Shown: positions 1 to 64,000 of the stretch, piece by piece
How the letters are laid out: every line of letters begins with the position of its first letter
Numbering within the stretch: position 1 is the first letter of the stretch
Assembly (NCBI RefSeq): GCF_027942295.1
Contig: NZ_CP101416.1
Location: forward strand, 1,426,001-1,490,000
Source: Pseudanabaena sp. Chao 1811
GTDB lineage: Bacteria; Cyanobacteriota; Cyanobacteriia; Pseudanabaenales; Pseudanabaenaceae
DNA length: 64,000 nucleotides
Direction of reading: 5' to 3'
The notes under the pieces: generated by a model
Seen by the model: the letters and a program-made list of their open reading frames with translations, nothing else
The model's database searches: none
Told to the model about the DNA's origin: nothing
Made by a program: the position numbers and the translations under genes

Positions 1-1792
1 CGTTAGAAGTAATCGTGAGTACCGATTGCGTAGGTACGGCATGGCGATAGGCAGGATGTTTGCGGATCTCATTCATGAACCTTGCCACGAGGTCAACAGC
101 GATATTATCGACGCGATCATCGTTATTGCCATACTTGGGATATTCGCCGACCGTTTCGTAATCTACCGCCAAGCCTTGCTCGTTGCGAATTACCTTCACC
201 TTGGCATATTTAATCGCCGAGAGCGAGTCGGTGACGACCGATAGACCAGCAATACCACAAGCCATCGTTCGATAGACATCGCGATCGTGCAGTGCCATTT
301 CGATGCGCTCGTAGCAATACTTGTCATGCATATAGTGAATGACATTCAGCGTATTGATGTATGCCTTCGCCAACCATGCCATCATTTGTTGCAAGCGATC
401 ATTGACTTCTTGATAGTCAAGATATGCACTGGTAATTGGTGCGAAGTTGGGCGCAACTTGCTCCCCAGACTTCTCATCCTTACCACCATTGATCGCATAG
501 AGTAGCGTCTTGGCAAGATTGACCCTCGCACCGAAGAACTGCATCTGCTTACCAATTCGCATGACTGACACACAACAGGCGATCGCATAGTCATCGCCAT
601 AGGTTGGACGCATCAGGTCATCATTTTCGTACTGAATGGAACTGGTATCGCTGGATACCTTCGCGCAGAACTGTTTGAAGTTTTCGGGTAAATGTTCTGA
701 CCATAAAACCGTCAAGTTAGGCTCTGGAGCTGCGCCCAGATTGACCAACGTATGCAGGAATCGGAAACTATTCTTGGTAACTAAAGTCCGACCATCGGCA
801 CTCATACCGCCGATCGCTTCTGTCACCCATGTGGGATCACCTGAGAATAGATCATTGTAGTCAGGGGTACGCAAGAAGCGTACCATGCGTAACTTCATTA
901 CGAAATGATCGATTAATTCTTGCAATTCTGTTTCCGCGATCGCGCCATTCTGCAAATCACGCTCGAAATATATGTCTAAAAACGTCGAAACCCGACCGAG
1001 GGACATCGCAGCCCCATTTTGTTCCTTGACTGCCCCTAGGTAGCCAAAATAGAGCCATTGCACCGCTTCTTTGGCGGTCATAGCAGGACGACCAATATCA
1101 AAGCCGTACTTCGCTGCCATTTCCTTGAGTTCAAACAATGCGCGAATTTGTTCCGATAGTTCTTCCCTTAGACGAATGGTTTCTTCGTCCATGACATCGA
1201 CATCAAGGGATTCCTTTTGGGTCTTCTTGTCATCGATGAGGCGATCGACACCATAGAGCGCTACCCGACGATAATCGCCAATAATCCTTCCCCGTCCATA
1301 GGCATCGGGCAAGCCTGTAATGATCCCCGATTTCCTTGCCTTCCGCATTTCCGTGGTATAGGCATCAAATACGCCATCATTATGGGTTTTGCGATATTTA
1401 GTAAAGACTTCTTCTGTGGCAGGATCAAGTTGATAACCATAGGCTTCCAGTCCCGCTTTCACCACACGGATACCGCCATAGGGCATGATGGCGCGTTTGA
1501 GGGGCTTATCTGTCTGTAAGCCGACAATTTGTTCTAGTTCACGATTAATATATCCTGCATCATGGGCAGTGATCCCAGCAGGAACCTTCGTATCAACATC
1601 CAAAATCCCCTTTTGGCGTTCTAGTTTCATCAGTTCTAGCACTTCACTCCAAAGCTGCTGGGTTCTAGTAGTTGGTGCAACCAGAAACTCAGCAGTTCCT
1701 TCGTAAGGTGTGTAATTCTTTTGGATAAAATCTCTAACGTTAATCTCTTTTGTCCAACTGCCTTCCGTAAAGCCCTGCCATTCTACATACAT
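1..1792 (-). CDS. pflB: Pyruvate formate-lyase, partial (3' end beyond left edge)
   Basis: Formate C-acetyltransferase converts pyruvate and CoA to acetyl-CoA and formate in anaerobic fermentation. About 597 codons are present, of about 760 in E. coli PflB. The adjacent catalytic cysteines are visible as C406-C407 in the context [21 protein letters not shown], matching C418-C419 of E. coli. The glycine-radical loop near the C-terminus lies beyond the window. The ATG at 1792 ([11 protein letters not shown]) is chosen because a GGAGGT ribosome site sits about 7 bases upstream. The frame is open to the left edge. The activating enzyme PflA is not in view. PFL is patchily distributed in cyanobacteria, so this gene supports a fermentative lifestyle, together with the hydrogenase genes further right. 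Confidence 0.96.
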
Positions 1793-1815
1793 TGCTTTAA
1801 CCTCCAATGTTGTGT

Positions 1816-1845
1816 CTGAAAGATAAGAGTGTCTTTATCTTTCAG
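1816..1845 (-). promoter_or_regulatory. Perfect inverted repeat in the pflB leader
   Basis: Two perfect 11-base arms, CTGAAAGATAA (1816-1826) and TTATCTTTCAG (1835-1845), flank an 8-base spacer. The repeat lies about 10 bases upstream of the pflB ribosome binding site. It has no GC-rich stem or T-run, so it is not a terminator. It could be a regulator operator or an mRNA leader hairpin; the sequence alone does not say which. Confidence 0.6.
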
Positions 1846-2138
1846 TTCTATTATAGGTTTATCCATTAATCCCTCAAGAAAATAGCAGTAATCTTATTAC
1901 AAAAGTTAACTCGCAAAATCTAATCCAATCAGGGGATGCAGACTCGAAAAAGCCGATTTTACGTGAGCCGTCGGCTATGCGGGCGGCTCACGCTTCTAGT
2001 TTTAGCTAATTGTCTCTTCTACGGAAGGAAGTGATTATTGACAATAGAAAGATAGTATTGCGAAGTGAATCTCTTATTGAGAATAATCAACAGACCACCA
2101 ATGTACCGTCTGCGTAGTGTGCGACACATTAGCTTTTG
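1846..2138. other. Intergenic region upstream of pflB with a GC-rich hairpin
   Basis: No gene is supported here. The region holds a hairpin with arms GTGAGCCG (1963-1970) and CGGCTCAC (1984-1991) and an internal repeated CGGCT, one of the GC-rich intergenic hairpins of this genome. The rest is AT-rich and would hold the pflB promoter, for which no convincing -35/-10 pair can be assigned by eye. Confidence 0.5.
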
Positions 2139-2678
2139 TTACCATTGACAAAGTTGGGATGGGGAAGTCATTAAAGGTTGTGAATATCGATAGAATCCTG
2201 CAATGTCTAATGTAGCTTGTTGGAATAAAATCCATTCATTGCGATCGCCTCTATCATTGCCCTTAGAACTACGAATAATTTTGTAATGATTGAGGTCTAA
2301 ATGACCTTCTTCATCCCATTTAAATTCAGTTTTAGGAATATTAGTCCATTCTCTACCAGCCCAAGAAACTGCTAGGGCTTCCCCCGCAACTGTATTGCCA
2401 AGCACTTTCCCCCTTAGACAGATCAAGTCATCACTATGCGGATAGCCATAATATCCATCCACGCGATCGCCTATTTTCGTGAAGTTAAAACAGACACCCG
2501 CACCATCGAGCTTTTGAGGTTTGGGCTTACTACAAAATTGATAACTGCCATTACCTAAAGCAGCGATCGCCTGTTGTGGTTGGTTTTGCGAATTAATTGA
2601 GGAACTTACGAACAAGCTTGAGGACATCACTAACAAAGCGATCGCCATATCTTTGAGGAGATTATTGGTACGCAGCAT
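2139..2678 (-). CDS. Secreted hypothetical protein
   Basis: This is a 179-residue protein with an N-terminal signal-like segment (basic MLRTNNLLK, then the hydrophobic run MAIALLVMSSSLFVSSS), so it is probably periplasmic or exported. There is no lipobox cysteine. The mature part is rich in Trp, Tyr and Gly and contains cysteines at three or more positions (YQFCSKP, GVCFNF, LICLRG, QLCQW) that could form disulfides. The start is supported by an AAGGAGGTGA ribosome site 8-9 bases upstream. I do not recognise a named family. It stands alone between pflB and tldD, on the same strand as pflB. Confidence 0.75.
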   Translation of the reverse strand: MLRTNNLLKDMAIALLVMSSSLFVSSSINSQNQPQQAIAALGNGSYQFCSKPKPQKLDGAGVCFNFTKIGDRVDGYYGYPHSDDLICLRGKVLGNTVAGEALAVSWAGREWTNIPKTEFKWDEEGHLDLNHYKIIRSSKGNDRGDRNEWILFQQATLDIAGFYRYSQPLMTSPSQLCQW

Positions 2679-2958
2679 AATTGCATCACCTCCTTAACTT
2701 CTATTTTAGTCGTTTTCCCCACCCAAATGTTCCCTAAATATAGACAGAATCTAGTTTTCCAGTTTTGAAATAGCGATCAGCAGAAAGTTTGGCTGCAACT
2801 TTCTTGTGTTTACTGTGAGGACACAATCAATAGAAATATATATTTGATTTTTATAGAAATATAGCTATGAATTTATGCTCCCAGTACACAAAAACGATAT
2901 TTTTGTGTCATAATCGCAGATGAGATACATTCCCCACCTGTTCTTGTGAGCTTTGGAT

Positions 2959-4347
2959 ATGGATATATGGCAAGTTAAGGATCAACTTTCAGACTTAGTA
3001 CACAAGTACAAATCTCAAGTAGATTTTTTTGCGATTCGCTTAGAGCGATCGCAGGGTGCGGATATCTTTTTACGCAGTGGTAAAGTCGAAACCCTGAGTA
3101 CAGGTATTTCCATCGGCGGACAGGTAAGGGCTTGTCACAAAGGCGGCTGGGGATTTGCAAGTTTTAATGACCTTGGCAATTTAGAGCATAAACTTCAAGA
3201 AGCACTCACTGCGGCAAAGTGGGTAGGCAACGAGGAAACAGTACTGGCTGAAGTTGTCCCCGTACAGGCGCAAGTATCACTAATTAAAGACAATCCTAAT
3301 CGCATCGATCTGATGGCGAAGAAGAATTTATGTAGTTACTACACCGATATTTTGCGATCGGTTTCTGACCGAGTAGTAAGTACAGCCGTTCGCTACGGAG
3401 ACTGTACGCAGCAAGTCATATTTGCCAATTCCGAAGGCACAATGATCGAGCAAGAATGGGCGGACTGGGAAATGCGCTGCTCAGCAACTGCAAGAAATGG
3501 AGAGATCGTTCAAACAGGTCGAGAAACTTTTGGCTCAAGGCGAGCCTATACAGACTTGTTAAACCTCGATCATCAGGTAATTGGGGCGGCACAACGCGCA
3601 GTTACAGCTCTAGATTTACCTAATGTGCAAGGCAATAGTTATACCGTTGTAATTGATCCAATTCTGGCAGGATTATTTGTCCATGAAGCCTTTGGACATC
3701 TATCAGAAGCAGATATGCTCTATGAAAATCCCGACATGCTAGAAACGATGAGCATTGGACGCAGGTTTGGCTCTGAGGATCTCCAAATTTTTGATGGTGC
3801 TGCACCCGTAGAGCATCGTGGCAGTTATCTCTATGACGATGAAGGTGTACCTGCAACTACAACCCAATTAATTAAAGATGGGGTATTAGTAGGTAGACTA
3901 CATTCTCGCGAAACCGCAGGCAAACTCGGTGAACAAGTGACAGGCAATGCCCGATGCTTAGATTATCATTATCCTCCAATCGTTCGCATGACGAATACTT
4001 GGATTGGTCGCGGTCAAACCCCTATAGCTGATTTATTCCATGATATTCCCGTTGGCGTATATGCCAAGAACTGGCAAGGGGGCATGACCAATGGCGAGAT
4101 GTTTACTTTTACGGCTGGCGAAGCTTGGATGATTCGTGATGGCAAAATTGCCGAACCAGTCAGAGATGTTACCCTTTCAGGGAATGTATTTGAGACCTTA
4201 GCGGATATTGAAGCGATCGGCGATGACTTTTTGTGGGATGAGTCGGGCGGTTGTGGCAAAGGCGGACAGAGTGGGCTTGCCGTTGGTTGCGGGTCTCCTA
4301 GCTTGAGAATTAGAAATGCGATCGTCGGAGGTGAATCCAATGTCTAG
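2959..4347 (+). CDS. tldD: TldD-type metalloprotease
   Basis: TldD/PmbA-family metalloprotease. In bacteria TldD and TldE form a complex that degrades unfolded peptides and matures some modified peptides. The zinc-binding HExxxH motif appears as HEAFGH at about residues 244-249 (counting from an alternative TTG start two codons upstream). It is followed by typical family blocks (DEGVPATTT, GRLHSRETA, GGMTNGEMFTF, GKGGQSGLAVGCGSPSLRI). Length is about 462 residues, as expected. The ATG at 2959 is preferred to the TTG at 2953, although no strong ribosome site is visible. The last bases overlap the histidine kinase start, so the two are probably co-transcribed. A partner pmbA is not in the window. 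Confidence 0.93.
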   Translation: MDIWQVKDQLSDLVHKYKSQVDFFAIRLERSQGADIFLRSGKVETLSTGISIGGQVRACHKGGWGFASFNDLGNLEHKLQEALTAAKWVGNEETVLAEVVPVQAQVSLIKDNPNRIDLMAKKNLCSYYTDILRSVSDRVVSTAVRYGDCTQQVIFANSEGTMIEQEWADWEMRCSATARNGEIVQTGRETFGSRRAYTDLLNLDHQVIGAAQRAVTALDLPNVQGNSYTVVIDPILAGLFVHEAFGHLSEADMLYENPDMLETMSIGRRFGSEDLQIFDGAAPVEHRGSYLYDDEGVPATTTQLIKDGVLVGRLHSRETAGKLGEQVTGNARCLDYHYPPIVRMTNTWIGRGQTPIADLFHDIPVGVYAKNWQGGMTNGEMFTFTAGEAWMIRDGKIAEPVRDVTLSGNVFETLADIEAIGDDFLWDESGGCGKGGQSGLAVGCGSPSLRIRNAIVGGESNV

Positions 4348-5947
4348 AATCCGCACAGAACTCAAGGATGTTAATTTACAACTGGTGCAAACGATCGCCG
4401 ATCAACAACTGAATGAAGATCGGTTAAATTTGCAGCTTACTCGTCTGAGGCTGATGTACGACTTTGTGTCCGCTTTGAACGCAGCCCAGACAGTCCAAGA
4501 AATTTATCAAATTGCTTTAAATGGCATCTGTCCAGCCCTAAGAACTTCGCGCGCAGCACTGATCACTGCTGATGTTAACTACAGTTTGAAATATCAAGAA
4601 TCTGTTGGTATTAGTGAAGACTACAAACAAGCGATCGAAGATTTTTTTGAAAGTGCCTACGATCGCTCAGAGTTAAAATCAAGAACTTTTCCGCACTGCG
4701 CCATATTTCCTAGTGATCGCATTTTACAAGCGATCTGCCATGCCGAAAATATTGGTGCATGGGCTGTATTTCCTCTAGAGTACGAAAACCGCCATTTGGG
4801 AGATATCTTCGCCTATTTTGATAGCCCTCGACAATTCAACGAAGAAGAAGTCCAATTAACGCAAACAATCGTCACTTACATTGCGATCGCCATAACGCGC
4901 AAGCAAGCAGAACAAGCCCTCAAGGAAAGCCAACAGTTTATTCAACGGATTACGGATACAACGCCTAATATTATCTATATTTACGATATTGAGGAAAGCC
5001 GCAATATTTACTGTAATCAGACCATTCACCATATTCTTGGATATACCCCTTTAGAAATTCAAGCAATGGGGGATTCCTTACTAGATATCGTTATCCATCC
5101 CGATGATTTAGAGAAGATCAAAGCGCATTACATTAGCGTTCGTTCCAAAAAATTTGAGGACTTATTTCTATTTGAATATCGGATGAAGGATGTTCATGGC
5201 AATTGGAAATGGTTCTACAGTCAAGAAACCGTGTTTCTCTGCAATCCTGATGGTACGGTTAAACAAACGATCGGAGCTGCCTCAGATATTACCAAATTAA
5301 AAGAAGTCGAAACTCGATTACAGTCATCCCTTGCGGAGAAGGAAGTTCTATTAAGAGAAGTCCATCATCGGGTGAAGAATAACTTAAGTGTAGTTGATAG
5401 TTTACTCTCAATGCAAGCAAGGTATGTCCATGATGTTGAAGCCTTGCAATGCCTTTCCGATAGTCAAAGGCGCATTCATACCATGTCGCTTATTCATGAG
5501 CAGTTATATCAGTCTCAGGATGTAGGCAAGGTTGATTTTTGTGAATATCTCCAACGTCTAGTGAGCAATCTTTATAGCTCCACTAGTTTTAATACTTCGC
5601 AAATCGAACTCAAATTAGATCTTAGTCCCACCTTATTAAATATTGACACCGCAATCTCGGTGGGTTTAATTGTGAATGAGCTACTAACCAATGCTTTTAA
5701 ACATGCATTTTCGGACAATATGAAGGGATTAATTGAGGTGGCTCTCTATGAAGTTGTCGATGAAGATAAATTACATTTGATTATTCGCGATAATGGAATT
5801 GGGATGACTGACAATATTGATATTAAGTCAACTGCTTCCCTTGGACTAAGATTAGTACGCATTTTAACCCAACAACTAAGAGCAAGCCTAGATCTATCCT
5901 GTGAGACAGGGACAAGTTTTCATCTGATCTTTCATTCAAAGGCATAG
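4340..5947 (+). CDS. Sensor histidine kinase (GAF-PAS-HisKA_2-HATPase)
   Basis: A soluble sensor kinase of about 535 residues with no transmembrane segment. Order: an N-terminal coiled region, a GAF domain (about residues 37-195), a PAS domain (about 205-325, including YCNQTIHHILGYTPLEIQ), a HisKA_2 dimerisation/phosphoacceptor region with EVHHRVKNNL, and a HATPase domain with NELLTNAFKHAF and IIRDNGIGM. HisKA_2 kinases often answer light, redox or stress signals through a separate response regulator; none is adjacent. The ATG at 4340 is chosen because GGAGGTG lies about 8 bases upstream; it overlaps the tldD stop by 8 bases. A longer reading from 4316 is less likely. Confidence 0.9.
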   Translation: MSRIRTELKDVNLQLVQTIADQQLNEDRLNLQLTRLRLMYDFVSALNAAQTVQEIYQIALNGICPALRTSRAALITADVNYSLKYQESVGISEDYKQAIEDFFESAYDRSELKSRTFPHCAIFPSDRILQAICHAENIGAWAVFPLEYENRHLGDIFAYFDSPRQFNEEEVQLTQTIVTYIAIAITRKQAEQALKESQQFIQRITDTTPNIIYIYDIEESRNIYCNQTIHHILGYTPLEIQAMGDSLLDIVIHPDDLEKIKAHYISVRSKKFEDLFLFEYRMKDVHGNWKWFYSQETVFLCNPDGTVKQTIGAASDITKLKEVETRLQSSLAEKEVLLREVHHRVKNNLSVVDSLLSMQARYVHDVEALQCLSDSQRRIHTMSLIHEQLYQSQDVGKVDFCEYLQRLVSNLYSSTSFNTSQIELKLDLSPTLLNIDTAISVGLIVNELLTNAFKHAFSDNMKGLIEVALYEVVDEDKLHLIIRDNGIGMTDNIDIKSTASLGLRLVRILTQQLRASLDLSCETGTSFHLIFHSKA

Positions 5948-5993
5948 AGCCTGTGAGCTAGTTTAGAAAGCACTTTGCGATATATGCGATATA

Positions 5994-6026
5994 AAGGATG
6001 GGTGGCGCGAAGCGCCGCCTATCCTT
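5994..6026. repeat. GCGC-core palindrome
   Basis: A 15-base-arm hairpin (5994-6008 and 6012-6026, two G-U pairs) with core GGCGC-gaa-GCGCC and outer arms AAGGAT/ATCCTT. It lies between the histidine kinase and the hydrolase gene. Its core is shared by several other intergenic palindromes in this window. Confidence 0.75.
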
Positions 6027-6166
6027 AACTCAATAAATCCTTTCCTTTTTAGGAATACTACATTTAGAACTAGAAAATACTGAATTCTATAGATTGACAC
6101 TGCTTAAATTAATTCAAGATTATTTTCATGTTAGCCTCTAGAAAAGCCCCATAGATTGATCTAAAC

Positions 6167-7867
6167 ATGAAATATTTATCTAATGCGATCGCCAATTTTT
6201 CCTCAAGATTGGTTTCTAAATCCGCTGCTCTGATGATTTTGCTAAGTGCAATTGGTTTAGGAATCAATGCTAAGCCTAGCGAAGCTGCCGATACCGTCAA
6301 TTTCCGTTTTAATATTTTTGAGGTTTCCGTCTCAGTAGACGATCTAGAGACTTTTTCCAAAACAGGAGAATTGCGTGGAGCATTAGATATGGCATCGCGC
6401 TATATTTCCGCATCTGACATGGCGACTTTTCGGCGCATTCTGACAGAGAGGGCAGATATTTCCGTAGTTTTACTGTCTCGATTTCTCTATACCTCTCAAG
6501 GCGAAAGAGCATTAGATATCTTGGGTGATTTTATCAAAACTGCGCCTAATCTATCGGGAAATCGAGCAATTCGTGCTGCTGCGGTTTTAGCAACAGTTGA
6601 TAAACAGAATGGACTGTCATTGCTCAATTTCCTACGCAAATTCCCCACTTCAGACATCTACTTTGATATTCAAGCAGGACTACAAACCGTTGGGGAATTA
6701 AGTGATCTGCTACAAAATACTCAAAAGGTGGTGCAGATGGTCAATACCGAGGCAACCAAACAGGCAGCATTAACTCCAACTCCATCTCCATCAGCCCCAT
6801 TACCACTCCAGTTACCTGATTTACGTAATGCGGCTGGCTCAAAATGGCAGCGATACAGCCTAACTGCACCTGCGCTCAATGGTAAATATGAAATTCCATT
6901 TTACCTATTTGTTCCCCAAATTAACAATGCCAACCTCAAGACATCCATTCCTGCAATCGTCATCTACCCCGGTTTAAGTTCTAGTCGCGAACCACTTCTC
7001 TATTTAGCAGAGCATTTAGCATCCTATGGATTTGCGGTAGTGTTAACGGTGTCACCAACAAGTAGCGCTGAGCAACTAGATAAATTAATCATTGGTGCTG
7101 CCAGCGAAATTGCACCACCAGAAAGCTTTATTGATCGCCCCCACGATATTACTGCGGTTCTAAACTTTCTAGAAAAATCGCCTAAAGTGGATAATCCCTA
7201 TGTTGCCAATATCAATTGGAAAAATGTGGGCATGATTGGTCACTCCTTCGGTGGGTATGCTGCCCTCGCTTTGGTTAGTGATGCCCAAATCCAATCTGCG
7301 GATCTAGCAGAAGTCTGTCAAGGTAAATATAAATGGAATGCATCGCTGTTATTGCAATGCGTGGCACTAGGACTACCAAATCAAACCTATAAGTTGGGAG
7401 ATCCAAGAATCGCCGCAGTGATTGCTGTTAATCCTGTGACTAGCCATGTTTTAGGTAAAGCTGCTCTCAGCAAAATTACCAGCCCGATCGCAATTGTCGG
7501 TAGTTCTGGAGACACCTTTGCCCCAGTTGTCTCTGAGCAAATTATCCCCTTTACATGGTTGACGACCCAAAATCGCTATTTAGTACTATTTAATAAAGCA
7601 GGACATACGGCAGTTACCGCCATCACCTCAGGCGATCGCCTGAGTCCTGAAGTCAGCAATGCTTTGGCAGGGGCAAATCCCGTTGCATCACAAGATTACC
7701 TAAAACTATTGAGTGTTGCTTTCTTTAAAACCCATCTAGTTCAAGAATCAAGCTATGCCAGTTACCTAACCCCTGAATACTTTGTAAATATTTCTGCCCC
7801 ATCCGCACAGGCAAGTTTGTTGCGATCGCTCAGTATGGAGCAAATTGACGCAGCAATCACAAAATAA
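6167..7867 (+). CDS. DUF1400-type alpha/beta hydrolase, exported
   Basis: A 566-residue protein with an N-terminal signal-like sequence ending near NAKPSEAADT. A DUF1400-like cyanobacterial domain follows (about residues 38-180: FRFNIFEVSVSVDDLETF, GELRGALDMASRYIS). After a Pro/Ser/Thr-rich linker (PTPSPSAPLPLQLPD) comes an alpha/beta hydrolase domain. The nucleophile elbow is GHSFGG and a likely catalytic His sits in NKAGHTAV. The family resembles PAF-acetylhydrolase or polyester/lipid esterases; the substrate is unknown. It probably acts in the periplasm or outside the cell. It is convergent with ppk2 downstream. Confidence 0.85.
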   Translation: MKYLSNAIANFSSRLVSKSAALMILLSAIGLGINAKPSEAADTVNFRFNIFEVSVSVDDLETFSKTGELRGALDMASRYISASDMATFRRILTERADISVVLLSRFLYTSQGERALDILGDFIKTAPNLSGNRAIRAAAVLATVDKQNGLSLLNFLRKFPTSDIYFDIQAGLQTVGELSDLLQNTQKVVQMVNTEATKQAALTPTPSPSAPLPLQLPDLRNAAGSKWQRYSLTAPALNGKYEIPFYLFVPQINNANLKTSIPAIVIYPGLSSSREPLLYLAEHLASYGFAVVLTVSPTSSAEQLDKLIIGAASEIAPPESFIDRPHDITAVLNFLEKSPKVDNPYVANINWKNVGMIGHSFGGYAALALVSDAQIQSADLAEVCQGKYKWNASLLLQCVALGLPNQTYKLGDPRIAAVIAVNPVTSHVLGKAALSKITSPIAIVGSSGDTFAPVVSEQIIPFTWLTTQNRYLVLFNKAGHTAVTAITSGDRLSPEVSNALAGANPVASQDYLKLLSVAFFKTHLVQESSYASYLTPEYFVNISAPSAQASLLRSLSMEQIDAAITK

Positions 7868-7889
7868 GTCTCTCACATAACATCAGTAA

Positions 7890-8828
7890 TTATTCTAAAT
7901 GTGCTGTCACATCAGGAATGAAGTTCTGGAGATAAATTGGTGGACGAACATATACCATTTTATTTTGCAATGGAGGTAATTCAAAAGGCTTTGGTAGTAC
8001 ATCCTCATAGGCAATCTTTGCCAATAAGTGATTAATACAATTGAGTCTTGCCCGACGCTTATCATCACCATCAATCACATACCAAGGCGATAGTTTGGTA
8101 TCCGTTGCGTTAAACATATCATCCTTCGCTTTGGAATATTCCACCCAACGCGCTCTGGCTTCTAAATCCATTGGGCTAAACTTCCAGCGTTTACGAGGGT
8201 CTTTAATGCGATCGCTAAATCTCTTTTCCTGCTCATTATCACTCACAGAAAACCAATACTTAATCAAAATAATTCCCGATCGCTGAAGCATATTCTCAAA
8301 CTCAGGACAGGAGCGCAAAAATTCGACATATTCCTCATGAGAACAATAACCCATAACATGTTCAACACCTGCACGGTTATACCAACTGCGATCGAACAGT
8401 ACCATTTCTCCCGCCGCAGGCAACTCCGCAGTATAGCGCTGAAAATACCACTGAGTGCGCTCTTGATCGGAAGGCTTACCCAACGCCACAACTCGACAAA
8501 TCCGTGGATTAAGTGATTGGGTAATGCTTTTAATAGCGCCCCCTTTACCCGCAGCATCTCTACCTTCAAACAGAATGACAACCTTCAAACCTTCCTGCTT
8601 AATCCATTCTTGCAGTTTGACCAGCTCTATCTGTAAACGCTGAAGTTCTTTTTCGTAGGTCTTTTTTGATAACTTCGGAAGCTGGATTAGATCATCTTCT
8701 TGTCCACCTACTTGGTCATTCTGCTCTTTAAAATTATTAGGAATACCACTTAAAGAGATAGTTGTATTTGCCTGATTCTCTTTTTTATTCGATTTATTGC
8801 GCTTACCATCTTTATCTTGCTTGGACAT
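7890..8828 (-). CDS. ppk2: Polyphosphate kinase 2
   Basis: PPK2 transfers phosphate between polyphosphate and nucleotides, mainly toward nucleotide regeneration. The Walker A-like segment is FEGRDAAGKGGAIK. Also visible are the lid and catalytic blocks GKPSDQERTQWYFQRY, LFDRSWYNRAGVEHVMG and RWKFSPMDLEAR. A charged, Lys/Asn/Gln-rich N-terminal tail of about 50 residues precedes the domain. The ATG at 8828 (MSKQDKDGK) is preferred to an upstream TTG at 8852. The gene is convergent with the DUF1400 hydrolase. Confidence 0.93.
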   Translation of the reverse strand: MSKQDKDGKRNKSNKKENQANTTISLSGIPNNFKEQNDQVGGQEDDLIQLPKLSKKTYEKELQRLQIELVKLQEWIKQEGLKVVILFEGRDAAGKGGAIKSITQSLNPRICRVVALGKPSDQERTQWYFQRYTAELPAAGEMVLFDRSWYNRAGVEHVMGYCSHEEYVEFLRSCPEFENMLQRSGIILIKYWFSVSDNEQEKRFSDRIKDPRKRWKFSPMDLEARARWVEYSKAKDDMFNATDTKLSPWYVIDGDDKRRARLNCINHLLAKIAYEDVLPKPFELPPLQNKMVYVRPPIYLQNFIPDVTAHLE

Positions 8829-8859
8829 GGTTTTGCACTTTTGATTGGTCAACAGTTAG

Positions 8860-8984
8860 TATAGCAGCTAGGCAATAATGGCGGCGCTAAGCGCCGCCAT
8901 TTATAAAACCAAAAAAGCTATAGCGCACGCTGCGCGTGCGCTATAGCTTTTTTGGTTTTATTTTTAATTGCGCCCAGCTACTTA
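8860..8984. repeat. MITE-like element with two long palindromes
   Basis: The stretch between ppk2 and ugd holds a perfect 11-base-arm palindrome (8877-8887 and 8891-8901, core GGCGC-taa-GCGCC). It then holds a perfect 28-base-arm palindrome (8903-8930 and 8934-8961) with core GCGCACGCtgcGCGTGCGC. The right end (8963-8984) is identical over 22 bases to the right end of the element at 56257-56477. The left end (TATAGCAGCTAGGC) is an imperfect inverted copy of that right end. The last bases supply the TAA stop of ugd. No coding capacity is seen. Confidence 0.7.
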
Positions 8985-10328
8985 ACGACCAATACCAATG
9001 TATTTATAGCCCAAAGCTTCGAGAGCCTTGCCGTCAAGGAAATTACGAGCATCAATAATGACGGGATGTGCCATGAGCGTTAACATCTTGGCATAGTCAA
9101 TCGTCAAGAACTCTTGCCAATCTGTCACTAATACCACTGCATCACAACCATCAGCGAGACGCTCTAGATCTGTTTCCACAATCACGTTAGAAAAACCTTG
9201 GCGTAATCCTGATTGCGAAACTAGAGGATCATAGGCTTTGACCCTCGCACCCAAGCGGCTTAATTGATCGATCAAGGTGAGTGAAGGGGCATCCCGCATA
9301 TCATCGGTGTCAGGCTTAAAGGTCATTCCCAATAGACCAATGGTTTTACCTTTGAGGATTTTCAGAGCCTGTTGTAGCTTCTCTACGACGAGGGTACGCT
9401 GAAGTTCGTTGACGCGCACACATGCCTTCAGGATTTCGGTGGAATAGCCATAGTCTTCAGCTGTATAGATTAAGGCGGAGACATCCTTGCCAAAGCAAGA
9501 ACCACCCCAGCCAATTCCCGCTTGTAGGAATTTGGAGCCAATCCGCGAGTCTAGTCCAATACCTTTAGCAACTTCCTTTACGTCTGCGCCAACGCGATCG
9601 CAAATATTTGCAATCTCATTGACAAAGCTAATCTTGGTAGCCAGAAAAGCATTCGCAGCATATTTAATCATTTCCGCAGAGTTTAGATCTGTGACCACCA
9701 CAGGTACTGGGGGTAAGCTCTTATCCTCAGCATAGGAACGATCAATAATTGGTTTATACAGATCCTGCATCAGTTGAAGAGCGCGATCGCTACCACTACC
9801 AACCACAATGCGATCGGGATTAAAGGTATCGTAAACCGCTACACCTTCTCGCAAAAATTCAGGATTGCTCACTACATCAAACTGGATTTTGTCGCTACTA
9901 CTCTTTCCACCCATCCCATCAAGGACAATCATCCGAACCCAGTCACCAGAGCCAATGGGTACAGTTGACTTGTTGACAATGACCCGATATCCCTCAGTGA
10001 GACTTTCGCCAATACTGCGAGCCACAGCTTCAACATAGCGCATATCACTGCGACCATCAGGAAGTGAAGGTGTCCCCACGGCAATGAACAAAATTTCGCC
10101 ATGATTAACCCCTGCGGCAATATCCGTTGTGAATTCAATTTTGCCCTGACGAATTGACTCAGATATCACTTCAGGTAGCCCTGGCTCATGAATCGGTGAT
10201 TGCCCCGATTTCATCAGTTTGACTTTCTCTTCGTTATTATCCACGCAAACTACGTCATGACCAATGTAGGCAAGACAAGCACCTGTTACCAATCCTACAT
10301 AACCAGTTCCAATTACACAAACACGCAT
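8982..10328 (-). CDS. ugd: UDP-glucose 6-dehydrogenase
   Basis: Oxidises UDP-glucose to UDP-glucuronate with two NAD+. The 448-residue protein has the N-terminal Rossmann motif GTGYVGLVTGACLA, the catalytic-cysteine block GIGWGGSCFGKDV and the C-terminal FKPDTDDMRDAPS. Length and motifs are full for the UDP-glucose/GDP-mannose dehydrogenase family. It lies upstream of no gene on its own strand but downstream of uxs and the export gene, forming a polysaccharide cluster. Together with uxs it gives UDP-glucose to UDP-glucuronate to UDP-xylose. The stop codon overlaps the neighbouring palindromic element. Confidence 0.96.
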   Translation of the reverse strand: MRVCVIGTGYVGLVTGACLAYIGHDVVCVDNNEEKVKLMKSGQSPIHEPGLPEVISESIRQGKIEFTTDIAAGVNHGEILFIAVGTPSLPDGRSDMRYVEAVARSIGESLTEGYRVIVNKSTVPIGSGDWVRMIVLDGMGGKSSSDKIQFDVVSNPEFLREGVAVYDTFNPDRIVVGSGSDRALQLMQDLYKPIIDRSYAEDKSLPPVPVVVTDLNSAEMIKYAANAFLATKISFVNEIANICDRVGADVKEVAKGIGLDSRIGSKFLQAGIGWGGSCFGKDVSALIYTAEDYGYSTEILKACVRVNELQRTLVVEKLQQALKILKGKTIGLLGMTFKPDTDDMRDAPSLTLIDQLSRLGARVKAYDPLVSQSGLRQGFSNVIVETDLERLADGCDAVVLVTDWQEFLTIDYAKMLTLMAHPVIIDARNFLDGKALEALGYKYIGIGR

Positions 10329-10461
10329 GAATTTTTCTTACCTAATTTAACTTGATGATCTCAATCTGGAAAGTGATGTTTTGTAAGTGTTTTGCACTGC
10401 CAAAAACTTGTCAAAAACTATTGATTTAGGAATAGTTGATTTAGTTGACATTTCACAACGT

Positions 10462-11397
10462 CTATTTAACCGATAAGTGATCGCGGAAATAGGCGATTGT
10501 TTTTGCTAAGCCTTCTTCTAATGGAACGGTTGGCTCCCATCCTAAATGGAACTTAGCGCGTGAAATGTCAGGCTGACGACGTTGGGGATCATCTTGAGGT
10601 AAGGGTTTGAATACCAGTTCAGCCGTGGGATCAATTAGCCGTTGAATTGTCTGCGCCAATTGTAGAATGGTGTACTCCCCAGGATTACCGAGATTTACAG
10701 GGCCAATGTAGTTGCCATTATTGAGACGGATTAATCCTTCAACGAGATCGGATACATAGCAGAAACTACGGGTCTGAGAGCCATCTCCGTAGATCGTAAG
10801 CGGAATTCCCTTAAGGGCTTGCACAATAAAATTACTGACTACCCGTCCATCATTCTCTAACATTCTGACTCCGTGGGTATTGAAAATACGAGCAACTCTG
10901 ACTTCAACACCAAATTGACGATGGTAATCAAAGGTCAGAGTTTCGGAGATTCGCTTTCCTTCGTCATAACAACTGCGAATCCCCGTGCAATTAACATTGC
11001 CCCAATAGTCTTCGGTTTGCGGATGAATTAAAGGATCGCCGTACACTTCCGATGTTGAGGCAAGGAGAACTCTTGCTTTACATCGCTTAGCTAATTCCAA
11101 AACATTAAAAGTTCCCAAAAAATTGGTTTGGGCAGTTTTAATGGGATCGGCTTGATAATGTACAGGTGAAGCTGGACAGGCAAGATGATAGATCTGATCG
11201 ACCTGCTCAATATCAATGGGATTGATAACATCATGCTCAATGAATTGAAAGTTAGGGTGTTCTAGCCAGTGGGCATTATTGACTTTACGCCCCGTATAGA
11301 GATTATCAAGGGATATAACTGAGTTCCCCGCCTCAATCAGACGATCAACTAAATGTGACCCAATAAAGCCCGCACCGCCAGTAACCAATATCTTCAT
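10462..11397 (-). CDS. uxs: UDP-glucuronate decarboxylase (UDP-xylose synthase)
   Basis: A short-chain dehydrogenase/epimerase-type enzyme of 311 residues. It has the Rossmann motif [13 protein letters not shown], the catalytic Thr/Ser region [12 protein letters not shown] and the YxxxK pair in CYDEGKR. Family blocks such as [23 protein letters not shown] and [20 protein letters not shown] match UDP-glucuronate decarboxylases better than 4,6-dehydratases. The product would be UDP-xylose for extracellular polysaccharide. It starts with ATG just downstream of the SLBB export gene (9 bases) and is probably in one operon with it. Confidence 0.9.
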
Positions 11398-11406
11398 GTT
11401 TCTATT

Positions 11407-12948
11407 CTAAAAATTTCTAAAAAGATTGTTTATAAGTGAGAAAGGAGTCACGATATTACCAAGAAACCTAGTAGCTGAGCTAAGAATGCTGGAACCGAAA
11501 GATGGACGGATCACGATCACATCGCGATCGCGTAGTCCAGGATTAAATTCTTCACTCAAAGGTTGATTTAAATCAGCTACAAGGTTGCGACGCATAATCG
11601 AACCATCAGGATTAACCCGATAAAGCTCAACTGCACGCCAATCTGCATCATTGGTTAATCCGCCAGCAAAGGAGATCGCTTCGGTAAAAGAACTATTAGG
11701 ACGTAGTTGCAGCGGTCCTGGACGAACTGCTTCTCCAACAACTTGTACCGTAATGACGGTAGGCGAGAAAGTCGCTTTAGCTACTTGTAGGTATTCGGTA
11801 GGATTAGTTTTTTCGAGTCGAGGTACAGTAATGAGATCTCCATCGGTAAGGGTAATATCTTGACTGAGATCGGCTTTAGTAATGAGATCTAATAGATTTG
11901 CCTTGACGATTGTGCGCTGTCCTTTATCATTCAAACGAGAAATTTGGACATTACGAATATCGGCAATTTCCGTCACGCCATTGGCTGCTTGTAATGCACG
12001 GCTGAGGTTAACTGGGCCTCCATTGGACGCATTTCCTGCGGCAGTAGTTGCGCCCGTTAGCCCTGTAGATAAAGTGCCATTACGCGAATATACTAAGGTT
12101 TGCGTACCGACACGATTAACTTCTCCCACGATCGCAACTTGAATAGTAAAGGTATCTGGAGAGAAGGTGGAGTTACTGACGAGTCTTGTCTGAGATGCAC
12201 TTGCTAGAGGTAATGGGGGGACAAGGATTGAATCACCATCAAGAATACGAATATCTTGGCTGATATCACCCTTCTCAAGGAGGTTTTGGAGATTAACTTT
12301 GATAATACGACGACCTAACGTCCCATCACGGCGGGAAATTTGAATATTACTGATGTCGGCTCTTGAAGTAATTCCTGATGCAGATTCTATCGCTCTAGTC
12401 AATGTTGCTGCATTGACATTGTTACCGACGGCTCCAGCACCAACGTAGTTTAAAAATCTTGGGCCTGGACGGTTGACTTCTCCCACTACAGCAATGTTGA
12501 GCGCACGGGGAGACAGCAAGGAGATGTTAACAATGTTACGGACTAGGAAAGGATTGAGCTTTGCTTTTAGTAAGGCATTCGCTTCCTCTAAACTCAATCC
12601 TTCTAATTTAACTGCTCCAATTAGAGAAATATTAATCGTTCCATCGGGGGCGATTGTTTGGCTGCCTGATAACTCTGGCACATTAAAAACTTCAATCTTA
12701 ATATTATCGCCTGCGCCCAGAGTGTAGCGAAATGTATCTTGGGATTCGCTGACATTTAAGGAAGGCGCACCACTATTATTAACTGGATTAACTGTTGATA
12801 ACGGTCTTAGGTTAGATTTTGTAGGATCTGGAGATGTTGTAGATGCAGGGGCAGTTTTTTCAATTGTGGTGGTCTGTGCCCAGCTAGGAAGAGGAGAATA
12901 GGCAATCAATACCAATAGAATTAATTTACCAAACTTGTTTATACGCAT
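11407..12948 (-). CDS. Polysaccharide export protein with SLBB domains (Wza-like)
   Basis: An exported protein of 513 residues with a signal peptide (KLILLVLIAYSPLPSWAQ). A Poly_export domain follows (YTLGAGDNIKIEVFNVPELSGSQTIAPDGTI), then three SLBB-type repeats, each opening near VVGEVNRPG, IVGEVNRVG or VVGEAVRPG. It is predicted to sit in the outer envelope and help export exopolysaccharide. The ATG at 12948 (MRINKFGK) is chosen because AAGGAG lies 7 bases upstream; an in-frame GTG/ATG further upstream has no such site. It heads the cluster with uxs and ugd. Confidence 0.9.
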   Translation of the reverse strand: MRINKFGKLILLVLIAYSPLPSWAQTTTIEKTAPASTTSPDPTKSNLRPLSTVNPVNNSGAPSLNVSESQDTFRYTLGAGDNIKIEVFNVPELSGSQTIAPDGTINISLIGAVKLEGLSLEEANALLKAKLNPFLVRNIVNISLLSPRALNIAVVGEVNRPGPRFLNYVGAGAVGNNVNAATLTRAIESASGITSRADISNIQISRRDGTLGRRIIKVNLQNLLEKGDISQDIRILDGDSILVPPLPLASASQTRLVSNSTFSPDTFTIQVAIVGEVNRVGTQTLVYSRNGTLSTGLTGATTAAGNASNGGPVNLSRALQAANGVTEIADIRNVQISRLNDKGQRTIVKANLLDLITKADLSQDITLTDGDLITVPRLEKTNPTEYLQVAKATFSPTVITVQVVGEAVRPGPLQLRPNSSFTEAISFAGGLTNDADWRAVELYRVNPDGSIMRRNLVADLNQPLSEEFNPGLRDRDVIVIRPSFGSSILSSATRFLGNIVTPFSLINNLFRNF

Positions 12949-13086
12949 AAAAGTACTCCTTAACCTAACCATCTAATCATTAGAAACTGAATACCTGTCA
13001 TAATAATGGAGGCGGTTTTTAAAATCTTTGGCTGCCATTGTATCAGTACGTTCAATAGTTTATCCCAGTAATTTCTCCGAAATCTA

Positions 13087-13839
13087 ATGCGATCGCCACA
13101 GGTTATTTATCTAGATGCAGTCGGTACTCTATTTGGTGTTAAAGGTAGTGTTGGCGAACAATATGCAAAAGTTGCGGCAGATTTTGACGTTAGGTTAGAC
13201 GCAGACCTGATTAACCGTTCTTTTTATCAAAGTTTCCAATCAGCACCAAGGATTGCCTTTCCTGGTTTGCCCCAATCAGATATCCCGATCGCAGAATATC
13301 AATGGTGGCGATCGCTAGCCGAGCAAACCTTTAGTCAAACAGAGGACTTGATCAAGTTTGCTAACTTTGAAGCTTTTTTCAAACAGCTCTATGCTTACTT
13401 TGCCACTGCTGCGCCTTGGTTTATATATGAAGATGTGCGACTTGCCTTAGATGCATGGCGACAACAGGGGATTACCATCGGTGTGCTATCAAATTTTGAT
13501 AGTCGAGTCTATAAAGTAATTGCAGCCCTAGGACTTGAGCATTATTTCGAGTCGATCACCATATCAACGGAGAGTGGTGCAGCAAAGCCTGAGTCAATTA
13601 TTTTTGAAGCAGCTTTAGCAAAGCACCAACTTGAGCGATCGCCTGATCTGGCTTGGCATATTGGCGATAGCTTTAGTGAAGATTATGAGGGGGCAACTGC
13701 GATAGGCATCACGGCATTTTGGCTGAATCGGGATCAAAGCCCTGCCAAAAATCTTGCTCAACAAGCAGCAAGATCAATTCATCGGTTAACTGACCTAAGT
13801 AGCTGGGTGCAATTAGATAAACAAAACCAAAACCTGTAG
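13087..13839 (+). CDS. HAD-superfamily hydrolase (REG-2-like)
   Basis: A 250-residue HAD-IA phosphatase-like protein. Motif I reads YLDAVGTLF, with the nucleophile Asp kept but the usual second Asp replaced by Val, as in some REG-2-like members. Motif II is GVLSNFDSR, motif III is around the Lys in GAAKPE, and motif IV is WHIGDSFSEDYEGA. The substrate is unknown. The stop codon falls inside the left arm of a downstream palindrome. The gene is divergent from the polysaccharide operon. Confidence 0.85.
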   Translation: MRSPQVIYLDAVGTLFGVKGSVGEQYAKVAADFDVRLDADLINRSFYQSFQSAPRIAFPGLPQSDIPIAEYQWWRSLAEQTFSQTEDLIKFANFEAFFKQLYAYFATAAPWFIYEDVRLALDAWRQQGITIGVLSNFDSRVYKVIAALGLEHYFESITISTESGAAKPESIIFEAALAKHQLERSPDLAWHIGDSFSEDYEGATAIGITAFWLNRDQSPAKNLAQQAARSIHRLTDLSSWVQLDKQNQNL

Positions 13840-13867
13840 CGCAGGCGCAGCGCGTGCTACAGGTTTT
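13829..13867. terminator. Palindrome at the 3' end of the HAD gene
   Basis: Arms of 12 bases (13829-13840 and 13856-13867, AAAACCTGTAGC and its complement) enclose a GC-rich loop. The left arm contains the TAG stop of the HAD gene and the right arm ends in TTTT. It probably ends transcription. Confidence 0.6.
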
Positions 13868-13916
13868 GTTGTTCACAAAAAAACAAAAAAGGTAAGAGGA
13901 AAACGGTAAAAATAGC

Positions 13917-13957
13917 CGCCAATTACCAGTCGCCAATCACCAATTACCAATTACCCC
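13917..13957. repeat. Short tandem heptamer-like repeats
   Basis: CCAATTA/CCAATCA-type units are repeated next to each other just before ribE. They resemble the short tandemly repeated repetitive (STRR) heptamers of cyanobacteria. A related GGTAATT array lies at 28322-28349. Confidence 0.6.
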
Positions 13958-13961
13958 ACAA

Positions 13962-14609
13962 ATGTTCACAGGCTTAGTTCAAACCATTGGCATCATTGAG
14001 CAACGCGATCACGATCACCTTGTGATTCATTGTCCTGATCTGGTCAGCAAGATTGCGATCGGCGATAGCATTGCCGTAAATGGGGTATGTCTGACCGCAA
14101 CCCATATTTCGGATACTAATTTCGTGGCGGATGTATCTCCTGAAACCTTGGGGCGGACAAATTTAGGCGATCGCAAATTAAAGTATGTCAATTTAGAAAT
14201 GGCTCTAGCTGTAGGCGATCGCATTGGTGGGCATTTTGTCTCAGGTCATATCGATGGGATGGGAAAATTATGCGATCGCTATCTAGTCGGCAATTCTTGG
14301 GAACTGAGCTTTGAGGCAATTCCTGAAGTGGCGCGTTACATTGTCTTTAAAGGCAGTATTGCGATTAATGGGATCAGCCTCACAGTATCCAATTGCAATG
14401 AATCAGGTACAAATTTTCGAGTTGCGGTTATCCCTCATACCTATGACAACACCACATTGAAATATCTCGATCTGGGTAGCTCTGTACATTTAGAAGGTGA
14501 TGTTTTAGGTAAATATGTTGAGAAATTTCTCAGATCGGGGCATCTAGCGCCCAGTAGTCTAGCGCATCCCGAAATAACTCCAGAATTTCTTGCTGAGCAT
14601 GGCTGGTAA
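13962..14609 (+). CDS. ribE: Riboflavin synthase, alpha subunit
   Basis: Converts two 6,7-dimethyl-8-ribityllumazine molecules to riboflavin plus a pyrimidine. The 215-residue length is typical. The two tandem lumazine-binding domains are visible: MFTGLVQTIG with AVNGVCLTA (about 1-90), and GHFVSGHIDG with SIAINGISLTV (about 95-190). The start MFTGLV is the family's conserved N-terminus. The gene appears to be transcribed alone, after a STRR-like array. Confidence 0.96.
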   Translation: MFTGLVQTIGIIEQRDHDHLVIHCPDLVSKIAIGDSIAVNGVCLTATHISDTNFVADVSPETLGRTNLGDRKLKYVNLEMALAVGDRIGGHFVSGHIDGMGKLCDRYLVGNSWELSFEAIPEVARYIVFKGSIAINGISLTVSNCNESGTNFRVAVIPHTYDNTTLKYLDLGSSVHLEGDVLGKYVEKFLRSGHLAPSSLAHPEITPEFLAEHGW

Positions 14610-14755
14610 GAAATCTAAAAGAGAGTGGCGGTGCAATTCTCTTTTAGATGACGTTTTAAAAAACTGTATTATTTGCGTTCCTTAAAATGAAATAATGCTG
14701 TTTGTAAACTTCTTTACAATTGCTTAATACTCTTAGGAATATTTTTACAGAGATC

Positions 14756-15205
14756 ATGGAACGTACTTTTTTGGCAGTCAAGCCCGATGGCGTACAACGT
14801 CACCTAATCGGAGAAATTATTCGTCGTTATGAAACCAAAGGTTTCAAGCTAGTTGGGCTAAAATTGCTACAACCCACCCGCGAACTAGCCGAAAGCCACT
14901 ACGCAGTCCATAAAGAAAGACCATTTTTTGCAGGTCTAGTGGACTTTATTACCTCAGGACCTGTGGTCGCGATGGTATGGGAAGGTGATGGTGTAGTTGC
15001 TTCAGCTCGCAAAATTATTGGCGCAACCAATCCCCTTACTGCTGAACCAGGGACAATTCGTGGGGACTTCGGTGTAAATATTGGACGCAATATTATTCAC
15101 GGTTCTGATGCGATCGAAACTGCTCAAACCGAGATTGCACTTTGGTTTAAGCCTGAAGAATTAGTCGAATGGCAGCCTAACTTAACCGCTTGGGTTTACG
15201 AATAA
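14756..15205 (+). CDS. ndk: Nucleoside diphosphate kinase
   Basis: Transfers the gamma phosphate from ATP to other nucleoside diphosphates. The 149-residue protein starts [21 protein letters not shown]. The phosphohistidine is seen in [13 protein letters not shown]. The ATG at 14756 is used; an in-frame upstream extension from 14720 would add 12 residues before the conserved N-terminus and is rejected. A strong terminator follows directly. Confidence 0.97.
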
Positions 15206-15206
15206 T

Positions 15207-15241
15207 AAAAAAAGGGAGGTGCTAAGCACCTCCCTTTTTTT
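15207..15241 (+). terminator. Rho-independent terminator after ndk
   Basis: GGGAGGTGCT and AGCACCTCCC form a perfect stem with a one-base loop, flanked by an A-run on the left and seven Ts on the right. Confidence 0.9.
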
Positions 15242-15287
15242 GGATCGGTATTTGGATCGGTAATCTCGACCTCTATCTAAAGTAATG

Positions 15288-15315
15288 TTGACAAAACTTT
15301 ACAATTTGATATATT
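15288..15315 (+). promoter_or_regulatory. Probable psbA promoter
   Basis: TTGACA at 15288-15293 and TATATT at 15310-15315 are separated by 16 bases, a sigma-70-type arrangement. It lies about 55 bases upstream of the psbA start codon and leaves a short AT-rich leader, as is usual for cyanobacterial psbA genes. Confidence 0.65.
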
Positions 15316-15370
15316 TGTAAATGTGAGCGCAAGCTTACATAAAAAATAAGTTTTAAACCAAAGCACAAAA

Positions 15371-16453
15371 ATGACAACAGCAGTACAAAGACGTGAAAGC
15401 GCGTCACTGTGGGATCAGTTTTGCAATTGGGTCACCAGCACCGAAAACCGCCTCTATGTAGGTTGGTTCGGCGTAATCATGATCCCTTGCTTACTCGCAG
15501 CGACCATTTGCTTCGTAATCGCCTTCATCGCAGCACCACCCGTTGACATCGACGGTATCCGTGAACCAGTAGCAGGCAGCTTGCTATTCGGTAACAACAT
15601 GATTTCTGGCGCAGTTGTACCTTCCTCCAACGCAATTGGCCTGCACTTTTACCCCATTTGGGAAGCAGATAGCCTTGACGAATGGCTATACAACGGTGGT
15701 CCTTACCAATTGGTAATTTTCCACTTCTTGCTCGGAATTTTCTGCTACATGGGACGTGAATGGGAATTGTCTTACCGTCTCGGTATGCGTCCTTGGATCG
15801 CAGTAGCATACTCCGCACCCGTAGCAGCAGCAACCGCAGTATTCTTGATCTACCCAATCGGACAAGGATCATTCTCTGACGGTATGCCTTTGGGTATCTC
15901 TGGTACTTTCAACTTCATGATCGTATTCCAAGCAGAGCACAACATCTTGATGCATCCTTTCCACATGTTGGGAGTAGCAGGTGTATTCGGCGGTTCCTTG
16001 TTCAGTGCAATGCACGGTTCCTTGGTAACCTCCAGCTTGATTCGTGAAACCACCGAAAACGAAAGCCAAAACGCTGGTTACAAGTTCGGACAAGAAGAAG
16101 AAACCTACAACATCGTTGCAGCCCACGGCTACTTCGGTCGCTTGATTTTCCAATACGCTTCCTTCAACAACAGCCGTCAATTGCACTTCTTCTTGGCACT
16201 ATGGCCAGTAGTCGGCATTTGGTTCACCGCATTGGGTGTAAGCACAATGGCATTCAACTTGAATGGCTTCAACTTCAACCAATCAATCGCAGACAGCCAA
16301 GGTCGTGTAGTACCTAGCTGGGCAGATGTAATCAACCGCGCTAACTTGGGTATGGAAGTAATGCACGAGCGCAATGCTCACAACTTCCCTCTCGATTTGG
16401 CTGCTGTTGATGTTGCTCCTGTTGCTATGAGCGCTCCTGCTATCAACGGTTAA
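15371..16453 (+). CDS. psbA: Photosystem II D1 protein
   Basis: D1 carries P680 and Mn4Ca cluster ligands in the thylakoid membrane. The protein has the canonical 360 residues with five transmembrane helices. Key residues are present: E130 (the high-light-type choice, in [10 protein letters not shown]), D170, E189, H190, H198, the H332-E333 pair and the LDLA344 processing site. A 16-residue C-terminal extension follows and would be removed by CtpA. The codons are noticeably C-ending and optimised compared with neighbouring genes, consistent with very high expression. Because Q130 is absent, this copy resembles stress or high-light D1 forms; other psbA copies may exist elsewhere. Confidence 0.99.
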
Positions 16454-16473
16454 TCTTTAACCTAGTCATCTCT

Positions 16474-16513
16474 AAACAAAAAAGCCTCTCCGCAAGGAGG
16501 GGCTTTTTTGTTT
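16474..16513 (+). terminator. Rho-independent terminator after psbA
   Basis: The stem AAACAAAAAAGCC(T)CTCC / GGAG(G)GGCTTTTTTGTTT with loop GCAA lies 20 bases after the psbA stop. Confidence 0.9.
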
Positions 16514-16586
16514 GGATTTGTGTAGGAGCCGATCGCCTTGTTTGTTTATTTTGCAGGCATTTCATTATGAATATGTGCAATGCCAT

Positions 16587-16997
16587 TTAAACCAATGTTA
16601 AAAAATTAGCGGCTTTGATGATGGAAATATTTTGAAATGGATGTAAATCTAAAAGATCGGCATCGCCTGTGATGATGTAGTCGGATTCACCGCAGACAGA
16701 TAACTCTAGAAACTTATTATCTTTAGGGTCTCGACAGGCTCGAATTTTCTGGTTGATTGTGACTCTTTCGACCTGCTGGCTTAACTCCGTTAGAAATTTA
16801 TTACGCTGTTCTAAGGTGATGTATTTTTGGAGTTTGGGGCGGCTGATGACATTTTCTATTTCTGATTGAACTTCATCTGACATCAGGAGTATTGCTTGAG
16901 ATGTGGCATAGTCGAAAAGCTTCTGGGGTAACGAATTTACAGACATTAAGCCGCTGATCAAGATGTTGGTATCGATTACTAATCTTAGTTTAGTCAT
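16587..16997 (-). CDS. PIN-domain toxin
   Basis: A 136-residue PIN ribonuclease of the 'putative toxin-antitoxin system toxin component' type. Acidic active-site residues are visible: D9 in LVIDTNILISG, E45/E47 in SDEVQSEIENV, and the acidic pair in ACRDPKDNKFLEL and GDADLL. It overlaps the upstream antitoxin gene by 8 bases, a usual toxin-antitoxin arrangement. It is expected to cleave RNA when not bound by its partner. Confidence 0.85.
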   Translation of the reverse strand: MTKLRLVIDTNILISGLMSVNSLPQKLFDYATSQAILLMSDEVQSEIENVISRPKLQKYITLEQRNKFLTELSQQVERVTINQKIRACRDPKDNKFLELSVCGESDYIITGDADLLDLHPFQNISIIKAANFLTLV

Positions 16998-17211
16998 CCT
17001 TGAGGATTTCCTCTAAGATTTCGGGAGTAAGTCCCTTTTGCTGTGCCTCTAAACGAATTTCTTGGACTACTTTTTGGAGTGGGGTTGATTGGGAAACACA
17101 TTGTAAAAAGATGCTGACAAGTGTTTGTAATGCTTGGCGATTTTCAGGGGTTGTATTTTGATATGCCTCGGCGATGGGGGCTTCGACTTGAAGGGTGATC
17201 GGTTTAAGCAT
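16990..17211 (-). CDS. Antitoxin partner of the PIN toxin
   Basis: A 73-residue protein, MLKPITLQVEAPIAEAYQNTTPENRQALQ..., without a recognised DNA-binding domain but with a helical, Gln/Glu-rich composition. It directly precedes and overlaps the PIN gene. The ATG at 17211 is preferred, with AGGAG about 12 bases upstream, to a longer reading from 17253. Confidence 0.75.
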   Translation of the reverse strand: MLKPITLQVEAPIAEAYQNTTPENRQALQTLVSIFLQCVSQSTPLQKVVQEIRLEAQQKGLTPEILEEILKDD

Positions 17212-17536
17212 GGGGTGTCTATTTCTCCTGTAATGGTGGCAAGCTATTGACAATAATAATTTAGATAAGTTAACGGCAAAATTAGAGAGTTTTTATAAAT
17301 ATCGGATTTAATTTCTAGTTGCAACCTAATGGTTTACCTCAAATAAATGTTGAGACGATTTTACTCTGATTAAATCGAACGGGAGTTTTCAAATTCTTGT
17401 TTTTTGCTAGAGATTAGAGAACGCAGGCGATCTCTTTTTTCTTGCTGAGTTCTCCCCTTAAGTTAATTATAGGTAATTTTAGAAAACAAATGCTAGTATA
17501 AAGATTATCTAAAATCATGCCATAGCCTTTCCAGAT

Positions 17537-17843
17537 ATGCCTCTAAGTTGGAATGAGATTAAGCAAAGGGCGATCGCCTTTTCTAAGGAATGGGAAAATG
17601 AGACTTCAGAGAAGTCAGAATCTCAATCTTTCTGGAATGACTTTTTTAATGTGTTTGGTATTTCACGACGGCGGGTGGGAAGTTTTGAGCTACCAATTAA
17701 AAAGGCAGATAACAAGCAAGGCTTTATCGATCTACTATGGAAGGGGACAATTTTGGTAGAGCATAAGTCTAGGGGCAAGGACTTAGATAAGGCAACACAA
17801 CAGGCTAAGGATTATTTCCCAAATTTAAAGGAGCATGAGTTAC
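17537..17843 (+). pseudogene. MmeI-like restriction-modification enzyme, N-terminal nuclease fragment
   Basis: The first about 102 codons of an MmeI-like (type IIG/IIL) enzyme in which nuclease and methyltransferase share one chain. A PD-(D/E)XK motif is seen as FIDLLWKGTILVEHKS: D65, nine residues, E75-H-K77, the same D-x9-ExK spacing as MmeI. The frame is broken after EHEL by an insertion sequence; translation into the element ends at 17866. Removing the element and one copy of the TTAC duplication restores EHELPKYILVSDFQ, continuous with the reading frame at 19101. Confidence 0.88.
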
Positions 17844-19100
17844 CTGAGATCTTGCAGCATTCGTGAAAGAGTCAAGTGGGAATGGGTTTGAGAATAATTT
17901 CAAAGCCATGACGAGCAGCAATATCGGCACTAATTTGAAGATACCTGAGAAGTTTCAACCAAAGGACAGAAGGGAATAAAACAGAAAGGGTTAAATCACA
18001 GGTAGCTTTCCAGTCCAAGATGGGAGGAAACGACCATTGATCAATCCAATGAGCCAAAAGATAAGAAAGCAGAGAGAGGATAAGCCAACGATAAACGCCA
18101 AGTTTTGTAGATTGCCCAAAACAATGCAAACCAAAGCGATGTTTGATGGTTTTGAAGAATCCCTCAATCGCCCAACGCTTACGACCTAACATCACCAGAT
18201 AAGCGCCAGAATAAGGATGAGAAGAGACCACAAAGCGTAACTCCCGTTTACTATCGGCTCTTTTGAGCCAGAACCAAGAGATCGTCAAAGGCGTACTTAG
18301 CCCTTCCAGTAAAATTAGTTGTCCACGTTTGCCATGGGGATAAAGTTGTTTGACGGTACGTCCATCTTGAAGTTTACGATTGTTGCGGACACCGACAACG
18401 ATGCGCCAAGACTTGGCGCGGACAGCATTGAAAAACTTCACCGTACTAAACTCAGTATCAGCAAGGACAATCACAGTCTTGCCTTGGGTTAGTTGCTTGG
18501 GTACTGTCCCCAATAACTTACAAGCTAAGTCAGAGGGACTGGAGTATCCTTTGCCGCGCCATACTCTAAAACTCCATGGTACGCGCCACTCTCCATAGAC
18601 CAGATACAGTACAACCAGATGTAGTCCTCGCTTTCCGTTGAGGATTCTCACCCATGGGTCTGGTTCGTTTGGGGTGGGATTGCTCAAATGTAAAAACTTG
18701 CCGCTTTTTTCTAAGGTGGTCAGGTCTATCAGTATCTTTAATGGCACTCTCTTCGATGGGCGATGCTTGGCGATTTGCCCCAAAATTGACAGCCTTGTTG
18801 CTCGAATTAGTCCTCTTGTTGACCAGTTATAGTGATTGAGAAATCGGCTTAATGCACTCGCTGATTTTACCTGTGTATGTTCTGGATAGGGATGCCCTTG
18901 CGCTTCCAGAAATAGCCCTAATATTGCATTCAGACTTGCTTTTTGATACACACTTGGCATCAGACAAATTAGGCTATACACTAAACCTTGGGCGTGCTTA
19001 ACGATGCTTTCCATAATCGTTATTTAATTTACTACTACGCCCTTTTTTTCACATCTTTACTCTCTTTGCAACCCCTTTCCAGAATGGTGCAAGTTCTCAG
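17844..19100 (-). mobile_element. IS4-superfamily insertion sequence (complete, 1257 bp)
   Basis: The ends are inverted: CTGAGATCTTGCAGCATTC on the left and the complement of CTGAGAACTTGCACCATTC on the right (17 of 20 bases match including one further base). A 4-bp duplication, TTAC, lies at 17840-17843 and 19101-19104. The element carries one transposase. The 4-bp duplication and transposase length suggest an IS701-like member, but family assignment is tentative. A truncated copy with identical protein sequence lies at 59163-60007. Confidence 0.9.
17872..19014 (-). CDS. Transposase, IS4 superfamily
   Basis: A 380-residue DDE transposase. Likely catalytic residues lie in ILIDLTTLEKSG, VIVLADTEFSTVKFF and RWAIEGFFKTIKHRFG; the last resembles the IS4/IS701 C-terminal E-containing motif. 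It occupies almost the whole element and appears intact. The first 253 residues are identical to the truncated copy at 59249, so both copies moved recently. Confidence 0.92.
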   Translation of the reverse strand: MESIVKHAQGLVYSLICLMPSVYQKASLNAILGLFLEAQGHPYPEHTQVKSASALSRFLNHYNWSTRGLIRATRLSILGQIAKHRPSKRVPLKILIDLTTLEKSGKFLHLSNPTPNEPDPWVRILNGKRGLHLVVLYLVYGEWRVPWSFRVWRGKGYSSPSDLACKLLGTVPKQLTQGKTVIVLADTEFSTVKFFNAVRAKSWRIVVGVRNNRKLQDGRTVKQLYPHGKRGQLILLEGLSTPLTISWFWLKRADSKRELRFVVSSHPYSGAYLVMLGRKRWAIEGFFKTIKHRFGLHCFGQSTKLGVYRWLILSLLSYLLAHWIDQWSFPPILDWKATCDLTLSVLFPSVLWLKLLRYLQISADIAARHGFEIILKPIPT

Positions 19101-20183
19101 TTACCCAAATATATTTTGGTGTCGGATTTCCAGAAATTCAGGCTCTATGATTTGGATACGGATGCTAGTCACGAGTTTGAGTTAAAGGATTTTGTGAACC
19201 ATGTGCATCTATTCGGCTTTATGGCGGGATATGAGAAACGGGTTTATAAGGATGAAGATCCTGTCAATATTGCGGCGGCAGAATTGATGGGCAAGTTGCA
19301 TGATCGCCTTAAGGAGATTGGCTATACAGGGCATGACTTAGAGGTATATCTGGTGCGACTTTTGTTCTGTATGTTTGCGGATGATACGGGGATTTTTAAT
19401 AAGGGGATTTTCTGGGAATATATCGATCTGCACACAAAGGAAGATGGTAGCGATTTAGCAATGCACATTGCTTCGATTTTTCATGTTTTGAATACGCCGA
19501 ATGAACGCCGTTTAAAGAATTTAGATGAGAATTTGGCGCAGTTTCCCTATGTGAATGGGAAGTTGTTTGAGGAGACAGTGCAACCTGCTGCTTTTGATAA
19601 GCAGATGCGCGAGATGTTGTTAGAGGCTTGTGCGTTTGATTGGGGTAAGATTTCCCCTGCAATTTTTGGATCGATGTTTCAGGCGGTGATGAATCAGACG
19701 GAGAGGCGAAATTTAGGGGCGCATTATACCTCTGAGAAAAATATCCAAAAGTTGATTAAGCCGCTTTTTTTGGATGATCTTTATACTGAGTTTGAGAAAG
19801 CTAAGGGCAATCGCAACAGGTTAGAGGAGTTACATAAAAAGATTGCGAATTTGCATTTTCTTGATCCTGCCTGTGGTTGCGGTAATTTTTTGATTATTAC
19901 TTATCGAGAGTTGCGTGATTTAGAGATTTTGATTTTGTTGGAGTTAAATAAGAGTGGGCAATTGGTGACGGATGTTAGCTCAATTATTCAAGTGGATGTG
20001 GATCAGTTTGCGGGGATTGAATATGATGAGTTTGCGGTGCGGGTGGCTGAGGTAGCGATGTGGTTAATCGATCATCAGATGAATGTGAAGGTGAGCAATG
20101 AGTTTGGGCAGTATTTTGTGCGGTTGCCATTGAAGAAGGCGGCGAAGATTGTGCATGGCAATTCTTTGCGGATTGATTGGAGA

Positions 20184-22085
20184 TCTTGTTCCCCTCCTTC
20201 AAAGGAGGGGCTAGGGATGGTTCCGAGAGTATCTACAAATTCTTTCAGTTTGTCTATGCAAGGCGAACGGGTAAGAACCTCCCCTAGCCCCTCCTTGAAA
20301 GGAGGGGGACAAGAGTTAGGAGGTGGACAAGAATTAATAGAGCAAGTTCCTTATAAGGCGATTAGTAATCTTGCTAGTAAGAAAGATTTTCGGCGAGAGT
20401 TGCGGAATAATGCGACTTCTGCGGAGGTGACTTTATGGAAAGCTTTGCAGGGCAAGCAGTTGAATGGGTTTAAGTTTAGAAGACAACATTCAATTGGTAA
20501 TTATATTTTGGATTTCTTTTGTCCGAGTGCTAATTTAGCGATCGAGTTGGATGGTGGTCAGCATTTTACGCAGGAGGGTAGGGAATATGATGCGGTTAGG
20601 GATGAATTTTTGTGGAGTGTGGGAATTACGGTGTTGCGTTATGCCAATAATTTGATTTTTGAGAACTTAGAGGAAGTGTTAGAGGATGTTAGAGAGCATT
20701 TAAGAACCTCCCCTAACCCCTCCTTGAAAGGAGGGGGACAAGAGCTAGAGTCTTACTCCTCTGCTTTGAAGGAGGGGCAGGGGGTGGTCTTTGACTATAT
20801 TTTAGGGAATCCGCCTTTTGTGGGTAAGCATTTGCAAAGTGCTGAGCAGAAGTCGGATATGGAGAAGATTTTTGCGGGGGTGAATGGTGCTGGTGTATTG
20901 GATTATGTTTGCGCTTGGTATTTGAAAGCCGCTGATTATCTAAACTCTTGTCCCCCTCCTTTGAAGGAGGGGCTAGGGGTGGTCAAATGTGCTTTCGTTA
21001 GCACTAGTTCCATATCTCAAGGTGAGCAAGTTGGGATTCTCTGGCAAGAGCTTTACAATAGGTACAAGATTAAGATTCATTTTGCCCATCGGACTTTTAG
21101 TTGGAGTAATGAGGCAAAAGGTAATGCGGCTGTGCATTGTGTGATTATTGGCTTTGGGTTGCAGGATGTTGAAAATAAAAGGATTTTTGATTACGTAGAT
21201 ATTAAGGGTGAACCGACGGAAAAAAAAGTTAGAAACATTAATCCGTATTTGGCTGAGGGGAATGATTTAGTAATTCTTAAAAGAACTAAGCCAATTTGTA
21301 ATGTACCCTCAATGTTAGCTGGAAATAAGGCTATAGATGGGGGGAACTTGATTTTTAACGATCAAGAGAAAGATCAATTTACTAAAGCAGAGCCTTTATC
21401 AGCTAAATATTTTAAGCAATTTATTGGTTCAGATGAGTTTATAAATGGGAAAAGTAGATGGTGTCTTTGGCTAGTTGATGCCCAGCCGCAGGAATTAAAG
21501 AAAATGCCTTTGGTAATGAAAAGGATAGAAAATGTGAGACAAATACGATTGGCAAGTCCTGATAAGCAAGCTCGTTTTTTAGCTGAATATCCTACAACTT
21601 TCAGAGATAAGCATAATCCAGATTCCGCAATTATCGTTCCATTAGTTTCATCTGAGAATAGAAAATATGTGCCTTTTGGATTTATTGATAAAAATATAGT
21701 TCCAAGCAATCTTTGTTCTTTTATTGCTGATTCTAGCTTATATCTCTTTGGCATTCTCACTTCAGAAATGCACATGACTTGGGTTAGGTATGTTTGTGGA
21801 AGATTAAAAAGTGATTTTCGCTATTCCAATACAATCGTTTACAACAACTATCCATTCCCTAAAAACGTCAGCGACAAACAAAAGCAAAAAGTTGAAGATG
21901 CGGCGCGAGTGGTTTTGGCGGTGCGCGAGAAATATACCTCCCCTAGCCCCTCCTTGAAAGGAGAGAAAGTAAGAACCTCCCCTAGCCCCTCCTTGAAAGG
22001 AGGGGAACAAGAGAAGATTGAAGAAGAGGGACAAGAAGAAAAGGAGTCTTACTCCCCTCCTTTCAAGGAGGGGCAGGGGGAGGTC
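20184..22085 (+). repeat. Eight palindromic repeat units of about 40 bp inside the coding frame
   Basis: Direct-orientation units (AGAACCTCCCCTAGCCCC, then TCCTTGAAAGGAGGGGG, then ACAAGAG) lie at 20273-20315, 20702-20744, 21936-21966 and 21971-22013. Reverse-orientation units lie at 20184-20222, 20748-20789, 20945-20984 and 22044-22085. The CCTCCTTGAAAGGAGG centre is itself palindromic. Direct units encode TSPSPSLKGGGQE; reverse units encode PPFKEGQGEV or PPPLKEGLGVV. All keep the frame open. A comparable but distinct unit lies between hoxH and hoxY. Confidence 0.9.
20346..20701 (+). other. DUF559 (Vsr-like) endonuclease domain embedded in the methyltransferase frame
   Basis: The segment from VPYKAISNLASKKDF to VLEDVREHL is a DUF559 domain of about 118 residues: RRELRNNATSAEVTLWKAL, FKFRRQHSIGNYILDFFCP, LAIELDGGQH, DEFLWSVGITVLRYAN. 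DUF559 is a PD-(D/E)XK/Vsr-like nuclease family normally found as a free-standing gene of this size. Here it is flanked on both sides by the palindromic repeat units and is in frame with the host gene. MmeI-like proteins do not normally carry a DUF559 domain between methyltransferase motifs I and IV. Confidence 0.85.
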
Positions 22086-22348
22086 AAATCCAGCCTCGCC
22101 GATCTTTACGATCCCCTCACCATGCCGCCCGACTTGGTAAAAGCCCATCAAGCCCTAGACAAAGCCGTAGACCTTTGCTATCGTCCTCAACCCTTCGTAA
22201 GCGAACTCAACCGCATCGAGTATTTATTTAGCCTCTATGAAGCCCTAAGTGCGCCACTACTCAAAGTCGAAAAGAAAAAACGGGTTAAGAAAAAAGAATG
22301 AAGAAGATTAGTTTTCTCATCATCTAATAATTAAACGGAGTCAAACTC

Positions 22349-22588
22349 ATGCAAACACTACCTAAAATCGAAGAAACCTTAATTGCAGTCATCAAAACCT
22401 TACCAATCGACAAACAGCAAGCACTATTAGAATTTGCCGAGTTTTTGCAAGCTAAAACAACGCCTAAAACCCCAATCAAAAGCATCAAAGGCTTATGGGC
22501 AAATGCAGATATTAACCTCACCGAAGAAGAACTCGCCGCAACCCGAAAAGAAATGTGGGCAACCTTCCCCAAGGACATTGAATTATGA
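22349..22588 (+). CDS. DUF2281-like antitoxin
   Basis: A 79-residue protein, MQTLPKIEETLIAVIKTLPIDKQQALLEFAEFLQAK..., of DUF2281/VapB-like character, with the LLEFAEFLQ helix common to such antitoxins. It overlaps the following PIN gene by 4 bases (ATGA), so the two form a toxin-antitoxin module. Confidence 0.75.
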   Translation: MQTLPKIEETLIAVIKTLPIDKQQALLEFAEFLQAKTTPKTPIKSIKGLWANADINLTEEELAATRKEMWATFPKDIEL

Positions 22589-22842
22589 GCGTTGTAGCTG
22601 ATACCCACACAATTATTTGGTATCTGCGAAGTCCAGAGAAATTATCAACAAATGCAGTAACTTCCCTTGATAATGCCTTGAACAATGGCGAATCAATTTT
22701 TATATCTGCAATTTCTCTTGTGGAAATGAATTATTTAGTTGAGAAAAATCGGATTCCCACAAGTTCGTTAGAGCAACTTTTACAACTAATAGACGATCCG
22801 CTTGTGAACTTAGATGACGATTTTTCCAGCCATAGGTATTAA
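22585..22842 (+). pseudogene. PIN-domain toxin, truncated
   Basis: An 85-residue frame that starts as a typical VapC-like PIN domain: MSVVADTHTIIWYLRSPEKLS and ISAISLVEMNYLVEKNRIP. It stops after DDPLVNLDDDFSSHRY, where a full PIN protein of about 130 residues would go on to the D-x-D metal-binding end. The sequence after about 22815 does not resemble PIN coding in any frame. The toxin is probably inactive. Confidence 0.7.
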
Positions 22843-22971
22843 AGTCTCGAAAATCGACAGATAGAATTCATCCATGCCCCAAATGTTCGGTAAGAATAAT
22901 TAGCGATTGTTGCAATGATTATTTTGAGAATTCTTGGGATAACATAATTCTTTCAGAGGTTATTGCTAGTT

Positions 22972-24018
22972 ATGTCTCTAGAACAAATATCTTGCCCGAT
23001 CGCCTTCCAGCAATATCCACAAATTCTATTGGCGCATGGTGGGGGTGGTCGGTTAACGCATCAACTCATTTCTGAGATATTTGCCCCTGCGTTTGGGATG
23101 GGCGATCGCGCTCAACAGGATGCGGCTACTTTTTCATTGACAGGGCAGAAATTAGCTTTTACGACGGATTCCTATGTGGTAAAGCCACTCTTTTTTGCAG
23201 GGGGAGACATTGGTACTTTAGCGGTCAATGGAACCGTTAATGATTTGGCGATGGTGGGAGCGAAACCTCTGTATTTGAGTGCAGGCTTTATCTTGGAAGA
23301 GGGCTTGCCAATGGAGACATTATGGCGCGTGGTGCAATCGATGCGTCAGGCTGCCGAGATGGCAGGAGTGCAGATTGTCACGGGTGACACGAAAGTGGTC
23401 GATCGCGGTAAGGGTGATGGCATTTTCATTAATACATCGGGGATTGGGGCGATCGCAACGGATTTAGAAATTGCACCACATTCGATTCGGGAGGGGGATG
23501 TAATTCTCCTGAATGGCGATATTGGTCGTCATGGCATCGCCATTATGGCGGCACGAGAAGGGTTGGAATTTGAGACAGAAATTCAGAGCGACTGTATGGC
23601 TTTGGCAGATTTGGTGATGTCTTTGCTAGAAGGAGGTGTGGCAATTCATGCGATGCGCGATTTAACCCGTGGCGGTTTGGCAACTGCCCTGAATGAATTA
23701 GCAAGTACAGCTAACCTGAAGATCACCATAGAAGAATCAGCGATCGCTGTGCAAGAGGATGTGCGGGCAGTCTGTGAAATTTTGGGACTCGATCCGCTCT
23801 ATGTAGCCAATGAGGGGAGATTTGTGGCGTTTGTTCCTGAGGCAGAAGCTGAGAAAGCGATCGCTATTTCTCGAAGTTTCCCTGAGGTAGGGGGACAGAT
23901 GCGTGTGATTGGCAGAATTGGCGATCGCGGACAGGAGATCGTATCTATGCGTGGTCAGATCGGAGTGAGTCGGATTTTGAGTATGCTCAGTGGTGAGCAG
24001 TTACCCCGCATTTGCTAA
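22972..24018 (+). CDS. hypE: Hydrogenase maturation protein HypE
   Basis: HypE, with HypF, converts carbamoyl to the cyanide ligands of the NiFe centre. The 348-residue protein shows [15 protein letters not shown], the AIR-synthase-type [13 protein letters not shown] and [13 protein letters not shown], and the C-terminal PRIC whose Cys carries the thiocarbamate. The ATG at 22972 (MSLEQ) is preferred to a TTG at 22963. It lies about 1.1 kb from hoxH on the opposite strand; other hyp genes are not in the window. Confidence 0.96.
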
Positions 24019-24134
24019 TTCAGTGAATTAGCTACAGATGGTTAAAAGCGTTCCCAATCATTGATAATAGAATAAGAGAAGTTAATTCTAGCTTGGTAGA
24101 AATTGAGGAGACTTAATTTTCTAAGGAGGTAAAA

Positions 24135-24371
24135 ATGATTACCACAGCCGCCAAACAACCAATGCCCTATTCCATTGATGCCATCAAGCATGATGCTTGT
24201 AATCTTGTGGAAGAAGGTTGCATCAGTCGTTTACAACCCATTTATAAACTCTGTCAATTTTATGGCGATCGCGATTGGGTATGTATCGAATGTGAGTTAG
24301 AGCGCAATGAATTTTTTCTACGCGATCGCATTATTGATCTACTAGATGGTGAAGAAATACGCGAAGATTAG
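24135..24371 (+). CDS. DUF4327-like small protein
   Basis: A 78-residue acidic protein, MITTAAKQPMPYSIDAIKHDACNLVEEG..., ending RDRIIDLLDGEEIRED. It resembles the small cyanobacterial DUF4327 family (function unknown), judged by the repeated pattern 'region, PIYKLCQFYGDRDW, IIDLL'. A strong AAGGAGG ribosome site precedes the ATG. It overlaps the convergent phosphoribosyltransferase stop by 4 bases. Confidence 0.75.
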   Translation: MITTAAKQPMPYSIDAIKHDACNLVEEGCISRLQPIYKLCQFYGDRDWVCIECELERNEFFLRDRIIDLLDGEEIRED

Positions 24372-25003
24372 CTGTTAGCCATTTGAAAACAGGCTAAAGC
24401 TTCTTCTGTCGTCACTTCGGGAAACTGTTTATAAAAATAGCTGACACTTACAAATACTTCAGGACGTTCTAATAAAATGATGTTGTCGATCCGTGAGGCG
24501 ATCGCCTTGGGCATTCGGAGGGGTGCAACAGGAGCCGCTAGCCAAATTTCTTTGTAGGGTAAGGTTTTCATTGCCGCCGCAATCACAGCGATCGTTGCGC
24601 CTGTGGCAATACCATCGTCAACAAGGATTGCTGTTGTGCCAGCAATGTCTAACTGCGGTCGGAATGGTTGAAATGCGTGAAGTAGCCCATCAGCTTTAGT
24701 CCTTGCATAGTGAACAGCATGAGCCCATTCGCTAGGAGAGCAATATTGCCTGCCCATATCTAGCATATAGCCGTCAGATGTGATTGCACCTAGGGCGGTT
24801 TCAGGATTAATCGGCAGCACTATCTTTTTGGCGATCGCTACATCCAAGGGGCAACCAAGTTGCTGTGCGATCGGGGCAGCGACTAATATACCGCCACGGG
24901 GAATCCCATAAACAATCGGATTTGTAGGCTTGGCGCTGACAATTAATTCCGCTAATTGACAGCCAGCATCATGCCGATCTTCAAACGAACCAAGTACTTG
25001 CAT
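24368..25003 (-). CDS. Phosphoribosyltransferase family protein
   Basis: A 211-residue type I PRTase fold. The PRPP-binding loop reads ILVDDGIATGATI, and the N-terminal part has VYGIPRGGILVAAPIAQQLGCPLDVAIAKKI. Such stand-alone proteins often have unknown substrates. The ATG at 25003 (MQVLGSFEDRHDAG) has AGGAGG about 11 bases upstream and is preferred to a TTG at 25051. It lies downstream of hoxH on the same strand, separated by a long palindrome. Confidence 0.85.
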   Translation of the reverse strand: MQVLGSFEDRHDAGCQLAELIVSAKPTNPIVYGIPRGGILVAAPIAQQLGCPLDVAIAKKIVLPINPETALGAITSDGYMLDMGRQYCSPSEWAHAVHYARTKADGLLHAFQPFRPQLDIAGTTAILVDDGIATGATIAVIAAAMKTLPYKEIWLAAPVAPLRMPKAIASRIDNIILLERPEVFVSVSYFYKQFPEVTTEEALACFQMANS

Positions 25004-25088
25004 GGAGAGCAAAACCTCCTCAAGAATAGTCTTGGGTAAACCAAGCGCCAAATTCCTAATTATCTATTCACCTCCATTATATAACGCC

Positions 25089-25133
25089 CAAATAAAGGGT
25101 CGGCGGCGCATCGCGCCGCCGACCCTTTATTTG
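25089..25133. repeat. Perfect 21-base-arm GCGC-core palindrome at the hoxH 3' end
   Basis: The arms 25089-25109 and 25113-25133 are perfectly complementary around ATC; the core is GGCGGCGC-atc-GCGCCGCC. The right arm contains the hoxH stop codon (25127-25129). It probably works as a hoxH terminator or mRNA 3' stabiliser. Confidence 0.85.
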
Positions 25134-26551
25134 CTTATTTCTTTGAAAACCTTGCCATCAGACCCAATTAATTGCACCTGCATCGGCATTTGTCCATAGG
25201 CATGGGTGGAACAGCTCAGACAGGGATCGAAATTGCGAATCCCTGCTTCCACACGATTGAGAAAACCTTCGGACACATCGCCATCGTGAATATAATGTTT
25301 GGCAATCTGAGCAACGGTTTTATTCATCGCTAGATTGTTATGCCCTGTGGCAATAATCAAGTTGACTTTCTTAATCACTCCATTTTCATCAACGTTGTAG
25401 TGATGAAACAATGTACCGCGAGGAGCTTCGCTTACGCCAATACCTTCGAGGGCATTAATTCCTGCTTGGGCGCGAGTATGCGATGACATCACATCGGGAT
25501 CTTCCACAAGTTCCGCAATCTTTTCGATGGCAGCAAGAATCTCAATCAACCGCGCATAGTGATAGAAAAATGAAGATGTCGCCACCCTGCCCCCTGCGCG
25601 ATCGCGAAATTCCTGTAGCTCCTGATTGGCTTTAGGGGTATCAATATATTCACAAACATTCAGCCGCGCAAGGGGACCAACGCGATAGATACCATCAGGA
25701 TAGCCAAGGGGTTTGTAATAGGGGAATTTGAGGTATGACCAAGGCTCAACGGCTTCACCGATATATTCCTGATAGTCATCTTCACTGAGATGATCAGCGA
25801 CGATCTGCCCTTGACTATCAACAAAGCAAATATGTCCACCATAATGTTCCCATTCTCCTTTTTTGCCGACTAAGCTCATAAAAAGCGATGGAAATTTACC
25901 AAACACATCTACTTCCGTTTGCAGTTCAGTTAAGAGATTCTTAAATAACCCTAAAGCATTCTCAATAGTGGCTAAGGATTCGGGTAGGCGATCGCGAATC
26001 CATGCGCGACCTTCTTCGCTAAGTGGCGATCGCACACCACCCGCCACTGCCCAAGCTGTATGGATTTTTTTTGCGCCGAGGATTTCGATAATTTGCTGAC
26101 CGAACTGACGCAAGCGAATACCACCTCTAGCGAGATCGGGATTTGCTGCCATTAAGCCAAATACATTTCTCGTCGCAGGATTACTATCCCAACCGAGCAG
26201 AAAATCAGGGGAACTGAGGTGGAAAAAAGACAGAGCATGGGATTGGGTGATTTGGGCAAGATTCATCATCCGCCGCAGTTTCTCCCCCGCCGCAGGGATC
26301 TTCACTGCTAATAATTTATCTCCCGTTTTTGCGGATGCTAATAAATGACTCACGGGACAGATGCCACAAATGCGTGAGGTAATTCCTGCCATTTCCCACA
26401 TGGGGCGACCTTCGCAAAATTTCTCAAAGCCTCGATATTCCACTACATGAAAATGAGCATCGGAAACTTCGCCAAGATCATCCAGAAAGATCGAGATTTT
26501 GGCATGACCTTCAATGCGGGTGACGGGATCGATTACTACTGTTTTTGCCAT
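25127..26551 (-). CDS. hoxH: Bidirectional NiFe hydrogenase, large subunit HoxH
   Basis: Holds the NiFe active site of the NAD(P)-linked bidirectional hydrogenase. The 474-residue protein has the L1 motif [10 protein letters not shown] (C62, C65) and the L2 motif DPCLSCSTH (C444, C447, H450). A 24-residue C-terminal extension follows His450 and would be removed by the HoxW protease during maturation. It is the last gene of the hox operon. hoxW is not visible in the window. Confidence 0.98.
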
Positions 26552-26579
26552 GACTAGATTCTCTAAATATTTATGTCTT

Positions 26580-26607
26580 ATTCCCCTCTCCCTATGGGAG
26601 AGGGCTA
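26580..26607. repeat. Palindromic repeat between hoxH and hoxY
   Basis: CCCCTCTCCC-TATG-GGAGAGGG is a small palindromic repeat of a type common in bacterial intergenic regions. Its GGGCTATCC tail supplies the hoxY stop codon (TAG on the minus strand, 26605-26607). Confidence 0.65.
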
Positions 26608-27165
26608 TCCAAACTTAATCATTTCCCGTCCTTCCATCAGGGGCATCTTGCCCTCTAGTAAAGGTGCGATCGCCGCTTTGATACGATCCGCTGATGGAGG
26701 ACAGCCGGGAATATACATATCCACTTTCACCACTTCGTGAACGGGCATCACTTTTTCTAATAGTTCAGGAACAATCCCGGGAGCTTTGGGAAGTTGCGGT
26801 GTAATATCACCTAGCTCTAGGTAACTACGGCGCAAGACCGTATCGGCGTTATTGCTGCCCATCATGTTTCGCATGGCAGGGACATTGGCTGTAACTGCAC
26901 AGTCACCAAAGGAAATTAGAAACTTTGTCTGGTTGCGGATTTTGTGAATTAATTCCAGATTTTCCTCATTAGCGATCGCCCCTTCGACTAGGCAAACATC
27001 AACATTTTCGGGATATTCCTTAATATCAGCGATCGGGCTATGCACGACATCAGCATATTTCACCAGTTCAAATAGCCATTCGTCCAAATCTAAAAAGGAC
27101 ATATGACAGCCCGAACATCCTGCTAGCCATACTGTTGCCAATCTAATTTTCTCTATCTTGTCCAT
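26605..27165 (-). CDS. hoxY: Bidirectional hydrogenase, small subunit HoxY
   Basis: The small subunit carries the proximal iron-sulfur cluster that passes electrons from HoxH to the diaphorase part. The 186-residue protein has [34 protein letters not shown] and [12 protein letters not shown], the expected cluster cysteines. The ATG overlaps the hoxU end by 13 bases. There is no Tat signal, consistent with a cytoplasmic or thylakoid-surface enzyme. Confidence 0.97.
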
Positions 27166-27869
27166 TGTTTCTGATCCCTTGCGGTAACGATAAATTCCAG
27201 CTTGGTGCGATCGCGTTCCATTTCGCCCACTGCCGAGCCTTTATCAAAAATGGCTCCCGTGGGGCAAGCATCCACGCATTTACCGCAGGAGGTGCAAGCA
27301 TCGACTTCACCCCAAGGCTGATCGAGTCCCGTGATTAAGCGTGATTGTGCGCCACGATTTGCCACATCCCAGACGTGTGCCCCCTCGATTTCATCGCAGA
27401 CCCGCACACAGCGTGTACAGAAAATGCAACGGTTGCGATCAATGCCAAATAAATCATGGGATAAATCCACATCGCGTTGCGGGAACTGATAGGGAAATCG
27501 GGAATGCTCCATACCTGTGGCGATCGCCATATTTTGCAGTTCACAATTGCCATTAGCCACACAGACCGCGCAAATGTGATTCCCCTCAGCAAAGAGCATT
27601 TCCACAGCCATTTTGCGATAGTTTTTTAATTGGTCAGTATGGGTATGCACCTCCATGCCTTCGGCAACTTGAGTGACGCAGGCAGCCAGTAATTTATTAC
27701 TACCCTTAACTTCCACCATGCATAGGCGACAGGCTCCGACATCACTCACGCCTTCTAAATGGCACAGGGTAGGAATTGTGATGCCTGCTTCCTTAGCAGT
27801 TGCCAGAATGCTTTTACCCTGCTCGGCGGCAACTTCGATATCATTAATTTTTAGGGTGACAACTGACAT
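27153..27869 (-). CDS. hoxU: Bidirectional hydrogenase, diaphorase subunit HoxU
   Basis: The NuoG-like N-terminal electron-transfer subunit, 238 residues. Order: a 2Fe-2S ferredoxin domain (IPTLCHLEGVSDVGACRLCMVEV), a His-Cys cluster region (GNHICAVCVANGNCELQ), and two 4Fe-4S motifs (NRCIFCTRCVRVC and CTSCGKCVDACPTGAI). The ATG at 27869 (MSVVTLKIND) is the conserved start; an upstream extension to 27962 overlaps the preceding gene and is rejected. hoxY overlaps its 3' end. Confidence 0.97.
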   Translation of the reverse strand: MSVVTLKINDIEVAAEQGKSILATAKEAGITIPTLCHLEGVSDVGACRLCMVEVKGSNKLLAACVTQVAEGMEVHTHTDQLKNYRKMAVEMLFAEGNHICAVCVANGNCELQNMAIATGMEHSRFPYQFPQRDVDLSHDLFGIDRNRCIFCTRCVRVCDEIEGAHVWDVANRGAQSRLITGLDQPWGEVDACTSCGKCVDACPTGAIFDKGSAVGEMERDRTKLEFIVTARDQKQWTR

Positions 27870-27883
27870 TTCTGTATACCTAA

Positions 27884-28264
27884 TTAAGAAGTAGGAGTAC
27901 TGGTAAATTCCCAACCATTGGCTTCTGAATAGCGTTCCATAAATCGCATGAAGCGATCCCAATGGTCGGTTGATCCAACATCAAACACAATTTCGATTTT
28001 TGCCAATTCGGAATCATCGCCTTTATCTTGCCAAAAGAGCTTAGAAGTTTTTGGCTCAATGGAAATAGTCCCTTCACTATCAACCAGCCTAATATCGTTA
28101 AACGATGCCTTAGCAAAACTATTCACACCTTGCACTGCTTTGATATTCACAAAAGTCATCTTGACCGAGTTTTCACCCGTCGTGCGATCGCGCCTTAGCC
28201 GCACATCACTCAATTCTTCGGGAATACCTGCAAAAAATTCAATGGATGGAGTTATGGAATTCAT
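27884..28264 (-). CDS. psb28: Psb28-like photosystem II assembly factor within the hox operon
   Basis: A 126-residue soluble protein whose C-terminus, HWDRFMRFMERYSEANGWEF, is the signature of Psb28. Its N-terminus (SIEFFAGIPEELSDVRLRRDRTTG) is closest to the Psb28-2 class as I recall it. Psb28 proteins bind the cytoplasmic side of photosystem II assembly intermediates. The gene lies between hoxF and hoxU on the same strand, 14 bases upstream of the hoxU start, so it is very probably co-transcribed with the hydrogenase genes. The gap to hoxF holds repeats. Whether it is a PSII factor or has a hydrogenase role here is not shown by sequence. Confidence 0.88.
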   Translation of the reverse strand: MNSITPSIEFFAGIPEELSDVRLRRDRTTGENSVKMTFVNIKAVQGVNSFAKASFNDIRLVDSEGTISIEPKTSKLFWQDKGDDSELAKIEIVFDVGSTDHWDRFMRFMERYSEANGWEFTSTPTS

Positions 28265-28285
28265 AGTTTTATCTCCTTGTATTTT

Positions 28286-28416
28286 TAGCTTTTAGCTTTT
28301 GGCTTTTAGCTTTTAGCGATTGGTAATTGGTAATTGGTAATTGGTAATTATTCCAAGCTATTCAAAGATTGCTAACAGCTAACAGCTAATCGCTAACAGC
28401 TAATCGCTAACAGCTT
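28286..28416. repeat. Short tandem heptamer arrays between psb28 and hoxF
   Basis: Three arrays lie side by side: AGCTTTT-type units (28286-28319), four GGTAATT units (28322-28349) and about six GCTAACA/GCTAATC units (28371-28415). They are STRR-like heptamers. The last array enters the hoxF frame: the final residues LLAISC and stop of HoxF are encoded by it. Confidence 0.85.
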
Positions 28417-30018
28417 CAAGTAATCATCGCGGAAGTGGCGTAAGGTACTTACAATCGGATTAGGGGCAGATTGTCCTAAACCGCAGAGACTCATGGATTT
28501 GACCATGCCACAGAGTTCTTCGAGACTGGCGAGATCAGTTTCTGTGGCTCTATGCTCTACGAACTTGGTTAATAGCTGATGGAGTTGCACCGTACCCGCA
28601 CGGCAGGGAATACATTTACCGCAGGATTCATCCATACAGAACTGAATGAAAAACCTTGCCATATCGACCATGTTCGTATTTTCATCCATGACCACCATGC
28701 CCCCTGAACCAATAATGGAACCAAGGGCTTGCATCGCCTCATAATCAACGGGTGTATCAAAGGCGGAGGCAGGAATACAACCACCAGAGGGACCTCCTGT
28801 CTGCACTGCCTTGACCTTACCGCCACCAGATGCGCCACCACCCATATCTTCGACAATTTGGCGTAAGGGAATGCCCATAGGCACTTCCACTAGTCCTGTA
28901 TTAGCGATATTCCCTGCTAGGGAAAATACCTTTGTGCCTTTACTTTTTTCTGTGCCGATGCTGGCGTACCATGCGCCACGATTACGAATAATCGGGACGA
29001 TATTAGCGAAGGTTTCCACATTGTTGATCAGGGTGGGACAGCCCCAGAGTCCTGATTCCGCAGGATAGGGAGGACGGGGATGGGGAATACCGCGACCACC
29101 TTCAATGGAGGCGATCAAAGCCGTTTCTTCACCGCAAACATAGGCTCCTGCACCGACGCGCACATCAATCTTAAAGTCAAAGGTGGACTCGAAGATTTGA
29201 CTGCCGAGGATGCCATGCTGCTTGGCTTGCTGGATGGCGAGACGGATATGCTCGATCGCAGGAGGATACTCGGCACGCACATAGACATAGCCGTGAGTTG
29301 CGCCGACCGCATAGGCAGCGATCGCCATGCCCTCTAGCACCCGATGCGGATCGCTTTCGAGAATACTGCGATCCATAAATGCCCCTGGGTCACCCTCATC
29401 GGCATTGCAAATCACATATTTTTGTTGAGGTTGATTTTGGGTTTGATTGCGTCGCCGATCCTGCATTTTGGCAACCGTCGCCCATTTCAACCCTGTGGGA
29501 TAGCCTGCGCCACCACGACCACGTAAACCACTGCGGGTGACTTCATCAATCACCTGCTGGGGTGACATTTCATGGAGAGTGCGATAAAGCTGGCGATAAC
29601 CGCCAACGGCAATATAGGACTCAATGCGCGTAGGATCAATTTTGCCAATATGTTCTAATACAATTCGCAATTGTTGTGTAAAAAACGGATGTTCAAGATC
29701 GCCAAGGTTTGCCGTGACATGACCACCTTTAAGTCCACTCACAATAGATGCCGCTTGTTCAGGTTCCACCCTCTCATAGAGAACACTAGAAGGATCGACT
29801 GCGACTAAAGGTCCTCGACCACAAAAGCCCATACAGCCAACACTGACTACTTCCGCAGTCTCTTCCAGTCCATCGGCATGAATAGCCGCCGCAAGGCGAT
29901 CGCGTACCTCTAAAGATCCAGAGGCTTGGCATCCACCCGAAGTACAGCAACGAATGCGAATACTCTTTTGGCGATCGCGTTCTTCCTTAGCAATTTGTAA
30001 TAGTCCTTCAATATCCAT
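28393..30018 (-). CDS. hoxF: Bidirectional hydrogenase, diaphorase subunit HoxF
   Basis: The NuoF-like subunit binds FMN and NAD(P)H. The 541-residue protein has an N-terminal thioredoxin-like 2Fe-2S region (CTSGGCQASGS, VGCMGFCGRGPLV), the NADH/FMN sites GLRGRGGAGYPTGLKW and GAYVCGEETALIASIEG, and the C-terminal 4Fe-4S motif ESCGKCIPCRAGT. The C-terminal tail LLAISC is encoded by heptamer repeats and is unlikely to be ancestral. hoxE ends 7 bases upstream of its start. Confidence 0.97.
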   Translation of the reverse strand: MDIEGLLQIAKEERDRQKSIRIRCCTSGGCQASGSLEVRDRLAAAIHADGLEETAEVVSVGCMGFCGRGPLVAVDPSSVLYERVEPEQAASIVSGLKGGHVTANLGDLEHPFFTQQLRIVLEHIGKIDPTRIESYIAVGGYRQLYRTLHEMSPQQVIDEVTRSGLRGRGGAGYPTGLKWATVAKMQDRRRNQTQNQPQQKYVICNADEGDPGAFMDRSILESDPHRVLEGMAIAAYAVGATHGYVYVRAEYPPAIEHIRLAIQQAKQHGILGSQIFESTFDFKIDVRVGAGAYVCGEETALIASIEGGRGIPHPRPPYPAESGLWGCPTLINNVETFANIVPIIRNRGAWYASIGTEKSKGTKVFSLAGNIANTGLVEVPMGIPLRQIVEDMGGGASGGGKVKAVQTGGPSGGCIPASAFDTPVDYEAMQALGSIIGSGGMVVMDENTNMVDMARFFIQFCMDESCGKCIPCRAGTVQLHQLLTKFVEHRATETDLASLEELCGMVKSMSLCGLGQSAPNPIVSTLRHFRDDYLKLLAISC

Positions 30019-30025
30019 AATGAGT

Positions 30026-30541
30026 TTATGGCTCCTCCATCCAGCCTTTGACCATTGCTAAAACATCTTCGGGGCTTTGTTGACGCGATACATGACCGTC
30101 ATAGATTGCCGCAGGTGCAACACCGCAGTTACCAATGCAGCGCTCTACTCGTAGGAATACTTTGCCATTAGGTGATCGCTCTCCCACTTTGAGGTGCATT
30201 TCTTTAGTTAAGATATCTAACAAAGCTTGCCCCCCTTTGGTATAACAAGCTGTTCCCAAACAAATAGAACAGGTATGTTTGCATTTAGGCTGGATCGAGA
30301 AAAGATGATAGAAAGTTGCCACACCATATACTCGACTAAGGGGGAGTTTTAATTCCCTTGCGATATAGGTAAGGACATCTTTTTCAAGGTAGCCAAACTG
30401 CTCTTGCGCCCTGTGTAATACTTCAATCAGAGCATCTTGGCGGTTACGGTTTTGGCGAATTGTCAAATCTAAAGAATGGAATCGGGGATTGGGCGAACCA
30501 TCTTCAATATTTGGCTGTGGAAGGGATATTCTCGACAGCAT
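30026..30541 (-). CDS. hoxE: Bidirectional hydrogenase, subunit HoxE
   Basis: The NuoE-like subunit, with a 2Fe-2S cluster formed by CLGTACYTKGG and VERCIGNCGVAPA. The ATG at 30541 (MLSRISLPQ) is preferred, with an AAAGG stretch upstream; a GTG reading from 30580 would add 13 residues. It is first in the hoxE-hoxF-psb28-hoxU-hoxY-hoxH order. Confidence 0.95.
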   Translation of the reverse strand: MLSRISLPQPNIEDGSPNPRFHSLDLTIRQNRNRQDALIEVLHRAQEQFGYLEKDVLTYIARELKLPLSRVYGVATFYHLFSIQPKCKHTCSICLGTACYTKGGQALLDILTKEMHLKVGERSPNGKVFLRVERCIGNCGVAPAAIYDGHVSRQQSPEDVLAMVKGWMEEP

Positions 30542-30927
30542 AAACAATACCTTTGTTGCTAAAGTAGAGGTATTTCGCACTATTCATCTTTCATTCTCTA
30601 ATTTCTGGATAGAATTAGTACAAAAAACACAAATCTTTAACACTTAGAGTGAAATCGTGGAATTGTTACAGTAATTTCCGCGCAAATGATCCGCAAGAAA
30701 TGCTCTAAAGGTCTTGCTAAGCAAGACCTTTAGAGCATTTCTTGGTTCGGGTTTAAGCGCAAAGCACTGTATTAACTTGTGTTGCAAAATTTAAGAAATT
30801 TCCTTAAGTTTTATCGAAGGATAGATTTTGATACTCAAAAAGCGAGAAAATTAGATATAACCGATTCTTCATAGTTTTGTGCTACAAAGCCGAAATTACG
30901 AAGACTATCCATAGGTGGGAAAATCAA
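30542..30927. other. Divergent hoxE/pfkA intergenic region with a large palindrome
   Basis: This 386-base region must hold the hox and pfkA promoters. Its main feature is a perfect 25-base-arm palindrome (30694-30718 and 30720-30744, one-base loop) with AAGAAATGCTCTAAAGG in the left arm. It has no T-run and lies between divergent starts, so it is not an ordinary terminator. No GCGC core is present. No clear -10/-35 pair was assigned. Confidence 0.7.
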
Positions 30928-32121
30928 ATGGTAAATAACCACAAGCCTAAGCGTATCGGTATTCTAACCAGTGGGGGAGACTGTCCTGGACTGAATGCCG
31001 TAATTCGTGCCGTTGTGAAGGTGGCAACCTATAAATATGGATGGGAAGTCTATGGCATTCCCTATGGAACCGATGGTTTTATCGAACTATTAGTCGGCAA
31101 ACGTCAGCCAGAAGAGTTACGCATCAAGGAGCATGGCTACGATATTCCGGGGTTAGTACAGGGGCTAGATATCCTTTATTTTCTGAGTGGTAGTGTATTG
31201 GGTTCGATTAGTAAAGGTGATCCTGAGCAACATGCTGAAGACATTATTAAGGGCTATGAAAAGTTAGGATTAACAGCTCTGATCGTGATGGGTGGTGATG
31301 GCAGTATTGAGATTTTGGATGGATTAGCTCAAAAAGCTGCGGAGCAAGGAGCCGCATGGAATTGGGTTGCTGTTCCCAAAACCATTGATAATGATATTCC
31401 TTTTACAGAAGCGTCAGTGGGGTTTGATACAGCCGTTAATCGCGTTACTCAGGCGCTCTATGACCTCACATTTACTGCCGCTAGCCATGATCGCGTGATG
31501 ATAGTCCAAGTGATGGGACGAGATTCAGGCTATCTGGCGATGGAAGCGGGAATTGCGGGTGGTGCTGATGCAATTCTCATTCCTGAATTGACTCCCGTTT
31601 TAAATGAAGATGTGATTACGGGAGTCTGTTGCCATATTCAAGAGTTACAGAAGAGTGGCAGAAGGTTTGCTCTAGTAGTAGTTGCTGAGGGTGTCAAAAA
31701 TCATCTCGGGCAAAAAGAACATTACATCGGCGATTATGTGGCGCGGCATATTAAAGAATGTGGTAGTAAGATGTGTCAGATTAATACATCCGATCCTAAT
31801 TACATTCATCCCTTTGATACTCGCGTTACGGTATTAGGTCATGTGCAGCGAGGGGGTACACCAACTTCTAGCGATCGCCTTTTAGCAACTGCCTTTGGAA
31901 GAGAGGCAGTGGATTTAATTGCGAATGGTAACTATAACCAGATGGTGATTTGGGAAAATGGTAGGGTGAGCAGTGTTCCCATCAGTCGGGTAATTGAGCA
32001 AATCAAAAAGGGACGTAGAGAAAAGAAAGCTCCCTCAAGTGTCGATCCTCAAGGTTTTTTAGTGAGGACAGCGCGAGATATTGGTATTTATGTGGGAGAA
32101 GCAAGTAGTGATGATCAATAA
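30928..32121 (+). CDS. pfkA: 6-phosphofructokinase
   Basis: Phosphorylates fructose 6-phosphate in glycolysis. The 397-residue protein shows GILTSGGDCPGLNAVIRA, GGDGS (the Gly that favours ATP over pyrophosphate), PKTIDNDI (a Lys found in PPi-type and some cyanobacterial ATP-type enzymes) and MGRDSGYLA. The phosphate donor is therefore best called ATP-type but uncertain. The ATG at 30928 (MVNNHKPKRIG) has AGGTGGG upstream and is preferred to a longer frame from 30877. It is divergent from hoxE. A fragment of its 3' region is duplicated at 33501-33556. Confidence 0.93.
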   Translation: MVNNHKPKRIGILTSGGDCPGLNAVIRAVVKVATYKYGWEVYGIPYGTDGFIELLVGKRQPEELRIKEHGYDIPGLVQGLDILYFLSGSVLGSISKGDPEQHAEDIIKGYEKLGLTALIVMGGDGSIEILDGLAQKAAEQGAAWNWVAVPKTIDNDIPFTEASVGFDTAVNRVTQALYDLTFTAASHDRVMIVQVMGRDSGYLAMEAGIAGGADAILIPELTPVLNEDVITGVCCHIQELQKSGRRFALVVVAEGVKNHLGQKEHYIGDYVARHIKECGSKMCQINTSDPNYIHPFDTRVTVLGHVQRGGTPTSSDRLLATAFGREAVDLIANGNYNQMVIWENGRVSSVPISRVIEQIKKGRREKKAPSSVDPQGFLVRTARDIGIYVGEASSDDQ

Positions 32122-32243
32122 AGAAAGTGCGATCGCCCATAACCCCGATCGCCTAAATCTCAACATCAAACAGCGATCGCCTCTTCATGTTAGTGATCGT
32201 AGATTAAAATAGTGGTGATAATGCTTGCTTTAGCCTTAAATCT

Positions 32244-32579
32244 ATGATTACAACTATTAAGAACAAGCAATTATTTGTTTTGTTGAATGAGCTAAAGTCT
32301 GCTCTGGTGGAACTCTATGGAGATAGATTGTTTTCGGTGATTCTTTTTGGTTCTCATGCAAGAGGAGATGCTACTTCTGAATCAGATATTGATGTGATGG
32401 TAGTTTTGGCAGATCCTGTTAATGCAGTTGCGGAGCGCTCAAGAATGTCTAGTCTTTTTTGGTATTTCTTGAGGGAATATGATGAATTAATTTCAATTAT
32501 CCCAATCTCAAAATCTCGCTTTTTAGCAGGTGAAATTTCTTTTCTGAGAGTGGTTAAGCGGGAAGGTATTGAGATATGA
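32244..32579 (+). CDS. MNT-type nucleotidyltransferase antitoxin
   Basis: A 111-residue minimal nucleotidyltransferase with FGSHARGDATSESDIDVMVV, the GSx10DxD motif. Such proteins are the antitoxin partner of HEPN toxins and act by adenylylating them. It overlaps the following HEPN gene start by 4 bases (ATGA). The HEPN partner is truncated. Confidence 0.85.
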   Translation: MITTIKNKQLFVLLNELKSALVELYGDRLFSVILFGSHARGDATSESDIDVMVVLADPVNAVAERSRMSSLFWYFLREYDELISIIPISKSRFLAGEISFLRVVKREGIEI

Positions 32580-32686
32580 ATGAATTAGCAAAGTTTTTGC
32601 TATTGTCCAATGATGATCTGGAAACTGCTCAATTGCTATGCGATTCTGGACGTTATCGTTCTGAAGTTAAAATGCTACTTTCTTAG
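32576..32686 (+). pseudogene. HEPN toxin, truncated (36 residues)
   Basis: The frame MNELAKFLLLSNDDLETAQLLCDSGRYRSEV is a typical start of a HEPN-domain protein, but it ends after VKMLLS. The RxxxxH catalytic motif of HEPN ribonucleases is missing. It overlaps the MNT gene as in intact pairs. Confidence 0.75.
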
Positions 32687-32863
32687 AATTAGCGATCGCC
32701 TCTTCCCTCAACATAAAACAGTGATCGCACTCTCAACCCCACAAAACCCGATTACCTAAATCTCAATATCAAACAGCGATCGCTTAACCAGACACTCAAT
32801 CTAGATCGCACAACTTATATAATCAAGGAATACAACTAGATTAGTAACATTCAAATAACGAAT

Positions 32864-33064
32864 ATGTTAAAAACTCTTTGGGCTACTGTTCAAAAAGGAA
32901 AAATTGAGTTATTAGAGTCTTCAGAACTGGCAGAAGGGACAAAGGTATTGGTGACTGTGCTTTCTGATGACTATGAGTCTGAGTTTTGGCTTCGGGCGAG
33001 TCAGTCATCACTTGATGCAGTTTGGGATAATAATGAGGATGATATCTATGCCGAATTACTCTAA
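32864..33064 (+). CDS. Antitoxin of a MazF-type module
   Basis: A 66-residue protein, MLKTLWATVQKGKIELLESSELAEGTKVLVTVL..., with a small beta-rich N-terminus of the kind found in antitoxins and an acidic C-terminal tail (WDNNEDDIYAELL). It overlaps the following toxin start by 17 bases. Function is assigned by context. Confidence 0.75.
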   Translation: MLKTLWATVQKGKIELLESSELAEGTKVLVTVLSDDYESEFWLRASQSSLDAVWDNNEDDIYAELL

Positions 33065-33377
33065 AAATATCGTCATTTTAGTTAGATATCCATTTTCAGA
33101 TCTGTCTAATGCGAAGGTTCGTCCTGCGGTTATTGTCAATGCACCACATAGCTCTCAAGACATTCTAATTGTGCCATTAACCAGCAAAACTGTCTCTTTG
33201 CTTGATGGAGAGTTTGTTCTTTCTGACTGGGCGGCGGCAGGACTTAATGTTATTACAGCAGTTAAGCGTGGCATCTATACTGTAAATAGAAGTTTAGTTA
33301 TTAAGACTGTTGGGAAGTTAGCTGATGTTGATATTGATAGACTTGATCAATCTTTAAGAGGTTGGCTAGGTTTATGA
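33048..33377 (+). CDS. MazF/PemK-type toxin
   Basis: A 109-residue protein with VILVRYPFSDLSNAKVRPAVIVNAP, IVPLTSK and AVKRGIYTVNRS, the PemK/MazF endoribonuclease-like fold. The ATG at 33048 (MPNYSKN) is preferred to an upstream frame from 32967 because it fits the family start and the overlap with the antitoxin. Confidence 0.85.
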   Translation: MPNYSKNIVILVRYPFSDLSNAKVRPAVIVNAPHSSQDILIVPLTSKTVSLLDGEFVLSDWAAAGLNVITAVKRGIYTVNRSLVIKTVGKLADVDIDRLDQSLRGWLGL

Positions 33378-33500
33378 TTACAACCTGATCTCCTATTCCC
33401 CACATCAAACAGCAATCGCCCCTCACCACCCACAAAACCCGATCGCTTATCTCCCTAATCAAACAGCGATCGCCCCTCACCACCCAAAAACCGATTGCCT

Positions 33501-33556
33501 GTTAGCAACTTCCTTTGGACGAGAGGCAGTGGATTTAATTGCGAATGATAACTATA
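33501..33556 (+). pseudogene. Duplicated pfkA 3' fragment
   Basis: About 56 bases nearly identical to pfkA 31884-31939 (LLATAFGREAVDLIANGNY becomes LLATSFGREAVDLIANDNY). The copy ends exactly at ACTATA where the IS630-like element begins, so the element inserted into it or took part in the rearrangement. Confidence 0.8.
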
Positions 33557-34640
33557 GGGTATCTCTAAAAATAGGTGTAGGCAGGGCAAGGGATTTGAGG
33601 AATTGGAATAGCTATATACAGCCTATTGAGGGAAAGAGTAGTACAAGATAAGCTAGGATAGCAAAACCCAAAAGAGAGTAAAAAATGGCACCTTACTCAC
33701 TAGATCTCAGAGAAAAGATCGTAGCAAACTACGAAGCAGGAAATACATCGATTCGGGAAGTAGCGAAGCAATTTCAAGTCGCGACGAAAACAGTGCAAAA
33801 ACTACTGAATCAATACCGAGAGACAGGAGAACTAAACCACAAACCATTAGGTAGTCCAATCAAAAGTCCCCTCGAAGCGCATCAGGAGAAAATCCTCGAA
33901 ATTGTCTCAGAGCATCCAGATTGGACACTATGGCAGTACTGTGAAGAAGTAGCAGAACAAACAGGAGTATCAGTGACCACAGGCAGCATGTGCCGATTTT
34001 TCCAGAGGCATAACATCACTCTAAAAAAAAGACCTATCGCCATGAAAAGGTAAAAAGTGAGGCAGTACAACAGCAAAGATGTGAATTTTGGGAAGCATTG
34101 AATGAAGTGAAAGCTGAAGATCTGATTTGTATTGATGAAACGGGAGTATGGCAGGGGATGGAACGCTCTGTGGCAAGAAGTGAATGTGGCAAAAGAGTAT
34201 TCAGTCTTCGTCCCTTTTACAAAGGTCAGAAATACACAATAATTGGCGCTATTTCAGTTGATGGGATTGTTTGCCTGAAAACGATTCAGGGTTCTATGAA
34301 AGGAGCAGATTTTCTCACCTTTGTCCAAGATGACCTAGTACCTAAATTACGTCCTGAGCATAGGATCATCATGGATAACCTCAACTGCCATAAAGTTGAG
34401 GGGGTCGCAAAAGCAATTACAGCGACAGGTGCTAAGATTTTGTACTTACCCACCTATTCTCCTGATTTTAATCCAATTGAGATGATGTGGTCGGTTCTCA
34501 AATATTTTATTAGATTGCTTAGACCTCATTCTCAAAAACTACTTCAGCATTTAATCAACGTTTTCCCTTACTTGTTAGAAAAAGATTTCTTCAAAAATTG
34601 GTTTACTAAGTGTTGTTACTGTACTACTTAATCCCTCAAT
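33557..34640 (+). mobile_element. IS630-family element with frameshifted transposase (right end missing)
   Basis: The left end GGGTATCTCTAAAAATAGG follows a TA target dinucleotide. Two frames, 33685-34053 (helix-turn-helix, MAPYSLDLREKIVANYEAG) and about 34024-34631 (DDE catalytic part, LICIDETGVWQG, IIMDNLNCHK, YSPDFNPIEMMW), overlap at an A8 run (34023-34030). A -1 shift there joins ITLKKK to TYRHEK, so this looks like programmed frameshifting. No inverted copy of the left end is seen to the right; the element seems truncated near 34640. Confidence 0.85.
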
Positions 34641-34818
34641 GGACTGTATTATAATAACGAAGAGATAGAAGAGGTTAAAAAGGAATGCAGGAAAGGTAGA
34701 CAAATCTTTTTGATTTTGAAAAGTACGAAATAAAACACAGTAGCTTTAAAAACTCACTTTTAGAATTAAACAAAATCATAGACTGGGCATCATTTCTACC
34801 AATTCTGAAAGAAGCATT

Positions 34819-36238
34819 GTAATTGCTCAACCTAAAGCAAGCAATGATTTGAGAGGATTCAAAGCGATAAGAATCGACTCAAAAGCAGAGAAGCCTTGTC
34901 TTTTTCCAGTATTGACAATCGAGCGAACAGCCGCAAATAAGTCACGTCCCCAATCAGAGCGAAACCCATTCGTAACTTTTCTAAAAATGAGACTCCAACG
35001 CAAAGCCTGTTCGCTAGAGTTATTAGTCGGTGGGATCGTGGGGTCATCCAAAAACAGAAATAAGTTTTCTCGTAACTCCAGATAACGTTTCTGTAATCTC
35101 AGTCCATCTTCTTGAGTGGGTAACAGAGAGAGAATACTGTCGAGATCTCGAAACAATCGACATCGGTATTGGTAACGGGTAGAGTCAGCTAAATCCGACC
35201 ATCGCCTTCGCAGCACCAAAGCTCGTAGCAGCAGTTTTTTCATCCTGCCAGAGAAAATATGGTCTCCTGCATCAATTCCATACTGACAATCTCTGAGTTG
35301 ATGGGCAAGACAAACTTGCCATGCTGTCGCTGGATTGGTCTTTTGGGCGCTAAACAAATCTGATACCCATACCTCTGGTTGATGCTCTGCCATTACTTCG
35401 GTGATGACATCTCCACCTCTAGAAGGTCGGATGATATGAAAACATACTTGCTCATTCTGGAATACCCATTCCCATTGATTTTTGCCATTAACCCTTGCAC
35501 TGGTTTCATCACTGCATACTAATCGAGATGTCCTCAGAGCTTGGATTATTCCTGATACTTCAGATTCTAGTTGTCCTTTTACTCTTGTTAAGAGGTTGGA
35601 GATTGCTCCTTCCGATATTTTTAACCCAAATACTTCGCTCAGCATTTGCTGCATTCTTCCATAGCTTATCCCGTGACTGTATCTCATCGTTGTCACTAGC
35701 GCGGCGATTCGATCTCCAAAGGGACTTCCTACTTCAAGACCTACGGGTACTGCTGCGATTTGTTCCTGTCCGCAATGCTCACACTTGCATCCATACCTTT
35801 CGATTCTAGTCACGATTGGCTTGATTGGTGGTATGTCGATCTTGTCGTATCTTTCCAGTAATACTTGTATTGACTCGCTAATCTCTTTCCCGCATTCTGT
35901 ACAACTTTTCACGGTTGCTTTGATTGTTTGGTCTGGATTTTCACTCAGTTGACGACCTCCTCCGTCTCTACCTATGCTTCCTGCTCGTTTGCCTTCTATT
36001 TCTTCTGGATTATTGATTTCGGCTTTAAATCCTTTGGCTGGTGGCAAACTTGAGTTCTTTGCGGTCTTCTTTGGTTTCTTTTCTAGCTGTTTCTGTAGTT
36101 TTTGTAGTTCTTCCCATAACTTCACTATCAAAGCTTCTTTTGCCTCGTCTGTTAGTTCTTTTAGGTTGGGTAGTTCCTTCATTTCTTTAATTTATCAGCT
36201 TTTGCCTTTTTGTCAATTTTCCTATGTTGAGCTATTAC
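34819..36238 (-). mobile_element. IS66-family element (1420 bp)
   Basis: The ends are inverted: GTAATTGCTCAAC on the left and the complement of GTAATAGCTCAAC on the right. An 8-bp duplication GAAGCATT lies at 34811-34818 and 36239-36246. Only the large transposase (TnpC-type) is present; the usual TnpA and TnpB genes are absent, as in the compact subgroup of this family. Confidence 0.9.
34827..36182 (-). CDS. IS66-family transposase
   Basis: A 451-residue transposase. A coiled-coil and linker N-terminus (ELQKLQKQLEKKPKKTAKNSSLPP) is followed by zinc-finger-like cysteines (CTECGKEI and YGCKCEHCGQEQ). The catalytic core has SDETSARVNGKNQWEWVFQ, VWVSDLFSAQ and the late acidic motif PTNNSSEQALR. 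It looks intact. Confidence 0.92.
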   Translation of the reverse strand: MKELPNLKELTDEAKEALIVKLWEELQKLQKQLEKKPKKTAKNSSLPPAKGFKAEINNPEEIEGKRAGSIGRDGGGRQLSENPDQTIKATVKSCTECGKEISESIQVLLERYDKIDIPPIKPIVTRIERYGCKCEHCGQEQIAAVPVGLEVGSPFGDRIAALVTTMRYSHGISYGRMQQMLSEVFGLKISEGAISNLLTRVKGQLESEVSGIIQALRTSRLVCSDETSARVNGKNQWEWVFQNEQVCFHIIRPSRGGDVITEVMAEHQPEVWVSDLFSAQKTNPATAWQVCLAHQLRDCQYGIDAGDHIFSGRMKKLLLRALVLRRRWSDLADSTRYQYRCRLFRDLDSILSLLPTQEDGLRLQKRYLELRENLFLFLDDPTIPPTNNSSEQALRWSLIFRKVTNGFRSDWGRDLFAAVRSIVNTGKRQGFSAFESILIALNPLKSLLALG

Positions 36239-36613
36239 GAAGCATTTACCAAAGAGAAGAAAAGCACAGGAGGCAGAAAACCCTATGACCGTATCCTGAT
36301 GTTGAAGATCATCATTCTGCAAAGCCAATACAACTTGTCAGATGACAGACTGAGTATCAAATCTATGACCGCAGAAGCTTCAGGGAATTTCTAGGACTGA
36401 GTATCGGAGACGATATTCCTGATGCAAAAACAATCTGGGGATTCAAAGACGAAGCGGGTTTCCAATGAGTCCGAAGATGGGGAAATGGTTGCGGCGATCG
36501 CCTCAAGTATTAAGTAGTGATGCCAAAGAAAAGTTAATACTTTTACCTAGTGCAGCTATAGCGATAAGTGGCTAATATCTGAAAAATTTTGGATTCTTAT
36601 CTTCAGTTTACTT

Positions 36614-36781
36614 ATGCTTGCCTACTTAGAAAAACAAGCAGGCTATGCCCAAGCTCAAGCATTCCTACAAAGCATCGCAAAAATCCGCGAAAGCATCCCC
36701 AAAGAAGAAAGACAAAAACTACCGCGTGATTTCGCCAAAAACATCGATCGCTACTTATACGGAGCGCCAGAAGCAGAATGA
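36614..36781 (+). CDS. Small antitoxin-like protein (55 residues)
   Basis: MLAYLEKQAGYAQAQAFLQSIAKIRESIP...NIDRYLYGAPEAE is a helical, charged small protein. Its stop overlaps the ATG of a PIN-domain frame (ATGA), the arrangement of toxin-antitoxin pairs. No DNA-binding motif is recognised. It is probably the antitoxin of the decayed PIN toxin. Confidence 0.6.
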   Translation: MLAYLEKQAGYAQAQAFLQSIAKIRESIPKEERQKLPRDFAKNIDRYLYGAPEAE

Positions 36782-37189
36782 AGACCGTATTTGCCGATAC
36801 ATCTTATTGGATAGCCTTTCTAAACGAGGATGACGATCTGTATGAGATAGCGATCCAAACAACAGAAAAACTTTTCCCATGCAAATCGTTACCAGCGAAA
36901 TGATACTGAGCGAACTGCTTAACCATGTCTCAAAAAAGGTGAGAATTTTAGAAATGCTGCCGTTAACTTCATCAATCAACTCAATGAAGATCCAACTGTG
37001 GTGATTACGCCGCAAACAAGTCAACTTTTCACAAGCGCCTTCCAACTCTACGCCCAACGTCAAGACAAAGCATGGAGTCATACCGACTGCTCATCATTTT
37101 GCATCATGGAAGAACTAGGAATTACAGAAGCTTCAACCTATGACAAACATTTTGAGCAAGCAGGTTTTGTTGCTTTGTTAAGAAATTAG
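36778..37189 (+). pseudogene. PIN-domain toxin with two frameshifts
   Basis: The piece MKTVFADTSYWIAFLNEDDDLYEIAIQTTEKL is followed in another frame by MQIVTSEMILSELLNHVSKK. After a run of As comes GENFRNAAVNFINQLNEDPTVVITPQTSQLF...SHTDCSSFCIMEELG. Joined, these give a full PIN domain (D7, E44-like, and the SHTD and C-terminal acidic parts). One shift lies near 36880, the other at the A-run near 36935. The toxin is inactive as read. Confidence 0.8.
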
Positions 37190-37200
37190 GAGATAAACCC

Positions 37201-37389
37201 ATGAGCATAGTTTTAGAACGCGAAGTCCCACCCTTTCGAGAAGACGAATCAGAAGCAATCCGCATCGGCAAAACTAGAGTACTTCTAGAACTAGTAATCA
37301 GAGTATTTCTAGACGGCGTATCACCCGAAACCATTGTGCAGCAATACTCTACCCTATCCTTATCCGATACTTACAGCGCGATCGCCTAA
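37201..37389 (+). CDS. DUF433-like protein, probably 3'-truncated
   Basis: A 62-residue frame, MSIVLEREVPPFREDESEAIRIGKTRVLLELVIRVFLDGVSPETIVQQYSTLSLSDTYSAIA, with the DUF433 pattern of an antitoxin-type winged helix. Usual members run on about 12 more residues after the 'YSAI' position. No partner toxin follows. Confidence 0.65.
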   Translation: MSIVLEREVPPFREDESEAIRIGKTRVLLELVIRVFLDGVSPETIVQQYSTLSLSDTYSAIA

Positions 37390-37523
37390 TACCTTAGCTA
37401 ACCTTGTTGCATTCCCCCGCATATGTTGCTGCAACATTTCTCGGAATAGGTTAATCTCTTTCATAGGGGTTTTATTTTGGATGAAGATAATGGCGATCGC
37501 AAAAATGGTGAATTGTAGGAAAA

Positions 37524-38111
37524 ATGAACATCGCTCTCTTTGGCACTAGTGCCGATCCGCCTAGTATTGGACATCAACAGATCTTGCAATGGTTAGATAA
37601 CCATTACGATCGCGTATTAGTTTGGGTATCGGACAACCCCTTTAAAACTCATCAGGCAAGCTTAAGCGATCGCCTCAAAATGATGGATCTAACCATCGCC
37701 GCTATCCAGCCACCTGCCCAAACAATTACGCTACATCCCGAACTTAGCGATCCGCGCACAATTAACACCATCGAAAAAGCCAAACAAATCTTGCCTCAGG
37801 CAAACTTTACCCTCGTTATCGGTGGAGATCTAGTGCCGCAATTGCCAACTTGGTATCGCGCCCAAGATCTACTAAATCAAGTCAAGCTACTAGTCGTTCC
37901 CCGTCAAGGTGTGACCATTGCCCAAGTGGATGTCGATCGCCTCGTGCATATGGGGACTGAAGTGGCGCTCGCCCCTGACTCGACCTCGATTCCTAACGTT
38001 TCTTCGTCCGACTATCGCAACAATGGCAACAGTTCAGTCATAATACCCACAGTCGCAGCATATATCCAACGAGAGTCGCTTTACGCATGGCAGACAAGTC
38101 CCGCCCCATAG
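37524..38111 (+). CDS. nadD: Nicotinate-nucleotide adenylyltransferase
   Basis: Adds AMP to nicotinate mononucleotide in NAD synthesis. The 195-residue protein has the (H/T)xGH nucleotidyltransferase motif as GTSADPPSIGHQQIL, plus VIGGDLVPQLPTW and the C-terminal SSSDYRN in place of the usual SSTxIR. It overlaps the next gene, an NrtR-type regulator, by 25 bases, linking enzyme and regulator of NAD metabolism. Confidence 0.92.
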   Translation: MNIALFGTSADPPSIGHQQILQWLDNHYDRVLVWVSDNPFKTHQASLSDRLKMMDLTIAAIQPPAQTITLHPELSDPRTINTIEKAKQILPQANFTLVIGGDLVPQLPTWYRAQDLLNQVKLLVVPRQGVTIAQVDVDRLVHMGTEVALAPDSTSIPNVSSSDYRNNGNSSVIIPTVAAYIQRESLYAWQTSPAP

Positions 38112-38818
38112 CCCCTAAACCCCTCGCAGACTTTAAGGTCGGTGTTGATAACGTGATCTTTTCCGTAGATACCGAGCAGAATCGTCTATTAGTGCTACTG
38201 GTGATGCGCCAACATGAACCCTATCGCGATCGCTGGTGTCTGCCCGGAACCCTCGTGCGTCAAGGTGAATCCCTCGAAGAATCAGCCTATCGAATTCTCT
38301 CGGAAAAAATCCGTGCTAAAAATCTTTACTTAGAACAACTCTTCACCTTTGGCGACATTGGACGCGATCCTCGTGAAGCTCCAGATAGCTATGCAGTGCG
38401 TTATCTATCTGTCAGTTACTTTGCCCTAGTTCCCTTCTCTCAAGCAGAACTGATCGCCGATGGAGTTAGTGGAATTGCGTGGTATCCAGTTAAACAAGTT
38501 CCAGAACTTGCCTTTGATCACAACCGCATTCTCGAATATGGACATCGCCGCCTTCGCAATAAGTTGGAATATAGTCCTGTTGCCTTTGATGTTTTACCTG
38601 AAGCTTTTACCCTGAGCGACCTTTATCAACTCTACACAACAGTCCTTGGCGAGAATTTCTCTGATTATTCCAATTTCCGTACTCGATTACTCAAATTAGG
38701 ATTTCTTAGTGATACGGGTATCAAAACTTCAAAAGGAGCAGGTCGTCCAGCTAGTTTATATCGGTTTGATGCCGAAGCCTTCGCTCCATTCAAGAATAAG
38801 CCTATGGTTTTTATTTAG
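38087..38818 (+). CDS. nrtR: NrtR-type regulator (Nudix domain plus winged helix)
   Basis: A 243-residue protein with an N-terminal Nudix fold (about residues 15-150) and a C-terminal winged helix (TLSDLYQLYTTVLGENFSDYSNFRTRLLKLGFL). The Nudix box is degraded: GTLVRQGESLEESAYRILSEKI lacks the REUxEE catalytic core. NrtR proteins bind ADP-ribose through the Nudix fold and repress NAD genes, and many have lost hydrolysis. Overlap with nadD supports this role. Confidence 0.85.
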   Translation: MADKSRPIAPKPLADFKVGVDNVIFSVDTEQNRLLVLLVMRQHEPYRDRWCLPGTLVRQGESLEESAYRILSEKIRAKNLYLEQLFTFGDIGRDPREAPDSYAVRYLSVSYFALVPFSQAELIADGVSGIAWYPVKQVPELAFDHNRILEYGHRRLRNKLEYSPVAFDVLPEAFTLSDLYQLYTTVLGENFSDYSNFRTRLLKLGFLSDTGIKTSKGAGRPASLYRFDAEAFAPFKNKPMVFI

Positions 38819-38863
38819 TTCTTAATTTGGTATAAGTAGGTTGGCTCAATTCAGCAGAACCCT

Positions 38864-39154
38864 ATGGACGCGATCGCGACAATCAAAACTACTTTACAAG
38901 AAAAAATCGGGGCAACCATTGTTGACATCGAAGATCGTAGTGATTTGCATAAACACCATCAAGGGCGGATGAATGCCCCTGTCGGTAGTGGTCATTATGA
39001 TGCGATCATTGTTGCGGAAAGCTTTACAGGTAAAACGATGATGCAGCAACATCGCATGGTTTATGAGGCTTTAGCCGATCAAATGCAAACAACAATTCAT
39101 GCCCTTGCCTTAAAAACCTATACCCCAGAACAATGGCAGCAGCTTAAGAACTAG
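38864..39154 (+). CDS. bolA: BolA family protein
   Basis: A 96-residue protein with IVDIEDRSDLHKHHQGRMNAPVGSGHYDAIIVAESFTGKTMMQQHRMVYEAL, the BolA fold and its conserved RHRMVY-like signature. BolA proteins often act with monothiol glutaredoxins in iron-sulfur sensing. It lies 45 bases after nrtR on the same strand. Confidence 0.9.
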   Translation: MDAIATIKTTLQEKIGATIVDIEDRSDLHKHHQGRMNAPVGSGHYDAIIVAESFTGKTMMQQHRMVYEALADQMQTTIHALALKTYTPEQWQQLKN

Positions 39155-39248
39155 CTTCTTTTGGGCGTGGCGAAGCTGCGCCTAAAAAAAGCTGTTATGT
39201 ACCTAATTCGTATTAAGTTTAAGTAGCAATGTTCTGGACAATTGGTAA

Positions 39249-39920
39249 ATGGAAAACGCAACTACCCCTACAACTACCAAAGATAACGAGAAGGCTCAAG
39301 GCGGTAATCATATTTTATATATGATGTTCAAGTGGCTAGTGGTGCGTCCACTGCTGTATTTGTTTTATCAAGAACGCATTTATGGTGCTGAAAATGTACC
39401 CCTGACTGGCAATCTCATCGTGGTGAGTAACCATGCCAGTGACTTTGACCCTTTGATCGTTGGTAGTTGTATGGCGCGTCCCGTTGCTTTCATGGCAAAG
39501 GAAGAATTGTTTGAAGTACCAGTATTAAAGCAGGCGATTAAAGCTTTTGGCGCTTATCCTGTTAAGCGTGGGGCAGGCGATCGCGCGGCAATTAGATCGG
39601 CGATCGAGTCAATTAATAAGGGCTGGGCGACGGGTATTTTCTTGGAAGGGACACGCACCCTTGACGGCAAGATTACAAATCCTAAACTAGGTGCAGCAAT
39701 GATCGCCTCAAAGACCAATGCACCTTTTTTACCTGTATGTGTGTGGGGTACGGAGACAATTTTGCCCAAAGGAGCTAAATTTCCTAAATTATTTCAGCCT
39801 GTGACGGTGCGGATTGGGGAGTTGATTCCTGCGCCAGATTCAAGCGATCGCGCTACCCTTGAGGCATATACACAAAAATGCGCGGATGCAATTAACACAC
39901 TCCACGCATTAGGCAGATAA
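39249..39920 (+). CDS. plsC: 1-acyl-sn-glycerol-3-phosphate acyltransferase
   Basis: Makes phosphatidic acid at the membrane. The 223-residue protein has the catalytic NHASDFDP (HxxxxD) motif, the EGTRT glycerol-phosphate binding block and the PVKRG region. A hydrophobic N-terminal stretch (MMFKWLVVRPLLYLFY) is a likely membrane contact. A terminator overlaps its stop. Confidence 0.92.
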   Translation: MENATTPTTTKDNEKAQGGNHILYMMFKWLVVRPLLYLFYQERIYGAENVPLTGNLIVVSNHASDFDPLIVGSCMARPVAFMAKEELFEVPVLKQAIKAFGAYPVKRGAGDRAAIRSAIESINKGWATGIFLEGTRTLDGKITNPKLGAAMIASKTNAPFLPVCVWGTETILPKGAKFPKLFQPVTVRIGELIPAPDSSDRATLEAYTQKCADAINTLHALGR

Positions 39921-39951
39921 AAAAATCCCCGCAAAGCGGGGATTTTTTTTA
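39918..39951 (+). terminator. Terminator after plsC
   Basis: ATCCCCGC-AAA-GCGGGGAT stem with T8 tail. Confidence 0.9.
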
Positions 39952-39964
39952 GGGTAATCCTAAG

Positions 39965-40007
39965 AAGGAAAGGAGGGGCGGCGCGAAGCGCCGCCCCTCC
40001 TTTCCTT
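39965..40007. repeat. GCGC-core palindrome between plsC and ycf48
   Basis: Twenty-base arms (39965-39984 and 39988-40007) around GAA, core GGGGCGGCGC-gaa-GCGCCGCCCC, followed by a T-run. It lies between convergent genes and may terminate ycf48 transcription. Confidence 0.8.
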
Positions 40008-40023
40008 TTTTAGCAAGGTTTTT

Positions 40024-41025
40024 TTAGTCTGGAGAATAGGCTAGTAATGTGCCATTTTGTCCAACTACGAAACCACGATCGCGCGAGAAAAAGTAAAGTT
40101 TGTAAAGGTTTGCGCCTGCATTTGCTGCGGACTCATCACGCTTCCAAGTTTTGCCACCATCTTCGCTATGGAGCAATCTCGAACTACCGCCAGAGATCCA
40201 GACGTTATTTTCATCTTGATAGGCAAGATCGAGCAGACCAAAACCGCCACCATCTTTAGGAGTTTGCTTTTTGTCCCATTTGTCAAATTCGCCAGCTTCG
40301 CTAAATTGCACTTGACCACCACGATTGAGCATCCAGAGGCGATTGTCGGGAGTGTAGCCCATGTTCTGCACACGGCGAGAGCTATTGCGATTATGCTGAA
40401 TCCAAGTTATATCCCCCGGTTGCCATGTGGAATAAAAGTTGCCATTGGCTGAAATAGCTACATAACGACCATCATCACTACGGTTGAGGTTACGCGCATT
40501 ACCAACGGCTTGGGTAACTAAGGCTCTCCAGTTTTGACCACCATCTTGAGTAGTATAAATTGCGCCTAAGTCGGTGACCATTTCCGCAGAGTTGCGACCT
40601 TGAGCCACGATCTTAAAGGGATCTCCAGGGAGTTTGGAGCTAAGCCCGATCCGTGACCAAGATTGACCATTATCAGTGGTATGGAGCAGGAGTGCAGGTT
40701 GTCCTGTGATCCAACCTTCGTTACCAGAGAAGCTGATCGATGAAAAACGATAGATGCCATCGCCGAGATCGAGTTTGCGCTCTTCCCAAGTTTGACCGCC
40801 ATCGATGGATTCCAGCAGAGTCGCATCAGTACCTACTAACCAGCCATGATTGGGTTCATATTTGTCAAACCAAAGATCAAGGGGAGTGATGGCTACAGGT
40901 AGCTCCACTTTGTGCCAGTTGCCATGATTTGCGGAGGCACTGGGTATTCCTACGCCCAACAATGTCACGCAAAGCAATAGACAAATAAGTAAAGAGCTAA
41001 GAAAGCGTTTTATGCTTTTTTTCAT
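40024..41025 (-). CDS. ycf48: Photosystem II assembly factor Ycf48 (HCF136)
   Basis: A 333-residue beta-propeller protein of the thylakoid lumen that binds unassembled D1. An N-terminal signal peptide (LLICLLLCVTLLGVGIPSASA) precedes repeated propeller blades such as TLLESIDGGQTWEE, LLHTTDNGQSWSRIG, AIYTTQDGGQNWRAL and LLHSEDGGKTWKR. No lipobox cysteine is seen at the cleavage site. rubA lies directly upstream on the same strand, as in other cyanobacteria. Confidence 0.95.
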   Translation of the reverse strand: MKKSIKRFLSSLLICLLLCVTLLGVGIPSASANHGNWHKVELPVAITPLDLWFDKYEPNHGWLVGTDATLLESIDGGQTWEERKLDLGDGIYRFSSISFSGNEGWITGQPALLLHTTDNGQSWSRIGLSSKLPGDPFKIVAQGRNSAEMVTDLGAIYTTQDGGQNWRALVTQAVGNARNLNRSDDGRYVAISANGNFYSTWQPGDITWIQHNRNSSRRVQNMGYTPDNRLWMLNRGGQVQFSEAGEFDKWDKKQTPKDGGGFGLLDLAYQDENNVWISGGSSRLLHSEDGGKTWKRDESAANAGANLYKLYFFSRDRGFVVGQNGTLLAYSPD

Positions 41026-41104
41026 AAAAAATCTATAAAAGTCCGTAAGATAATAATTCTGAAATAATACCGAATGAATACTGAACTAGTTAATTAATCG
41101 CCAA

Positions 41105-41506
41105 TTAATCGAGTGCGTATAGACTGATAAAGAAAATGACGGCAAGCGCCAATGATCCAAATATGAGTAGGTTTTTCTGGCTAGGGGTCATGACATTTAC
41201 GCCAAAGCCATAGCCAAGGTTTTCGGTAAATCCTGAAGGCTTGGAGGCAACGCCAATATCTGCAAAGGATTTTTTCTTGGTGTTACAGACGGGGCAACGC
41301 CAGTCTTCGGCAATTTCTTCAAAGGGCGTACCCGCAGGAATATTCCGTTTGGTATCACCTATTGATGGTTCATATATATAGCCGCATACGCCACATTCAT
41401 GACGATGGGGTTCTTCTTTGCCTTCAGAGGCTTCAACTATGGTGATATTGAGTACGGGTTTAGTTTCTGCGCCAGAGGTTTCCGTATTTATTGATTCGGG
41501 TTCCAT
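41105..41506 (-). CDS. rubA: Rubredoxin RubA, membrane anchored
   Basis: Rubredoxin motifs CGVCGYIYEP and WRCPVCNTKK bind one iron. A C-terminal transmembrane helix (NLLIFGSLALAVIFFISLYAL) anchors it. RubA is needed early in photosystem II assembly. The 133-residue form has an extended N-terminus. The usual rubA-ycf48-psbEFLJ order is only half kept, because psbEFLJ does not follow ycf48 here. Confidence 0.93.
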   Translation of the reverse strand: MEPESINTETSGAETKPVLNITIVEASEGKEEPHRHECGVCGYIYEPSIGDTKRNIPAGTPFEEIAEDWRCPVCNTKKKSFADIGVASKPSGFTENLGYGFGVNVMTPSQKNLLIFGSLALAVIFFISLYALD

Positions 41507-41745
41507 GGGTTTGATCGTTTTGAACGTATGGTTAAGCGATCGCTTGTCAATTCTGTTACAAATTATTACATCTTTTTGACAGGCTTGCCTAGCTGCCTAA
41601 AGTCTCACAAGTTTCCTAAAAATGAAACTTAAGTCTGAAATTTTAAAGTCTAGTAAAGTAAGGCTTGTCAAATTTATCAGTCAATCATGCTAACGGTAGA
41701 TCAAGCGATCGCCTGTGTTCGAGTTTGTCAAATGGAGGTTTAGTG

Positions 41746-42687
41746 ATGATGAACTATCCGATCATCTTAATTCCCCATTCCATACAACGCGCCCAAAGTG
41801 TCAATCCACCTGTACCTGTATTTACAGAGACAGAACCGCTAAAACCATCTTCACCACCAGAAATCTATGATAGAAAGGTATTAATAAGATGGATGATTGT
41901 TGGTTTTGTCGCGTCATTGGTGCTTGCATTTTTTAATATTTGGCTAGGTATTACAGCGATCACTCTAAGCGCTTTTATAGTTGCTTATCTCGCATGGTCA
42001 ATGAATCAGAGTTTTCCACGACGAAAACGTGACCACGATAACCAAGTAAGGAAGTATCCAAAGTTATTACAGTCCTATCAGCAAGCGAAACGAGAATATG
42101 AGCAACAGATCAATCGTATCCATAGTCACGAAAATATAGCTTCGTATCGCAAATTAGAACTTTTGCGAATACTCAGGCAAACTAAAACCCATGATGGAGG
42201 AAATAGTAAAGCTCAAGTAGGCTTCTCAGAAGCTAAGTTTTATGCATATCTCACTCACTATTTTAAGGACAAAGTAAAACGTGGACTTACGCTAAATATT
42301 CCAAATTTTAAGTATCATTACAGCCCTGATTTTGTCTATATCGACAAAGCAGTAAATTTATATATTGACATAGAGATTGATGAGCCTTATGCCTATAACA
42401 GCAAAGTTCCTACTCACTTTATTGGGGCTAGTAAAGACACTAATCGCAACAACTTTTTCCTTGATAAAAATTGGTTGGTGATTCGTTTTAGTGAGGAACA
42501 AGTAGTCCGTTATCCGCAAAGTTGCTGTAAGGCGATCGCCAAAGTTATCGCTAATGTTTTAGGAGATAATTTATATTTAAGTCAGTTTGCAATGGTTGCA
42601 GATTTGGAACCGATGAAACAATGGACTGAATCAGAAGCTTTATATATGGCAGATACAAATTATCGACAAACTTATTTGATAAATTGA
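41746..42687 (+). CDS. Membrane protein with a PD-(D/E)XK-like C-terminal domain
   Basis: A 313-residue protein. Two transmembrane segments lie at about 48-66 and 68-86, followed by a basic linker and a coiled stretch. The C-terminal part has FSEAKFYAYL (E162), YSPDFVYIDK (D195), and YIDIEIDEPY (E210, D212), and then WLVIRFSEEQVV. The order resembles a PD-(D/E)XK nuclease fold, but the third residue is not the usual Lys, so activity is uncertain. The ATG at 41746 is preferred, with GGAGG just upstream. It lies 46 bases before an RNase H-like gene. Family not recognised. Confidence 0.65.
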   Translation: MMNYPIILIPHSIQRAQSVNPPVPVFTETEPLKPSSPPEIYDRKVLIRWMIVGFVASLVLAFFNIWLGITAITLSAFIVAYLAWSMNQSFPRRKRDHDNQVRKYPKLLQSYQQAKREYEQQINRIHSHENIASYRKLELLRILRQTKTHDGGNSKAQVGFSEAKFYAYLTHYFKDKVKRGLTLNIPNFKYHYSPDFVYIDKAVNLYIDIEIDEPYAYNSKVPTHFIGASKDTNRNNFFLDKNWLVIRFSEEQVVRYPQSCCKAIAKVIANVLGDNLYLSQFAMVADLEPMKQWTESEALYMADTNYRQTYLIN

Positions 42688-42733
42688 TACAAATTCTTAG
42701 TAGCAATTTAAGAAGTTTCTTTTAAAAATCATT

Positions 42734-43324
42734 ATGAATAGTAAAGCAAATTTAGTGACAATTTATGTTGATGGTTACTACAAAGATCCCTGTGGCGGTT
42801 GGGGATGTGTTCTCAAATATGGAGAGACAATCAAAGAATTTTCTGGAAATATAATTGAGTCGAGTAAACCTCGAATAGATATGATTGCAGTTATTGAAGC
42901 ATTAAAACACCTAAAGCGTCCTTGCCAAGTAGAACTTTATACTAATTGTCAATTTCTAATAAATTGTATCCAGTTACATTGGAAACGTAAATCTAATTTA
43001 GACTTATGGGATAATCTCGATAACGCAGCATTTTCTCATGATATTACGTGGATATGGATTAAAGGTTATAAAGAAGAACTTCATAAACAATCTCACCAGT
43101 TAGCAATGGCTGCGGCAAGGAATATATCACCAAGGCTAGAGGTATTAGAACGTGAGACTAACTCTACTCAAGCCAGAAATGATTTGCAAAGCTTACTAAA
43201 ACAACTGTCCAAAGCCGAAATTACTAGAGATAATGAAAATATGTCTGTTACTTTACAGATAGATGATCGCATTCTTGAATTTCACTCTCGTAAAATTATA
43301 CCTATCCCTACAATTGAATCCTAG
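42734..43324 (+). CDS. RNase H-like protein with degraded active site
   Basis: A 196-residue protein whose first 130 residues follow the type I RNase H pattern: VTIYVDGYYKDPCGGWGCVL, IDMIAVIEALKHL, VELYTNCQFLINCI, WIKGYKEELHKQSHQLA. Of the four catalytic acids only the first is kept (D13); the others read D49 for E, N71 for D, and H121 for D. It is probably not an active ribonuclease and may bind nucleic acid. An extra C-terminal part follows. It lies directly after the nuclease-like membrane gene. Confidence 0.7.
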   Translation: MNSKANLVTIYVDGYYKDPCGGWGCVLKYGETIKEFSGNIIESSKPRIDMIAVIEALKHLKRPCQVELYTNCQFLINCIQLHWKRKSNLDLWDNLDNAAFSHDITWIWIKGYKEELHKQSHQLAMAAARNISPRLEVLERETNSTQARNDLQSLLKQLSKAEITRDNENMSVTLQIDDRILEFHSRKIIPIPTIES

Positions 43325-43362
43325 TTTTTATGTCATCTTTAAACATTTGAAATAATCCCAAT

Positions 43363-43689
43363 ATGTCTACTCCCCCTCTCCCCCAACCCCAACTCGATCG
43401 CACTCCAATCACCTCCGATCAATACTGCGAATATACACCCGAAAAACTAGAACTATGGAGTGGATTCTATGGTTATGGTGGACAAGACCTAACAGGCTTT
43501 TATCTTGGTATTTTGGCAAATATGGGACTTCGTGAAGCCGTGCGTCATGTGCCGATGTCCAAATGGCTAGAAGCAATTCAAGCAGTCGCTTTGCAAAATC
43601 CTAAACTCGATGAAGCAATGCGCGATCGCCTGAATCGAGGCTTAGCAGATTTGCAAGCAGTCGCCGCATATTTAGAATCACAAAGTTAA
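43363..43689 (+). CDS. Conserved hypothetical protein
   Basis: A 108-residue protein: MSTPPLPQPQLDRTPITSDQYCEYTPEKLELWSGFYGYGGQDLTGFYLGILANMGLREAVRHVPMSKW.... The N-terminus resembles fragments related to Uma2-type proteins, but the match is too weak to name it. It precedes an MNT/HEPN module on the same strand. Confidence 0.5.
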   Translation: MSTPPLPQPQLDRTPITSDQYCEYTPEKLELWSGFYGYGGQDLTGFYLGILANMGLREAVRHVPMSKWLEAIQAVALQNPKLDEAMRDRLNRGLADLQAVAAYLESQS

Positions 43690-43752
43690 AGAAGCCCTAA
43701 CTTCGACATGTCAGAATTAATTTGGCGATCGCTTAATTTCTCCAAGAAATCT

Positions 43753-44073
43753 ATGACAGATGTAAAAGCAACGAATTTACCCTTTGCTATTTCTAAGGAA
43801 GAACTTACGCAATTTTGTCAAAAAAACGGGATTGCTAAACTTTCCTTGTTTGGATCGGTCTTACGACAAGACTTTCGACATGATAGTGACGTTGATGTTT
43901 TAGTAAATTTTCTCAGCGATCGCAAAGTTAGTTTTTTAGATCTTGCAAAAATGGAACGAGAGTTATCAGTATTATTCGCAGGTAGAAAAGTCGATTTGAG
44001 AACCCCTAAAGAGTTAAGTCCTTATATCCGCGATCGCGTGATTAATGAAGCTTTGGTGCAATATGGCAATTGA
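43753..44073 (+). CDS. mntA: MNT nucleotidyltransferase antitoxin
   Basis: A 106-residue protein with LFGSVLRQDFRHDSDVDVLV, the GSx10DxD motif. It pairs with the overlapping HEPN gene. The MntA family adenylylates the HepT toxin to silence it. The ATG at 43753 (MTDVKATN) is preferred to 43708. Confidence 0.85.
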   Translation: MTDVKATNLPFAISKEELTQFCQKNGIAKLSLFGSVLRQDFRHDSDVDVLVNFLSDRKVSFLDLAKMERELSVLFAGRKVDLRTPKELSPYIRDRVINEALVQYGN

Positions 44074-44425
44074 TAACATAACTCGTCTGCATCACATGAT
44101 CGATGCAGCAAAAGAGGCGATCTCATTTGCTAATGGTAAAAGCAGAGAGGATCTTGAACGCGATCGCCTACTCTTGTTAGCGTTAGTCAAAGATTTAGAA
44201 ATTATTGGTGAGGCAGCTAGCAAACTCACACCAGAAATTAGAGCGTGTTATCCCCAATTGCCTTGGATTGATATTATTACCATGCGAAATCGTTTAGTAC
44301 ACGAATATTTTGGGATTGACGAAGGTATTGTTTGGGATACAGTAACGAAAGATTTACATCTTTTGGTTGAAGAACTAGCAATAATCCTTCATAACGAAAC
44401 AGAAAAAGATACAGGAAGTAATTGA
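44063..44425 (+). CDS. hepT: HEPN toxin of the DUF86/HepT family
   Basis: A 120-residue protein with the ribonuclease motif TMRNRLVHEY (RxxxxH) in the expected central place. It overlaps the MNT gene by 11 bases, as in known HepT-MntA pairs. The pair looks intact, unlike the MNT/HEPN remnant at 32244-32686. Confidence 0.88.
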   Translation: MAIDNITRLHHMIDAAKEAISFANGKSREDLERDRLLLLALVKDLEIIGEAASKLTPEIRACYPQLPWIDIITMRNRLVHEYFGIDEGIVWDTVTKDLHLLVEELAIILHNETEKDTGSN

Positions 44426-44511
44426 TCTCTAGTTAAGTGTTGATGTTTAGTGATTTTATAGCTTCTGAACTCATGTAGGATTGCTGTAGCCCCAAATTAT
44501 AGTTAACGAGC

Positions 44512-45021
44512 GTGCAATCTTCTCATCCTATTTCGACTGAATCAGAGCATCTATCTGTAGCCGATCGCATTGAATCTTTTAAAGCGGGATTTCTTGGCGC
44601 GATCGCTAGTGTTTTCGCATTTTTTGCGATCGCCCTATTGCATCACTTTGTACAGGATTTTCTTACAGGTGAGCAACTAATCAGCAGTTTTGAGCTTGGC
44701 AACTCCTTCATTTTGCTAATTAAGCTAGGCATGATTGGCTTTTCAGGTTTTTTGTTTGCCGTTACCTATCGCTACATTGTGCGGCGCGATCGCAATTCCC
44801 ATCTCAAATCAGGGGCAATTTTAGCCTTTGCCTGTATCCGTAGTTTCGCCACAGTTGATCGTGATTTACCTGCACTTACGCTCTTGCCTTTAGTCCAACT
44901 AGCTTTAGTAAGCGCCATCCTATTACTCGAAAATATTGCATGGTTAGCGATCGTCCAAAGTCTCCTCGAAACCGCAATCCAGCACAAATGGATCGCTGCT
45001 TTTGGCTCAGCAAAGGATTGA
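44512..45021 (+). CDS. Cyanobacterial membrane protein, unknown
   Basis: A 169-residue protein with three or four hydrophobic segments (GAIASVFAFFAIALLHH, SFILLIKLGMIGFSGFLFAV, LALVSAILLLENIAWLAI). A GTG start at 44512 is used because no ATG gives the same frame. The end overlaps nothing; the next gene's start follows by 7 bases. Function not recognised. Confidence 0.65.
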   Translation: MQSSHPISTESEHLSVADRIESFKAGFLGAIASVFAFFAIALLHHFVQDFLTGEQLISSFELGNSFILLIKLGMIGFSGFLFAVTYRYIVRRDRNSHLKSGAILAFACIRSFATVDRDLPALTLLPLVQLALVSAILLLENIAWLAIVQSLLETAIQHKWIAAFGSAKD

Positions 45022-45028
45022 GAAATTT

Positions 45029-46069
45029 ATGGCTAATCAAATTGTCCTTATAGGTTATGAGCAGTTGTTGCGAGATCTCAAAGATCGCATTCGCTTGGCG
45101 CAAGTCAAAGCCGCCTTGGCAGTAAATCGAGAATTGGTATTACTCTATTGGCATATTGGGAGAGAAATCTTGCAGCGACAAGGGCAAGAGGGTTGGGGAA
45201 CTAAGGTAATTGAACGTCTCGCTAAAGATCTAAAACAAGAATTTCCTGAAATGAAGGGATTTTCTCGTACAAATTTGCTTTACATGAGAGCCTTTGCAGA
45301 AGCTTGGGATGATGAGCAAATAGTCCAACAGATTGTTGGACAAATTCCTTGGGGGCATAATGTGCGCTTATTGGACAAGGCAAGTAATCGCAAAGAAAGG
45401 CTTTGGTATGCACAACAGGCGATCGCGAATGGTTGGAGTCGCGCCGTATTAGAACACCAGATTGAAACTAAACTTTATCAACGTCAGGGAAAAGCAATTA
45501 CCAATTTTGTTACTACCTTGTTGCCTCAGCCGCAGTCCGATTTAGCTCAACAGCTTATTAAAGATCCTTACTCGTTTGATTTTCTAAGCTTGGCGCAAAA
45601 TGCTCAAGAGCGAGACTTAGAGAAAGCTTTACTTGATCACATTCGTATTTTTTTGTTAGAGCTTGGCGTAGGTTTTGCCTTTGTTGGTAGTCAATATCAT
45701 TTGGAAGTAGGTGGTGATGATTTTTATATTGACCTGTTGTTTTATCATCTGAAACTGCGCTGCTATATTGTCATCGACCTAAAGATGACCGAGTTTAAAC
45801 CCGAATATTCAGGCAAAATGAGCTTTTATGTCTCAGTAGTAGATGATTTACTGAGACATCCTGACGATAAACCGACGATTGGCATAATTTTGTGTAAGTC
45901 TAGAAATCAGACTGTAGCGGAATATGCTTTGCGAGATGTGAATAAACCTATTGCGGTTTCTCAGTTTAAGCACGAGTTACCAGAATCGTTACAGAGCGTT
46001 TTGCCAAGTATCGAACAGTTAGAAGCGGAGTTAGCTACGGTTGAAGTAATAGAAAGCGATCGCCTATGA
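45029..46069 (+). CDS. DUF1016 (YhcG-type) PD-(D/E)XK nuclease
   Basis: A 346-residue protein with the YhcG N-terminus (VNRELVLLYWHIGREIL, GWGTKVIERLAKDL) and the C-terminal nuclease domain VGSQYHLEVGGDDFYIDLLFYHLKLRCYIVIDLKM. The D and E/DLK residues of the PD-(D/E)XK site lie there. Such proteins are linked with mobile or defence loci. The ATG at 45029 is preferred to 45002. Confidence 0.88.
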   Translation: MANQIVLIGYEQLLRDLKDRIRLAQVKAALAVNRELVLLYWHIGREILQRQGQEGWGTKVIERLAKDLKQEFPEMKGFSRTNLLYMRAFAEAWDDEQIVQQIVGQIPWGHNVRLLDKASNRKERLWYAQQAIANGWSRAVLEHQIETKLYQRQGKAITNFVTTLLPQPQSDLAQQLIKDPYSFDFLSLAQNAQERDLEKALLDHIRIFLLELGVGFAFVGSQYHLEVGGDDFYIDLLFYHLKLRCYIVIDLKMTEFKPEYSGKMSFYVSVVDDLLRHPDDKPTIGIILCKSRNQTVAEYALRDVNKPIAVSQFKHELPESLQSVLPSIEQLEAELATVEVIESDRL

Positions 46070-46113
46070 CAAAATTGACATAGCGACACGTATAACTCAC
46101 TCAATAATTAGCT

Positions 46114-46989
46114 TTGATATCCACATCAATAATCACGCCAATATTTGCCCAATTTCCCCTCTGGCAATGGCTTACTGAACCACTTGCCCTAGAATTTATG
46201 CGAAATGCCATCATTGCAGGTGGTTTAGCAGGAATTGTTTGCCCTGCGATCGGATGCTTCTTGATTGTGCAGCGTATGGCATTGCTAGGAGATGTGATGA
46301 CCCATACGGTGATGCCGGGGATGGCGATCGCCTTTTTCTATAAAATTGATGTGGCAATCGGGGCATTTATTTCAGGAATTAGTAGCGCATTTTTAATTGC
46401 ATGGTTGCGATCGCAAACTCGTGTCAAGGTTGATGCAGCAATGGCACTGACATCTTCTAGTTTCTTTGCGATCGGCATTTTGCTAATTTCCCTGCTCAAA
46501 ATCAAAATCGACCTACATGGCTTTTTGTTTGGCGATATTCTCAGCGTTTCTCAGACCGATACGATGCGGGCAGGAGTCATTACCGTGATCGTACTAGTTG
46601 CGATCGCTATATTTTATAAACAATTGCTGTTTTACACCTTTGATCGCACTGGGGCGCAAGCGCTAGGACTCCCCGTGAACTTGATCTATTTGGGCTTAAT
46701 GGCAGGAGTCACGTTAACGATTATTGCCAGTATGCAAACGATGGGCGTAGTGTTAGTCGTCTCGCTGTTAGTGGGACCTGCGATTACGGCTTATTTATTA
46801 GTCAAGGAATTGCATCAAATGATTTTTGTTGGCGCAGCTATAGGTGTGACAGCAAGTGCGATCGGTTTATATGCCAGTTACTATTTGAATTTGCCTTCTG
46901 GTCCTGCGATCGTTTTATCCGTTCTCATGTTGTTTTTGCTAACCTTGGTTTTTAGTCCCAGCCAAGGATTACTAACACGCACCAAATAA
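46114..46989 (+). CDS. Zinc/manganese ABC transporter permease
   Basis: A 291-residue membrane protein of the ZnuB/MntB (ABC-3) family, with blocks LIVQRMALLGDVMTHTVMPGMAIAFF and LLVGPAITAYLL and about eight hydrophobic segments. Substrate-binding and ATPase genes are not adjacent. A TTG start at 46114 is assumed, because the conserved N-terminal part (WLTEPLALEFMRNAI) requires a start upstream of any ATG. A terminator follows. Confidence 0.85.
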   Translation: MISTSIITPIFAQFPLWQWLTEPLALEFMRNAIIAGGLAGIVCPAIGCFLIVQRMALLGDVMTHTVMPGMAIAFFYKIDVAIGAFISGISSAFLIAWLRSQTRVKVDAAMALTSSSFFAIGILLISLLKIKIDLHGFLFGDILSVSQTDTMRAGVITVIVLVAIAIFYKQLLFYTFDRTGAQALGLPVNLIYLGLMAGVTLTIIASMQTMGVVLVVSLLVGPAITAYLLVKELHQMIFVGAAIGVTASAIGLYASYYLNLPSGPAIVLSVLMLFLLTLVFSPSQGLLTRTK

Positions 46990-47021
46990 AAAAGCTGCCC
47001 CTAGGGGCAGCTTTTTTATTT
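46987..47021 (+). terminator. Terminator after the ABC permease gene
   Basis: AAAAAAGCTGCCCC-TA-GGGGCAGCTTTTTT is a perfect stem with flanking A and T runs, so it can serve both convergent genes. Confidence 0.9.
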
Positions 47022-47031
47022 GCTCACAAAA

Positions 47032-47322
47032 TTAAGCTTCGGTAGTTTCTTCAGTTGTGCTTTCTTCAGAGACTACGGATTCTTCAGCAACTACTTCCTC
47101 GACAACTGGTTGTGGCTTGGTTGGCTTTGGTCCCCTTACTAAAGCGAGATTTACGGGTGCTTTAACTTCTTCATCCCTACCGCCTTTTTTATCTCTCTTG
47201 CCTTTACCCCCATCACGGCTAGAACGCTTTTTGTCGGAGTCATCAGACCGTCTTGCACTAGTATTTTCGCTACCTTCTGGTTTAGGTTGACGATCTGCTT
47301 TTTTGATAGGACGTTCTACCAT
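47032..47322 (-). CDS. Disordered basic/acidic small protein
   Basis: A 96-residue protein rich in Lys, Arg, Asp, Glu and Ser (RRSDDSDKKRSSRDGGKGKRDKKGGRDEE), with one hydrophobic patch APVNLALVRGPKPTKP and an acidic, Glu/Thr-rich tail. It resembles cyanobacterial conserved small proteins of unknown role that may bind RNA or ribosomes; this is only an inference from composition. Confidence 0.65.
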   Translation of the reverse strand: MVERPIKKADRQPKPEGSENTSARRSDDSDKKRSSRDGGKGKRDKKGGRDEEVKAPVNLALVRGPKPTKPQPVVEEVVAEESVVSEESTTEETTEA

Positions 47323-47566
47323 TGTTAATTCCTAATTACTTGATGTATTTGTATCCTAGCCTGTTTAGGGATACACGACAAAAAGTAGCTATCTCGTCCT
47401 TAGATTTAGCCGATATTTCATATCAATTCTCTTCTAAAATTTTGCTTCAAATACAATAAAGCAATTGCAAACATGACCCACAAAATAATATCTGTAATAT
47501 CTGTTTGCTTAATATTGCGTCATAATGGGGGGTAAACCTTAGCAAATTTTAACGTAGTTTAGAACA

Positions 47567-50443
47567 ATGACATCTGCTCCTAAAGCCAACTCTGAGAATC
47601 TGGCAGGTAATCCTGAATATAAGGACACCGTGAACTTGCCCCAAACCGACTTTTCGATGCGGGCAAATGCAATTATTCGTGAGCCAGAGATTCAAAAATT
47701 TTGGGCAGAGCAGGGCATTTATGAAGAATTAAGTAGCAATAATAAGGGTGATATTTTTACGCTCCATGATGGGCCTCCCTACGCTAACGGCACATTACAC
47801 ATGGGTCATGCCTTGGGCAAATCGTTGAAAGATATTATTAATCGCTATCAACTGTTGCGGGGACGTAAAGCTCGCTATGTCTTAGGTTGGGACTGTCATG
47901 GGTTGCCAATTGAACTTAAGGTTTTACAAAATATCAAAGCTGAAGAACGGGTTAAGCTAACGCCTCTCCAGTTGCGACAAAGGGCTAAGGAATTTGCATT
48001 GCAAACTATTGACGAACAGGCGGCAGTTTTTAAGCGTTTAGGTGTTTGGGGTGACTATGAAAACGCCTATTACACGATGAAGCCTGAATATGAAGCCGCC
48101 CAGATTGCTGTATTTAGTAAAATGGCGCTCAAAGGCTATATCTATCGCGGGCTTAAGCCAGTCTATTGGTCGCCTAGTTCCCATACTGCCCTCGCGGAAG
48201 CGGAATTGGAATATCCCGAAAATCATGTTTCTCGCAGTATCTATGTTGCTTTTCCTGTCACGCAATCTAGCGATAGGTTAAAGGCGATCGCCGATCTCAC
48301 CAATCTCCATGCCGTGATCTGGACAACGACACCTTGGACAATTCCCGCTAACTTGGGTATTAGTGCCAATCCCCATCTGAGTTACAGCATCGTGGCGGCT
48401 GGTGATAAATATTACATCGTGGCAACAGAATTGGTGGAGAAGCTAGCCGCCACCTTTGAGCAAGCTTTGGAAGTGAAATATACTTTCAAGGGGGATATTC
48501 TCGAAGGAACCATTGCTAAGCATCCGATCGCCGATCGCTCTAGTCCCATCGTTCTAGGTGATCACGTCACCGCCGAATCAGGTACAGGCTTAGTCCATAC
48601 TGCGCCTAATCATGGTCAGGATGACTTTGTTGTGGGTCGAAAATATCATTTAGGTATGATTTCTCTGGTGGACGATCGCGGTATTTTCAATGAAGATGCA
48701 GGCGCAGAATTAGCAGGTTTGAGTGTGCTGAAGGAAGGCAATGCTAAGGTTGTGGAAATCTTGACCGCTAATGGAACTCTGATTAAAGAAGAAGCCTATA
48801 ACCACAAATATCCCTACGATTGGCGCACCAAGAAGCCTGTGATTGTTCGCGCCACTGAGCAGTGGTTTGCCTCCGTTGATGGTTTCCGCGAAGAAGCATT
48901 GAAATCGATCAAGGAAGTTAACTGGATTCCTGCGATCGGTGAGAATCGGATTACCTCAATGGTGCAAGAGCGATCAGACTGGTGTATTTCCCGTCAGCGC
49001 ACTTGGGGCGTACCAATTCCCGTATTCTATGACGAAGAAACTAACGAACCTTTACTTACGGAAGAAACCATTAATCACATTCAAGAACTGATTCGTGAGC
49101 ATGGCTCTGATGTGTGGTGGCAAAAGGAAGTAGAAGAGTTACTCCCTGCATCCTATCAAAATAACGGTCGCAAGTATCGCAAAGGTACGGACACAATGGA
49201 TGTCTGGTTTGACTCTGGTTCTTCATGGGCAGGAGTTTTAGGTGGTGAGAGTCATAATTCCCATCTAGTTCCCTACGAGCTAAACTATCCTGCGGACATC
49301 TATCTCGAAGGCTCCGATCAACATCGTGGTTGGTTCCAATCTTCTCTCCTAACTAGTGTGGCAACCAATGGCTATGCACCTTATAAGACGGTGTTAACCC
49401 ATGGTTTTTTGCTGGATGAGAAGGGACAGAAAATGAGTAAATCCCTTGGTAATATCGTTGATCCGATGGTGGTAATCAATGGTGGTAAAGATCAAAAGAA
49501 AGAACCTCCCTATGGTGCGGATGTGGTTCGTCTTTGGGCAGCAAGTGTGGACTACAGCAGTGATGTTCCTGTTGGCAAAACCATTTTGGCTCAGATGTCC
49601 GATGTGTCGCGTAAGATTCGTAATACTGCCAGATTCTTGCTCAGCAATCTCTTTGACTTTCAACCTGCGGAACAGCTAGTGCCTTATGCCGATCTCACCG
49701 AAAGCGATCGCTACATTCTGCATCGTCTCGCCGAAGTTACTAGGGATATCACTGAGGCATACGATAAGTTCCAATTCTCGCGCTTCTTCCAAGCTATCCA
49801 AAACTTCTGCACCGTTGATTTATCGAACTTCTATTTAGATATCGCCAAAGATCGTCTCTATATCAGTGCGCCCAATGCTGCCCGTCGCCGCAGTTGCCAA
49901 ACGGTGTTGATGTATTGCTTAGAGGCAATTGCCAAGGCGATCGCCCCAGTCCTTGCTCACACTGCCGAGGATATCTGGCAACACTTACCCTACCCTGCGC
50001 CAACTAAGTCCGTATTCCAATCGGGTTGGTTTATTGTGCATCCTGAATGGCATAAGCCCGAACTGGCAACTAAATGGGAGTATCTCCGCGAAGTCCGTTC
50101 TGAGGTCAACAAAGTCTTGGAATCCGCCAGAACTGGCAAACTCATCGGCGCACCCCTAGAAGCGAAGGTCTTATTAGTTGCCACTGATGCAACTCAGAAG
50201 GCTTATCTAGAATCCTTAGGAGAAGATTTGCGCTATCTCTTCATCGTGTCACAGGTCGAGCTGGTCGATAGCTTACCCGATGCTGACTTTAAGGGCGAGG
50301 CTACCAATTTACAAATTGCGATCGCGAAAGCCGATGGCGAAAAGTGTCCCCGTTGCTGGAACTACTCCACCCACATCGGTGAGTCTGTCGAGCATCCGCA
50401 TATTTGCGATCGCTGCGTCAGTGCATTAGCAGGTAATTTCTAA
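47567..50443 (+). CDS. ileS: Isoleucyl-tRNA synthetase
   Basis: Class I synthetase, 958 residues. It has the HIGH motif as TLHMGHALGKSLKDI, the CP1 editing domain (WTTTPWTIPANLGI and the GTGLVHTAPNHGQDD block), the KMSKS motif as GQKMSKSLGN and a C-terminal zinc finger (CPRCWNY and HICDRC). No tRNA-responsive leader is evident upstream. A terminator follows. Confidence 0.98.
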   Translation: MTSAPKANSENLAGNPEYKDTVNLPQTDFSMRANAIIREPEIQKFWAEQGIYEELSSNNKGDIFTLHDGPPYANGTLHMGHALGKSLKDIINRYQLLRGRKARYVLGWDCHGLPIELKVLQNIKAEERVKLTPLQLRQRAKEFALQTIDEQAAVFKRLGVWGDYENAYYTMKPEYEAAQIAVFSKMALKGYIYRGLKPVYWSPSSHTALAEAELEYPENHVSRSIYVAFPVTQSSDRLKAIADLTNLHAVIWTTTPWTIPANLGISANPHLSYSIVAAGDKYYIVATELVEKLAATFEQALEVKYTFKGDILEGTIAKHPIADRSSPIVLGDHVTAESGTGLVHTAPNHGQDDFVVGRKYHLGMISLVDDRGIFNEDAGAELAGLSVLKEGNAKVVEILTANGTLIKEEAYNHKYPYDWRTKKPVIVRATEQWFASVDGFREEALKSIKEVNWIPAIGENRITSMVQERSDWCISRQRTWGVPIPVFYDEETNEPLLTEETINHIQELIREHGSDVWWQKEVEELLPASYQNNGRKYRKGTDTMDVWFDSGSSWAGVLGGESHNSHLVPYELNYPADIYLEGSDQHRGWFQSSLLTSVATNGYAPYKTVLTHGFLLDEKGQKMSKSLGNIVDPMVVINGGKDQKKEPPYGADVVRLWAASVDYSSDVPVGKTILAQMSDVSRKIRNTARFLLSNLFDFQPAEQLVPYADLTESDRYILHRLAEVTRDITEAYDKFQFSRFFQAIQNFCTVDLSNFYLDIAKDRLYISAPNAARRRSCQTVLMYCLEAIAKAIAPVLAHTAEDIWQHLPYPAPTKSVFQSGWFIVHPEWHKPELATKWEYLREVRSEVNKVLESARTGKLIGAPLEAKVLLVATDATQKAYLESLGEDLRYLFIVSQVELVDSLPDADFKGEATNLQIAIAKADGEKCPRCWNYSTHIGESVEHPHICDRCVSALAGNF

Positions 50444-50457
50444 ATCTAGTCACATAA

Positions 50458-50496
50458 CACAAAGAAGGGCTTGGCAATGCCAAGCCCTTCTTTGTG
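50458..50496 (+). terminator. Terminator after ileS
   Basis: CACAAAGAAGGGCTTGGC-AAT-GCCAAGCCCTTCTTTGTG is a perfect 18-base-arm stem. Only short T stretches follow, so it may also be an mRNA-end hairpin. Confidence 0.75.
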
Positions 50497-50611
50497 CATA
50501 CCTCTTTATATAGGTGCAGCTAGCCTATCATCCATGCCTTTAGCTAGATTAACATCTCGAAATATTTTGTTATATTTCTTTACATAAGGAACTAACACAG
50601 AGGTTAAAGCA

Positions 50612-50821
50612 ATGGCTAACAGTTACAGAGTTGATGAACGCGGTGTACTCAACAACTTCGCAATTGAACCAAAGATGTATGTTGATGATACCGAGAAAGC
50701 TGGTTTTACACCTTATGCGGAATTACTAAACGGTAGACTTGCCATGATTGGTTTCGTCTCTCTCTTAATTACAGAAGCTGCAACGGGGCATGGGCTGATT
50801 TGGTTGCTGGGGAATCTATAA
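50612..50821 (+). CDS. hli: High-light-inducible protein, copy 1
   Basis: A 69-residue single-helix chlorophyll-binding protein with the [12 protein letters not shown] motif. It protects photosystem assembly under light stress. It is almost identical to the next gene (only residue 2 differs), a recent tandem duplication. A long AT-rich leader precedes it. Confidence 0.93.
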
Positions 50822-50888
50822 GTTTTGATTGGTAACAATCAAGGTATTTGAAACAAAGTAAAAAAGAATTTAAACAGAGGAAAAAACA

Positions 50889-51098
50889 ATGACTAATAGC
50901 TACAGAGTCGATGAACGCGGTGTACTCAACAACTTCGCAATTGAACCAAAGATGTATGTTGACGATACTGAGAAAGCTGGTTTTACACCTTATGCGGAAT
51001 TACTAAACGGTAGACTTGCCATGATTGGTTTCGTCTCTCTCCTAATTACAGAAGCTGCAACGGGGCATGGACTGATTTGGTTGTTGGGAAATCTATAA
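50889..51098 (+). CDS. hli: High-light-inducible protein, copy 2
   Basis: The tandem copy of the preceding gene, [21 protein letters not shown]..., with the same 69 residues apart from position 2. An AGAGG-type ribosome site precedes each copy. Gene conversion or a very recent duplication is likely. A terminator follows. Confidence 0.93.
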
Positions 51099-51150
51099 AT
51101 ATTGCCTGTTCCCAATCAAAGTGTTTAAGACAAAGTAAAAACGATTATTT

Positions 51151-51177
51151 AACCCTACCTTTCAGGTAGGGTTTTTT
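51151..51177 (+). terminator. Terminator after the hli pair
   Basis: AACCCTACCT-TTC-AGGTAGGGTT stem with T-run. Confidence 0.9.
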
Positions 51178-51250
51178 ATTGGTTTGGAGATACTCCCTTC
51201 CCACTCAAGAAATAGCGGTGTGGTGCTTTGCTCCGTAATGCTATTTAATC

Positions 51251-51305
51251 AAAACCGAAGAATTGATTGGCGGCGCGGAGCGCCGTCAATCAATTCTTCG
51301 GTTTT
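51251..51305. repeat. GCGC-core palindrome at the marR 3' end
   Basis: Arms 51251-51276 and 51280-51305 (26 bases, one G-U pair) around GGA, core CGGCGC-gga-GCGCCG. The right arm overlaps the last codons of the marR-like gene (stop at 51290). Confidence 0.8.
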
Positions 51306-51748
51306 ATATTTAATAAGCGATCGCATATTGTCTGTAAAACTTTCGCCTCATCGTCGGAGATATGACTAGCAAAATACTCAGAAATACCCTCCGCATAAAC
51401 TACCCACATCTTTTTCTGCATCTCTAAACCTGCTTCAGTTAAGACTGCATAAGTCCCACGCCGATCGCTGGGACAGGATTTTCGATAAAGCAATTCGGTT
51501 TTTTCGAGGCGATCGACTAGCCGCGTTAAATTACTACGACTTAATAGCACTTTTTCCGCTAGCTCACTCAATCGTAGGCAGTAATCAGGTGCTTCTTTAA
51601 GTGTGAGCAGTACGTCATACCACTCCAAAGGTGGCAGCTCGGCTTGAGTAAGTTTTTCGGCAATGCGATCCAACAGCTTGGTATGAACGGTCAAAAGCGA
51701 TCGCCAAGCTGAATTTCGTAAAGGATCTAGGGCTGAATTTGTTGACAT
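51290..51748 (-). CDS. MarR-family transcriptional regulator
   Basis: A 152-residue winged-helix protein, with LPPLEWYDVLLTLKEAPDYCLRLSELAEKVLLSRSNLTRLVDRLEKTELLYRK as the DNA-binding core and a helical dimer part behind. The ATG at 51748 (MSTNSALDP) has GGAAG close upstream and is preferred to a TTG at 51790. Palindromic TTGCAATTGCAA sites lie in the divergent region to the GST gene. Confidence 0.9.
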   Translation of the reverse strand: MSTNSALDPLRNSAWRSLLTVHTKLLDRIAEKLTQAELPPLEWYDVLLTLKEAPDYCLRLSELAEKVLLSRSNLTRLVDRLEKTELLYRKSCPSDRRGTYAVLTEAGLEMQKKMWVVYAEGISEYFASHISDDEAKVLQTICDRLLNIKPKN

Positions 51749-51771
51749 ACTTCCAGTATCCGAAAAAATCG

Positions 51772-51884
51772 TTGCAATCGCAATTATCAAAATAGGCTTT
51801 ATAGAGCAATCACGAAGCGATTCCTCTGTTATTTAGTTGCAATTGCAATTAAATATGCTAAATTAATTTTAGTTGCAATTGCAA
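51772..51884. promoter_or_regulatory. Three TTGCAATTGCAA-type palindromes (MarR operators)
   Basis: Perfect palindromes TTGCAATTGCAA lie at 51837-51848 and 51873-51884, each within the longer TAGTTGCAATTGCAATTAA. A third with one change (TTGCAATCGCAA) lies at 51772-51783. They sit between the marR-like gene and the divergent GST gene, the usual arrangement of an autoregulated MarR operator. Confidence 0.75.
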
Positions 51885-51934
51885 TTAATGTAAATACAAC
51901 TATATCCAAATGTTAGCCACCCTTACAAATTGCC

Positions 51935-52597
51935 ATGCTGCCTAAACTCAAGCTAATCAGCCATACCCTTTGTCCCTACGTGCAGCGATCGCTGATTACC
52001 GTCCTTGAAAAGCAAATTCCTTGCGATCGCGAATATATCGACCTTGCCAACAAACCCGATTGGTTTCTCAAAATTTCACCACTGGGCAGGGTTCCTTTGC
52101 TTTTAGTCGATGGCGAAGTGTTATTTGAATCAGCAGTAATCTGTGAATATCTCGATGAAATTACCCCAGACTCGTTACATCCACCAGATGCCTTAACCAA
52201 AGCCAAACATCGCTCTTGGATCGAGTTTGGTTCAAATCTACTAGCTAAAATTGCAGGATTCTATGCCGCCAAGGATCAAGAAACCTTTGAAGCAAAACGT
52301 TTAGATTTAATTGCAAATTTAGAACTACTAGAATCACAACTTAATGCAGTCCCATTTTTTGCTGGTGAAAAGTTTTCGCTGATTGATGCGGTCTATGCAC
52401 CGATCTTTCGCTATTTCGTCGCCTTCGATCGCTATCAAAATTTTGTTTTTAGCGATCGCACTCCCAAGGTTAATGCATGGCGCGAAGTTCTATTACAAAG
52501 ACCATCAGTTCAGCAAGCTGTTGCCGAAAATTACTACGAATTACTGGACGAGTTTCTCAAAAAGCGGAATAGCTTTTTAACAGAACTGATTAAATAG
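51935..52597 (+). CDS. Glutathione S-transferase family protein
   Basis: A 220-residue protein with a thioredoxin-like N-terminal domain (KLISHTLCPYVQRSLITVLEK, IPCDREYIDLANKPDWFLKISPLGRVPLLL, ESAVICEYLDE) and the helical C-terminal domain. The Cys-Pro-Tyr at the active-site position suggests an omega-type enzyme. It is divergent from marR with shared operators, so it is a likely target of that regulator. Confidence 0.9.
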   Translation: MLPKLKLISHTLCPYVQRSLITVLEKQIPCDREYIDLANKPDWFLKISPLGRVPLLLVDGEVLFESAVICEYLDEITPDSLHPPDALTKAKHRSWIEFGSNLLAKIAGFYAAKDQETFEAKRLDLIANLELLESQLNAVPFFAGEKFSLIDAVYAPIFRYFVAFDRYQNFVFSDRTPKVNAWREVLLQRPSVQQAVAENYYELLDEFLKKRNSFLTELIK

Positions 52598-52625
52598 AGA
52601 TTGGGCGCAAACCGCCCAATCTCTA
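52595..52625. terminator. Bidirectional terminator between GST and methyltransferase
   Basis: TAGAGATTGGGCG-CAAAC-CGCCCAATCTCTA stem between convergent genes. Confidence 0.8.
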
Positions 52626-52629
52626 TTAG

Positions 52630-53478
52630 CTAGATTTTTTGCCAAAGCTGGATTTCATAGCAGAGATGCTTATGGAACAAATTAGAAGCTTGAAGCCCTT
52701 CTGTAATCAATTTCTTGATTGACTTTCCGAAGAAGTAGCGCAGAACTTTATAAATTGGTGGCACTGCGATCGCGATCAGATTGCCGATGTATGTCATTGT
52801 CGAAATCCCAAAGGTTTGGAAGCTCTGTACACAAATATCTAGAGTTGGTGCGATATGTGCGGAAATATCATCAGTCTTGACTAACTTAAATCCAGCATTC
52901 TCCATTGATTTATGCAGATCAGCATTAATCAGACAGTTAGAAAACATCCCTTCCTTATATTCAGGATCTTTCCGTAACATATCTGCTAACAGTACATAAC
53001 TGCCAGATTTTGCCACCACAGCCGAACCATCGGCAATCATTTCTGGTGACATATATTGAGTGCTTTCACTAAATAGAATTAAGTCATAAGTAAGCTGGGA
53101 AGAATACTTCGCAGGAGCTTGTACAAATTCTTGGAAGGTATCGACATGGAATAACGCTTTACCATTGGTGCGTTCTAGGAAATTTGCTTGTTGCAGTGGA
53201 TCGGGGGCTAATCCCTCAACTTGCAAACCCTTCTCAATCATTGCTACAGCATTATCACCATTGCCACAACCAACATCTAAGACGGTATGGATATCGGTTG
53301 GGAGAAAAGATAGAAGATGTGTTGCATAGGCTTCTTGAGCGACACGGAGCTTGGTAACAGTCAACTCATCAGTGGGGGAAGGAATAGGTTCCCAATAGCC
53401 ATAGTGAAGATAGGAAGAACCTGTTAGATCTCGGTAATATTGGAGGGCAGCGTTTTGGTAGCGAATTACATTATTCAT
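52630..53478 (-). CDS. SAM-dependent methyltransferase
   Basis: A 282-residue class I methyltransferase with the SAM-binding motif TVLDVGCGNGDNAVAMIEKG and the acidic LVLLADML region. The N-terminus (IRYQNAALQYYRDLTGSSYLHYGYWEP) resembles small-molecule methyltransferases. The substrate is unknown. It follows the riboswitch-controlled gene on the same strand, about 70 bases downstream, and may share its regulation. Confidence 0.85.
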   Translation of the reverse strand: MNNVIRYQNAALQYYRDLTGSSYLHYGYWEPIPSPTDELTVTKLRVAQEAYATHLLSFLPTDIHTVLDVGCGNGDNAVAMIEKGLQVEGLAPDPLQQANFLERTNGKALFHVDTFQEFVQAPAKYSSQLTYDLILFSESTQYMSPEMIADGSAVVAKSGSYVLLADMLRKDPEYKEGMFSNCLINADLHKSMENAGFKLVKTDDISAHIAPTLDICVQSFQTFGISTMTYIGNLIAIAVPPIYKVLRYFFGKSIKKLITEGLQASNLFHKHLCYEIQLWQKI

Positions 53479-53546
53479 AGATTATTTAGTATAGCGGTTT
53501 TCTACATCTGCCTGTGCAAATGAATTGCAATCGTGCGATTCTCGTT

Positions 53547-53996
53547 CTATTTAGTTTGGGTTTCTAGGCAAGGTTGAAATTCTTCCCAACGACGACTGAC
53601 TTGAACATAACAGTCAGGAGGAAAAATCTTGAGATTTTGAAACAGATTAATTTCGAGATGTTCTTCCATTTTCATCAGCAGAACAATCTCGCGATCGGGG
53701 ACATAGTTTCCTACTGCTTGCACAAGTACAGAGATTAAATCTTGATCGAGGGAAAAGGCTTGAATCGAGGTAATTAATTCCTGCTCAGCAATGAATTGAG
53801 ATTTGAATTGTGTTACTTCTAAACTTGCATTACTAGGGGCGATCGCTTGACGATCAATATCACAGACCACAACGCCGCGACCATATTCTAAAAAGCCTTG
53901 CCATGCCGTATAGCCAATCATCATGAGATGGTTGTGAATAAAGCTTTTTTGCCAATAGCCAAAATTTCCTTGCCAGTCGCTATCCTTAAGCTTCAT
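53547..53996 (-). CDS. Hypothetical protein downstream of a cobalamin riboswitch
   Basis: A 149-residue protein, MKLKDSDWQGNFGYWQKSFIHNHLMMIGYTAWQGFLEYGRGVVVCDIDRQ..., rich in aromatics near the N-terminus. I do not recognise the family. The ATG at 53996 has GGAGG 7 bases upstream; the longer TTG start at 54002 is rejected. It is the first gene after the riboswitch at 54112-54262, so it is expected to be shut off by B12. A link to corrinoid metabolism, or a B12-independent substitute, is inference. Confidence 0.7.
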   Translation of the reverse strand: MKLKDSDWQGNFGYWQKSFIHNHLMMIGYTAWQGFLEYGRGVVVCDIDRQAIAPSNASLEVTQFKSQFIAEQELITSIQAFSLDQDLISVLVQAVGNYVPDREIVLLMKMEEHLEINLFQNLKIFPPDCYVQVSRRWEEFQPCLETQTK

Positions 53997-54111
53997 TGCC
54001 AATCCTCCATGACTGCAAATTCAATTGACAAGGAAGAATGGAAGTTTTTTTCCATTCGCAAAAATATGAACTCATCATCTATGACCTCGTAGATGTAGAT
54101 TTATGTGTAGT

Positions 54112-54262
54112 TGCGATTCGGCGGGCATTCTGACTTATTTAGCTACCGCAAAATTTACATTGCTATAGCTAAAAATTACAGTTGCGGGACAGCGTTGGAC
54201 TTGCACCAAACTTTCCCCATTACTTTTAGTGACTGATCTTCACTAAAACCGAAATCTGAGTT
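54112..54262 (-). promoter_or_regulatory. Cobalamin riboswitch
   Basis: Read on the minus strand, the region contains GGGGAAAGTTTGGTGCAAGTCC, the B12-box-like GCTGTCCCGCAACTG and, after a stem, AGTCAGAATGCCCGCC. These are the conserved core elements of the cobalamin riboswitch, in order. On the plus strand they fall at 54197-54217, 54177-54192 and about 54120-54137. Ends are approximate. A possible expression-platform hairpin, GAATGGAA/TTCCATTC, lies at about 54039-54061. The next minus-strand gene begins at 53996. Confidence 0.88.
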
Positions 54263-54308
54263 TTGATCATAGCACTAATGGCAGAGGCGGCATTTTGCGC
54301 TGACGATG

Positions 54309-55256
54309 CTATATCTTGCCTGCGATTTGGAGCAATGTAACTTCCCAGACTAGTCGAGGCTGGACATATCGAGCAATTAACTCTCTGGCTTTGTCGAGGT
54401 GTTGTAATACTGATTTTGATTTTTGTTGTTCCCAAAAATAGTTTTGTAAATAATCAATTAGCCATAGCTGCAAATCCAACTCTAAATCTTTGGTGATTTG
54501 TTTGGCGATCGCCATTGCACTTTTGGCATCTTTAGGAATTTGGCGAACTGAGTTTAATAATTCGATGGGAATACTTTTAAATCTCTCAAAAGAATCGATT
54601 GCTTGTCCTGCCGAACCTTGGGCTAGAGCAACCACATCGGGCGGAATATCCGTATGTCCTTCACGGATGAGTACTTCCTGCATTTGTGCTTGATTTAGTC
54701 TAGTAAAGGGAATGCGTTGGCAACGGGAAACGAGGGTCGGCAAAATCGAGCCAGCATCTGGCACGATCAAGATAATCGTGGCATAGAGGGGTTCTTCAAG
54801 GGTTTTGAGCAGACTATTTGCCGCAGATTCTGCCATGGACTGCGCTTCTTCGATAATTACGACTGAGCGCTGACACTCAAGGGGGGCGCGACTGACAAAT
54901 TCACTAATTTCTCTGATCTGCTCAATCCGAATCTGGGGCAAGGCACGCCGCTTTAATCCTGCTGCCTCTGCCTCCTTCGCCGTGAGCATTTTGCCCTTAT
55001 CTAAATAGGTCGGCTCGACCCACAGTAAATCAGGATGGTTCCGATCGCTCAGTCGATTTGCCGATTTGCGATCGCCTAATAAAATTTCGGCAAAAGCTGA
55101 TGCAGTTTTACTACGCCCCACCCCACTCGCCCCTGCAAATAAATAAGCGGGGGCAATGCGATCGCGTTTGATGGCAGCTTTTAATAAAGTGATTGCTTGC
55201 GATTGCCCAACGACGGTATCAAAGGGTGAGATTAATCCTGAGTTGAGAGCATTCAC
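54309..55256 (-). CDS. holB: DNA polymerase III delta-prime subunit
   Basis: Clamp-loader subunit of 315 residues. Walker A-like LFAGASGVGRSKTASAF and VVIIEEAQSMAESAANSLLKTLEEP (Walker B plus sensor) are clear, as is LVSRCQRIPF. The usual zinc-finger cysteines of bacterial delta-prime are not evident. The gene begins 3 bases after the preceding small gene, so they are co-transcribed. Confidence 0.93.
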   Translation of the reverse strand: MNALNSGLISPFDTVVGQSQAITLLKAAIKRDRIAPAYLFAGASGVGRSKTASAFAEILLGDRKSANRLSDRNHPDLLWVEPTYLDKGKMLTAKEAEAAGLKRRALPQIRIEQIREISEFVSRAPLECQRSVVIIEEAQSMAESAANSLLKTLEEPLYATIILIVPDAGSILPTLVSRCQRIPFTRLNQAQMQEVLIREGHTDIPPDVVALAQGSAGQAIDSFERFKSIPIELLNSVRQIPKDAKSAMAIAKQITKDLELDLQLWLIDYLQNYFWEQQKSKSVLQHLDKARELIARYVQPRLVWEVTLLQIAGKI

Positions 55257-55259
55257 CGC

Positions 55260-55814
55260 TTAGTCATTCCACAATTCTTGTTGCGATCTCTTAGAGCTAT
55301 ACGACCGAGAACTCAGGCGATCGCGGCGATCCATGGATGTTTCGAGCGCGTTTAAATTACGACGGTGTAACCACCAGCGAATTGCCTCATCGACCGTTTC
55401 CGCAGGATTATTTGAGATTTCCAGCAATTCCGTGAATAATTCTGGGGAAATGGCAATTTTATAAATGTCAGATCCAGACCTAGCTTCTAGGAGATCGCTT
55501 GTATCTATCGGCATATCTTGGTTAGATTCTTGTGGATCGCTAAAAATTGGCGTATTTAGTTCATTATTACTGCTAATACTGGTTTGCTCAGCTTCTGGGT
55601 TATCTTTTGGCGAAAGAACTGCATTAAGCCGATTAGCAGCGATCGCTGCCGATGATAGATTAGGGTTTGAGTTAGGGCTATTGTCGTTGCTCATAGGTGA
55701 CTTGCCTAGCTTACGCTGACTGATAGTAATGATGATGAACATCATGAGGACAAATCCAAACTGAGATAGTCCAATCATCAAGAGCAGCTTGTTTGGTGTC
55801 CAAAATTCATACAT
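55260..55814 (-). CDS. Membrane-anchored small protein upstream of holB
   Basis: A 184-residue protein with an N-terminal transmembrane helix (LLLMIGLSQFGFVLMMFIIITI), a Ser/Asn/Pro-rich linker and a C-terminal block, LLEISNNPAETVDEAIRWWLHRRNLNALE, ending SQQELWND. That block resembles the C-terminus of the neighbouring 84-residue protein. Function unknown. Confidence 0.7.
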   Translation of the reverse strand: MYEFWTPNKLLLMIGLSQFGFVLMMFIIITISQRKLGKSPMSNDNSPNSNPNLSSAAIAANRLNAVLSPKDNPEAEQTSISSNNELNTPIFSDPQESNQDMPIDTSDLLEARSGSDIYKIAISPELFTELLEISNNPAETVDEAIRWWLHRRNLNALETSMDRRDRLSSRSYSSKRSQQELWND

Positions 55815-55873
55815 AAATTTTTGGGATCAGCTTAATTTAAGCCTTGCTAATAAGTCTTGGTTTTAAGTGGGAG

Positions 55874-56128
55874 TTAGTCATTCCATTCGCCGCGTGGAGG
55901 CACAACAGGATTCATGGTGAGGGGGCGAGAGCGATCAGCCTCCTTGATGGCGCGGCGTTGCAACCATTGACGGATCGCCGTATCGATCGCCTGTTCAGGA
56001 TCATTAGTCACTTCACCGAGTTCAGCAAGCAAAGCAGGATCGATGTCTACACTTTTTAGTACCTCATTAAATACTGCTTCATTAGCCGCTTGGCTTGATT
56101 GCTGGTCGTTCGCGTTATCTTGTGGCAT
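55874..56128 (-). CDS. Small acidic protein, partial paralogue of the next gene
   Basis: An 84-residue soluble protein with LAELGEVTNDPEQAIDTAIRQWLQRRAIKEADRSR and ending RGEWND. The DPEQAIDTAIRQWLQRR block and the WND end match the C-terminal part of the membrane-anchored protein at 55260-55814. It precedes that gene and holB on the same strand. Function unknown. Confidence 0.7.
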   Translation of the reverse strand: MPQDNANDQQSSQAANEAVFNEVLKSVDIDPALLAELGEVTNDPEQAIDTAIRQWLQRRAIKEADRSRPLTMNPVVPPRGEWND

Positions 56129-56593
56129 AAGGAGTCTTTAGATTAACTAGCTGAGATTAACTGGCACTATGCAGATTTTACCTAGATTTGTTACCGACTG
56201 AATGTGCAGTGCGATCGTATTCTTGCGAAACCCAAAAAAATAAGAATCGTCGTTTCTAAGTAGCTAGACATAATTAAAAAATAGAACTAAAAGCTGTGGC
56301 GCACGCTGCGCGTGCGCCACAGCTTTTAGTTCTATTTTTAACGTCAGTTTGGCGAAGGCGGAAAATGGTAAAAATCGCTAGGCGATTTTTACCATTTTCC
56401 GCCATTTGCGCGGTGCGAAGCACCGCGCAAATGGCGTTATCGAACTCACGTTATATTTAATTGCGCCCAGCTACTTATATTTCTGAGAAAGGATTGCTTT
56501 GTAAGCCTTTCTCGAAAATTGGGATTTTGATGACCAAAAACTCTGTATTCTGGAATAACATCACAGTTTGCTGTAAATCACACGTTAGTATCC
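56129..56593. other. Intergenic region upstream of hisS, filled by palindromes
   Basis: No gene is supported in these 465 bases. Most of it is the palindromic element at 56257-56477. The final 110 bases before hisS would hold the promoter; no clear -10/-35 was assigned. Confidence 0.6.
56257..56477. repeat. MITE-like element with three palindromes
   Basis: Imperfect inverted ends: TAAGTAGCTAGACATAATTA on the left and the complement TAAGTAGCTGGGCGCAATTA on the right. Inside are a perfect 30-base-arm palindrome (56277-56306 and 56310-56339, core GCGCACGCtgcGCGTGCGC), a 22-base-arm palindrome (56357-56378 and 56382-56403) and a 17-base-arm palindrome (56400-56416 and 56420-56436). The right end is identical over 22 bases to that of the element at 8860-8984, and the first palindrome core is identical too. 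Confidence 0.75.
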
Positions 56594-57859
56594 ATGTCTT
56601 CACTTCAGGTCACACGCGGCACTCGCGATATCCTCGCCCCCGAAATTTATTACTGGCAGCAGTTAGAGACAACTGCACGTCAAATTCTGAATCAAGCCGC
56701 CTATAACGAGATTCGCACGCCCATTTTTGAAGCTACGGAGCTATTTGCGCGGGGTATCGGTGAAGCTACAGATATTGTCGGCAAAGAGATGTATACCTTT
56801 ATCGATCGCGGCGATCGCTCTTTGACTTTGCGTCCAGAGGGAACGGCGGGAGTAGCAAGATCCTATATCGAAAATAAATTATTTGCTCAAGGCGGTGTGC
56901 AGCGTCTTTGGTATATGGGCGCGATGTTTCGTTATGAACGCCCCCAAGCAGGTCGCCAGCGCCAATTTCACCAGTTAGGGGTAGAAGTATTAGGTAGCGC
57001 CGATCCCCGTGCTGATGCCGAAGTAATTGCGATCGCTAGTGATTTTTTGCAAGCTGTGGGTTTAACCGATCTCGTGGTTGATCTCAACTCGGTGGGCAGT
57101 GCGGAAGATCGGGTTGCCTATCGTCAGGCATTGGTGGACTATTTCACGCCTTTTGTAGAAGAAATTGATTCCGATTCTCGCGATCGCCTCACGCGCAATC
57201 CTTTACGAATTCTCGATAGCAAAGATAAGCGCACTCAAGAAATTTCCCAAGATGCACCGAGCATTCTCGATTATTTAAGCCCTGAATCGCAACAGCATTT
57301 TGAGAAAGTCCAAAATCTCTTAACAGATTTGAATATCGCCTATCGCATTAATCCTCGCTTAGTGCGGGGCTTAGACTACTACACCCGTACAGCCTTTGAA
57401 ATCCAGTCCAATCAACTGGGCGCACAGTCGGCAGTTTGTGGTGGCGGACGCTACGATCGCTTAATTGCGGAACTCGGTGGTGCGGATGTGCCTGCGGTGG
57501 GTTGGGCGATCGGCTTAGAGCGTTTGGTCATCCTCATGCAACAGGTTGCGGAACGCAAACAAGCGGCGATCGATTTCTATGTCATTTCGCGAGGCGAACA
57601 GGCGGAAGCGAAGTCTCTATCCATTGCTCAAACTCTCCGTAAGGCAGGATTTACAGTGGAACTTGATGTCAGTGGTGCGAAATTTGATAAACAATTCAAA
57701 CGGGCTAGTAATGCCAATGCTAAAGCTGCCGTTGTCATCGGTGATAGCGAAATCGAAGCAGGACAAGTCCAAATCAAATGGCTAGATTCTGGTGAACAGG
57801 AAGCGATCGCGATCGCTGATCTCAGTGACAGTTTTGAGGTGCTGAGACAGAAATTGTAA
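56594..57859 (+). CDS. hisS: Histidyl-tRNA synthetase
   Basis: Class II synthetase of 421 residues. It has TRGTRDILAPE at the start, motif 2 in the MFRYERPQAGRQRQFHQLGVEVLG block, the HisA-type LVRGLDYYTRTAFE and GGGRYDRL, and motif 3 GWAIGLERL. The C-terminal anticodon-binding domain is present. The tail is followed by insertion-sequence debris. Confidence 0.98.
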   Translation: MSSLQVTRGTRDILAPEIYYWQQLETTARQILNQAAYNEIRTPIFEATELFARGIGEATDIVGKEMYTFIDRGDRSLTLRPEGTAGVARSYIENKLFAQGGVQRLWYMGAMFRYERPQAGRQRQFHQLGVEVLGSADPRADAEVIAIASDFLQAVGLTDLVVDLNSVGSAEDRVAYRQALVDYFTPFVEEIDSDSRDRLTRNPLRILDSKDKRTQEISQDAPSILDYLSPESQQHFEKVQNLLTDLNIAYRINPRLVRGLDYYTRTAFEIQSNQLGAQSAVCGGGRYDRLIAELGGADVPAVGWAIGLERLVILMQQVAERKQAAIDFYVISRGEQAEAKSLSIAQTLRKAGFTVELDVSGAKFDKQFKRASNANAKAAVVIGDSEIEAGQVQIKWLDSGEQEAIAIADLSDSFEVLRQKL

Positions 57860-57951
57860 GTAGTCAAACATAAGTAAACTTAAGGGCATCTCTAAAAAAG
57901 GCTAAGAGAGGCAAACATGAAAATCAAGAGCAATTAATTACCTAAATCACA

Positions 57952-58815
57952 GAGAGTGTAAAGTGAAGTGTGTAAAGTCTGGGATATATACAGAGAGATG
58001 ATCTAGACACACAATTACCAACACTAAAACTGATGAATATACGCAAAGAATTGCTCGACGAATTGCTGCAAGAATGTAAAACACCACCTGACCTATTCGG
58101 AGAAGGAGGAATCCTGAAGCAACTGACGACCGCATTAGTGGAACGAGCATTGGAAGCAGAACTATCCATGCATCTGGGCTACGGAAAACATGAACCAAGA
58201 CCAGAAGGACAAACTAACAGTCGCAACGGTTATAGTCAGAAAAAAGTCCAAGGGGACTTTGGCGTAGCAGAAATTGCAGTACCGCGAGATCGCAGTGGTG
58301 AGTTTGAACCACATCTGGTGAAGAAAGGACAAAGCCGCTTGTCAGGACTAGACGAGAAGATTATTGCCCTATATGCCAGAGGGATGAGTGTCAGGGATAT
58401 CCAGTCCCAAAGGCTATTTATAGCTCTGCAACAGAGTCGGAGGCGGAGTTTAACCTTGCGTTGTTTGCTGAAAAGTGGGACAAGCAATATCCATCAATCT
58501 CCAAGTCTTGGCTTAGTCATTGGGCGAACATTATCCCCTTCTTTACTTTCCCCCCTGAGATTCGTAGGGCGATTTATACCACCAAGGCACTTGAATCGAT
58601 GAATAGTAGCTTGCGGAAGGTGATTAAATCTCAACAGCTTTTTCCGACCGATGAAGCGGCTTTCAATCTGGTTTATCTTGCCATGCGGAATATCTCGAAG
58701 AAGTGGACGATGCCGATTCGCGATTGGAAGCCTGCACTTAATCGCTTTGCCATCCTCTTTGAGGATCGTCTCCATATCTAGCTTCTAGACTTTACACATT
58801 TTACTTGACAGTCTC
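57952..58815 (+). pseudogene. IS256-family element with an internal deletion
   Basis: A transposase start (58033: [20 protein letters not shown]..., [11 protein letters not shown]) is joined directly to a late segment ([24 protein letters not shown], in another frame, 58461-58781). The central DDE region is lost. The junction near 58407 shows a short CAA-type microhomology. The left end (GTGTAAAGTGAAGTGTGTAAAG, 57952 on) and the right end (CTTTACACATTTTACTTGACAGTCTC) are both present. The flanks do not match as an 8-bp duplication. Confidence 0.8.
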
Positions 58816-58949
58816 TCTTCTGGTCTAACTCCTAAGCGCCAGTTTTCGACGATCGCTCTAACTGGTGTTCTGGTTCCATCGATAATTGGTTCGCCTGAGA
58901 GGATTTCAGGGTTGCGGGTGACATGGCGTGAGATAGTCGCTATTTTCAT
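58816..58949 (-). pseudogene. DUF433 protein, N-terminal fragment cut by IS256
   Basis: The minus-strand frame from 58949 reads MKIATISRHVTRNPEILSG, then EPIIDGTRTPVRAIVENWRLGVRPEE, which is a DUF433 antitoxin-like N-terminus. It runs into the right end of the IS256 remnant and has no C-terminus. The missing half is not seen on the other side of the element. Confidence 0.8.
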
Positions 58950-59016
58950 GTGGTTTTGCTCTCTAAACTGTCATCAGTTTTGCTCTGTGATGTTGCTGAT
59001 ATGTGGAACAGTAATT

Positions 59017-59162
59017 TCACTTTTTAGGTTTGGCTTCGAGTCCTGCTTTGAAGGCGGTAAGGAAGACTTCAACAAAGTCATTTTTGGCAATTTTTTTGAT
59101 GGCTTCAAATGCACCTGCTTTAAATGCAGCAACTAGACGATCTTTAAGGGTTGGTTTGTTTT
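59017..59162 (-). pseudogene. C-terminal helical fragment, probably of the NACHT protein
   Basis: The minus-strand frame reads ENKPTLKDRLVAAFKAGAFEAIKKIAKNDFVEVFLTAF, then KAGLEAKPKK and a stop at 59017-59019. It is an orphan C-terminus cut at 59162 by the truncated IS4-type copy. It is on the same strand and directly downstream of the NACHT-HEAT gene if the inserted elements are removed. Cyanobacterial NTPase proteins often end with a short helical domain like this. Assignment to the NACHT gene is inference. Confidence 0.6.
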
Positions 59163-60007
59163 CTGAGAACTTGCACCATTCTGGAAAGGGGTTGCAAAGA
59201 GAGTAAAGATGTGAAAAAAAGGGCGTAGTAGTAAATTAAATAACGATTATGGAAAGCATCGTTAAGCACGCCCAAGGTTTAGTGTATAGCCTAATTTGTC
59301 TGATGCCAAGTGTGTATCAAAAAGCAAGTCTGAATGCAATATTAGGGCTATTTCTGGAAGCGCAAGGGCATCCCTATCCAGAACATACACAGGTAAAATC
59401 AGCGAGTGCATTAAGCCGATTTCTCAATCACTATAACTGGTCAACAAGAGGACTAATTCGAGCAACAAGGCTGTCAATTTTGGGGCAAATCGCCAAGCAT
59501 CGCCCATCGAAGAGAGTGCCATTAAAGATACTGATAGACCTGACCACCTTAGAAAAAAGCGGCAAGTTTTTACATTTGAGCAATCCCACCCCAAACGAAC
59601 CAGACCCATGGGTGAGAATCCTCAACGGAAAGCGAGGACTACATCTGGTTGTACTGTATCTGGTCTATGGAGAGTGGCGCGTACCATGGAGTTTTAGAGT
59701 ATGGCGCGGCAAAGGATACTCCAGTCCCTCTGACTTAGCTTGTAAGTTATTGGGGACAGTACCCAAGCAACTAACCCAAGGCAAGACTGTGATTGTCCTT
59801 GCTGATACTGAGTTTAGTACGGTGAAGTTTTTCAATGCTGTCCGCGCCAAGTCTTGGCGCATCGTTGTCGGTGTCCGCAACAATCGTAAACTTCAAGATG
59901 GACGTACCGTCAAACAACTTTATCCCCATGGCAAACGTGGACAACTAATTTTACTGGAAGGGCTAAGTACGCCTTTGACGATCTCTTGGTTCTGGCTCAA
60001 AAGAGCC
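59163..60007 (+). mobile_element. Truncated copy of the IS4-superfamily element
   Basis: Begins with the same end, CTGAGAACTTGCACCATTC, and carries the first 253 residues of the transposase (59249 on), identical in protein to the copy at 17872-19014. It breaks off at 60007 after LKRA and runs straight into IS256-like sequence. The right end is missing. Confidence 0.92.
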
Positions 60008-60657
60008 ATTACTGGGTATGTGGATTTCTCCGAATGAAGGTGCGAAATTCTGGTTGTCAGTACTCACCGAAATTCACAACCGTGGGGTCAAAGATATTTT
60101 GATTGCCTGTGTCGATGGCTTGACTGGTTTCCCTAATGCGATTGAGACGGTATTTCCTAAAACTCAGGTGCAGTTATGCATTGTCCACATGGTCAGAAAC
60201 TCGGTCGCTTTTGTACCTTGGCAACAACGCAAGCAAGTTTGTGCTGACCTCAAGGCTATTTATAGCGCGGCGACGGAATCGGAGGCTGAGTTTAATCTCG
60301 AACTCTTTGCTGAAAAGTGGGACAAGCAATATCCATCAATCTCCAAGTCTTGGCGCAGTCATTGGGCAAACATTATCCCCTTCTTTGCTTTCCCGACCGA
60401 GATTCGCAGGGCGATTTATACCACCAATGCGATTGAGTCGATGAACAGTAGTTTGCGGAAGGTGATTAAATCCCAACAGATTTTTCCCTCTGATGATGCT
60501 GCTTTCAAGCTCGTTTATTTAGCAATGCGGAATATCTCGAAGAAGTGGACGATGCCGATTCGTGATTGGAAACCTGCTCTTAATCGCTTTGCCATCCTCT
60601 TCGAGGATCGTCTCCACGTCTAGCTTCTAGACTTTACACATTTTACTTGACAGTCTC
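60008..60657 (+). mobile_element. IS256-family transposase, C-terminal part
   Basis: The frame 60018-60623 covers residues like MWISPNEGAKFWLSVLTEIHNRGVKDILIACVDGLTGFPNAIETVFPKTQVQLCIVHMVRNS to the conserved C-terminus [13 protein letters not shown]. The central D of the DDE set is in ACVDGLTGFP and the last E in NAIESMN. The right end matches that of the remnant at 58815. The N-terminal third is replaced by the IS4-type copy. Its right end touches the last codon of the NACHT-HEAT gene. Confidence 0.85.
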
Positions 60658-63289
60658 AATCATTGAGCAATTGAATGAGTGCATCAACAGCTTTGTCGCT
60701 CCCAATCTTACCTAATGCTTCTACTACGTTCCTCCGCAAATAATCATCAGAATTCTTGAGCAATCGAATGAGCGGTTCAACTGCCTTTTTATTACCAATC
60801 TCACCTAATGCTTTTGCTAATTTCCCGTATAAAAATTTATTAGAACTGTCGAGAGAGTCTATAGCAGATTCAAACGCACTACCCCTCTCTACCATGTCTA
60901 GTATCTCTTCCATCTCTATTATATTGTTTTGCACAAATACTGTGTTGTTATTTTGTGCAAAATCATCAAAAGCATCAAGACGCTGAACTAGTGGATCAAC
61001 TACATTATTGTTCCTGATTATTTCTAAGGCATCCACTATGTTCCTACGTACATAATCATGGGACTCATTAAGGATATGAACTAATGATTGAATTGCTTTA
61101 TCACTTCCTATTTCGCCTAATGCATCTACTACATACCAACGTACATAATTATTTGAGTCTTTGAGAATCTCAATTAGAGGTTCAACTGCTCTGTCATTAC
61201 CAATTCTACCTAATGACTCTGTTACTTTTCTAAGGACAAAATCATTTGAATCTTTGAGGGATTGAATCAGAGCATCAACTGCTTGACTACCGCCAATGTT
61301 GCCCAATATCTCTGCTACTTTCCAACGAACAAAATCATCTGAATCTTTAAGAGCTTGAATTAGCGTCTCAATGGCTTTACTATCGCTAATGTTGCCCAAT
61401 ATCTCTGCTACTTTCCAACGAACAAAATCATCTGAATCTTTGAGAGCTTGAATTAGCGTCTCAATGGCTTTGTCACTGCCAATCTTAGCTAATGCCCATG
61501 CTGCATTCCAACGATTCAAATTATTAAAATCATTGAATACTTTACTAAGAGATTCAACAGCTTTATCACTACCAATTTTGCTTAATATTAATATTACATG
61601 GCTACTTACTTCACTACTTACTGACGCTTCTTGTTGTAGATATGGTGCAAGTATCTCAACCACCTTATTACTATTAATTCTAACTAATGCATCTGTTGCT
61701 TGCATCCTGTAATATCTCGAAGCTATTAAATATTCCATAAGATGTTCAACTACTTTATCATTACCAATCATGCCTAACATCTTTGCTGCTTTCTGACTCA
61801 CAGAATTATTTGAATCTTGCAGTATTTGAGCGAGTGGCTCAAATACAATCTCAGACATAGTTGTTCCTAAAATGTCGATCGCCGACACTTGAGGAATTTT
61901 ACGTTCATCTATTTCCTTCATCAACAACCCAACCGTCTTCTCCTGAAACCCATACTTCACCGCCCCAGCCAACCTCGCCCCCAACCGCAAATCCACCTCT
62001 AGCGCCAGCCTTACCACCCGCACCGCCTGCTCCTCACTCTCCACCAACTCCAACATCAAAGCTAGAGATTCTGTCCAGTCTAAATAGTTAAGATAGCTAT
62101 GTTGAAGCTTGAGATCACTAAGATTAGGGAGTAATGGCAATAGATACTCAGCCGCATAATATTCCTGAATTAATTGATGTCGAAACTCGATTTCTTCATT
62201 AGTACCTACAAGTTTTACTTGAATAAGATGATGCTTTAATAAATCTTTAAGCCATTGCTGAGCATAGTCCCTTGGTTTATCAAACTTCTCTCGCTCTAAA
62301 AACTGAGTTAAAATATCCACAGATTCAGATCGAGGCATACTCAAGCGTAAACCGTCAGGACGATCTTGAGGCATCATCGCAAAAGCTAATTGCGGTAATA
62401 ACTTAGACCACCATGATCGCGATTGTTCTGAAACTGGGATATGTTCCTTGAGCTTGCCATCATAGAGATTTGCAAAATCCCTAAAAGCCGATCCTAAGTT
62501 GGCGGGAACTCTGCCATTTATTTTAAAAACATCGCATAGCATCGATAGGAGTAAAGGCGTATCTCCAAACTGGCGGAGGCGATTGCCTAATTGCTGCAAC
62601 ATTTGATTGCCTTGCTCTGGCAAACGCATATGGACAAACTGACGCATTTGCGAATCATTCAATGGCAGCATTTCCAGTTTCTTCTCAATTCCCAGATCTC
62701 CGCCCACCCCCAACATCCTTGTTGTAAAAATCATGGGAGTATCAGGATTTGTTTCTCGCAAAGTTAAGATGTCCTGCCTTGCATGATCATCAGCAGGTAA
62801 CTCATTCACCCCATCAACCAATAACAGTAATTTGCCCTCAAACAAAAGAGCATCAATTGTTTCCTCATCTAACCTGAGTTTATGCGCTCTAAAAAAATCC
62901 TTAATCAAAGCTAAGTAAGAAGTGCGCCAAGATCGCAACTCAATCAAGACAGGAATTAACGATGCTTCACCATCTATTACTTTTTGCGCCTCATCCACAA
63001 GCATTTTTTGGAGAGCCGTTGACTTACCAGATCCCGGTTTACCGACCAACAATACTTTTTCAGAAGCGTACTTACGGATGCCGTCAAGTACAGGAAACGT
63101 CTCAATCTTGGGCTTTTCTGGTTCAAAATTTTGCGATTCTTGACGCTCGTTTTTCTCCTCTAAGGTCTGCACCATCAAGCCAAAATCAAACAGATCGGTT
63201 GCATCGGTTTGAGTATAACAATCCTGCGATCGCTCGTATTTGCTAACAAGCGACTTTAAATACCCGTCAAAACAAATTTCTGTACTCAT
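60656..63289 (-). CDS. NACHT NTPase with HEAT repeats, 3' end replaced
   Basis: An 877-residue STAND-type protein. A short N-terminal region (CFDGYLKSLVSKYERSQDCYTQTDATD) precedes the NACHT domain, with Walker A GKPGSGKST (83-91) and Walker B KLLLLVDGVNELP (about 153-165). A helical middle region follows, then at least eight HEAT/PBS-type repeats of about 31 residues (KAIETLIQALKDSDDFVRWKVAEILGNI). Two adjacent repeats are nearly identical in sequence. The frame ends in the IS256 element (TGA 60656-60658), so the protein's original C-terminus is lost. Bacterial NACHT proteins are often anti-phage sensors. Confidence 0.9.
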   Translation of the reverse strand: MSTEICFDGYLKSLVSKYERSQDCYTQTDATDLFDFGLMVQTLEEKNERQESQNFEPEKPKIETFPVLDGIRKYASEKVLLVGKPGSGKSTALQKMLVDEAQKVIDGEASLIPVLIELRSWRTSYLALIKDFFRAHKLRLDEETIDALLFEGKLLLLVDGVNELPADDHARQDILTLRETNPDTPMIFTTRMLGVGGDLGIEKKLEMLPLNDSQMRQFVHMRLPEQGNQMLQQLGNRLRQFGDTPLLLSMLCDVFKINGRVPANLGSAFRDFANLYDGKLKEHIPVSEQSRSWWSKLLPQLAFAMMPQDRPDGLRLSMPRSESVDILTQFLEREKFDKPRDYAQQWLKDLLKHHLIQVKLVGTNEEIEFRHQLIQEYYAAEYLLPLLPNLSDLKLQHSYLNYLDWTESLALMLELVESEEQAVRVVRLALEVDLRLGARLAGAVKYGFQEKTVGLLMKEIDERKIPQVSAIDILGTTMSEIVFEPLAQILQDSNNSVSQKAAKMLGMIGNDKVVEHLMEYLIASRYYRMQATDALVRINSNKVVEILAPYLQQEASVSSEVSSHVILILSKIGSDKAVESLSKVFNDFNNLNRWNAAWALAKIGSDKAIETLIQALKDSDDFVRWKVAEILGNISDSKAIETLIQALKDSDDFVRWKVAEILGNIGGSQAVDALIQSLKDSNDFVLRKVTESLGRIGNDRAVEPLIEILKDSNNYVRWYVVDALGEIGSDKAIQSLVHILNESHDYVRRNIVDALEIIRNNNVVDPLVQRLDAFDDFAQNNNTVFVQNNIIEMEEILDMVERGSAFESAIDSLDSSNKFLYGKLAKALGEIGNKKAVEPLIRLLKNSDDYLRRNVVEALGKIGSDKAVDALIQLLND

Positions 63290-63363
63290 GCCCTAGCTAC
63301 CGAAAATAGCGGCAAAATCTTGGCTTTATAATAGCTTTTCCACACCAAAAATAAAATATATAC

Positions 63364-63407
63364 CAAAAAGAGAGGTGTGGCACTATTTGCCACACCTCTC
63401 TTTTTGA
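63364..63407. terminator. Terminator between fecR-like gene and NACHT gene
   Basis: CAAAAAGAGAGGTGTGGCA-CTATT-TGCCACACCTCTCTTTTTG stem with flanking A/T runs, just after the fecR-like stop on the minus strand. Confidence 0.85.
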
Positions 63408-63412
63408 ATAAA

Positions 63413-64000
63413 TTAGAATGGGAAGCTAGGTAAACTAGGAATAGGAATACTAGGTGTAGGAATTCCGGGAATTGAGATTGGGAAATTCACATTGGGGAAG
63501 AGACCATTAAAGACATCTCTAACTTTATTGATTCCGGGGATTTGATTTGTGAAACCTTGGAATAAATTCCCTTGCAATAGATTGACAAACTCATTTTCAG
63601 TGAGCTTTTGGATGATGCCCAAATCACCAGTTTGAGCCACCTCAATCTTCTCACCCGACTTCAAAACTACTTCATCGCTTGCTTGAGCAGGTTGAGACTT
63701 GGAGTCAACAGGTTTATTCCCTGAACTGTTGGGAACTGGAGAAGGAGTAGCTTGGGGCTTAGGTGTCGGAGAGTTCTTAACTGTATTTGGAACACTAACA
63801 TTAGGTTTCTGCACCTGATTGGATGTGGGCGATGTTGTCGTCGTAGGCTTATCCGTTGGTTTGGTATTAGGCTTATCACTATCATCAAATAAAGGCTTTG
63901 GATTACGCTTTACGACTACTTCGCCTTCTAAAACCTTGACCTGTTGATTGCCTGACTCATCTACTTCCAATAAGTAAGTCGTTCCCCTCACCCCTGTCGT
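63413..64000 (-). CDS. FecR-domain protein, partial (5' end beyond right edge)
   Basis: The C-terminal part of a FecR-type protein. GVRGTTYLLEVD...QQVKVLEGEVVVK is the FecR beta-structure, followed by a Pro/Ser/Thr-rich linker (TPKPQATPSPVPNSSG), a second FecR-like turn (VVLKSGEKIEVAQTG) and a Pro/Ile/Phe-rich tail. The reading continues past the right edge. An apparent start at 63991 is a GTG inside the domain. Cyanobacterial FecR proteins of this build are usually exported; no signal sequence is in view. Confidence 0.8.
   Translation of the reverse strand, partial: TTGVRGTTYLLEVDESGNQQVKVLEGEVVVKRNPKPLFDDSDKPNTKPTDKPTTTTSPTSNQVQKPNVSVPNTVKNSPTPKPQATPSPVPNSSGNKPVDSKSQPAQASDEVVLKSGEKIEVAQTGDLGIIQKLTENEFVNLLQGNLFQGFTNQIPGINKVRDVFNGLFPNVNFPISIPGIPTPSIPIPSLPSFPF

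Follow-up and report, generated by a model that had tools for sequence, protein, structure and literature searches.

The window, i.e., the entire 64-kb stretch of Pseudanabaena DNA that was analysed, contains on its minus strand a cobalamin riboswitch aptamer followed by two genes, which encode a 149-residue protein (hereinafter alpha) and a class I SAM-dependent methyltransferase (MT; Table 1). A cmscan search identifies a match to RF00174 (Cobalamin) that covers the full length of the model (positions 1-189) with a score of 56.4 bits (E-value of 2.5e-11) and is the sole Rfam match across the window. The score exceeds the gathering value of 31.5 bits, and the element adds a new member to the established class of cobalamin riboswitches. 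The sequence-only reading had placed a B12 riboswitch on this strand at 53996-54112; the riboswitch itself stands, but its location has to be corrected, as the interval given spans the start codon, the leader and only the last ~10 nucleotides of the aptamer.

The same reading had announced a 149-residue product of an unfamiliar gene and, after it, a SAM methyltransferase, and both are borne out. The stop codon of the alpha gene occupies positions 53547-53549, and the MT frame begins about 70 bp beyond alpha. Pfam and NCBIfam scans of alpha yield no family match, a weak NCBIfam hit to folD (E-value of 0.03) having been dismissed as chance, and Pfam scans of 75 relatives are blank except for a MetE remnant that is fused to one member. 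The MT scores 29.9 bits against Pfam Methyltransf_23 (PF13489, cut-off 27), its best PDB match is an O-methyltransferase, and it lies outside the precorrin methyltransferase families. Elsewhere in the window, inspection by eye reveals, on the plus strand, two tandem, near-identical 69-residue frames that resemble high-light-inducible proteins (50612-50821 and 50889-51098) as well as frames resembling one broken and a second transposase (58033-58781 and 59249-60037).

Table 1. Features of the riboswitch-alpha-MT locus (coordinates of the window)
Feature	Coordinates	Strand	Basis
Cobalamin riboswitch aptamer (RF00174)	54103..54268	-	cmscan match to the full-length model; conservation
Hairpin CAUCUA-CGAGGUCA-UAGAUG, a putative expression platform; the loop contains a Shine-Dalgarno-like GAGGU	54076..54095	-	alignment of 13 leaders
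Possible leader ORF of 30 codons that starts at the AUG nearest the riboswitch and overlaps the alpha start	53986..54078	-	translation
Alpha, 149-residue protein with a predicted CcmS fold, outside Pfam and NCBIfam families	53550..53996	-	ORF; predicted fold; profile match
Second gene: MT, a class I SAM-dependent methyltransferase of 282 residues	52630..53478	-	Pfam Methyltransf_23

The aptamer is located in the 5' leader of the alpha gene, in the sense orientation, and is kept with this gene at homologous loci, including all 13 family-bearing Pseudanabaena genomes examined. In the alignment of these 13 congeneric leaders, the hairpin that follows the aptamer is near-invariant; its stem is predicted, but its stability is no greater than that of shuffled sequence. 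The gene starts 28 nucleotides past the aptamer in 10 of the 13 leaders, with the AUG located on the 3' arm of the hairpin. This arrangement leaves little room for a terminator and indicates translational control, so that, given also the Shine-Dalgarno-like motif in the loop, the switch most likely acts at translation initiation in this genus. A search by eye for a sequence that could pair with the Shine-Dalgarno loop in a kissing interaction found none. In the window and in two relatives, an insertion separates the original start site from the alpha gene. The short frame that runs from the old AUG is open in the two relatives as well and ends over the same start codon; this is a suggestive but weak sign of translational coupling, considering that open frames of 30 codons frequently arise by chance.

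A profile of 15 members detects the family in 95 of 291 cyanobacterial genomes, representing 47 of 130 genera, although in at least 6 of these genomes all matches are weak and remote. Two members, alpha and beta, are often encoded in tandem, and beta is strongly conserved; the named records that contain the closest relatives are mostly from Pseudanabaena. An Rfam scan, supplemented at some loci with positions from a genome-wide riboswitch search, shows that 73 of the 83 fetched loci (counted as strand-wise clusters) have a cobalamin riboswitch upstream of the family gene and in the same orientation, at a distance that varies from 28 bp to 2.9 kb and is longer where metE (~2.25 kb) intervenes. 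The 10 loci lacking an upstream riboswitch include four remote homologues (L091, L129, L131 and L132), loci near contig ends (L080, L097, L110 and L116) and two that fit neither group (L043 and L121). By chance, about 0.0007 (about 0.07%) would be expected per locus, on the assumption of ~2.3 riboswitches per 5-Mb genome, a value taken from the genome-wide riboswitch search; the 83 loci are mutually related and do not amount to 83 independent trials. The riboswitch likewise precedes the family gene, in the same orientation, at all 20 further loci that were obtained by a different retrieval route (from Microcoleus, Tychonema, Nostoc, Lyngbya and others). A homologue of the window MT follows alpha in 30 of the 35 loci of the second retrieval, and the MTs at this position in Microcoleus, Tychonema, Nostoc and Gloeocapsopsis are 50-58% identical to it. 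Therefore, the riboswitch-alpha-MT unit is conserved well beyond Pseudanabaena, across cyanobacterial orders. The co-occurrence of the homologues with the riboswitch and the strong covariance match thus lend good support to the early suggestion that the locus might point to a new B12-linked function. Most genomes with cobalamin riboswitches do not contain the family. In Pseudanabaena genomes, there is also a remote relative of the family, present in multiple copies (L131:4761-5264 and L132:4487-5029) and found beside genes that by eye resemble MoxR-type AAA ATPases; neither of these two loci has a cobalamin riboswitch.

The operon partners of the family were counted along the same-strand run in 71 loci, with numbers that are contingent on the simple ORF caller employed. 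The most common partners are desaturases of two groups (23 loci, 10 + 13), methyltransferases (21), metE (19) and DUF1636 (17), followed by cobW (7), CFA synthase (6), hupE (2), a gene pair whose first member contains a ribonucleotide reductase (RNR) domain (2) and cbiMNQ (1, the cbi genes being recognised by sequence and not by a family search). One locus (L148) shows the order riboswitch-cobW-DUF1636-alpha-MT. In two others (L045:7608-13056 and L075:4797-10368), a single cobalamin riboswitch heads an operon that consists, in this order, of metE, a family gene, the gene for the RNR-domain protein, that for a ferritin-like protein without a Pfam match, and another family gene. MetE is encoded in 34 of the 291 genomes, 21 of which also carry the family, with metE adjoining in most. 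At L093:4118-4432 and L114:4593-4874, metE is cut down to a remnant of ~100 codons, in which the first ~45 and the last ~55 codons are joined in frame, and at L121:4462-5154 a C-terminal piece of metE is fused to the family gene; the family genes beside the remnants are intact. The family gene outlives metE and, therefore, is more than a simple MetE helper. In L116, a beta-type member (299-871) lies immediately behind a metH gene (774-3998), and the two genes overlap.

The longer methyltransferases of other operons, which may be tocopherol/plastoquinone methyltransferases, belong to a different group than the window MT. Homologues of the window MT are also present, in other gene surroundings, in 13 genomes without the family, so that in some genomes this enzyme is independent of alpha. 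In two lineages (L175:6093-7688 and L184:2273-3925), homologues of the window MT are located near DUF4070 B12-binding radical SAM proteins. The Pseudanabaena genome itself has one other cobalamin riboswitch (C1:252210-252393, plus strand, within L033, C1:248000-260000), which precedes hupE-cobW-cobG-cobH-cobI; this genome encodes MetH, and searches of it detect neither MetE nor NrdJ of the TIGR02504 type.

AlphaFold2 models of alpha generated with 8 and 76 sequences have confident cores, with a mean pLDDT of 75 and 81, respectively. A Foldseek search against the PDB started with either model identifies only two entries with an E-value below 0.001, both CcmS, with the probability of 1.00. VIA-align superimposes the two models on CcmS over ~115 residues with Z scores of 9.3 and 9.2, the next best score being 4.4; structural matches other than CcmS, at Z of 4.4 and below, were set aside. 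The best PDB match of the family profile in a HMMER search is Slr1911, the CcmS of Synechocystis, with an E-value of 0.13 that alone is not significant, and an hhalign comparison of the family profile with a profile of three CcmS-like proteins yields a probability of 93.7% (P-value of 2e-7) over 121 columns; the identity between alpha and CcmS is ~16%. The chaperone CcmS forms dimers, binds the shell protein CcmK1 at its C-terminal tail and aids shell assembly; in the Nostoc CcmS, residues D51, Q53, F58 and Y60 contact this tail (PMC11635287). The segment that contains these contacts is gapped and poorly aligned between the two profiles. Two cysteines, C45 and C129, are near-invariant in the alpha family, and the cysteine of a PPxC motif that matches C129 is conserved in CcmS-like proteins too. 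The profile of three CcmS-like proteins detects 37 of the 291 genomes at an E-value of 1e-6, with no match in the genus Pseudanabaena, this genome included, and no carboxysome genes were recognised around the family loci examined. Judging from the models and the profile comparison, alpha is a remote CcmS homologue with a predicted CcmS fold, true CcmS forming a distinct family.

As a rule, cobalamin riboswitches repress expression once a cobamide is bound. Cobalt starvation of Anabaena leads to ~100-fold up-regulation of the first of the genes that follow a cobalamin riboswitch (PMC10878165). By analogy with other cobalamin riboswitches, bound cobamide would lower expression of the unit, and cobamide scarcity would lead to the production of alpha and the MT, making the alpha family a systematic member of a cobamide-depletion regulon. 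Going by the fold, alpha most likely resembles CcmS in its mode of action and would thus be an adaptor or chaperone of small size, perhaps a dimer, with affinity for a short stretch of another protein. This partner would be either an enzyme encoded in the operon itself (here, the MT) or one that is needed once B12 runs out. To this reading as a whole, namely, a unit of a CcmS-fold adaptor and an MT that is controlled by a cobalamin riboswitch and made when cobamide is scarce, we assign a probability of about 0.45. Its parts differ in strength: the regulation and the fold are well supported, whereas the molecular function, i.e., the adaptor role, is inferred from the predicted fold alone. The case for an adaptor is weakened by the variation of the partners (metE, desaturase, MT, DUF1636 or nothing), which indicates no single client, and by the close MT homologues in alpha-less genomes; furthermore, a common fold is no proof of a common function. 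A broader version, in which a dedicated family of CcmS-fold adaptors, often in alpha/beta pairs, is induced when cobamide is short and serves to assemble or redirect certain enzymes, namely methyltransferases, desaturases and methionine synthase, such that the cell manages without B12, is a tentative proposal. If correct, it would add a chaperone layer to the B12 regulon and imply that CcmS-type chaperones have roles beyond carboxysomes.

A role in cobalt or corrinoid handling is a serious rival, even if rather unlikely: alpha could be a small carrier or accessory protein that, at low B12, cooperates with CobW and DUF1636 to deliver cobalt or salvage cobamides. The recurrence of DUF1636, cobW, hupE and cbiMNQ in the family operons, the gene order at L148 and the near-invariance of C45 and C129 are all compatible with such a role. 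However, the CcmS fold is known as a binder of peptides, not of metals or corrinoids, C129 need not be a metal ligand given its conserved counterpart in CcmS-like proteins, and many alpha operons include no cobalt gene at all. The association with metE, together with the beta gene that directly follows metH, could be taken to mean that methionine synthase (MetE and perhaps MetH) has alpha and beta, its tandem paralogue, as accessory factors, but MetE is missing from most genomes with the family, this one among them, and the family gene persists where metE has decayed (L093, L114 and L121), which makes this explanation improbable. As a general role, that of a MetE accessory was rejected: the family is not confined to genomes with MetE, and remnants of metE precede intact family genes.

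Cobamide biosynthesis is the usual target of B12 riboswitches, and the alpha-MT pair might accordingly perform an unrecognised step of cobamide biosynthesis or remodelling. We consider this quite improbable: the biosynthetic operon behind the other cobalamin riboswitch of this genome and a homologue of the MT that follows cobL in one genome (G191) would fit, but most of the MT homologues in alpha-less genomes are found among unrelated genes, with no clear B12 box upstream in a crude motif search. The assignment of the MT, outside the precorrin methyltransferases and closest to an O-methyltransferase, and the absence of the family from most genomes with cobalamin riboswitches also argue against it. 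That the juxtaposition is fortuitous, with a riboswitch that lacks a relevant target here and a hitch-hiking gene, is extremely improbable, being contradicted by the frequency of the association in both sets of loci against the chance expectation and by the conservation of the leader between species.

The alpha family is most likely a real, uncharacterised part of the cyanobacterial response to B12 shortage. The usual interpretation of B12 regulons involves uptake, synthesis and the exchange of isoenzymes. In this case, a cyanobacterial family that is widespread and has no curated model is linked to the same switch as metE, cobW and cobalt transporters, and its predicted fold is that of a carboxysome-assembly chaperone. 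How cyanobacteria use alpha-type proteins and methyltransferases under cobamide shortage is now a question that can be addressed in culturable strains. The analysis also adds B12-riboswitch operons containing cobW for cyanobacteria, in contrast to a 2009 survey, in which cyanobacterial cobW was reported not to be regulated by B12 riboswitches (PMC2770081).

A search of the literature, which did not extend to many subscription journals, found no prior description of the alpha family. The known targets of cobalamin riboswitches in cyanobacteria are B12 synthesis and uptake genes (PMC10878165, PMC4284471). The element described here shares with these riboswitches the full-length covariance match and the sense orientation, but its presumed target gene belongs to no annotated family. 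B12-independent isoenzymes, such as MetE and ribonucleotide reductase, have the riboswitch and often the operon in common with alpha; alpha, however, is not the isoform of any B12-dependent enzyme known and is retained at loci with a decayed metE. The DUF1636 and CobW cobalt-handling genes are frequent partners of alpha under the same riboswitch but are unrelated to it in sequence. The beta-carboxysome shell chaperone CcmS (Slr1911/All1292) is similar to alpha in predicted fold, length and motifs such as PPxC; nevertheless, the two are separate HMM families, and alpha is encoded in riboswitch operons, not in a carboxysome context, and in this genome, where CcmS is not found. Compared with these systems, the novelty resides in the family behind the riboswitch, in its predicted CcmS fold and in its membership in the B12 regulon.
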